NCBI GenBank assembly: GCA_016866935.1
Contig: VGKS01000006.1
Span: forward strand, 1-33,725
Direction of reading: 5' to 3'
From: Candidatus Pacearchaeota archaeon
GTDB taxonomy: Archaea; Nanobdellota; Nanobdellia; Pacearchaeales; GW2011-AR1
Length of the DNA stretch: 33,725 nucleotides
A model generated the notes under the pieces. It did not search any database, was not told the DNA's origin, and saw only the letters and a program-made list of their open reading frames with translations. How positions within the stretch are numbered: the stretch's first letter is position 1; each line of letters begins with the position of its first letter. Shown in pieces: positions 1 to 33,725 of the stretch. A program made the position numbers and the translations under genes.

Positions 1-2214
1 AAAAGGGAAACTTATTCCAGGAATAGGTACAAATTTTCCATAACCTTGAAGATCATCTTGGTCTCCACCCCATACAAGAATAACGGATTCATCAGCCCCA
101 TAGAATTTTCTAGAATCTTCGTAAAGACTTACTATTTCATTAATTTTAGGATTAGGATTATATTGAAAGACTCCTCCTACATTTATGAAAAATTCTCCTC
201 CTAAACTAGTCGCTGTAGTAACATCAAGATATTTTGCATTTTCAGAAATATTTCTTAATCTAAAAGGAGTTTTAATCATCTCCTTACTTTGTTGTATCTC
301 TTTAAACTTATCAGCTATATTTATCCAGGTTTCATCTCCAGTAAATGTAGTTCCTTTGCCAACCCCTATTCTAAAAGCGTAAGGCATTTTGTAATTAAAG
401 TTGCTATAATTAAAATCATCTGGAAAGAAAACCCACGCAGAATTTTTGAATGCGCCTTCCTCTCCCTGATAACTATATCCTTTAGCATAAGTAAAATTAT
501 CCAGAGCAAGGCCATAAATATAATCTCCATTTTGATTCCAGTAACCCATCCAGAAATCTATCCAAGATGCATCATTAGTTCTAATTCCCTCTCCGTCAAC
601 TCCCATATCAGCAAAACTCCAAAGAAACCCCTGTCCTTGAACCCCGCAAGGAATTTGACCTTCAGCTAAAGGCTGGAAAAACCCAGGGCATAAATATCTA
701 GAACCTCTTGTTAGTACATTATATCCAGGATTCCTAACGGTTTCATGGACCCTATCTACCATTATTGCACTTTCATTAACAGAAGGATCATCTAAAATAG
801 TTTGATAAACCAATACTAACTTGATACTATAATTAAAAACACTGACATTATTCATAGAAAAGTTCATCTCAAAATGAGGTTTATCATTTTCCAAAAAGTA
901 TTTCTGAACAAAATCGAACTTATTATTTGAGTCTATTTGGCATCCTGGCCAAGTTACACTCAACACTTGAGAATTAGGTTGATTTTGTATAGAAAACTTA
1001 ACATTATTGCAGTTTCCTTTAAATGGATTGAATAAATCTTGGTCATCACTAAATATGTAGTTATCCAAGGGATTATCTATTCCTAATTGACTAGTGGAAT
1101 TGATTTTTCTAAAGATCATCCTCCAAGGAAATACGTTTTGAATATTGTGGATGTATCCGGTATCTTTATTTTCTATTATCTTGATGTTTCCGCTATCTCC
1201 ATCAAATATTATCTTAACTTTACTATTCTCTAATATTCGATCAGGGTTAATAATATTCTTTACTTCAAAATAAAGTTTGTTTGATTTTAATCTTTTATAA
1301 TTGTGATTCATATTTGGATATCTTGGAGGATTATCAAAATATACTTTATGAGGTCCGATGCTGTAATCATTTGCATTCAAATTTATCTTGAAATTTCCCG
1401 TAGGCGTTTGAGCTAAAGTATATGTGCTAGGATCAACATAAATATCATCAACATATAATTTTGAATTAGATGGATAGAAATTATTTCCAAAGATTTCTAT
1501 ATTCCCTCCTTGTGGAACTATTGAATCAGTTATATGTATTAAGTCAGGATATTTGATAGAGGTCTCATTTATATTGAATGTGTTCGATTTTACATTGCCT
1601 TCATTAACTACTTTGACCTGTTTTCCAACTAACAATTCTTCTCTGCTTAGATTAAGCTCTATTTTTCTATCGTCCCTGGAAAAGACTCTTGATGTCAAAT
1701 CGACTCCATCCAGGATAATCTTGGATTCGATATCAAAGTTATTTCCCCATACTCTTACTGGAACGATTTCTAAATTCAAAGGATTTTGTAGATTTATAGG
1801 AGTAACTTGAACAATATCAGGGTTAGGAGGAGCGACTCCAGATCTTATCTCAAAAGAGTGAGGATTACTCTCATCAGTTCCATTAGTAAATGAAATATTT
1901 GCAGAAATCTCTGGAATTCCTGCAGGGAAAATCAATCTAACTTCTTCATCGCTTATAAAATTTATAGTATAAAATAAGGGGTTAAGTATAAAACTAGATC
2001 CTCCAATTATAACTTTGAGTTGCATATTTTGTGAAAAACCGCTCCCCGTAACAATAGACTCGCTTGCCTGAGAATTGTAGACTATAAATGGAGTTATCTC
2101 GGTTATTATAATCTCTGGACCTGGTTGCAACAATACTTTCGTATTGAAAAGATAAAACATGAAAGCAGCCAAAAGTAGTGTAAATACAACTACAAAAAGT
2201 ATGTACCTCTTCAT
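1..2214 (-). CDS. giant IPT/TIG-domain surface protein, copy A (partial, C-terminal half off the left edge)
   Basis: The frame is open from ATG 2214 to base 1 (738 codons, no stop; I checked every triplet). It starts with a short basic stretch and a membrane or signal segment at about residues 5-24, then beta-rich repeats that look like IPT/TIG modules at about 40-130, 140-210 and 215-290, with motifs such as GSGFS, VWGNNF and IFGNNF. From about residue 310 a larger globular region begins. It is very similar along its whole length to the gene at 29230-33725: 5 differences in the first 60 bases against 31567-31626. By the paralogue, a globular domain possibly of glycoside-hydrolase type, a Ca-binding Asp-rich stretch and a C-terminal membrane helix should lie beyond base 1. 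Probably displayed on the outer face of the cell. Substrate or partner unknown. Confidence 0.85.
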   Translation of the reverse strand, partial: MKRYILFVVVFTLLLAAFMFYLFNTKVLLQPGPEIIITEITPFIVYNSQASESIVTGSGFSQNMQLKVIIGGSSFILNPLFYTINFISDEEVRLIFPAGIPEISANISFTNGTDESNPHSFEIRSGVAPPNPDIVQVTPINLQNPLNLEIVPVRVWGNNFDIESKIILDGVDLTSRVFSRDDRKIELNLSREELLVGKQVKVVNEGNVKSNTFNINETSIKYPDLIHITDSIVPQGGNIEIFGNNFYPSNSKLYVDDIYVDPSTYTLAQTPTGNFKINLNANDYSIGPHKVYFDNPPRYPNMNHNYKRLKSNKLYFEVKNIINPDRILENSKVKIIFDGDSGNIKIIENKDTGYIHNIQNVFPWRMIFRKINSTSQLGIDNPLDNYIFSDDQDLFNPFKGNCNNVKFSIQNQPNSQVLSVTWPGCQIDSNNKFDFVQKYFLENDKPHFEMNFSMNNVSVFNYSIKLVLVYQTILDDPSVNESAIMVDRVHETVRNPGYNVLTRGSRYLCPGFFQPLAEGQIPCGVQGQGFLWSFADMGVDGEGIRTNDASWIDFWMGYWNQNGDYIYGLALDNFTYAKGYSYQGEEGAFKNSAWVFFPDDFNYSNFNYKMPYAFRIGVGKGTTFTGDETWINIADKFKEIQQSKEMIKTPFRLRNISENAKYLDVTTATSLGGEFFINVGGVFQYNPNPKINEIVSLYEDSRKFYGADESVILVWGGDQDDLQGYGKFVPIPGISFPF

Positions 2215-2257
2215 CGATAATTTAGAGATTAGGCATTATATAAATATTTAAGATTCT

Positions 2258-2551
2258 TTATTTCTTCATAAACTTCTTATAGATAAAACTAACAACGAAA
2301 GACAGTAAAATAAACTCAATAATTGTAACTAAGCTCATAATAATGAAAGATAATGCTGTTCTATCATTACTAAGAGCAATAAAGCTCTGAGGTATTATAG
2401 GTAGATAAAATATCCAACCCCCTGTTTGACATAAAAATGTGTCTGGAATAACAGAACCCTCTATAGGATTCCAATAACAATATTTCATCCCCATGATTCC
2501 CCCTACTGAAAATATAACTCCTAAAACAAATCCAATAACTATGGCTTTCAT
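2258..2551 (-). CDS. small membrane protein, unknown
   Basis: 97 residues from ATG 2551; a TTG three bases further upstream is also possible. Hydrophobic segments lie at about residues 2-20 and 65-92, with a less certain one near 43-58 and a basic C-terminal KKFMKK. It contains Cys residues at about 25 and 41, separated by a Pro/Gly-containing loop probably outside the membrane. It begins only 7 bases after the stop of the TrmB-family regulator, so the two are probably co-transcribed. I recognise no family. Confidence 0.6.
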   Translation of the reverse strand: MKAIVIGFVLGVIFSVGGIMGMKYCYWNPIEGSVIPDTFLCQTGGWIFYLPIIPQSFIALSNDRTALSFIIMSLVTIIEFILLSFVVSFIYKKFMKK

Positions 2552-2558
2552 CAACCAA

Positions 2559-3377
2559 TCAAACTTTTAATTTAGAAACAGGAGTTAAATCTTTCCATGT
2601 ATTTTCAACCATTTGATTCAAAGATTTTGCAAAATAATCGCTTGATATCCAAGCAGCGAAATCATAATTAGGATGTACGGTTTTATCATCAAGGAGCATT
2701 AATACCATCTGCTCATTATCAACTATTGCAAATCTTCCATGTGATTTATCAAGATGTCTTACATCAGCAAGTTTTGAAAGATCACGGGCAAATTTAATAT
2801 TATCAGAGTTTATTGGAGCAGCTATCTTCAATGTTACCCCTCTTTTTTTAGCTTTTTCAAGACTTGGCATTAATGACTCAAATTTTCTTCCAAGACCATC
2901 AGCAGTTGTCATAATAACCGCGCTCTTCTTTGCGTTACGAAGCATCATATCCATATGAGAATAAATGTTCTGTCTTCCTTTCAAACTTCCAGATAAATCT
3001 GAAGGCTCCACATACTTAACACCATTGTCATATAATGAAGCAAGCTCATTCAAAACATCTCCACCCTTTATTTCTTCAAGATACTTTGTTTTTTCTTGAG
3101 CCACAGTAAGCATATGCTTTTTCACTCGATCCACTACCTCATCAGGCTTAAGCGCTAAGAATTTTATTGGTTTTCCAAGTTTCATTACTACAAATCCTTT
3201 CTTTTCAAGAGATTCAAGGATATCATATGTTCTTGACCTCGGAACATCAGATATAGTACTTAACTCTCCAGCTGTAGAAACCCCCCTTGAAAGTAGAGAC
3301 GTCCAAACTTTAACTTCGTAAAGGTTAAGATCAAATATCTTTCTTAATCTACTCAAAAATTCCGCATTAACAATCAT
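2559..3377 (-). CDS. TrmB-family transcriptional regulator 1
   Basis: 272 residues. The N-terminal winged helix-turn-helix (about residues 8-75: LNLYEVKVWTSLL, then VPRSRTYDILESLEKKGFV) is the TrmB-type DNA-binding domain. A coiled linker (about 80-110) leads to a C-terminal ligand-sensing domain like that of TrmB proteins (about 125-265, with HGRFAIVDNEQMVLM and AAWISSDYFAKSL). Family members sense sugars or other metabolites; nothing here shows the ligand. A TATA-like ATTTAAAT lies about 27 bases before the ATG, so the message is probably leaderless. The next gene downstream is a small membrane protein, a possible co-regulated partner. Confidence 0.88.
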   Translation of the reverse strand: MIVNAEFLSRLRKIFDLNLYEVKVWTSLLSRGVSTAGELSTISDVPRSRTYDILESLEKKGFVVMKLGKPIKFLALKPDEVVDRVKKHMLTVAQEKTKYLEEIKGGDVLNELASLYDNGVKYVEPSDLSGSLKGRQNIYSHMDMMLRNAKKSAVIMTTADGLGRKFESLMPSLEKAKKRGVTLKIAAPINSDNIKFARDLSKLADVRHLDKSHGRFAIVDNEQMVLMLLDDKTVHPNYDFAAWISSDYFAKSLNQMVENTWKDLTPVSKLKV

Positions 3378-3398
3378 TAATGGAAATACGACTGCCTA

Positions 3399-3409
3399 CT
3401 ATTTAAATG
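3399..3409 (-). promoter_or_regulatory. TATA-like box of TrmB regulator 1
   Basis: ATTTAAAT on the minus strand, centred about 27 bases before the ATG at 3377. There is no Shine-Dalgarno motif between box and start, which is the archaeal leaderless arrangement. Confidence 0.45.
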
Positions 3410-3428
3410 TTCTCGAAAATTTTACCCT

Positions 3429-6212
3429 TTAAAAGTTAAATAAAATTTCCTCTTCTTTTATTTTAAAAGAAATCATATCTTTACCTTTACCGTCGGAAAG
3501 AAGCATCTTACTAGCTCCAACTCTTTTAGCAATAAAATCATTGAAAGGACCTAAGTCTTTCTTAAGTTTATCACTTAGGTGCAACTCCAAAGTAATTCTT
3601 TCTTCTTTCTTCATATTTCTTTCCTTTCTAACTGATTGTATCTTTCTAGCAATTTCACGCGCAAAACCTTCTGCTTCTAATTCAGGAGTAATGTTCATGT
3701 CAAGTTGAGTTTCTTTTGCTTTTTTATCAAACAGAACCTGTTTTACATTAATTTCTTCTGCAATAATATCTGCAAATTCACTAGAGAGCTTTTCCCCAGC
3801 AACAGTTAATGTAGCCAGAGGTTGTCTAACAGGGAGTTTGTTCTGATCCCTAATCTTTAGAGCGGCACTAACCACTTCACGAGCTTTAGACATTTCTTCT
3901 AACAATCTTTTATTTACATCCTTATTGCTGTATTTAGGCCATTCTTGTAAATGTACTGATTCTTTTCCCCCCAAATCTCTATAGATTTTCTCAGAAACAA
4001 AAGGCAATATGGGGGCTATTATTTTAGCAGTTTCTATAAGGACATGTTTTAGGACTCCTCGAGCTATATCATCATCTCCTTCATTGAATCTTTCCCTGCT
4101 TCTACGAACATACCACGTTGACAAGTCATCTACAAACTTAGTAATTTCTTTTGCAACAACCATAGTATTATAGCTATCAAAACCTTCGGTAACTTGCACT
4201 GATAATTCTGCAAGTCTAGATAAAATCCATTCGTCTAAATGATTGTGTTTTTTAGGCATTACGGCTTTTCCTTTAGAGTTCATCAAGTAAAAGTTGAGAG
4301 TATTAAGCAAAATTAAAATTACCTTTTTATGAACCTCTTCAACCCCCCTTTCAGAGAAATTAATATCTTCAGCAGCCATTATCGGAGAGCTAAGAAGGTA
4401 AAAGCGCAGAGCATCAGCACCATATTTACTTATCAATATCATAGGATCAGGATAATTGCCTTTTGATTTAGACATCTTTTGGCCATCAGAAGCAAGTATT
4501 GTTCCTGTGGTTATGACATTCTTGAAAGGGTTTTTATTAAAAAGTAATGTGGAATCAGCAAGCATATAGTAAAACCATGTTCTTGTCTGAGCAATATATT
4601 CGGCAACAAAATCTCCGGGAAAACTCTTATGGAACCAATCTTTATTCTCAAATGGATAGTGGACTTGTGCAAAAGGCATCAAACCAGACTCAAACCAGCA
4701 ATCCAAAACCTCAGAGACTCTAGTCATTTCTTGTCCACATTTACAATTTAGCTTAACTTTATCCATGCTAGGCTTATGCAAATCAATTTTCTTAGGAAAG
4801 TTTATTGCATTTTTCCTTAGCTCTTCTATACTTCCAATTATTTTTTGCTCTCCGCAATTACATTTCCATATAGGTATAACTGAAGCCCAATATCTATTTC
4901 TCGAAATATTCCAATCTGGAGCATTTAACACATTGTTCTTGAATCTTCCATCTTTCAAGTGAGAAGGGTACCAATTAATCTTTTCATTATTTTTTAATAT
5001 ATCTTTTTTAACTTTTTGAATGTCTATAAACAATGAAGGCAAAGGAGTGTAGAATAAAGGAGTCTCACATCTATAGCAAAATGGATAACTATGCTTGTGT
5101 GATTGTTTTTTATAGAGAATATTTCTTACCTCTAAATCTCTAATCACTTCTTTATCAAGTGATTTGAACCACAACCCTTTCCATCCATTAATGTTAAATT
5201 TGAACTTTCCATCCATTCCGATATGCTCAATTAAAGGCAGATGATGTTTCTTTATCATTTCGTAATCAAATTCTCCATAAGCAGCCATATGAACGATACC
5301 GGTACCATCAGTTACAGTAACGTTTTCATTGTCGTCAATGACGTAGTGCCCTTTTTCATTACTTTCAACGTAATAAAGGGGATCATATTCTATTCCAGCC
5401 AAGTCTTTTCCTTTGAAAGTCTCTAGAACTTTATGTTCACCATTTAGTTCATTAAGTCTATCAGCAACTAAGATGTAAACTTCGTTATTATTCCTGACTT
5501 TTACATATTTCGCATCAGTTTTAACAGCAAGTGCAACGTTTCCAATTAAAGTCCATGGAGTTGTTGTCCATGCTAAGAAATATTCATTTTTGTTTTTTAT
5601 TTTGAATTTGACAATTACAGATTGTTCCGTAACATCTTTGTAAGAATTATCCATAGCAATCTCCGCATTTGCAAGAGGAGTCTCACATCTTGAACAATAC
5701 ATCAAAACCTTTCTTCCCTCATAAATCAATCCTTTATCATAAATCTCCTTGAAGGCCCACCAAACAGATTCCATATAATTAATATCCATTGTTTTGTAAG
5801 AGTTATCAAAGTCAACCCATCTTCCTAATCGTTCAACAAAACCTTTCCAATCACTAACAAACCCCAATACAGACTTTTCACATTCATTACAAAATTTCTC
5901 AACTCCAAGAGCTTCAATATCTTTCTTACTTTTGAATCCTAGTTTTTTCTCAACAATATTCTCAATTGGTAACCCATGGCAATCCCAACCCCAGACTCTT
6001 TCGACTTTATGTCCTTTCATCGTCCAGTATCTCGGGATGGTATCTTTTATTGTACTAGAGAGTAAATGCCCATAATGAGGCAAGCCAGTAGCAAAAGGAG
6101 GACCATCATAAAAAACATAATTCTTTTTCTTTCCCTTTAGTGACTTTTCAAAAATTTTATCCTTCGCCCAGAATTTGAGTATCTCAAGTTCTATTTCATT
6201 AATATTGCTCAT
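3429..6212 (-). CDS. ileS: isoleucyl-tRNA synthetase
   Basis: 927 residues. It charges tRNA-Ile in the cytoplasm. The class I signature is PHYGHLL (about residue 45) and the second is KMSKSKG (about 590). WGWDCHGLPIE is the typical IleRS block after the HIGH motif, and WTTTPWTL marks the start of the CP1 editing domain. Paired Cys motifs (CSRCETPLAN, CYRCETPLFY, CNCG, CKCG) are probable zinc sites in the connective region. The anticodon-binding helices follow after about residue 640. HYGH in place of HIGH and the overall order are those of archaeal/eukaryotic-type IleRS, though 927 residues is short for that group, as often in reduced archaea. A GGGAG ribosome-binding site precedes the ATG, and a small membrane protein gene lies 32 bases upstream on the same strand. 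Confidence 0.97.
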   Translation of the reverse strand: MSNINEIELEILKFWAKDKIFEKSLKGKKKNYVFYDGPPFATGLPHYGHLLSSTIKDTIPRYWTMKGHKVERVWGWDCHGLPIENIVEKKLGFKSKKDIEALGVEKFCNECEKSVLGFVSDWKGFVERLGRWVDFDNSYKTMDINYMESVWWAFKEIYDKGLIYEGRKVLMYCSRCETPLANAEIAMDNSYKDVTEQSVIVKFKIKNKNEYFLAWTTTPWTLIGNVALAVKTDAKYVKVRNNNEVYILVADRLNELNGEHKVLETFKGKDLAGIEYDPLYYVESNEKGHYVIDDNENVTVTDGTGIVHMAAYGEFDYEMIKKHHLPLIEHIGMDGKFKFNINGWKGLWFKSLDKEVIRDLEVRNILYKKQSHKHSYPFCYRCETPLFYTPLPSLFIDIQKVKKDILKNNEKINWYPSHLKDGRFKNNVLNAPDWNISRNRYWASVIPIWKCNCGEQKIIGSIEELRKNAINFPKKIDLHKPSMDKVKLNCKCGQEMTRVSEVLDCWFESGLMPFAQVHYPFENKDWFHKSFPGDFVAEYIAQTRTWFYYMLADSTLLFNKNPFKNVITTGTILASDGQKMSKSKGNYPDPMILISKYGADALRFYLLSSPIMAAEDINFSERGVEEVHKKVILILLNTLNFYLMNSKGKAVMPKKHNHLDEWILSRLAELSVQVTEGFDSYNTMVVAKEITKFVDDLSTWYVRRSRERFNEGDDDIARGVLKHVLIETAKIIAPILPFVSEKIYRDLGGKESVHLQEWPKYSNKDVNKRLLEEMSKAREVVSAALKIRDQNKLPVRQPLATLTVAGEKLSSEFADIIAEEINVKQVLFDKKAKETQLDMNITPELEAEGFAREIARKIQSVRKERNMKKEERITLELHLSDKLKKDLGPFNDFIAKRVGASKMLLSDGKGKDMISFKIKEEEILFNF

Positions 6213-6244
6213 GATAATACTCCCTTAAAACCACCTTTTATAGT

Positions 6245-6499
6245 TTATCTATTTCTAGGTTTAGCCCAGCGTTTATCATATCTCTTTAACAGGCTAATAT
6301 AACTTACAATAATAATAAATCCAAGACTTACAGTAATAACCTCATCGTAGAAAGAAAATACCATCATGAAAACAAAAGATATCTCTGTTAGCAATTTTAT
6401 ATAAATAAATCCATCTATAAGTTCGTCATGTGCAAGTTTTGCAATAACAAATCCGGTAGGAATTGCTAGAACTAAAATTAATAAATAAAAAATCATCAT
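6245..6499 (-). CDS. small three-helix membrane protein, unknown
   Basis: 84 residues with hydrophobic segments at about 2-20, 35-50 and 54-70 and a strongly basic tail (KRYDKRWAKPRNR). The tail should lie on the cytoplasmic side by the positive-inside rule. It sits 32 bases upstream of ileS on the same strand and may share its transcript. ATG 6499 is followed directly by a second ATG. No family recognised. Confidence 0.6.
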   Translation of the reverse strand: MMIFYLLILVLAIPTGFVIAKLAHDELIDGFIYIKLLTEISFVFMMVFSFYDEVITVSLGFIIIVSYISLLKRYDKRWAKPRNR

Positions 6500-6559
6500 G
6501 TCAAAATTATTATAGTTTTCAATGAATTTAAATTTATCTAGCTATAATTTTGAGCATGC

Positions 6560-6583
6560 AAAAAACCAACTGCAAGGTTTTTT
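6560..6583 (-). terminator. hairpin plus U-tract after the CBS-domain gene
   Basis: AAAAAACC at 6560-6567 and GGTTTTTT at 6576-6583 form a perfect 8-bp stem around an 8-base loop. It starts immediately after the TGA at 6584-6586. Read on the minus strand it ends in a T run, as a terminator for the CBS gene should. Confidence 0.6.
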
Positions 6584-6955
6584 TCATTCTATCAAAAAGT
6601 CATCTTCATCCCAGACTTTAAGTAAATCCTTAGAATCTAGTATCCCCACAAGCTTTCCTTTATTATCAACAACAGGGAATATTCCTATCTCTTTTTCCCT
6701 TACTAATTCTATAGCTTTCTGTATTTTATCATCATCTTTTACAGTTATAACGCTTTTAGTCATTATTTCAAAAACTTTCTTTGGCTGTCCAAAATACTTT
6801 ATCAAATCGTGATGAGTAACTATGCCTACTATTTTCTCATCTCTTACAACAATTAGGCTATTAATAGAATATTTATTCATAACTTTAGCAGCATCTGACA
6901 AAGTAACATCTTTCTCAGTAACAACTGGTTTCTTCATCAAGTCTTTTATTTTCAT
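6584..6955 (-). CDS. CBS-domain pair protein
   Basis: 123 residues from ATG 6955, chosen because AGGAGG lies 8 bases before it; a longer frame to 6994 has no such site. Two CBS motifs fill the protein: about residues 1-58 (MKKPVVTEKDVTLSDAA, then IVGIVTHHDLIK) and 62-120 (MTKSVITVKDDDKIQKAIE, then LVGILDSKDLLK). Such pairs bind adenine nucleotides (AMP, ATP or SAM) and act as energy sensors, alone or on a partner. No partner domain is fused here, so the target is unknown. It is followed at once by a hairpin terminator. Confidence 0.92.
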   Translation of the reverse strand: MKIKDLMKKPVVTEKDVTLSDAAKVMNKYSINSLIVVRDEKIVGIVTHHDLIKYFGQPKKVFEIMTKSVITVKDDDKIQKAIELVREKEIGIFPVVDNKGKLVGILDSKDLLKVWDEDDFLIE

Positions 6956-7028
6956 GTCAATATTCCTCCTTCTTTTCGGAATATTGAGCATCAAAAGTTT
7001 TAAATCTTGTTAACAAAAACTTTTTCAT

Positions 7029-7080
7029 GTTTAATTCCTTCTTCGTAATGCGAGTGAAGACGAGCCAGCAGGAATTAAAC
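7029..7080. repeat. two-step inverted repeat (possible structured RNA or terminator)
   Basis: GTTTAATTCCT at 7029-7039 pairs perfectly with AGGAATTAAAC at 7070-7080. Inside it, TCTTC at 7040-7044 pairs with GAAGA at 7056-7060, leaving a 9-base bulge (7061-7069) on one side. The element lies between the cyclophilin stop (7158) and the CBS start (6955). Its interior is richer in G+C than the surroundings. There is no U-tract directly behind the stem on either strand, so a simple intrinsic terminator is not the obvious reading. Confidence 0.55.
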
Positions 7081-7157
7081 TATTGAAATTATCAAATTTC
7101 ATATTTTGAAAATTCTTAATTTGGGTTGTCAACTTTAACCTCTTTATTTTCATAGTC

Positions 7158-7760
7158 TTAAATCACCTTAGCACTAATTATAACTACATCTTCAAGAGGT
7201 TTATCTTGAGAATTTGTTTTAACATCGGCTATAACATCAATAACCTCAAGTCCTTCTATTATTTTACCAAAAACAGGATGTCTTCCATCTAAGAAATTAT
7301 TATCTACAAGATTTATGAAGAATTGGCTTCCTCCAGTATTTGGTCCGGCATTAGCCATGGATATTGTTCCTCTATCATTCTTATCAAGATTTGTTTGTGT
7401 AAATTCATCTGGTATCTTCCAAGTGTTTTTAGAGTTCGGATTTCCATAACCTTGATGATATTCTGCTGCCCTTCCACCCATACCAGTTCCTGTTGGATCT
7501 CCTCCTTGAATCATGAATCCATCTATTACTCTGTGAAAGATTACACCATCATAAAACTTTTCATTGACTAATTTAACAAAGTTTCCTCCAGTAATGGGCA
7601 TCTGGCCTGTATAAATCTCTAAGACCATTGTTCCTTTATTAGTTTCAAGCTGAACCTTAGTTGTTTTTGATACCATTGTGTTTGAAAAGACTATTGCTAG
7701 TATTATAACTACTGCTACAACAGACCCTATTAAAACTTTTTTATTCTTTATCAATTTCAT
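7158..7760 (-). CDS. membrane-anchored cyclophilin-type peptidyl-prolyl isomerase
   Basis: 200 residues. One N-terminal hydrophobic helix (about residues 8-29, after a KLIKNKK start) should anchor it with the domain outside. The rest is a complete cyclophilin fold: FHRVIDGFMIQGGDPTGTG (about 75-93), ISMANAGPNTGGSQFFI (about 133-149) and FLDGRHPVFGKI (about 156-167). The catalytic Arg is in FHRV and the substrate-pocket residues in QGGD and SQFFI are present. The role is proline isomerisation during folding of exported proteins, fitting the surface proteins coded elsewhere in this window. It is a stand-alone gene about 30 bases after the next gene upstream. Confidence 0.95.
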   Translation of the reverse strand: MKLIKNKKVLIGSVVAVVIILAIVFSNTMVSKTTKVQLETNKGTMVLEIYTGQMPITGGNFVKLVNEKFYDGVIFHRVIDGFMIQGGDPTGTGMGGRAAEYHQGYGNPNSKNTWKIPDEFTQTNLDKNDRGTISMANAGPNTGGSQFFINLVDNNFLDGRHPVFGKIIEGLEVIDVIADVKTNSQDKPLEDVVIISAKVI

Positions 7761-7789
7761 AAAACAAAGAAAAATCTCTTATTAATAAA

Positions 7790-8482
7790 CTATTTCTTTG
7801 CAACTTTCCACAATAATTCAAAATACTTTCTATATCCTGAAGCAAATTCTTCCTGTTCAACAACAATCGCAAAAGGATTCTTTGCCCACAATATCATAGC
7901 AACACTATTTCCGTATATGTTAATAACCATATGACTCGTATATTTTTCAGCAAGATATCTTGTCTCAGCCAGAATTTTAGGATTAATACTTCTATCAGAA
8001 GTTATTACTTTTATATTGACCTTTTTCTCCTTTCTACGCTCATTAAACCATTTGAAATAATAGGGCATTTTCTCATAAGCCTGTCTATTGGCACCCAAAA
8101 TTAATATTTCTGGATGATCCAATTGAGACTCAAAAACCATTTTCAAACCATTTTTTCCACGGTAAAAATTAGTAGATTCATTTCTTTTAGTAGAATTGAA
8201 TTTTTGAGATAATTCAGAAATAAAAGGCATAAGATGATTCTTTTTCTGTTCTATCGAATCAATTATCCTATTAGGATTTACTGCTGAAAATACTCTCTTA
8301 TTATTTTCAAGTATGTATCCAATAAAACCCTTATTTATAAGAGTCTCAGTAACATCATATACTGTTCTTCTGTGCAATCCTGTTTTTCTTGATATTTTTC
8401 CTGCCTGGCTAGGTCCAATTTGTATCAAAGCAATGTAAATCTTTTCTTCATTTTCAGTCAAACCGGCATCTCTCAAATCCAT
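7790..8482 (-). CDS. TrmB-family transcriptional regulator 2
   Basis: 230 residues. The winged helix (about 5-65: LTENEEKIYIALIQIGPSQA, then LHRRTVYDVTETLINKGFI) is of TrmB type. A coiled segment at about 75-95 is followed by a C-terminal domain (about 105-225) with ILILGANRQAYEKMP, KVNIKVITSD and FAIVVEQEEFASGYRKYF, like the effector domain of the smaller TrmB-like regulators. It is divergent from the gene at 8606, and a perfect palindrome lies 41 bases before its start, a good candidate for its own operator. Effector unknown. Confidence 0.87.
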   Translation of the reverse strand: MDLRDAGLTENEEKIYIALIQIGPSQAGKISRKTGLHRRTVYDVTETLINKGFIGYILENNKRVFSAVNPNRIIDSIEQKKNHLMPFISELSQKFNSTKRNESTNFYRGKNGLKMVFESQLDHPEILILGANRQAYEKMPYYFKWFNERRKEKKVNIKVITSDRSINPKILAETRYLAEKYTSHMVINIYGNSVAMILWAKNPFAIVVEQEEFASGYRKYFELLWKVAKK

Positions 8483-8522
8483 AAATTTACTTGTTTTTGA
8501 TATTTTTAATTATTTCTAATGT

Positions 8523-8538
8523 GGTGATTTATATCACC
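8523..8538. promoter_or_regulatory. GGTGAT-4-ATCACC palindrome, candidate operator
   Basis: Perfect 6-bp inverted repeat around TTAT in the divergent gap between TrmB regulator 2 and the gene at 8606. It lies 41 bases before one start and 68 before the other. The position and symmetry suit a dimeric regulator controlling both genes. Inference only. Confidence 0.5.
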
Positions 8539-8605
8539 TCATAAATTAATCTTCTATTTTTTCAAAATATTTCTAAGAAGTGTAAGGGGAAAAAACAAAA
8601 CAAAA

Positions 8606-9079
8606 ATGGAAGTTTTAGAAAAACAGATAATCGAGCTTGTAGCCATGGATAGAATAGAAATTCCTATTTCCAGTTTATCTGGAAAGTTGAAAAGACAGAA
8701 ACCAAAATTGGCAAAAGACGTAGACTTATCAGACTGGAAAGGAAATTATTCCGGGGAGAGATGCTATGCAAGAGTTGAATCTGAAGATCTTCAAGTTGCT
8801 CGTGGAATGAAAGAAGGAATAGCTGAATTCTCCAAAAGACATCCAAAATATGGTGCAGAGCTTCAATCTCTAATAGAGGAGAAAAGAGATGAAAGAGAGA
8901 CCCATCTATACTTTGGAATGAATCCAGGATCTAGGCTATCTGAAGCAGATTATATTGGAGTAATGAAATCTCTTGGATATACAGAAGCAGCAGCTCAAAA
9001 TCTTTATCCAGTTTTAATGGAAACAAGTAGAGCAATATCCAGAAAGAGAGAAGAAGAACGTAGAATCCTAATCGGTTAA
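8606..9079 (+). CDS. hypothetical protein, charged and alpha-helical
   Basis: 157 residues, soluble, no membrane segment and no Cys pair. It is rich in Glu, Arg and Lys, with helical stretches at the start (about 1-35) and the end (about 115-155, AAAQNLYPVLMETSRAIS then REEERR). I do not recognise a family. It faces TrmB regulator 2 across a palindrome, so it may be under that regulator's control. No strong ribosome-binding site sits at normal spacing; AAGGGG is about 17 bases before the ATG. Confidence 0.65.
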   Translation: MEVLEKQIIELVAMDRIEIPISSLSGKLKRQKPKLAKDVDLSDWKGNYSGERCYARVESEDLQVARGMKEGIAEFSKRHPKYGAELQSLIEEKRDERETHLYFGMNPGSRLSEADYIGVMKSLGYTEAAAQNLYPVLMETSRAISRKREEERRILIG

Positions 9080-9100
9080 GTAAAATAATTTTTTTTATTT

Positions 9101-9580
9101 TTATTCTTTCAGTTCAGCGTAACTAAACAAGGTTCTAAATGCCCTGCACCATACTAGCACAGTATCATACTTCTCTAAGTCAACATCTAGAGGGATTTCG
9201 TAATTAACGTTACCTTTTGTTGCTCTTATCTCTCCAAGGTTAACAAATTCATCAGCAGTAGCATCTGTTGCAAGATAAATGAATAAATCAGGGCTATTAA
9301 TTGTCTCAAAATCTTCAAACCTTAAAGTTTTTTGTCCCATGCTGTCATAAACTGAAACGGTTCCAGAAACATCATGTGCATAAGGTAAAAGAGAAGCAGA
9401 AAGTATTTTCTGAACAGGCTCAACTTTCACACCAGCTTCCATCATTCCATAACTGACTTCTGGCAAGTCATCATTTGCCTCTTTTACAATAAACAATGGA
9501 GAAATAAGGTAATATGCAATAATTAAGATAACAATAACCAATCCAAGAATAAGCGGTCTTTTTCTATTCATATGTGGCAT
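9101..9580 (-). CDS. membrane-anchored DM13-domain protein
   Basis: 159 residues. The first 10 residues are basic, followed by a hydrophobic helix (about 9-30) and an extracytoplasmic DM13 domain (about 60-155). Typical DM13 features are HDVSGTVSVYD, DLFIYLATDA, KGNVNYEIP and the near-terminal VLVWCRAFRTLFSYAEL with its single conserved Cys. DM13 domains are predicted to bind a redox cofactor or take part in electron transfer. The start at 9580 has GAGAGG 7-8 bases upstream; a second ATG at 9571 would overlap the msrA stop. The overlap with msrA by 13 bases implies co-translation, so a role in repair or reduction of oxidised surface proteins is reasonable. Confidence 0.85.
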   Translation of the reverse strand: MPHMNRKRPLILGLVIVILIIAYYLISPLFIVKEANDDLPEVSYGMMEAGVKVEPVQKILSASLLPYAHDVSGTVSVYDSMGQKTLRFEDFETINSPDLFIYLATDATADEFVNLGEIRATKGNVNYEIPLDVDLEKYDTVLVWCRAFRTLFSYAELKE

Positions 9581-10047
9581 GAGGTTTGACCTCTCTTTAA
9601 GAGATATTTTTGATGATAGTCTTCAGCCTTTATATAAGTTGAGGCCTTCTCAATTAAAGTAGCAATAGTCTTTTTTTGTTTCTTTTGTTCTTTCTTCAAA
9701 ATATCTTCTGCATTTTTCTTTTGTTCTTCAGAAAAATAAAATATAATGCTCCTATACTGGTAGCCAATATCAACCCCTTGTCTATTAATCTGAGTAGGAT
9801 CATGAAGAGAAAAGAAGACTTCAACGAGTTTAGAATATTTTATTTTCTCTGGGTCAAATACAATCCTTACAACCTCAGTGTGTCCAGTACCTCCTTCACA
9901 GACTTCTTGATAAGTGCCTTTATTTTTATTTCCTCCAGCATATCCAACCTCGGTAGATATAACTCCTGGTAAAACTCTAAAAGCTTCTTCAACGCCCCAG
10001 AAGCAACCAGCTCCAAACATTGCAATCTCCATGTTAGTCTTTTTCAT
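9568..10047 (-). CDS. msrA: peptide-methionine (S)-S-oxide reductase MsrA
   Basis: 159 residues. It reduces methionine-S-sulfoxide in proteins and as free amino acid. The catalytic GCFWGVEEAF block is at about residues 14-23, with the nucleophilic Cys at 15. EVGYAGG, GTGHTEVVRIVFDP, FFSLHDPTQ and QYRSIIFY follow in the usual order, and the C-terminal TSCHI offers a resolving Cys. The length is normal for MsrA without a fused MsrB. It ends inside the start of the DM13 gene and begins 9 bases after the TrpRS stop, so trpS-msrA-DM13 look like one transcription unit. M6 is an alternative start. Confidence 0.97.
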   Translation of the reverse strand: MKKTNMEIAMFGAGCFWGVEEAFRVLPGVISTEVGYAGGNKNKGTYQEVCEGGTGHTEVVRIVFDPEKIKYSKLVEVFFSLHDPTQINRQGVDIGYQYRSIIFYFSEEQKKNAEDILKKEQKKQKKTIATLIEKASTYIKAEDYHQKYLLKRGQTSCHI

Positions 10048-10056
10048 TTTTGGATT

Positions 10057-11181
10057 TCATTTCTTATAAATAAAATCATCAACTTTCTTTTTAGCCAATT
10101 CTCTCTTTTTTTGATGCTCTTTCAAAAAACTATTTATCTTTTCAATAACTATTTGTTTCAATTCCCCAGATGTCTTGCTTCCGGATTTGTAAGAATTATA
10201 GATTTCCCGCAGTTTCTTGTCATCTGGCTCAAACATATATTTTAGGTATTGAAATGAAATATCTACATCGGGATTTCCTCCGTGTCTTCTATGTTCTTCT
10301 AAAGTATCTCGCCCCCCAGAAAATGCATATTTCTTTATCTTTCTTTCAACTTCTTTTGGAGTATCAGTAGAGTAAATTGCAGTATATTCTTTAGAAGAGC
10401 TCATTTTCCCATCCATTCCTGTTAAAGGGGGCAAGAAAGAACATTGAATTGATGCAGGTTTGTGATGTCCAATTTTAGGCAGAATATCTCGAGTTAATCT
10501 AAAATGCGGGTCCTGATCAACTGCATAAGGAATTAAGCAAGGCATTTTCTTTCCCTTAATGACTGAAGGTAAAAATGCTGGAACTGCTTGCATACTTGTA
10601 TAAAATATCTGCCCTACATTTGAGCTTTCATCTAAACCAAAAGAAGATTTTACCATGGAATATGTTAATTTCTTAGCAACCTTGCATGCTTCAGGGTAAA
10701 GCAAGTCAGCATGCTTGGTGTTTATGATAAAATGAGTCTTTTTAGGATTAAATCCTAATGCAATTACATCAAGCATATTCTCATGCAGATACTTTTGGGC
10801 ATCTTCATAAGTCAAATCTTTTCTAAACAAGAATTTCTCCTCATCAGGAAATTGGAAGTATAATTCGCAGTCAAAGGCATCCTGAATCCACTTAGTAAAA
10901 ATCCAAGGCATTAAGTGACCCAAGTGGATTGGACCAGAAGGCGACCTCCCAGTATAAAGAAAGAACTTATTTCCTTTATCATACTCATCTAGTAGCCACT
11001 TCAAATCCCTATGGGCAAAGAATATTTTGCGGTCAAGCATGAAATTCTTCCCTGCTATTTTCTCTATCCTCTTTAGTAATTCAGGGCCTATCTCCTCAAT
11101 CCCAAATTCATTTATAAGTCTCTTGTAGTCAACTGCTCCAGAAACATCCCAAGGCGTAACAACATGCTTTTCATCAACCAT
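10057..11181 (-). CDS. trpS: tryptophanyl-tRNA synthetase (archaeal type)
   Basis: 374 residues, cytoplasmic class I synthetase that charges tRNA-Trp. The N-terminal VVTPWDVSGAVDYKRLI segment is characteristic of archaeal/eukaryotic TrpRS. The HIGH-type motif is IHLGHLMPW (about residue 86) and the KMSKS-type motif is GKMSSSKE (about 260). FYTSMQAVPAFLP and YAVDQDPHFRLTRD line the active site. The length agrees with the archaeal enzymes. It heads the trpS-msrA-DM13 cluster and is divergent from the dehydrogenase gene at 11258. Confidence 0.97.
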   Translation of the reverse strand: MVDEKHVVTPWDVSGAVDYKRLINEFGIEEIGPELLKRIEKIAGKNFMLDRKIFFAHRDLKWLLDEYDKGNKFFLYTGRSPSGPIHLGHLMPWIFTKWIQDAFDCELYFQFPDEEKFLFRKDLTYEDAQKYLHENMLDVIALGFNPKKTHFIINTKHADLLYPEACKVAKKLTYSMVKSSFGLDESSNVGQIFYTSMQAVPAFLPSVIKGKKMPCLIPYAVDQDPHFRLTRDILPKIGHHKPASIQCSFLPPLTGMDGKMSSSKEYTAIYSTDTPKEVERKIKKYAFSGGRDTLEEHRRHGGNPDVDISFQYLKYMFEPDDKKLREIYNSYKSGSKTSGELKQIVIEKINSFLKEHQKKRELAKKKVDDFIYKK

Positions 11182-11257
11182 ACCAAACTGATAATTAAAT
11201 AGAATATAAACTTATCTCGAAAACCTTTTTATAGTCTTTGATATGTATATTATAAAG

Positions 11258-12409
11258 ATGGTGTTCGACTTCGTTGTAATGGGTGCTACAGGCATGCAAG
11301 GTCGTATAGTTTCTAAAGATTTACTTGAAAATGGATATTCTGTTCTTTTATGCGGAAGAGATAAAAAAAGACTTGAACATTTAATGCACAAATACAAAAA
11401 AACAAAATTTGAATATGTAGATGCAAGAAATGTTGAAAAAATGGCAAATATTTTCAAAAAATCAGGAGCTAACGTAGTTGTAACCTGTGTGGAAGGAGAT
11501 TGGAATCTTAATGTTCTTAAGGCTTGCATTAAAGCAGGTTTGCACTCGGTAGACTTAGGATCAGAAATTCCTATGACTAAAGATCAGTTTGCTCTGCACA
11601 ACACATTGAAACAAAAAAATCTGACTCATATAACTGGTTGCGGTTCGGTTCCTGGAATTGGGAATGTATTGTTAAATCATGCGGCCCAAAAATTTGATTC
11701 CCTTCACACCGTAGAAGTAGGATTCGCGTGGAATTCTAACATAAAGAAATTTGTAGTACCCTTCTCAATGGAAAGTATTATAGAAGAATTTACAGAACCT
11801 GCAACAAATATTAAAGATGGGAAGTTTACAAAATTAAGACCTTTAGATACGCTAACAAAAACAAAAGAGCCATTTGTGGGAAAACAATACTCTATGTTTG
11901 TTCGTCACCCAGAGACATACACATTCTACCATTATTTCAAAGATAAAGGTCTAAAAAATGTAAGGTTTTACGCAGAATTCCCTCCTCATTCATTCGACGT
12001 AATAAAACAATTAATTGATTTAGGCTTTAACAATAGAGAGAAAATAAAAGTAGATGGAGCAGAAGTCAGACCAATAGATGTGGTAACTCAAACCCTAAAA
12101 GACCTGAAATTTCCTAAAGGATACAAAGAAAAAGAAAATTTATGGCTTAGATTGTATGGAAAAAATAAAGGTGAAAGAAAGAATATTTTGATTGAATGTA
12201 TTGTAGGTACAAACAAGGGCTGGGAAGATGCTGGTTGCAATATTGATACTGGAATGCCTGCAAGCATAATGGCTCAAATGATCAAAGAAAAAATAATTAC
12301 TGAAAGAGGAAGTTTTGCTCCAGAAGCAATAGTACCTCCAAAACCTTTCTTCGACGAATTAAAGAAACGCCAAATGATTGTTTACGAGAACGGAAAGAAG
12401 ACAAATTAA
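11258..12409 (+). CDS. saccharopine dehydrogenase-like NAD(P) oxidoreductase
   Basis: 383 residues from ATG 11258; the frame is also open from ATG 11243. The TATA-like CTTTTTATAG around 11225-11232 is at leaderless distance from 11258. The Rossmann start is VVMGATGMQGR (about 6-16), with LLCGRDKKR as the second-strand region. The central GSVPGIGNVL and the C-terminal GWEDAGCNIDTGMPASIM are the standard blocks of the saccharopine dehydrogenase/Lys9-like superfamily. That superfamily includes lysine-degradation enzymes, spermidine synthases and many uncharacterised reductases, so the substrate is not settled. It is followed after one base by an FAD-dependent amino-acid oxidase-like gene, suggesting successive steps on one amine or imine. 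Confidence 0.9.
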   Translation: MVFDFVVMGATGMQGRIVSKDLLENGYSVLLCGRDKKRLEHLMHKYKKTKFEYVDARNVEKMANIFKKSGANVVVTCVEGDWNLNVLKACIKAGLHSVDLGSEIPMTKDQFALHNTLKQKNLTHITGCGSVPGIGNVLLNHAAQKFDSLHTVEVGFAWNSNIKKFVVPFSMESIIEEFTEPATNIKDGKFTKLRPLDTLTKTKEPFVGKQYSMFVRHPETYTFYHYFKDKGLKNVRFYAEFPPHSFDVIKQLIDLGFNNREKIKVDGAEVRPIDVVTQTLKDLKFPKGYKEKENLWLRLYGKNKGERKNILIECIVGTNKGWEDAGCNIDTGMPASIMAQMIKEKIITERGSFAPEAIVPPKPFFDELKKRQMIVYENGKKTN

Positions 12410-12410
12410 A

Positions 12411-13604
12411 ATGGCTATAAAACACGAAGTATTCTGGAGAAATCCCAGTTACAAGGGTTATTCCAAATTAAACAAAGATATAGAGTGTGATTACCTCATA
12501 GTTGGAGGAGGGATATCAGGAGTAAGCTTAGCTTATTTTTTATCTAAGTTTAAAGCTGGCAAGGTAGTTCTTATAGAAAAGAATCAAATAGCTTCAGGAG
12601 CTACAGGAAGAGCTGCAGGAATTCTATCTATCAGGGGAGAAGCTGATTTTCATGACTTTGTAAAAAGACTGGGTAGAAAAAATGCAATTATTTATTGGGA
12701 TGAAATCCACAAAACTCTAAAATTATTAAGAAAGATAATAGAAGAAGAAAAAATAGATTGTGATGCAGAATTAGAAGATACATTATACTGTGGTTTTAAA
12801 CATAAGGCTTACAATGACATTAAAGAGGAGTATTCTTATGAAGAAGTTGAAAACGACTCTAAGATGCTGATGGGAGAATTTTTAAAAAAAGAAATTAATA
12901 CTAATCTATACAATCATGCTTTATTATCTAAAGACCATGGTCTTTCAGTAAATCCTTTAAAACTAACACAGAACTTATCTCTTATTGCTAAAAAATACGG
13001 AGCTCTTATTTATGAAAATACTAGATTTTTTGGTCATGAAAAAAATGTTGCTAGAACTAATGGAGGCAAAATAAAATTTAAAAAAATTATAATAGCAATA
13101 GATGCACAACATCCTTCTCAAGAAATCTTAAGAATGAAGACATCTCTTATAGTAACAAGACCATTGACTAAAGAAGAATCTCTTATTACAGGTTTGGTAA
13201 AAAAGAAAATTTTTCATACATCTTCTTACAAAAAGAAAATATTTTGGGATAATAAAGAAAATTATGAATATGGTAAATTAACAAAAGATAATAGGTTGCT
13301 TTTAGGTTTTGGTTGGGTCAGAATAAATAAAGATGCCGAAGATAAGTTACATCTCCCTCATATCGCTAAAATAAGAACCTTTCTAAAAAAGTTATTTCCA
13401 TATCTAGACTTAGATATAGAGTATGCGTGGTCCGGATCTTTCGGAGTAACTAAGAATTATGAGCCACTTATAAAATCTAAAGGAAATAACCTTTTTATCG
13501 CAGGAGCAGCCACTCAACCTGGGTGTGTCATGGCCTCTCATTATCTTGCACATAAATTAACTAACAAAAAATCATCACTTGACAAAATCTTTAAATTGAA
13601 GTAA
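12411..13604 (+). CDS. FAD-dependent oxidoreductase, DAO family
   Basis: 397 residues. The start ATG 12411 is one base after the stop of the preceding dehydrogenase. The FAD-binding motif is DYLIVGGGISGVSLAYFL (about 31-48), followed by VLIEKNQIASGATGRAAGIL, the usual DAO pattern. A C-terminal FIAGAATQPGCVMASHYLAHKL closes the FAD fold. The family oxidises amines and amino acids such as glycine, sarcosine, proline or D-amino acids. The middle is Lys-rich, as is common in this AT-rich genome. Tight linkage to the saccharopine-dehydrogenase-like gene suggests oxidation and reduction of an imino-acid intermediate. Confidence 0.9.
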   Translation: MAIKHEVFWRNPSYKGYSKLNKDIECDYLIVGGGISGVSLAYFLSKFKAGKVVLIEKNQIASGATGRAAGILSIRGEADFHDFVKRLGRKNAIIYWDEIHKTLKLLRKIIEEEKIDCDAELEDTLYCGFKHKAYNDIKEEYSYEEVENDSKMLMGEFLKKEINTNLYNHALLSKDHGLSVNPLKLTQNLSLIAKKYGALIYENTRFFGHEKNVARTNGGKIKFKKIIIAIDAQHPSQEILRMKTSLIVTRPLTKEESLITGLVKKKIFHTSSYKKKIFWDNKENYEYGKLTKDNRLLLGFGWVRINKDAEDKLHLPHIAKIRTFLKKLFPYLDLDIEYAWSGSFGVTKNYEPLIKSKGNNLFIAGAATQPGCVMASHYLAHKLTNKKSSLDKIFKLK

Positions 13605-13618
13605 GAAGGTATGAAGTA

Positions 13619-14044
13619 ATGAGATTCATAAAAGCAGGTTTTACAGGAGGTTTTCTAGGCATAGTAATAAGCATAGCAGATATATTTGTTGTTTCATCAA
13701 TTATTGAAAGACTTTCCTCAATTGGACTATATATAGCAAGCTCATTTGGAAAGGTATGTATTAATACAACAGAACTACAATGCACATTACAAGATAAATT
13801 TACTACAATTTTCGCGACCATGATTGGAAACACTATAGCCTATTTCATAATATTTGCACTAATTAGTTTAGCAATAAGCTTAATAATTATGTGGCTAACA
13901 CCTTCTAAGAAAGAAACAATTGTTCAGCAGGCGCCTCAAGTTATACAAGTGCCAGCACAACCAGTTCAACAACCTCAACAAGTAGTAAAAGTTGTTGAGA
14001 AAAGACCTGCAAAGAAAGCAAAAGTAAAAAAGATAAAAAGATAA
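13619..14044 (+). CDS. small membrane protein with basic Gln/Pro/Val tail
   Basis: 141 residues. Two hydrophobic helices (about 5-28 and 66-93) flank a loop with two Cys (about 47 and 55) that could be disulfide-linked outside the cell. The tail (about 98-141) is rich in Gln, Pro and Val and ends in Lys/Arg (RPAKKAKVKKIKR), likely cytoplasmic and able to touch nucleic acid or ribosomes. AAGG lies before ATG 13619. It comes 14 bases after the oxidase gene on the same strand. Family unknown. Confidence 0.65.
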   Translation: MRFIKAGFTGGFLGIVISIADIFVVSSIIERLSSIGLYIASSFGKVCINTTELQCTLQDKFTTIFATMIGNTIAYFIIFALISLAISLIIMWLTPSKKETIVQQAPQVIQVPAQPVQQPQQVVKVVEKRPAKKAKVKKIKR

Positions 14045-14054
14045 TTATTTTTTA

Positions 14055-14420
14055 TCAATTTTCTTCTTCAGATTCATCTGAGTCTTGATCAAATTCTTCA
14101 GATTCAGTATCTAGCTCCAATTCACCCAGTATTCTGATTATCTTATCCAATTTAGCATTAATCTCTGTTAAATCTACTGTTGATCCAGAACCATTTCCTC
14201 TACTATTTCCATCTTTACTAAAACAATCGCTACAAAGAACGGGTTTGCTTCCGGTTGGTTTGAAAGGAACTTGAGCTTCTTTGCCACATTTTGTACATGT
14301 CACATCAAACATTTCTCTTCTTTGAGGTCTGTCTCTATTGAATCCACTATCTCTTCCTCTAAAGTTATCTCTATTTCTGTTGAAGCCTCCGCGATTATTT
14401 CCTCTGTCAAATCTACCCAT
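14055..14420 (-). CDS. CxxC-x17-CxxC zinc-ribbon protein with RG-rich N terminus
   Basis: 121 residues. Residues 1-37 are almost entirely Gly, Arg, Asn, Asp and Phe (RGG-like, probable RNA contact). Then CTKCGKEAQVPFKPTG and LCSDCF form a zinc ribbon with 17 residues between the Cys pairs, matching the known family of that spacing with its PFKP middle. The C-terminal third has a predicted short coiled coil (LTEINAKLDKIIRILGEL) and an acidic tail. Probably an RNA- or ribosome-associated small protein. It converges on the membrane protein gene at 13619-14044 with an 10-base gap. Confidence 0.85.
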   Translation of the reverse strand: MGRFDRGNNRGGFNRNRDNFRGRDSGFNRDRPQRREMFDVTCTKCGKEAQVPFKPTGSKPVLCSDCFSKDGNSRGNGSGSTVDLTEINAKLDKIIRILGELELDTESEEFDQDSDESEEEN

Positions 14421-14493
14421 ACAAAATCTGTAGAAACATGCTATTTAAATCTGTGTAATTGATTAGTAAAATAAATAACCTAAAAAATAAGGT

Positions 14494-14886
14494 TTAGTTG
14501 TTTAATGTAGGATTATGTCTATAAAAGACTTCTGCATAAAATGGCAATGGTCCTTTATATGCTCCAACTTTTAATACGCTTCTTACAACTTGATCTAATT
14601 GTATTGCTGGAACCTCAAGACCTTTACTTAATTGAACCCTAGTATCGGAAGGCAAATTATCTCTTAAACATAGAAGTACCAACGCCTCAGATCTTACGTC
14701 TTTATCATTTATGTATCTTACACTTTCATAGCCATCATCTCTCATTTCCATACCACATGCTTGAATGAAATCTCCAGGTTGTCTTCTAAAAGTTACTACT
14801 ACTTCAGGAGGGAGTCTCGCTAGAGCATTCTCTAGTATGCCTTTTATGGCGTTCTTCCTTGCCTTATCTAGTTTATGTTCGTTCAT
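14494..14886 (-). CDS. hypothetical protein, 130 aa
   Basis: Soluble protein with a helical, basic N-terminal half (LDKARKNAIKGILENALARL), two isolated Cys (about residues 44 and 72) and a C-terminal segment ending RHNPTLNN. No family recognised. A TATA-like ATTTATAA centred about 26 bases before the ATG (14909-14916, minus) supports a leaderless transcript and therefore a real gene. A short AACCT/AGGTT stem at about 14478-14495 may end its transcript. Confidence 0.65.
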   Translation of the reverse strand: MNEHKLDKARKNAIKGILENALARLPPEVVVTFRRQPGDFIQACGMEMRDDGYESVRYINDKDVRSEALVLLCLRDNLPSDTRVQLSKGLEVPAIQLDQVVRSVLKVGAYKGPLPFYAEVFYRHNPTLNN

Positions 14887-14908
14887 ATATAGAGCTCAAA
14901 AAATTGCC

Positions 14909-14916
14909 TTATAAAT
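14909..14916 (-). promoter_or_regulatory. TATA-like box of the 130-aa gene
   Basis: ATTTATAA on the minus strand, about 26 bases before ATG 14886, with no ribosome-binding site in between. Leaderless spacing. Confidence 0.45.
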
Positions 14917-14948
14917 CTAACGTAAATCTTCTTTTCTTATAGAAAGCA

Positions 14949-15341
14949 TTACATTCCCCCCTGCGGACTTATTTTCTTACCCAAATAATAATTAAAGACT
15001 TGAGCAAGTATATATCCTAAAGTGGAGAAGAATAATGCAAGAATGTAATTATTTCCTTTAATCAAACCATAATAGAATATTATTTCATCAGGAGAAGGAA
15101 CAAAGAAAAGTCCTCCTATAAGATGAGCCAAAAACAATCCGAAAATAGTCAAACTTTTTATGTTAAGAGTAAAGAACCCAATCCATCCATTAATATAAGG
15201 GATTGAATATAAAACATCATAAAAGAATGTAGAGAAGAAAATTCCAAGGATTAAAATAATGAATAAGATGAGTAGGGATGTAATCAGGACCCATAATTTA
15301 GCCCAGCTCGAGTTCTCCTGAATAAACTAGTAATCATCCAT
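14949..15341 (-). pseudogene. DedA/VTT-family membrane protein, apparently broken at both ends
   Basis: The middle reads as the first part of a DedA (SNARE-associated, VTT) protein: hydrophobic helices, VPSPDEIIFYYGLIKGNN, then LALFFSTLGYILAQ and YYLGKKI. DedA proteins are near 200 residues and move lipids or support envelope integrity. Here the frame stops after GKKISPQGGM at 14949, just behind a run of six G. The only ATG in frame with the N-terminal helix (15341) is followed at codon 5 by TAG (15327-15329), after which the frame is open again. Starting at TTG 15152 would delete the first helix. Both defects may be real decay or sequence errors; a stop-to-sense edit and a one-base change would restore only part of the C terminus. 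Confidence 0.6.
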
Positions 15342-15371
15342 AAATAAAACAAGAAATAGTACTTATTATGT

Positions 15372-15398
15372 CTAAGTGTTTCCTAAAATAACACTTAG
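15372..15398. repeat. perfect 9-bp hairpin
   Basis: CTAAGTGTT at 15372-15380 pairs with AACACTTAG at 15390-15398 around a 9-base loop. It lies between the DedA remnant and the 50-aa zinc-ribbon gene, 8 bases from a second hairpin. No T run directly follows, so it could be an operator or a processing site as well as a terminator. Confidence 0.5.
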
Positions 15399-15405
15399 AG
15401 CATCC

Positions 15406-15434
15406 AAAAAACAATGTAATTTTATTGTTTTTTT
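15406..15434. terminator. hairpin with T run, terminator of the 50-aa zinc-ribbon gene
   Basis: AAAAAACAAT at 15406-15415 pairs with ATTGTTTTTT at 15424-15433, a 10-bp stem with an 8-base loop. It sits about 14 bases past the stop of the zinc-ribbon gene. The A and T runs on both sides let it act in either direction. Confidence 0.55.
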
Positions 15435-15447
15435 GATATCTTATTTA

Positions 15448-15600
15448 TTAATCATCTAAATCTTCAAACTTGACTTTCCACTGGTTTTCCCAAAGTTTTT
15501 TCTTTTTTGCACTACACTTAAGACAGTATTTTCTAGGAAATCTTGCATTCGAATTAGACTCAAATTCCTTCTTGCAATCAAAACATTTTTGTAAAGCCAT
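15448..15600 (-). CDS. 50-aa zinc-ribbon protein
   Basis: Fifty residues from ATG 15600: CFDCKKEFE (Cys 6 and 9) and YCLKCSAKKKK (Cys 26 and 29) make a CxxC-x16-CxxC zinc ribbon. A basic linker follows, then an acidic C terminus (KFEDLDD). Such mini zinc ribbons bind RNA, DNA or the ribosome; the exact role is unknown. The ATG overlaps the stop of an upstream 18-codon ORF as TAATG, so translation is probably coupled. It is followed by a hairpin terminator. Confidence 0.75.
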   Translation of the reverse strand: MALQKCFDCKKEFESNSNARFPRKYCLKCSAKKKKLWENQWKVKFEDLDD

Positions 15601-15656
15601 TAGTTAAATCTTCCAGCCTTGAGGAACAAACCCCTTTTGCTATATATTGCTGCCAT
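15600..15656 (-). CDS. 18-aa leader ORF coupled to the zinc-ribbon gene
   Basis: ATG 15656 begins an 18-residue basic peptide (MAAIYSKRGLFLKAGRFN). Its TAA shares one base with the ATG of the zinc-ribbon gene. The TATA-like AATTTATATAG at about 15681-15691 lies close to 30 bases before ATG 15656, the leaderless distance, which makes this the first start on the message. It may be a real micro-protein or only a device to bring ribosomes to the next start. The evidence is position and overlap only. Confidence 0.4.
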   Translation of the reverse strand: MAAIYSKRGLFLKAGRFN

Positions 15657-15720
15657 AAAAGGAATAATCAAGCAAGCTATATAAATTAGCTTAACCCCCA
15701 CAGAAATCACACAAACATCC

Positions 15721-15902
15721 TACGCCCAAACCAGGAATACTTTAACTCTTTAGAGTTTAAGTTGCCGATAACCTCAGTTAGCGAGCACTTCGATTCCTGC
15801 CCTACGCCCAAACCAGGAATACTTTAACTCTTTAGAGTTTAAGTTGCCGATAACCTCAGTTAGCGAGCACTTCGATTCCTGCCCTACGCCCAAACCAGGA
15901 AT
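15721..15902. repeat. 82-base tandem repeat (two perfect copies plus 18 bases) ending in the tRNA-Ser 3' end
   Basis: Copies at 15721-15802 and 15803-15884 are identical base for base; the 18 bases at 15885-15902 begin a third copy and are at the same time the 3' end of tRNA-Ser. Each copy holds the 16-base tRNA 3' terminus (CGCCCAAACCAGGAAT, plus strand). Each copy also holds an inverted piece of the T-loop/T-stem (TTCGATTCCTG at 15789-15799 and 15871-15881), which pairs over 11 bp with CAGGAATCGAA of the tRNA at 15896-15906. Inside each unit AACTCT/AGAGTT forms a hairpin (15739-15762 in copy 1) and CAGGAAT/ATTCCTG can close the unit. The period of 82 equals the length of the tRNA gene. Confidence 0.95.
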
Positions 15903-15968
15903 CGAACCTGGATATCCTTTCGGAAATGCGAGTTCCAGTCGCATGCAATTCCACTATGCGATTTGGGC
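15887..15968 (-). tRNA. tRNA-Ser (anticodon GGA)
   Basis: Reads UCC/UCU codons. The 82-base gene has acceptor GCCCAAA (15968-15962) pairing with TTTGGGC (15894-15888), discriminator G at 15887, D-stem GCA/TGC with GG in the loop, and anticodon stem TGCGA/TCGCA. The loop CTGGAAC puts GGA at 34-36. The long variable arm TTTCC-GAAA-GGATA is typical of tRNA-Ser, and the T-arm is CCAGG-TTCGATT-CCTGG. CCA is not encoded and there is no intron. Its 3' end is copied twice immediately downstream. Confidence 0.95.
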
Positions 15969-16208
15969 ATTTCAAACTCCGCAGTGAGAAGGTCCGCAAC
16001 AAAGTGAGGAACCTCGCAACAAGAGAGATTGAAATAATCTATCTTAATTTCATAATAAAGATGTCTTTTAAAGATTACCAGTCATACAACAAGAACAATT
16101 ATCTCTTCTTCATATTGTATTTTACAAAAACATATTTAACACCAGAAATTCTTTTCTTTTTTCATCAAGTGCAAAAAGAATATTTATTATTTATATACAA
16201 ATATATAA
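15969..16208. other. 240-base AT-rich gap with no convincing gene
   Basis: This lies between tRNA-Ser and the NUDIX gene. Only a short open frame with poor coding character runs through it. Two degenerate copies of GTTGCG...TCTCACT or CCTCACT (minus strand, about 15977-16018) sit just upstream of the tRNA; the tRNA promoter, if separate, is not obvious. Confidence 0.5.
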
Positions 16209-16853
16209 TTACAATTTAGACAAATAATCTTTAATAAACGGCCAAGAAATACGAGTCCAACCCTCTACTTCGTTATTAGTATCATTAAACATTCTTTCTA
16301 GCTCTCCAATGGTATACAAATGTCCTGTGGAATAAAAGTTTCCTGAAACCATTTCATTATCTCCCTTTTCGACAGGTTCGGTTGTTTCTACAATTGCGAC
16401 AACTCCAAAATGTACCTCTCCGACCGGATTAGAATCATCATTTATGAATCCAACAACTTTAGGATTTGGATAATGATTCATTTTAACTTCCTCTTTAAGT
16501 TCTCTCATCATAACTTTTTCAATTACTTCCCAGCCAGCATCTTCTTTGTCAATATGGCCTCCAACACCACAACTTACCTTATTCATTAATCTTCCCTCAT
16601 TATAGTGCTCTTTTTTACCAGCTCTTTTATAAGCAAAAACTTGTTTCGTTTTAGGATTAATTATCCAGATATATGAGATTATTTGTTGGTAAGCAGGATT
16701 AGCCTCAAGTTCGGGAGTTCTAACTTGAAACTCATTTTTTCCTAAAATAATCGGAATATAATTCATTTGTTCTTTAGTTACAAAGCCAGAAAAATAGAAG
16801 TCTTTAAACAAGATATCTCTTTCCACAACAAGAATTTCATCTCCCATTCCCAT
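16209..16853 (-). CDS. NUDIX hydrolase-family protein
   Basis: 214 residues. The Nudix box lies at about 115-142, GGHIDKEDAGWEVIEKVM and MRELKEEVKM, keeping the RExxEE core that binds Mg2+ although the glycine after EE is replaced. The N-terminal part (about 1-80) includes VFAYKRAGKKEHYNEGRL, typical of the larger NUDIX proteins in archaea that resemble predicted phosphoesterases. Substrate unknown: a nucleoside diphosphate derivative is the general class. Either ATG 16853 or 16847 may start it. It follows the flavoprotein gene by 32 bases on the same strand, possibly one transcript. Confidence 0.9.
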   Translation of the reverse strand: MGMGDEILVVERDILFKDFYFSGFVTKEQMNYIPIILGKNEFQVRTPELEANPAYQQIISYIWIINPKTKQVFAYKRAGKKEHYNEGRLMNKVSCGVGGHIDKEDAGWEVIEKVMMRELKEEVKMNHYPNPKVVGFINDDSNPVGEVHFGVVAIVETTEPVEKGDNEMVSGNFYSTGHLYTIGELERMFNDTNNEVEGWTRISWPFIKDYLSKL

Positions 16854-16885
16854 GAAACAAAATAAAACTCTGGTTATTTAAGCAT

Positions 16886-17917
16886 TTATCTTCTAAATGA
16901 AGACATAACCATCTTTTCAATAAATCCTTTCAAAATTGCAGGAATCCAACCGGTAATTACAAATCCTTTATGTTCTATAACTCCCCTTCTTTTTCCTAAA
17001 GATATTACCATTAATCTCTTTTTAGAAATATATTTTTTCATACTATTTCCATTTATTAAAGCAAGGACATTATTTGCTACAACATCTCCATGTTTCTCAG
17101 CTGTTTGAGCAGTTTTTTCTTCAACAATATTTGAAACATCTCCGGCAACGAAAATATTTTCCATTCCAGGTATCTGAAGATATTCATTCACTTCAATACC
17201 CTTAGGTGCAAATTTAGAAAAATCTCCTTGCATGAATTGTATATTTGGTTTAACTCCTACAGTAAAAAATACTATATCATAAGGATATTCTTTTCCACTT
17301 TGACCTTTTAAATTATTTTTATCCTTGTCAATTATCCTTTCATTAAAAATAATCTCTACACCTCTATTTTCCAAGAACTTTCTAGCATAATTCCCAGCTT
17401 TAGAACTATTTCTCTCAAGTATCTTACTCCCAGAACTTATTACTGTAACTTTTTTATCATTATAATGCGTAGCAATTTCAGCAGCCAGTTCAATTCCAAC
17501 TAAACCTGCTCCGACAATAGCAATTTTATTTGAGTTCTGTATTTTTTTATTTGCTTCAAGCAAATGTTTAACTCTCGTTGCAAAAAAAGTATCTTGTTCT
17601 TTTATAGGGGTATTATAATTGCTCCCAGAAGCAATTACTAGATAATCATAAGGAACTTTCTTTCCTCCAACTAAAAGAATATTTTTTTTATCTATTTTTT
17701 TAACATGACCTACAACAACTTTAGAATCTGGCAGGTAGCCTTTATGTTTAGCATGAAGTTTCTTATAATGTTCTGGTTCAACCAAGACCCTTAATATTCC
17801 AGGAGCATATTCAAAATAATCTTCAGTATCAATAAGTGTCAAATTGCATTTTCCATTTAGTTTTTTAGCAACGCGAGCTCCTGCAAATCCTCCTCCAATA
17901 ACAACAACCCTTTTCAT
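16886..17917 (-). CDS. NDH-2/FSP1-like NAD(P)H-quinone oxidoreductase
   Basis: 343 residues. Two Rossmann folds: FAD at about 3-14 (VVVIGGGFAGARVAKKL) and NAD(P)H at about 130-150 (KIAIVGAGLVGIELAAEIA). IFVAGDVS near residue 262 is the second FAD contact. The C-terminal GVITGWIPAILKGFIEKMVM-like segment (around 315-340) is an amphipathic membrane-binding end seen in NDH-2 and AIFM2/FSP1 proteins. It would pass electrons from NAD(P)H to a quinone or similar acceptor without pumping protons. The length is short for NDH-2 and closer to FSP1. No quinone-synthesis gene is seen nearby, so the acceptor is open. Confidence 0.88.
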   Translation of the reverse strand: MKRVVVIGGGFAGARVAKKLNGKCNLTLIDTEDYFEYAPGILRVLVEPEHYKKLHAKHKGYLPDSKVVVGHVKKIDKKNILLVGGKKVPYDYLVIASGSNYNTPIKEQDTFFATRVKHLLEANKKIQNSNKIAIVGAGLVGIELAAEIATHYNDKKVTVISSGSKILERNSSKAGNYARKFLENRGVEIIFNERIIDKDKNNLKGQSGKEYPYDIVFFTVGVKPNIQFMQGDFSKFAPKGIEVNEYLQIPGMENIFVAGDVSNIVEEKTAQTAEKHGDVVANNVLALINGNSMKKYISKKRLMVISLGKRRGVIEHKGFVITGWIPAILKGFIEKMVMSSFRR

Positions 17918-17955
17918 AAATATTAATAGAAAAACTGGGTTATAAAGATTGTTCC

Positions 17956-18639
17956 CTAGCTTTCTTTTTTTTGTCCCTTAGCTCGTCTTAGTGCTTGGCT
18001 TACATAGACGGGTTTTCTCACTTCTCTTCCATCATGGTATCTACTGTTAAGGTAAGCAGCGAGTTTCCTACAGTCAGTTAAATCTCCTCTCATATATTCA
18101 GGAGCCTCAGAAAGTCTAACTGCTTCAGCTCTTTCTTCATCAGACCATAAAGTAACACCTCTGGCTTTTGCAGCGAGTATCCAATTAATTCTATTTTGCT
18201 CATCAGTAAATCCATGAACTCCTCTTCCAAGTTCTTTAGATCTCTTTCCAGCGATTCCGCTATTTTTAATCTTAGTTTCTCGATCAAGACCATGAATTCC
18301 TATCCTGTTTCTAACCAAATCATTTCCTCTAGAAACTAACCCTCTACCGTACAAATCTTTTCTTTCTTCCGGGGTCATCAAACCTTCATAAGTAGGCACA
18401 CCAAAACTTCCAGTATGTCCACTTAGTGCTTTTCTAGCAGCTCCTAAAACTACTTCTTGACTAGCATTCGGAAATTTATTAGGAAGATTCATTTCTACAA
18501 CCGCCCTTGGCACACTAGATAACCTTCTAACTAATTCCACTAATTCATTACCATAAAATCTTTGAACCTCTAAACCAAGTTGAGCAGACATTCTTGCAGC
18601 TATGTATCTATCAGGAGATGTTATGTTTCTTGTGACCAT
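17956..18639 (-). CDS. putative DNA-binding protein with Myb/SANT-like C terminus
   Basis: 227 residues, basic, no membrane segment. The middle (about 86-165) has repeated motifs of Gly/Arg with TxEERK or TDEQNR spacing, like small helical DNA-binding modules found beside homing endonucleases (NUMOD3 kind). The C-terminal 60 residues (SDEERAEAVRLSEAPEY, then LAAYLNSRYHDGREVRKP) look like a Myb/SANT-like helix-turn-helix with its LNxxxHxGxxVR core. Function unknown; no nuclease motif is seen. A TATA-like GATTTAAA lies about 27 bases before ATG 18639. Confidence 0.6.
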   Translation of the reverse strand: MVTRNITSPDRYIAARMSAQLGLEVQRFYGNELVELVRRLSSVPRAVVEMNLPNKFPNASQEVVLGAARKALSGHTGSFGVPTYEGLMTPEERKDLYGRGLVSRGNDLVRNRIGIHGLDRETKIKNSGIAGKRSKELGRGVHGFTDEQNRINWILAAKARGVTLWSDEERAEAVRLSEAPEYMRGDLTDCRKLAAYLNSRYHDGREVRKPVYVSQALRRAKGQKKES

Positions 18640-18679
18640 ACAAAAAAGTCAAAATCTTCTTTTTTAAATCTTACTAAAT

Positions 18680-18988
18680 TTATTCCTTAATATCAATCTT
18701 AATCTGAACAGATCTTGGAATCTTAAGCATCATTAAAGGCCTCAAAACTCTGTCTTGAGCAGGCATGTCAATGATTCTCTTATGAACTCTCATTTCGAAT
18801 CTGTCAAATGTAGCCGTTCCATTACCACATGGAGATTTTCTTGTAGTGACTTTCATGTGTCTAGTAGGTAATGGAATAGGACCCCTCATATTTATTCCTG
18901 ATTTATTAGAAAGGTCTTTAATCATCTCAATAACTGAGTTCAACTGACTAATGTCAATGCTTGATAGTTTTATCCTTACTACTCCCAT
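18680..18988 (-). CDS. rps10: 30S ribosomal protein uS10
   Basis: 102 residues from ATG 18988; the frame is open further upstream to 19057 but uS10 starts at this Met in archaea. The family core is present: RIKLSSIDISQLNSVIEMI, then GPIPLPTRHMKVTTRKSPCG, then FEMRVHKRIIDM. It sits in the head of the small subunit. In many archaea this gene follows the elongation factor 1-alpha gene; here it stands alone behind a Ca2+ ATPase, 65 bases after its stop. Confidence 0.97.
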   Translation of the reverse strand: MGVVRIKLSSIDISQLNSVIEMIKDLSNKSGINMRGPIPLPTRHMKVTTRKSPCGNGTATFDRFEMRVHKRIIDMPAQDRVLRPLMMLKIPRSVQIKIDIKE

Positions 18989-19053
18989 GCATCCCTTGAA
19001 TAAAAATCGGTTTTTAAACCTTGTGTAGAAGACAAGGGTTAAGCATGTTGATG

Positions 19054-21750
19054 TCAATCAACTTTGTAAAAAGGCTTCGTTTTGTTCTCAAACTTATTCT
19101 GAATACTAAGACCTATAAGACTTAAAACAAACACTGCAAATGTGGTTACAGCAATATAACTCCAGTCACTAAGAGACAAAGCAACTGTATCGAATAAAAC
19201 GCCTAAAGGAGTGTATAATACTAATAATTGCAATCCAAACGAGGTTAAAACAGCAATTAAAAGCCAGAAATTGCTGAATGTAGGGATATTTGATTCCTTC
19301 CTAACAATGTAAGCTCTAACAAGTTCAAAAACAACAACGGATGTGAATACAATTGTTTGAGCATGAGCCAAGTCATTAAATTTACTTAGACTCCATACAA
19401 ATAGTCCAAGAACTCCTGCGGTTATTAATATAGACATATAAAACATGCTGAATAGTCTGCTTCTAGTCAAGATAGGTTCATTTTTGTTTCTTGGAGAGAT
19501 ATTCATCATTCCTCTAGGATAAGGATCAACACTCAATGCAAGAGCAGGCAAACCATCTGTAACTAAATTAATCCATAATAACATTAATGCAGTAAATGGT
19601 AATGGTAAACCAAATAATATAGCAAAAACAACAATCATTACTTCAGCTAAATTAGATGAAAGCAAGTATTTAACAAAACTCAATATATTCGAATAAATTC
19701 CTCTACCCTCTTCAACTGCAGAAACGATAGTAGAGAAGTTATCATCTGTTAAAACCATATCGCTAGCTTCTTTAGAAACATCACTTCCTTTGATGCCCAT
19801 CGCAATTCCTAAATCTGCAGATTTCAAAGCAGGAGCGTCATTAACTCCATCTCCAGTCATTGCAACAACCGCTCCAGATTCTTGAAGAAGTTTGAGAATC
19901 TCTAATTTGTGAGCAGGCTCAACTCTTGCAAATATATTAGTCGTCTTTATAATGTTTCTTTTCTCAATATTTCCAAGCATAGAAAAGTGAATTCCTTCAA
20001 TTGCCTCTCCAGTTAGTCCAATGTCTCTAGCGATAGCATTAGCAGTATTGATATTATCTCCCGTAATCATTATCACTCTTATTCCAGCAGTTTTAGTCCT
20101 CTCCATATAATCTTTAATTTCAATTTTAGGAGGGTCAATCATTCCCTGAAGTCCTACAAAAATCAATTCTTTCTCAACCATCTTTTCTTTTTTCTTCATA
20201 ATCTTATAAGCAAATCCTAAAACGCGAAGAGCTTGAGATGCATAGGATTTATTTTTATCAAGAATTTCTTTTTTCATCTTTTCAGTCATTCTGACAACTC
20301 TTCCATCAACAAGAATATGAGAACATTTGTCAAGAACTCTTTCAGGAGCACCCTTAGTATAAAACAAGAATTCTTTTCCATTTTTATGCAAGGTACTCAT
20401 CATCTTTCTAGATGCATCAAAAGGAATTTCATCAACTCTAACAAACTTTTCTCTTAAAATTTTATAATCAATTCCCCCTTTCAAAGCAGATACAAGTAAT
20501 GCAGCCTCAGTTGGATCTCCAGTTATTGTTGCGTTTTCTTTATGCAAAACAGCATTATTGCATAAAGCCCCTATATTCAAGATAGTTGAATCTCTTTCAC
20601 TGAATTGTTTACCATTCATCGAGATTAAACCTTTATCAGAATAATCTTCTCCAGATACAACATAATCTTTCTTATTAACAAATATATTTCTTACAGTCAT
20701 TTCATTTTTAGTCAAAGTTCCAGTCTTATCGCAACAGATTACATTAGTCTCTCCAAGAGTTTCAACAGAAGGCAATCGTCTTATCAGAGAATTTTTCCTA
20801 AGCAATCTTTTAACTCCAATTGCTAGTGAGATAGTCACAACAGCAGGCAATCCTTCAGGAACTGCTGCAACTGCTAAAGCAATAGCAGTTATTAACCAAA
20901 CTTCAACATGTTCAAAAAATCTAGAATAATCTCCTATAATTAATTCAGAAAGCAAACCTTCTCTGAAAAATCCTATTAGGAAGATCATAATAGAAACAAA
21001 AATAACTCCCAAACCCACAAATTTTCCAAACTTATCTAGTTTAATCTGTAAAGGAGTAGCTTCTTTTTCAACACCTTCAAGTAAATGAGCAATTTTTCCT
21101 AGTTCTGTTCTCATTCCAGTTCCAGTAACTACGCATTTTCCTCTTCCATTAGTAACAAGTGTTCCAGAAAAGATCATATTTTTTTGGTCATTTATCACTA
21201 GATTTCCCTTCAAAGTTTCAGAATGTTTTCCAGTAGGGCTGGACTCTCCAGTTAAAGAAGATTCCAAACAAGATAAAGAAAAACTCTCAATTACTCTAGC
21301 ATCTGCAGGCACTTTATCTCCATCTTCAACCATTATTATATCCCCTGGAACAAGCAATGTAGAATCAATCTCTCTCAATTCACCATTTCTAATTACTTTA
21401 GCTTTCAATGAAGATAACTTCTTCAAAGCCTCTATAGATTTCTCAGCTCTATATTCCTGAACAAATCCAAAAGTCGCATTTAAAATCAAAATAGCAAATA
21501 TTACTATCGAATCAACATACTCTCCAAGCAGCGTAGATACAATCAACGCAAATATCAACAAGTAAATTATAAAACTCTTAAATTGTCTAAAAAAGATAAC
21601 TAAAGCAGAAACATTACTCTCTCTTTTTATTTCATTAAGTCCAAAATCCTTTAATCTCTGAGAAGCAATAACTTCAGTCAAACCATTTTTCACATCAGAT
21701 CCAAATGAAGAGACTACTTTAGAAGAATCGTAAAGATACGCATCACCCAT
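19054..21750 (-). CDS. P-type calcium-transporting ATPase (PMR1/SERCA type)
   Basis: 898 residues from ATG 21750 (a TTG one codon upstream is less likely). Actuator-domain LTGESSPTGK (about 168), phosphorylation site CCDKTGTLT (about 340), KGAPE of the nucleotide domain, TGDNINTA and GDGVNDAP hinge. Ten membrane segments are expected. Helix M4 has AVPEGLPAVV, M5 has SSNLAEV, and M6 has INLVTDGLPA, so the residues of Ca2+ site II are kept, as in single-site PMR1 and bacterial Ca2+ pumps. It should export Ca2+ with ATP. Together with Asp-rich putative Ca2+-binding surface proteins this points to control of Ca2+ at the envelope. Confidence 0.95.
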   Translation of the reverse strand: MGDAYLYDSSKVVSSFGSDVKNGLTEVIASQRLKDFGLNEIKRESNVSALVIFFRQFKSFIIYLLIFALIVSTLLGEYVDSIVIFAILILNATFGFVQEYRAEKSIEALKKLSSLKAKVIRNGELREIDSTLLVPGDIIMVEDGDKVPADARVIESFSLSCLESSLTGESSPTGKHSETLKGNLVINDQKNMIFSGTLVTNGRGKCVVTGTGMRTELGKIAHLLEGVEKEATPLQIKLDKFGKFVGLGVIFVSIMIFLIGFFREGLLSELIIGDYSRFFEHVEVWLITAIALAVAAVPEGLPAVVTISLAIGVKRLLRKNSLIRRLPSVETLGETNVICCDKTGTLTKNEMTVRNIFVNKKDYVVSGEDYSDKGLISMNGKQFSERDSTILNIGALCNNAVLHKENATITGDPTEAALLVSALKGGIDYKILREKFVRVDEIPFDASRKMMSTLHKNGKEFLFYTKGAPERVLDKCSHILVDGRVVRMTEKMKKEILDKNKSYASQALRVLGFAYKIMKKKEKMVEKELIFVGLQGMIDPPKIEIKDYMERTKTAGIRVIMITGDNINTANAIARDIGLTGEAIEGIHFSMLGNIEKRNIIKTTNIFARVEPAHKLEILKLLQESGAVVAMTGDGVNDAPALKSADLGIAMGIKGSDVSKEASDMVLTDDNFSTIVSAVEEGRGIYSNILSFVKYLLSSNLAEVMIVVFAILFGLPLPFTALMLLWINLVTDGLPALALSVDPYPRGMMNISPRNKNEPILTRSRLFSMFYMSILITAGVLGLFVWSLSKFNDLAHAQTIVFTSVVVFELVRAYIVRKESNIPTFSNFWLLIAVLTSFGLQLLVLYTPLGVLFDTVALSLSDWSYIAVTTFAVFVLSLIGLSIQNKFENKTKPFYKVD

Positions 21751-21794
21751 CAAGGAAACAGCTAATTTAAGTATAAAAATCTATCAAAGAGAAA

Positions 21795-21890
21795 TTAACA
21801 AAATTCACAAACTTCTTTCTTCTTGTTTTCTTCTTTCTTTACATCCTTTTCTTTCTTATCTTTTTTCATCTCTTTCTTTTTATCTATCAT
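21795..21890 (-). CDS. 31-aa Lys/Glu-rich peptide ending in CEFC
   Basis: ATG 21890 to TAA 21795: a highly charged peptide of Lys, Glu and Asp with a C-terminal CxxC. It lies between the Ca2+ ATPase and a divergent AT-rich promoter-like region around 21910. It could be a metal-binding micro-protein or a chance frame in A-rich DNA. Only length, charge and position support it. Confidence 0.3.
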   Translation of the reverse strand: MIDKKKEMKKDKKEKDVKKEENKKKEVCEFC

Positions 21891-21909
21891 GAAAAACAAA
21901 AGGATAATG

Positions 21910-21920
21910 GATATTTAAAT
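21910..21920 (+). promoter_or_regulatory. TATA-like ATATTTAAAT ahead of the GC-rich RNA candidate
   Basis: GATATTTAAATTTG at about 21910-21923 is followed 25-30 bases later by the start of a GC-rich hairpin region. It is also 20-30 bases from the start of the small minus-strand ORF, so it could serve either strand. Confidence 0.35.
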
Positions 21921-21941
21921 TTGTTTAAATTTTTAGAGAGT

Positions 21942-21995
21942 GGACCTGGCTCCGCCGCGGAAACCAGGCCCTTTCATCTCAGTTTAGGAGATGAA
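21942..21995. ncRNA. GC-rich double hairpin, candidate structured RNA
   Basis: GGACCTGG at 21942-21949 pairs with CCAGGCCC at 21964-21971 (one mismatch), with TCCG/CGGA nested in the loop. Directly behind it, TTCATCTC at 21973-21980 pairs perfectly with GAGATGAA at 21988-21995. GC-rich paired sequence stands out sharply in this AT-rich genome and there is no coding frame through it. Family not recognised; strand uncertain, plus preferred because of the TATA-like box upstream. Confidence 0.45.
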
Positions 21996-22036
21996 TATAA
22001 CAAATCATTTAGACCAAAACTATATCTGAATTGGGT

Positions 22037-22258
22037 TTAAACGTACTTTTTTGGAGAAACTGACTTTTTAACCTTTACCCAATAGAGAACTGCAAATATA
22101 AAGCATCCAAATCCCGCCACAAAATAGAATAGGTGCATTCTAAAGCCTAAAAACATAAAACACAATGTAAATATGGAAAGACAAATTGCCAAAAAAAAGT
22201 TGTTATCTTTATCGGACGTGAATTTCATATTGCCCCTTATTTTAGGGCAAGTATCCAT
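22037..22258 (-). CDS. small two-helix membrane protein
   Basis: 73 residues from ATG 22258; ATG 22228 is an alternative, with AGGGGC just before it. Hydrophobic helices at about 21-38 and 41-62 follow a short N terminus with one Cys, and the tail is basic (KVKKSVSPKKYV). It is divergent from the antiporter gene; longer starts to 22315 would overlap that gene and are rejected. Function unknown. Confidence 0.55.
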   Translation of the reverse strand: MDTCPKIRGNMKFTSDKDNNFFLAICLSIFTLCFMFLGFRMHLFYFVAGFGCFIFAVLYWVKVKKSVSPKKYV

Positions 22259-22296
22259 ACATTTAAAATTGTTTCCATTCTTTGAATATAGAGGAG

Positions 22297-23970
22297 ATGG
22301 AAACTTTACTTTCACAAATAGGAATTATTGTAGGTATAGCCTCAATAGTCGCCCTTCTTGGGAAAGTCGTAAAACAACCTTCAATAATTGCATATCTAAT
22401 TACAGGAGTCTTAGTAAGCCCCTTATTCTTTAACCTAATAGATCCTGCAACACACTTAGAATCATTAGCTGGTGTAGGTATTGCCTTGCTTTTATTCATA
22501 ATAGGGACAAGCCTTGATTTTAGAATATTCAAAAGCGTAGGCAATGTATCAATCATCGGAGGAGTAGCAATTGTAGCAATAGTTTGTTCAGCTTCTTTCT
22601 TAATCGCAAAGTTTCTAGGGTTTAATTTAGTTTCATCTCTTTACATAGCGTTAGCCTTTTCATTTTCAAGCGCAGTAGTAGTTGTAAAAATATTATCTGA
22701 CAAAAAAGAAATAGAAACCCTACATGGTCAAATTGCTCTTGGAATCCTAATCATAGAGAGTTTCATTGCAGCACTAGCCATAATGATTATCCCTGTAGCT
22801 TCATCTCAAGGAACAGGGGCAATATTTTCTCATGTTGCAAAATTTGTAATTATGATATCATTAGTAGTTTTAGTAGGGCATTTCATCTTTTCCAAACTTC
22901 TGAGTTTTGCTGCAAAAAATCAAGAAGTCTTATTCTTAGTCAGTCTTGCATGGGCATTATCCGTAGGAGCAATATTTGAAATTCTAGGGATCTCAACAGA
23001 AATAGGGGCATTAGTTGCAGGTATGGTTATAGCCTCTTCAAAATACAGTCTTGAAATAAAATCAAAAATAAAAGGAATAAGGGACTTCTTCGTAATATTA
23101 TTCTTTGTTTACTTCGGAGCTCAACTTTCATCTCCGATTACATCAGATTTAATCAAACAAGCCGCTATATTTTCAGCATTCATTTTAGTAATAAAACCTG
23201 TGATAGTAATGGCATTAACAAGATCCTTTGGATTTAAGAAAAGAACAAACTTCATGATCGGAACTAGTTTAACTCAAGTAAGTGAATTTTCATTAATAGT
23301 AATATTAATGGGTTATACTCTAGGACATATAGAACAATCAATATTCTCATTAACAATCTTAGTTACTCTAATAACCGTTTCATTGAGCAGTTATGCGATA
23401 TATTTCTCTACCCCAATATATGAATCGATATCAAGATTCCTTGGATTATTTGATGGTAAAAAGAGAAACCTTGGAAATCATCAAAAAACAGACAAATATG
23501 ATTTAATCTTATTAGGATACAGTAGATTAGGATTCAATCTAGTCAGAGCATTTGACCTGGCAAAGAAAAAATACCTTGTAGTAGATTATAACCCTATAAC
23601 TATAATGAATCTTTCAAAGAAAGGAATAGCTTGCGTTTATGGAGATGTAAACGATTCTGAATTTTTGAAGAGCATAAATATCAAATCTACAAAAATGATT
23701 GTCTCTACAATTCCAGATTATTCTGCAAATCTTGGTGTAATGAAATTCATGGAAAAAGATACTACTTTCATAGCAACTTCAAACCAAATACATAATGCAA
23801 TAGAGCTATACAAAAATGGGGCAGACTATGTAATAATGCCTCATTATCTAGGAGGAGATTATATTGCCTCAATGTTAGTAAGAGATAACTTTAGCAAGAA
23901 GAATATAAAAGACGAAGGAAAACACCATATCAAACAAATCCAAGAAAGATTGAAAGATAATTCTCTTTAA
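22297..23970 (+). CDS. CPA2-family cation/proton antiporter with TrkA-N domain
   Basis: 557 residues from ATG 22297. TTTAAAAT at about 22260-22268 fits a leaderless start; a GAGGAG directly against the ATG is too close for a normal ribosome-binding site. About 12 membrane helices span residues 5-385, with TSLDFRIFKS, FSFSSAVVVVKILSDK and TEIGALVAGM matching KefB/KefC-like antiporters. A C-terminal TrkA-N/RCK domain (about 405-520: LILLGYSRLGFNLVRAF) should bind NAD(H) and gate the channel. It exchanges K+ or Na+ for protons. The helix that normally carries the ion-binding Asp reads ILIIESFIAAL, so the usual QD pair is ES here. It ends convergent with, and 4 bases into, the next gene. Confidence 0.92.
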   Translation: METLLSQIGIIVGIASIVALLGKVVKQPSIIAYLITGVLVSPLFFNLIDPATHLESLAGVGIALLLFIIGTSLDFRIFKSVGNVSIIGGVAIVAIVCSASFLIAKFLGFNLVSSLYIALAFSFSSAVVVVKILSDKKEIETLHGQIALGILIIESFIAALAIMIIPVASSQGTGAIFSHVAKFVIMISLVVLVGHFIFSKLLSFAAKNQEVLFLVSLAWALSVGAIFEILGISTEIGALVAGMVIASSKYSLEIKSKIKGIRDFFVILFFVYFGAQLSSPITSDLIKQAAIFSAFILVIKPVIVMALTRSFGFKKRTNFMIGTSLTQVSEFSLIVILMGYTLGHIEQSIFSLTILVTLITVSLSSYAIYFSTPIYESISRFLGLFDGKKRNLGNHQKTDKYDLILLGYSRLGFNLVRAFDLAKKKYLVVDYNPITIMNLSKKGIACVYGDVNDSEFLKSINIKSTKMIVSTIPDYSANLGVMKFMEKDTTFIATSNQIHNAIELYKNGADYVIMPHYLGGDYIASMLVRDNFSKKNIKDEGKHHIKQIQERLKDNSL

Positions 23971-24578
23971 TCCTTTCCCATAATTATTCTCTTAAACAAA
24001 TCAAGAAATCTAAGTATAATCTCAAGTAATATAATAAAGAAAAGAGCATATACTACAAATATAGCAAAGTCGCTTATTACTCCAATAGTCTCATTAAATC
24101 TAGCAACATCAATAAACTTGTGGCTAAGCAAAGTTATCGCCAATATTGTAAATGGTAAAAGTTTAGCAACTTCAGCAGAAGTCTCATGATTATAGTAAGC
24201 AAGTAATCTTATAGATCCAACTACTGCGGCAGATAAAAGAAGTATCTGTTCAATAGACCCTATTTCAGAAAAGAAAACTAAAACCAATGCAAATAGAATA
24301 TACCAAAAAAGAATAAGAAAAGGAAGCACGATAATATACTCTATAAAATATAAAATTCCTGCAAATAATTTGTTTAGAGTAGGGTGGTCAAATGAATTAT
24401 ACTGTCTTAAATTAAGAGAGATAATATCTTTCCTAGAGATTACTTTATGTACATTCCATATAAATGTTGAATAAATAAAAATGAGAACCATATAAACCGC
24501 AACAGTAAATAATTTCTGGTAAATCTCAGGCAGAGAATAAATATAGGCCAATAAATTATTTATCAATCCAATCACCAT
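23967..24578 (-). CDS. polytopic membrane protein, unknown
   Basis: 203 residues from ATG 24578. Five or six hydrophobic segments are visible (about 5-20, 25-42, 70-103, 108-125, 140-152 and 170-195). A short loop before the third (NLRQYNSFDHPTLNKLF) carries the few charged residues. It converges on the antiporter gene and overlaps its stop by 4 bases. No family recognised; context suggests a membrane role but no more. Confidence 0.7.
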   Translation of the reverse strand: MVIGLINNLLAYIYSLPEIYQKLFTVAVYMVLIFIYSTFIWNVHKVISRKDIISLNLRQYNSFDHPTLNKLFAGILYFIEYIIVLPFLILFWYILFALVLVFFSEIGSIEQILLLSAAVVGSIRLLAYYNHETSAEVAKLLPFTILAITLLSHKFIDVARFNETIGVISDFAIFVVYALFFIILLEIILRFLDLFKRIIMGKD

Positions 24579-24654
24579 AAAATACAAAACTTTTCAATAT
24601 ATTTAAAATATAGCAAATGACAAGGCATAAATAAGCTAAAATTTCCATTATCCT

Positions 24655-25509
24655 ATGATAAAAATAATACTTTTCTACAAATTTGTGGAAATAGAAAATC
24701 CAGAAGAATTGAAAAAGTCTCACATGGACTTTTGTAAATCTCTTGGAATAAAAGGGAAAGTTCTGCTTGCAAAAGAAGGAATCAACGGTTCTATTTCTGG
24801 AACAGAAGACCAAATCGATCAATATATGCAAGAACTAAGAAAAGATTCTAGATTCTCAGATATTGAATTCAAGATTGAAGAAGGTTTAATCCATCCTTTT
24901 GATAAGATGATAGTAAGAGTAAGAAAAGAAATAATTAGATTAGGTGAAGAGATAGATTTGAAAAAAGCAGGTAAGTATGTTTCTCCTCAAGAATTTCTAG
25001 ATTCCTATAATGATAAGAATATGGTAATAATAGATACAAGAAACGACTATGAATCAAAAGTTGGAAAGTTTAAAAGTGCAATTATTCCACCAATAGGAAC
25101 ATTCAGAGAATTTCCACAATTCATAAAAGGTCTTAATTTACCAAAAGACACAAAGATATTTACATATTGCACAGGAGGAATCCGTTGTGAAAAAGCATCT
25201 GCTTACATGATAAAAGAAGGATTCACTAATGTTTCTCAATTACATGGGGGAATAATAAAATTCTGTCAAACTATTCCAAACACAGACGTCTGGGAAGGTC
25301 AATGCTTTGTATTTGATAATAGACTTTCATCTCCAATAGGTCAGGATAAGAAACAAATCAATAATTGCATTCACTGTAATACTCAATCAGATTTATACAG
25401 AAACTGTAAAATTAAAACATGCAATAAACTAATTTTCATTTGTAATGATTGCAGAAAAACGATGCATGCTTGCTGTTCAGATGTTTGCATGAAAAAGTTA
25501 TTAAGATAA
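24655..25509 (+). CDS. trhO: rhodanese-domain tRNA uridine hydroxylase, TrhO (UPF0176) family
   Basis: 284 residues. The N-terminal acylphosphatase-like domain (about 1-90: KGKVLLAKEGINGSISGT) and rhodanese domain (about 108-210: VIIDTRNDYESKVGKFKSA, catalytic YCTGGIRCEKASAYM) are in the TrhO order. A Cys-rich C terminus (CIHCNTQ, FICNDCRKTMHACC) is probably a zinc site. In bacteria TrhO makes 5-hydroxyuridine at tRNA position 34 with oxygen. Its presence in an archaeon would be unusual and suggests gene transfer from bacteria, but the gene has the same AT-rich codon use as its neighbours. Confidence 0.93.
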   Translation: MIKIILFYKFVEIENPEELKKSHMDFCKSLGIKGKVLLAKEGINGSISGTEDQIDQYMQELRKDSRFSDIEFKIEEGLIHPFDKMIVRVRKEIIRLGEEIDLKKAGKYVSPQEFLDSYNDKNMVIIDTRNDYESKVGKFKSAIIPPIGTFREFPQFIKGLNLPKDTKIFTYCTGGIRCEKASAYMIKEGFTNVSQLHGGIIKFCQTIPNTDVWEGQCFVFDNRLSSPIGQDKKQINNCIHCNTQSDLYRNCKIKTCNKLIFICNDCRKTMHACCSDVCMKKLLR

Positions 25510-25521
25510 ATAAAGATAAAA

Positions 25522-25827
25522 TTAAACTGAATTGTAGAATCTAGCAAAGGCCCAAGCCATTACATAAAACATTACATAACTCTGTAATAATCCCATCAAT
25601 ATTGTCCAATCATAGAATGAAAATCCAATAGGATATTTTGCAATTATAAACGCAGTATCAAAATCACTAAACCATACAAATAATCCATAGAAAACAAGAA
25701 CAATCATAGCCATCATTCCAAGAGCATGTCCCAAAGCGTAAGGCTTCAAATCTCCAGGTCTAAAATGCTCGTGATAACCATCATGCATAGCATGTTCATG
25801 TTTAGAATGACTAACCTTCTTTTTCAT
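25522..25827 (-). CDS. small membrane protein with His-rich N terminus
   Basis: 101 residues. Residues 1-23 hold six His with Lys and Glu (KKKVSHSKHEHAMHDGYHEH), a possible metal-binding end. Two hydrophobic regions follow (about 33-52 and 70-95), the second ending in Trp/Ala/Phe/Arg. I do not recognise the family with certainty; small two-helix membrane proteins of this kind sit near redox or metal genes in various archaea. Confidence 0.65.
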   Translation of the reverse strand: MKKKVSHSKHEHAMHDGYHEHFRPGDLKPYALGHALGMMAMIVLVFYGLFVWFSDFDTAFIIAKYPIGFSFYDWTILMGLLQSYVMFYVMAWAFARFYNSV

Positions 25828-25905
25828 AATCTATATACTCCAGCATCATATTTAAACTTTGCCCAAAGCAAAAGCTTAAAAACAATTTTTATCACACATT
25901 TTCAA

Positions 25906-25977
25906 GCTCGTCTAGTATATCGGTTAGTACATGGCCCTGTCGCGGCCAAGAGCCGGGTTCGATTCCCGGGACGGGCG
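25906..25977 (+). tRNA. tRNA-Asp (anticodon GTC)
   Basis: Seventy-two bases: acceptor GCTCGTC pairs with GACGGGC (one G-U), D-arm GTAT/GTAC with GG in the loop, anticodon stem TGGCC/GGCCA around CTGTCGC (GTC), T-arm CCGGG-TTCGATT-CCCGG, discriminator G. CCA is not encoded and there is no intron. A TATA-like GCTTAAAAA at 25873-25882 is about 28 bases upstream. Confidence 0.96.
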
Positions 25978-26262
25978 TTCCACCATTTTGATGTATCTAA
26001 TGGATGTAATTCTCAGTTATCTTTATCCAATTTAATTATTAATATAGGCTTTGCACGAGAAAGTAATTCTGCAACTGATTCTACTAGATATATTCTTGCA
26101 ATGCGGGATGACGGATCTATTGGACATGTGTTTAGAGAGGGAAGAGCTCGGGAGAGATATCGTTCCGCTGTTGGAAACATGAGGAGCTATATTGCAGAAA
26201 TAAAATCTCTTGGCGAACAAACTCGTCCTTTCGAGATACTTTTAGATTCTATTATTAAGTAA
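25978..26262 (+). pseudogene. coding-like stretch without a start codon, directly behind tRNA-Asp
   Basis: A frame open through the tRNA and on to TAA 26260-26262 reads like a real soluble protein, with GFARESNSATDSTRYILAM, DDGSIGHVFREGR and AEIKSLGEQTRPFEILLDS. No ATG, GTG or TTG occurs after the tRNA until ATG 26101, which would give 53 residues. It is clearly richer in G+C and uses CGG, CGT and CGA for Arg, unlike neighbours that use AGA. GGACGGGC, the tRNA 3' end, recurs at 26289-26296 just behind the frame. This looks like the surviving end of a transferred gene at a tRNA insertion site. Family not recognised. Confidence 0.45.
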
Positions 26263-26304
26263 TATATTCGATTCACTACCTAAACCTTGGACGGGCATAC
26301 TTAT

Positions 26305-26514
26305 CTAACCCAGATAACTAAATAACTTGTAAACTAAATAAGCTGGCCATATTACTGCCTTCAATAAAGCAAGAACAACTCCCCAAAACCCAGAAGCAAT
26401 AGAAATATTATAGACTGCTGCACCTACAAAGCCTAATCCATAAAACATACAACCACTTCCATTACCAGATGGCTTACAACAAGATTCTTCTTTCATTTCT
26501 TTACTCTTTTTCAT
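26305..26514 (-). CDS. 69-aa membrane protein with N-terminal CC and Gly-rich segment
   Basis: Residues 1-20 are basic and polar with three Cys (ESCCKP, GCMFYG); then a hydrophobic stretch (about 24-38) and a second (about 42-66) end in VYKLFSYLG. The FYGLGFVGAAVYNIS to WPAYLVYKL pattern resembles short membrane proteins common in Woesearchaeota and Pacearchaeota (from memory). Function unknown. Its own ATG 26514 is preceded by an AT-rich promoter-like region. Confidence 0.7.
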   Translation of the reverse strand: MKKSKEMKEESCCKPSGNGSGCMFYGLGFVGAAVYNISIASGFWGVVLALLKAVIWPAYLVYKLFSYLG

Positions 26515-26582
26515 AACAAATAAGATATTAATTGGTATAAAAATGTTCTTGTAATGTTTATACTTTTCAACACTAAAAAACC

Positions 26583-26590
26583 TTATAAAT
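26583..26590 (+). promoter_or_regulatory. TATA-like box of the coiled-coil membrane protein
   Basis: TTATAAAT about 25 bases before ATG 26611, with no ribosome-binding site between. This is the reason for choosing 26611 over the longer frame from 26554. Confidence 0.5.
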
Positions 26591-26610
26591 ACGAAATAGT
26601 TTTAAAGACA

Positions 26611-27453
26611 ATGCTAAAAGCAAAAAAGGGTCTGTTGATACTAGGATTTTTACTTATTTTAGCGACAGTTACCGCTTTAGAAGTTAGAAAGACTGAATTT
26701 GTTATTACTACAAACCCTTATCTGAATTTAAGCATCAGCGTTATTGATCCAGACACCAAAGAGGAAGTAGAGTTATTTGAAGGAAGAGCTAGAAAGTTTG
26801 GAGAATTCAGATTTACTTATTATGGTATTGTAGACAAAGTGTCTTTAGAAGTAAGGGCAATAAACAATGAGAGTGGTGAATTAATAAAAGAAGAGAAATA
26901 TGGGCCTTACAATCTTGGAGTTCCTACAGTAAACTTTAATTTCACAATTGCCGAAGAAGTTAAAGAAACTGAAGTAGTTGAAGAAAGTTTACCTGAAACA
27001 ACACAAGTTTCTAGCGAAGAAGCAAATGAGAAAAGTCCAATTCTTGGCTTAGTAATAGGCGAAGATGGACAATTCAGAAAAGTTTACTATTATGTATTTG
27101 CTGGAGCTCTAGGAGTTATAGTTCTAGTAATATTAATGAGAAAGCGTCTTGCAATGAAATCTGGTCCTACTGAACCTAACCCAAGCAAAATAGTAAAGAA
27201 AAAAGTTGTTCCAACAAAAACCGAAGTTCCAGCACAAGTAGTTGATAAGTCAAATGAATCTAATATAAATGATACCGAAAAAAAAATTGCAGATTTACAA
27301 AAACAATTAGAGCAAATAAGAAATGAAGAAAAACTAGCTAAACTTCAAAAACAACTTAACTTAGAGAAACAATCATTGAAGAGATTACAGGATGAAACTA
27401 ATCCTCCTGCTCCTCAGAATCAAGATTCTCAGAAAGAACTTCCTAAGTTTTAA
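26611..27453 (+). CDS. exported/membrane protein with beta domain, TM helix and coiled-coil tail
   Basis: 280 residues from ATG 26611. Signal or membrane segment at about 6-23, then an extracytoplasmic beta-rich domain (about 25-115; LNLSISVIDPDTKE, VSLEVRAINNESG), a Glu/Ser linker, a second membrane helix (about 160-180), and a cytoplasmic basic stretch. A coiled coil follows at about 222-262 (KKIADLQKQLEQIRNEEKL) and a Pro/Gln-rich end. The architecture is that of a membrane-spanning surface receptor or scaffold. No enzymatic motif seen; family unknown. Confidence 0.75.
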   Translation: MLKAKKGLLILGFLLILATVTALEVRKTEFVITTNPYLNLSISVIDPDTKEEVELFEGRARKFGEFRFTYYGIVDKVSLEVRAINNESGELIKEEKYGPYNLGVPTVNFNFTIAEEVKETEVVEESLPETTQVSSEEANEKSPILGLVIGEDGQFRKVYYYVFAGALGVIVLVILMRKRLAMKSGPTEPNPSKIVKKKVVPTKTEVPAQVVDKSNESNINDTEKKIADLQKQLEQIRNEEKLAKLQKQLNLEKQSLKRLQDETNPPAPQNQDSQKELPKF

Positions 27454-27460
27454 CTTCTTT

Positions 27461-27478
27461 AAAAATTAATTAATTTTT
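27461..27478. terminator. palindromic A/T terminator between convergent genes
   Basis: AAAAATTAATTAATTTTT is a perfect 18-base palindrome between two converging genes (stops at 27453 and 27478). It gives T runs on both strands and can end both transcripts. Confidence 0.5.
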
Positions 27479-28620
27479 TATCTAAATTTTTTAGATCTCT
27501 TAAGCATAGCTTCTCTTATCCTATCCATAGCTATTTTATTAGCCGCATCTCTTGGATTTACTCCGTCTTTCTTGGATTTTGTTAAAACTAATTGGGTATT
27601 CTTAGTAATCTTGTCTTTAACAGTCTTATACATATATTTAGAGTCCTTACCAATATATTCAACCCAGCTAGATATGACTCCTCCAGCATTAGCAACAAAA
27701 TCAGGGACAATTAAGATTCTTTTACTTAACTCCTTTTCAACATCAAGAGGGATTGGAATATTTGCAGCCTCAACAATTATCTTTGATTGAATAGAATTCA
27801 TATTCTGTCTTGTAATGACATCAGGTAATGCTCCAGGAATTAAAACATCTACCGGGAGCTCAAATAATTTATGTCCTGGAAGCATCCTACCTCTACCAAG
27901 AGTAACGCTTCCCTTGTCTTTTTTGACTTTAGCAATCTCTTCAAAAGACAAACCATTTTCATTATACAGACACCCTTTACTGTCGCTTATAGCAACAATC
28001 TTGGCCCCCGCTTCCTCAAGATGTTTAAAAGTAAAGTAACCAACATTACCAAATCCTTCTATTGCAATTTTAGCTCCAGAAACTGGGATTCCTGCATGTT
28101 TTAATGCAACTTGAGTTGCACAAGAAACCCCTAGACCCGTACTTCCAAGTTCATGGGGCAGACCACAAACTTTCTTACCCCTAATAATCTTGCAGAAATC
28201 TGCAGGTTTTCCTGTAGCCGCATTAAAATCTCCATGTGCTTTAACAAATGTTTCCATCTCTTTTTCAGTTGTGTTTATATCTGGCCCTGCAATATATTCA
28301 CTAGGAACCAAATTTCTCAGTGAGTGTGCAAAAGATTTCAAGAAAATATCTCTCTTAGCAGCATCAGCATCTTTGTTGTAAATTATTCCACTCTTCCCTC
28401 CTCCAAAAGGCAATCCAGCAAGAGAATTTTTTAAAGTCATTGCTCTAGCCAATCTAAAAACTTCTTTGACACTAACTGAAGGAGTCATTCTTATTCCTCC
28501 TTTAGCAGGACCGAGAGCAGTATTATCTATTACAGTAAATCCCCTCATTCCTGTTGAAGGATCATAAACCTGAACAATCTTCTCAGGTCCAACGTCATCT
28601 TTCACCTCGTTTAAATCCAT
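27478..28620 (-). CDS. gdhA: glutamate dehydrogenase (Glu/Leu/Phe/Val family)
   Basis: 380 residues. It interconverts glutamate and 2-oxoglutarate plus ammonia with NAD(P). The family blocks are GPAKGGIRM (about 37), LPFGGGKSGI with the catalytic Lys (about 70), GPDINTTEKEM (about 112), the Rossmann motif IEGFGNVGYFTFKHL (about 188) and VEAANIPIP (about 285). The length is a little short of the usual 410-420, mostly at the N terminus. It stands alone; its ATG 28620 is followed by a normal start, with GAGGCGA just before it. Confidence 0.93.
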   Translation of the reverse strand: MDLNEVKDDVGPEKIVQVYDPSTGMRGFTVIDNTALGPAKGGIRMTPSVSVKEVFRLARAMTLKNSLAGLPFGGGKSGIIYNKDADAAKRDIFLKSFAHSLRNLVPSEYIAGPDINTTEKEMETFVKAHGDFNAATGKPADFCKIIRGKKVCGLPHELGSTGLGVSCATQVALKHAGIPVSGAKIAIEGFGNVGYFTFKHLEEAGAKIVAISDSKGCLYNENGLSFEEIAKVKKDKGSVTLGRGRMLPGHKLFELPVDVLIPGALPDVITRQNMNSIQSKIIVEAANIPIPLDVEKELSKRILIVPDFVANAGGVISSWVEYIGKDSKYMYKTVKDKITKNTQLVLTKSKKDGVNPRDAANKIAMDRIREAMLKRSKKFR

Positions 28621-28681
28621 TTTATCGCCTCATTAATAAAATAGTTATCTCTATTTAAATATTGTATCAAAAACAAAGAAA

Positions 28682-29200
28682 TTAGGTGTATTTGCAACAT
28701 CTAATTCTAGCAAATGGACCATTAGGTTGAATGCCTGCCATGTATCTATCAGCAGGACATGTAGTCCAAAAACCGCTCCCTTGAATATTTATGTCTTGAC
28801 AATTAGCTTGATTCATAACCTTACAATTAGTCCCGGAAACCTGACAATAACTTGAAGCAGGAGTCCCTCCCAAATTATTTGAGTTTCCAGCATTGTTTGC
28901 ATTATTAGCAGTATTGGCACTATTCGCAGTATTAGCATTACCAGAGTTAATAGAGTAAGCAGAATATCCAGAAGCTATTGCCACATCTCCTAAACCCCAA
29001 CTCTGAGCAGAAGCCGCTTGACAAAATGGATGTGTAGGATTAGTCAAACAATTAGGAGTAGCAGCAGGTACTTCATTTATAGAATGCCCGGGGTTAGGAG
29101 TAGATGGCTGAGCAACAGCAAAGATTAACCCCGTGATTAAAAACAAGGAAATCAAGATAATAATAAAATGCTTTTTCTGAATATTAATTTCTATTTTCAT
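28682..29200 (-). CDS. small secreted Asn/Ala-repeat protein, partner of the giant surface gene
   Basis: 172 residues from ATG 29200, chosen because AGAGG lies 5 bases before it; a longer frame starts at 29224. Signal peptide at about 1-28 (HFIIILISLFLITGLIF). A low-complexity stretch of SANTANNANNAGNSNNLGG at about 92-115 ends in the NNLGGTPASSYC turn, a pattern seen in tail-fibre and pilin-like surface proteins. The C terminus (CPADRYMAGIQPNG, then RIRCCK) has eight or more Cys in the mature part, probably disulfide-bonded. It begins just after the stop of the giant surface gene and is likely in one operon with it. Confidence 0.75.
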   Translation of the reverse strand: MKIEINIQKKHFIIILISLFLITGLIFAVAQPSTPNPGHSINEVPAATPNCLTNPTHPFCQAASAQSWGLGDVAIASGYSAYSINSGNANTANSANTANNANNAGNSNNLGGTPASSYCQVSGTNCKVMNQANCQDINIQGSGFWTTCPADRYMAGIQPNGPFARIRCCKYT

Positions 29201-29229
29201 CTTGCCTCTAATCAAACAAATCAAATCTA

Positions 29230-32200
29230 TTAATAAACCTGTTGGCTTTGATTAGAATCTTCTGATCTATTGAATGCATTATTTAGGTTTTCACTTCTTT
29301 TAGATAGCTCATCAAATCTTCTATTTACATTGATTAATCTTACAATTTTTAAAGAGATTATTATCATAGAACCAATTATTGAAAGTAGAATAATCCAGAA
29401 TATGGCTCTAAATCCTTGCCTTTCATCTATTGATCCAGTTTCACTTCCATTTTGAGAAATTGTTCCCTGAGTGGCATCCGCTTCAAGTTCAATATTATCT
29501 TGAGCATTTAGACACCCAGTGTCTGCAGGATAATCTACTAGCCCATCACCATCATTATCTAAATTATCCTTACATTGAGGTATTATCGTATTTCTAGGAG
29601 GAATAAATCCTGTAGAACCACTTCCAGAACCGCTAGATCCAGAATTAGTTGTTCCAGTATTTGGAGATTCTCTTGTGCTATATTCACTAAATCCTACAAC
29701 ATCAACAACCAAAGTTCCAGTATTCGAGTTATAAGAAACTACCGAGCAGACAGAAGAGAGACAATCAACAAAACCATTCCCTTCATTCATCGTAACTATA
29801 GGGGTTTGAGCATAATTTAATCCATAAAATGTTATTCTGGCAGTTTGGTCTAATTCAGGATAACCTGTAGTATTAACTTTTATTCTGTTTTGAGATATCT
29901 CGATCGCATCATTCAAGTCAAGACCATCAAACGACTGAGTTCTTATATTAAACCTTAGAAGCCTCAGTTCTTGATTTAAGTATTCTATTCTCCCAATTCC
30001 ACTAACTCCAACAGATAAGTCTTTATGTCTAAATAAATCATTAGATTGAGCAAGATTGCTCGTAATCACGGGAGAGAATTCTGTTGTAGATGGAACAGAA
30101 CAGCCATCTGAATTTACATTATCTCCCGAAGCAGTGTTAGGGCAAACATCAAACATACCATTTATTCCATCTCCATCAAGGTCTCCATTTATCTCAAGTT
30201 CATACAAAACAAATTTTCTTGCAGGAATAGTAATAGTTTGTTGGAAATTATTATTGACCGTTCTAATATATTCTCTTCCATTTTCTTTAGAGTATTTGAA
30301 TAAATTATAGTTCTGACCAGGAGTTAGTCCGTATCTATTGAAATCAAGTGTAAATTCTACAGTTTGAGTAGGTTCTCTTGCATAAGTGTTGATAAACATC
30401 AAGCCATATTTTTGGCCCCAACTATTTCCAACCAAGGCCTGTCTAACACTATTTATTACTCTAGGGAACTTTGTTGATACAGCTCCTCCCTCTTTAGAAC
30501 CAATAAATAATATCCAATCTGAAATATAATAATACTCTTCTTCCGGAGAGTTTAGTTGCATTGGCAAATGCCATAATCCATGGAAGTAATTTCTTGCAAG
30601 TTGTCTTGCATTTACTTCTTCCTTAATCAGTTTAGCATATTCTTCTAAAGGTGCTACCCAATAATCAAATGTTCCAGATGGATAGTATTGGCTTTCAGGA
30701 GGAACTTCTGATAACCTATAATTAGGAGTGTAATTAGAAGTATTTCCAATACCTACTTCAACATAATAAGGTATCGCAGATTTATCCAAGAAACCTACCC
30801 ATCCAGGTAACAAGTAAGTCTCAACCATTGTTTTATCATAATTTTGAGGAACACCAGGTATTGCCTTAAGAACAGGCATAAAACTATCCGGGATATGTAC
30901 CAATGCTATCTTATTAGGGTCAGCAATTTCATTAGAGAGTAAAAAGTCTATATACCCACCATAAACTCTTTGAAAGAGCTGAGTTCTTAGACCATTTTTA
31001 TAATTAGTTCCAGCAAGTCCGGTTTGAGGTATTGTAGTGGCCCCAGCTGCAGGTTGAAATGGAAAAAGATCTTCATCTGCAGTAAGTTGAGCAGTACCCT
31101 CGTGGAAAGTATATACTTCAGGATCTATTTTCCTTAGTTCTTCTACTTCTTTCCTAAAAAATTCTCTAATGGAAGTAAATTGTTTATCATCATGTCCCCT
31201 ATAACCATATTTTATAGATCTAGGTCCAGCATCAGTCCAGCCTGATGCAGTGAATATGCCGTCGCTGTAAAAACATCTAGTACCCTCCATGTTATTATTC
31301 ATTACTCTATATTTGTCTAAAAACCATTTTAAGTAGCTATTATCGTTAGGCCCTAGGCCAACAGATCCGGGAGCTAAATTTGCAAAACTATTAGAGTTAA
31401 GAGGAGCTCCAGGAGGAATTATCGAAGGGGCTCCCGATGGATCGAATTCAAGTAACTCTCCATCAGCAATCATGCCTGGTAAGGAAGGTTCATCTCCTCT
31501 AACATAGAATCCAGCGTTAAGAGTGTAAAAGCAAGGGTTCCATCCTGCAAGGTTTATAGCTCGATAAAAAGGGAAACTTATTCCAGGTATAGGTACAAAT
31601 TTCCCATAACCTTGAGTATCATCCTGGTCTCCACCCCATACAAGAATAGTTGATTCTTCTGCGCCATAGAATTTTCTAGATTCTTCGTAAAGATTTGCTA
31701 TTTCATCAATTTTAGGGTCGGAGCTATATTGACGGACCCCTCCTACATATTCGAAAAATTCTCCTCCTAAATTAGCCGAGGTGGTAACATCAAGATATTT
31801 TGCATTTTCAGAAATATTTCTTAATTTAAAAGGAGTTCTAATCATTCCCTTACTTTGCTGTATCTCCTTAAATTTATCTGCTATATTTACCCAAGTTTCA
31901 TCTCCAGTAAATGTGGTACCCTTACCAACTCCTATTCTAAAGGCGTAAGGCATTTTGTAATTAAAGTTACCATAGTCAAAATCATCTGGAAAAAAGACCC
32001 ACGCAGAATTTTTGAATGCTCCTTCCTCTCCTTGATAACTGTATCCTTTAGCATAAGTAAAGTTATCCAGAGCAAGGCCGTAAATATAATCTCCATTTTG
32101 ATTCCAATAACCCATCCAGAAGTCTATCCAAGAAGCATCATTTGTTCTAATTCCTTCTCCATCAATTCCCATTTCAGAAAAACTCGAAACAAACCCCTGT

Positions 32201-33725
32201 CCTTGAACTCCGCATGGAATTTGGCCTTCAGTTAATGGCTGGTAAAAACCAGGGCACAAATTTCTAGAACCTCTCGTCAATACATTATATCCTGGGTTTC
32301 TAACAGTTTCATGAACCCTATCAACCATTATTGCACTTTCATTAACAGAAGGGTCATCTAAAATAGTCTGATAAAGCAATACAGTTTTTATGCTATAATT
32401 CAAAACCTGAACATTATTCATAGAAAAATTCATCTCAAAATGAGGGCTATCTTGTTCCAAAAAGTATTTCTGAACAAAATCAAATTGGTTATTTGAGTCT
32501 ATCTGGCATCCGGGCCAAGTTACACTTAATACTTGAAAATTAAGCTGATCCTGTATAGAAAATTGAACATTATTGCAGTTTCCTTTAAAGGGATTAAATA
32601 AATCTTGATCATCACTATATATGGGATTATCCAAAGGATTATCTCTAATCAACTGACTTGTGGAGTTGACCTTTCTAAGAATCATTCTCCAAGGAAACAC
32701 ATTTGCAACATTATAGGAATATCCGGTATCTTTATTTTCTATTATTTTGATGTTTCCACTATCTCCGTCAAAAGTGATTTTTATTCTATTGTTTTCAAGT
32801 GTTACATCTGGTCGAATAGTACTTTTAACTTCAAAATAAAGTTTGTTTGATTTTAATCTCTTATAATTATAGAACATATTTGGATATCTTGGCGGATTAT
32901 CAAAATATATTTTATGAGGTCCTATGCTGTAATCCTCGGCACTCAAAGTTATTTTGAAATTTCCAGTTTGAGTTTCAGATAAAATATAACTACTTGGGTC
33001 AACATAAAGATCATCAATATATAATTTAGAATTAGACTCAAAGAAATTATTTCCAAAAACTTCTATATCATCTCCGGGACGAACTATGGAATCTTTTATA
33101 TGTATTAAGTCAGGGTACTTAATAGTTGTTTCATTTATATTGAATGTATTTGATCTTGTATTGCCCTCGTTATCTATTCTTACCTGTTTTCCGACTAACA
33201 TTTCTTCCTTAGTCAGATAAATTTCTATTTTTTTATCATCTCTCGATAGGACTCTTGATGTCAAATCAACACCATCTAAAATTACTTTTGAGTTAGGGTC
33301 GAAATTGTTACCCCACACTTTTACTGGAGAAACTCCTAAATTCAAAGGATTTTGCAAGTTTATAGGAGTTACCTGCACAATAGAAGGGCTAGGAGGAGGA
33401 ACCCCAGATCTTATCTCAAAAGGGTGAGGGTTACTTTCAACGCTTCCTTCAACAAATGAAATGTTTGCAATCGCTTCTGGAATTCCTGCAGGAAAAATCA
33501 GTCTAACTTCCTCACCACTTATGAAATTTATAGTATAAATGACGGATCAAGTATAAAACTAGAGCCTCCAACGATAACCTTGAGTTGCATATTTTGCGAA
33601 AAACCGCTCCCTATCACAATAGATTCACTTACCTGAGAATTATATATTATAAAAGGAGTTATCTCATTTATTATAATCCCTGAATCTGGTTGTAGTAAGA
33701 CTCTTTTATCAATAAATAAAAAAGT
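29230..33725 (-). CDS. giant surface protein, copy B (1382+ aa; one-base frameshift near its N terminus, N-terminal end off the right edge)
   Basis: From GTG 33378 the frame is 1382 codons. By comparison with copy A the protein should start beyond 33725, and codons upstream of 33536 continue in the matching frame (KRVLLQP... to SFILDPS), but copy B lacks one T after its TCATTTA. Order: IPT/TIG-like modules, a beta domain from about residue 190, a large globular middle (about 480-1010) of TIM-barrel look with SDGIF and EVYTFHEGT that may be a glycoside-hydrolase relative, a DLDGDGINGMFDVCPN Ca-binding segment (about 1065), a Ser/Gly linker, CKDNLDNDGDGLVDYP (about 1275), then a membrane helix near 1325-1350 and a short polar tail. 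Likely anchored and displayed outside. The enzyme idea is weak. Confidence 0.85.

Follow-up and report, generated by a model that had tools for sequence, protein, structure and literature searches.

A probable miniature mobile element with a double-hairpin core, in tandem behind a tRNA-Ser gene of a Candidatus Pacearchaeota archaeon

The array that follows the tRNA-Ser(GGA) gene in our window, that is, in the whole 33,725-nt stretch of DNA that was analysed, is in our judgement likely to be two tandem copies of a miniature, non-autonomous mobile element whose moving part is a double-hairpin core of about 50 nt. This reading draws on the dispersal of the core, on the host-specific sequences that flank it, on its paired structure, on its precise insertions when compared with empty sites and on the tandem doubling of the unit. 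The core belongs to a family of double hairpins that is scattered through the Pacearchaeota family of the window and hardly occurs outside it. Its insertions are precise and often lie at a hairpin loop's edge; they hit DNA that encodes structured RNAs and, in some cases, other sites. The copies that survive at tRNA genes sit in a duplicated T-arm and 3' end, and the tRNA therefore stays intact.

The tRNA-Ser(GGA) gene lies on the minus strand at 15887-15968 (detected by ARAGORN and, with 54.4 bits, as Rfam RF00005), is 82 nt long by Rfam and, according to both programs, is intact and complete without splicing; its 3' flank runs leftwards on the window. Downstream of the gene, in the direction of the tRNA, come TAGG and then two units of 82 bp, at 15801-15882 and 15719-15800, which are 100% identical (2.2 copies with 100% match in TRF), their number being that given by the metagenome assembly. 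Each unit is made of three pieces, all on the minus strand: an inverted copy of the host T-arm, a 50-nt double-hairpin core and the tRNA 3' end, copied in direct orientation. The direct copies form a 20-nt repeat family (D2; minus-strand sequence ATTCCTGGTTTGGGCGTAGG) with three members at 82-nt spacing. The first, at 15883-15902, comprises the last 16 nt of the tRNA and the 4-nt trailer and is the source of the other two, which close unit 1 (15801-15820) and unit 2 (15719-15738, the outer end of the array). The inverted pieces occupy 15871-15882 in unit 1 (GCAGGAATCGAA) and 15789-15800 in unit 2. After one G, a unit starts with CAGGAATCGAA, the exact reverse complement of tRNA residues 54-64 (TTCGATTCCTG, 15896-15906), the last 11 nt of GCAGGAATCGAA being the reverse complement of the T-loop and the 3' strand of the T-stem. 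The cores lie at 15821-15870 (hairpin hp1 in 15843-15870, hp2 at 15821-15844) and at 15739-15788, and each scores 64.9 bits with our covariance model R1 (E 3.8e-14 for unit 1, E-values of this model being rough), a score to be read in the knowledge that the window's own unit is one of the 22 sequences used to build R1.

The coordinates in the initial annotation all hold, and so do its two identical 82-base units ending in the 3' bases of the tRNA, the 11-bp inverted repeat with the tRNA and the ability of each unit to close on itself through its ends (CAGGAAT/ATTCCTG). An internal hairpin is present as well, although there are two per unit and not one. The match between the period of the array and the length of the tRNA, which had been singled out as a feature, is coincidental and was discarded as a rule, because sister arrays have periods of 81, 83, 87, 89, 92 and 121 nt.

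Relatives of the unit are found elsewhere in the same genome (G000; 0.69 Mb in 43 contigs). The same element lies behind tRNA-Phe, flanked by the 20-nt 3' end of that tRNA (ATTCCCTCTCCGCCCATTAA), and a longer relative follows tRNA-Ile in the opposite orientation and in two copies, with tRNA-Ile's own 3' end. Another genome of the genus, G002, contains many more elements, placed behind Gln (two genes), Leu, Ser, Phe and other tRNAs, and copies of the tRNA 3' end occur there at 16 of the 26 distinct tRNA genes examined. Across four genomes, the tRNA's own last 14 nt are copied downstream in 31 of the 122 tRNAs with enough flank, compared with 0-1 for control probes taken from other tRNAs. Empty tRNAs mostly have plain trailers without a core; in most genomes a minority of the tRNAs is occupied, and occupancy is patchy between species of one genus. 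Perfect two-copy arrays are also present in other contigs and genomes, some arrays combine two different units (Ser-GCT and Gln-UUG in G002), and the number of units differs between two tRNA-Gln copies within one genome.

A covariance search of related genomes, which had been proposed together with the initial annotation, placed R1 matches in 38 of the 181 genomes of the window's GTDB family. When genomes were drawn class-wide, 18 of 378 were positive, 17 of them from this family and one, with a weak match, from another family of the order. Named records with the core in a pattern scan of genomes were Ca. Pacearchaeota or Nanoarchaeota, and the three bacterial matches in that scan are about the number expected by chance. 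No Rfam family matches the core. A viral origin was considered and rejected, the pattern scan of IMG/VR having given no match on viral contigs. Weak, low-scoring core matches near a 23S (L138) and a 16S rRNA gene (L204) carry no weight in our conclusions. A 23S rRNA gene of G002 (L216, 1-717) is interrupted close to its 3' end by about 400 nt of inserted sequence, possibly an intron.

A tRNA 3' end lies less than 400 nt upstream of at least 91 of the 133 core matches and within 150 nt of at least 84, these counts being lower bounds given that ARAGORN missed intron-containing tRNAs before some seemingly orphan matches; for about a third of the core matches the program found no tRNA nearby. Where a tRNA was found within 400 nt, a copy of its 3' end follows the core in 81 of 91 matches, and many of the copied ends are degenerate. 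Two layouts occur. In type A (38 matches), the layout seen in the window, the trailer is followed by the inverted T-arm, the core and a terminal part of the tRNA that begins at about residue 58 (sometimes 53). Type B (53 matches) consists of the trailer, the inverted T-arm, the direct 5' half of the T-arm (..GGTTCRANT), the inverted core and a terminal part of the tRNA beginning at residue 61/62. The element behind tRNA-Phe is of type A in G000 and of type B in G002. Direct copies at tRNAs measure about 17-20 nt, and the inverted repeats that flank the core are locus-specific: over 74 units, the summed longest match of the inverted T-arm with its own tRNA was 614, the maximum of 1000 permutations being 472. 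The inverted T-arm adapts at residue 57 and its neighbours, outside the direct repeat, and was therefore copied from, or corrected against, the tRNA itself.

Several loci depart from these layouts or resemble them with other sequences. Four cores (L102, L167, L116 and L153) are enclosed by tRNA T-arm and acceptor sequence without an intact tRNA close by, and are perhaps orphan units that moved or were left behind after loss of the tRNA. Four more (L098, L104, L193 and L200, in G151, G144 and G068) have longer common flanks (TATGAAACCWAG ... TTTTCCTAACANGTCACCTTCC), one of them in a tRNA intron, and may be an enlarged form of the element or an RNA in its own right. Unrelated small hairpins with a similar anatomy occur at Arg, Met and Gly tRNAs in G001 and at Lys in G000. 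In G001 a further hairpin, GACTCATAGAACTT(hairpin)AAGTTGTAT or similar, is present near the 3' ends of tRNA-Arg, Met, Thr and Gly (L045, L083, L021, L049), and at three of these loci the tRNA 3' end has been copied; the sequence is different, the site is the same and the layout is similar.

Cores outside tRNA 3' ends allow insertions to be compared with empty sites. The Rfam scan located one core within the RNase P RNA gene of G053 and another in a tRNA of G068, where it occupies an intron-like stretch, and the window's own genome has a core at 11196-11246 within its RNase P RNA (G000:C5:11020-11354). In an alignment of seven RNase P RNAs, from which the empty sites were read, about 51 nt (the inverted core) separate AAGAATT from TAATGAATT in the P3 loop of G053, and G000 and G002 read AAGAATT directly followed by TTTATGAATT. 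The core of G000 stands after ATGAAAC, a position at which nothing is inserted in G001 (same genus), G055, G221 and G053 and at which G002 and G222 have other double hairpins. In the DNA polymerase B (PolB) of G139, a 51-nt core appears as 17 extra in-frame residues (GEN-PHKSKISGNSRIGNSEV-FKKV), and 12 sister species read GEN directly followed by FKKV, or close variants of this. No target duplication was seen at these empty sites, neither at the two in RNase P RNA nor at that in PolB. Given such clean insertions, the mobile unit is therefore the double hairpin of about 50 nt, and the duplicated tRNA end and inverted T-arm are a feature of tRNA sites; the evidence from empty sites comes from RNase P RNA and PolB. 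As for the surroundings of the core, a stem of at least 6 bp is flush with its 3' end in 8 of 40 non-tRNA matches, compared with 1% when flanks are swapped, and in type A this holds for 17 of 33, compared with 10%. Stems flush with the core are not in excess in type B, and no obvious hairpin surrounds the PolB insertion or several other loci.

The paired structure of the core was assessed with R1, built from an alignment of 22 cores (A1). Over 103 distinct R1 matches, 92.3% of the pair cells are paired, and 302 pair cells have changed on both sides compared with 14 on one side, counts that are inflated by related sequences and come from an alignment (A2) fitted to the model. Neither the observed percentage paired nor the covariation score was reached in any of 500 shuffles, and the pairing is lost when the partner is shifted by 1-3 columns. 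In hp1 a bulged T, a bulged A and a mismatch are conserved, and the ends of the core (GTGC...AAGT) are not the inverse of each other. G-U pairs account for 1.1% of the core's pair cells, compared with 4.3% in the T and acceptor stems of tRNAs from the same genomes. This near absence of wobble intermediates fits better with arms that are kept complementary at the DNA level than with an RNA gene; gene conversion between the arms could be another source of the very low G-U content.

Covarying hairpin arms, an inverted T-arm that complements the host's T-arm and a stable minus-strand fold of the tRNA together with the array (z -5.0) are also what one might expect if the units were structured RNAs in the tRNA 3' trailer, with a processing or regulatory role and selected for pairing with the T-arm. 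We consider this unlikely. A low fold z-score is expected anyway for a tRNA accompanied by inverted repeats, most tRNAs have no core and their occupancy is patchy even within a genus, the core is found in both orientations as well as inside RNase P RNA and PolB, and its changes are nearly purely Watson-Crick, with few G-U pairs. The same observations count against the suggestion in the initial annotation that the units are processed small RNAs.

Another reading sees in the units the remains of site-specific integration, by a casposon, by a CRISPR-like process or at a tyrosine-integrase att site, the tRNA 3' end being the duplicated target. The direct repeats of about 20 bp of the tRNA 3' end that flank the element would agree with it, as would the two different units in the Ser-GCT array of G002, which look as if they had been added successively. 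We nevertheless give it little credence, since the core carries each host's own tRNA end and no fixed attP, the RNase P and PolB sites have no target duplication, and Cas1 was found in only one of 13 carrier genomes tested. A reverse transcriptase (PF00078) was not found in G000, G002, G043 and other carriers, and a Y1 transposase (PF01797) was not found in the element-rich drafts G000, G002, G040, G043, G064 and G070, all carrier genomes being incomplete drafts in which single absences are weak and the overall pattern is consistent. Cas1, reverse transcriptase and Y1 transposase do not co-occur with the elements and were rejected as required partners, and the searches turned up no enzyme that would mobilise the core. 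The search for integrase genes that had been proposed earlier recovered one widespread tyrosine recombinase and no other: an XerA-like gene, which 24 of 26 genomes have irrespective of whether elements are present. In two genera xerA is close to tRNA-Leu(UAA) (L159, L082), and both tRNAs carry an element. The closeness of xerA to elements in G055 and G064 thus reflects a linkage of xerA with tRNA-Leu(UAA) common to both. Of the three options put forward in the initial annotation, a small integrating element comes closest, the core being dispersed and inserted, though hardly at a classical att site: the flanking repeats are each host tRNA's own and the non-tRNA insertions lack target duplications.

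The perfect identity and tandem layout of the units could also suggest a purely local duplication, by slippage and template switching at the T-arm palindrome and with no mobile element, and the combination of inverted and direct T-arm copies does resemble template switching. We regard this as very improbable: it is already contradicted by homologues of the core at many unrelated loci and genomes, and cores fill empty sites in non-tRNA genes. Local duplication is the likely source of the unit's doubling, and in this respect the slippage considered in the initial annotation can account for a second copy of an existing unit, though not for the unit's origin. That the array is an assembly artefact is barely conceivable, in spite of the metagenome assembly and of some core matches at contig ends, as the same anatomy recurs in many independently assembled genomes, including internal positions of long contigs.

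As a mechanism for the mobile double-hairpin element, we propose that the core moves as folded single-stranded DNA. Its insertion at T-arm palindromes would go together with fold-back template switching, a step that we infer from the anatomy: the switch would copy the T-arm inverted and then re-enter it, thereby producing the duplicated tRNA 3' end. Slippage or unequal exchange between the 20-bp repeats would later double the unit and leave the copies perfectly identical. Fold-back template switching would explain why most tRNA insertions have an inverted T-arm and a duplicated 3' end, and also why unrelated small hairpins at the same place have a similar anatomy. Alternatively, the inverted T-arm may have become host-adapted by later correction of an imperfect palindrome. 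More tentatively, and with the doubts appropriate to so broad a claim, the element might represent a new mode of mobility, in which a folded single-stranded double hairpin enters T-arm hairpins by fold-back template switching, any tRNA is open to colonisation and keeps its function, and diverse hairpins take the same route with the help of a host enzyme.

Several known systems share features with the element. REP/REPIN sequences are small imperfect hairpins with conserved bulges, occur in many copies and are associated with RAYT (Y1) transposases. The core is likewise a small, imperfect and multicopy structure with conserved bulges; it differs by its layout at tRNAs and by the fact that no Y1 transposase was found in the six element-rich draft genomes. 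Casposons insert at the 3' ends of tRNA genes and duplicate the tRNA end. Our element has the same site and a duplicated end, but Cas1 was not found in 12 of the 13 carriers tested, there is no coding capacity and the inverted T-arm is host-specific. Compared by eye, the element shows no match at its ends to the integron attC boxes RYYYAAC/GTTRRRY. Mitochondrial repetitive hairpin elements (RHE) and fungal double hairpin elements (DHE) are short, often double hairpins with complementary changes in their arms; they are found in intergenic stretches, within rRNA genes and, rarely, within protein genes (PMC2800124). The core resembles them as a short double hairpin with compensatory changes that inserts in structured RNA genes, here RNase P RNA and a tRNA intron. 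Unlike these mitochondrial elements it is archaeal (Ca. Pacearchaeota / Nanoarchaeota) and, as far as known, unrelated; its usual place is the 3' end of a tRNA, where it comes with an inverted T-arm and the tRNA end duplicated, and it also occurs in RNase P RNA. The Rickettsia palindromic elements (RPE) are stem-loops of 105-146 bp with terminal inverted repeats of about 12 bp that occur in frame in protein genes and also in RNase P RNA (M1) and tmRNA genes (PMC2229807). The core is similarly in frame in the PolB of G139 and present in RNase P RNA, but it has about 50 nt, two hairpins and no terminal inverted repeats of its own. Small archaeal repeats, including some in protein genes, are credited to Suyama et al. 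2005 as cited in PMC2229807. With archaeal MITEs and palindromic repeats the core has in common that it is a small archaeal repeat also present in a protein gene; unlike MITEs, which have fixed terminal inverted repeats and target duplications, it has neither at the non-tRNA empty sites.

Because it fails the defining features of RPE, RHE, MITE, REPIN and casposon alike, the element is not filed under any of them but as a new variant among small mobile palindromic elements. The open-access literature yielded no description of a tRNA-linked repeat in DPANN archaea, and as far as that literature was searched the layout at tRNA T-arms is undescribed. The statement in the initial annotation that no family has such a layout accordingly stands for the tRNA layout. 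The unit itself is not unique and has relatives in its own and many other genomes. Tiny mobile hairpins without known enzymes are already familiar from Rickettsia and mitochondria; the present one would add to them a large family from DPANN archaea that is phylogenetically bounded and has a distinctive layout linked to tRNAs. Since the inverted T-arm adapts to every host tRNA, it would record the mechanism of insertion, and the question of how such elements move becomes testable by sequence comparison. The element furthermore affects the annotation of tRNAs and RNA genes, touching 16 of 26 tRNAs in one genome, the RNase P RNA and a DNA polymerase.

Other observations concern the rest of the window. 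Just 5' of the tRNA, at 15966-16034, lies a member of a second small inverted-repeat family, TTTCAAaCTCCGCAG...GCAACAAGAGAGATTGAAA. The 3' array of tRNA-Lys(CTT) in this genome contains a relative (G000:C2:37601-37664), and in G002 and G055 there are similar cores whose terminal inverted repeats are specific to the locus. Near the two ends of the window, the plus-strand ORFs 289-669 and 31855-32235 are closely similar, and the latter is antisense to a surface-type protein of 1382 aa, which points to two putative paralogous large surface genes 31 kb apart.
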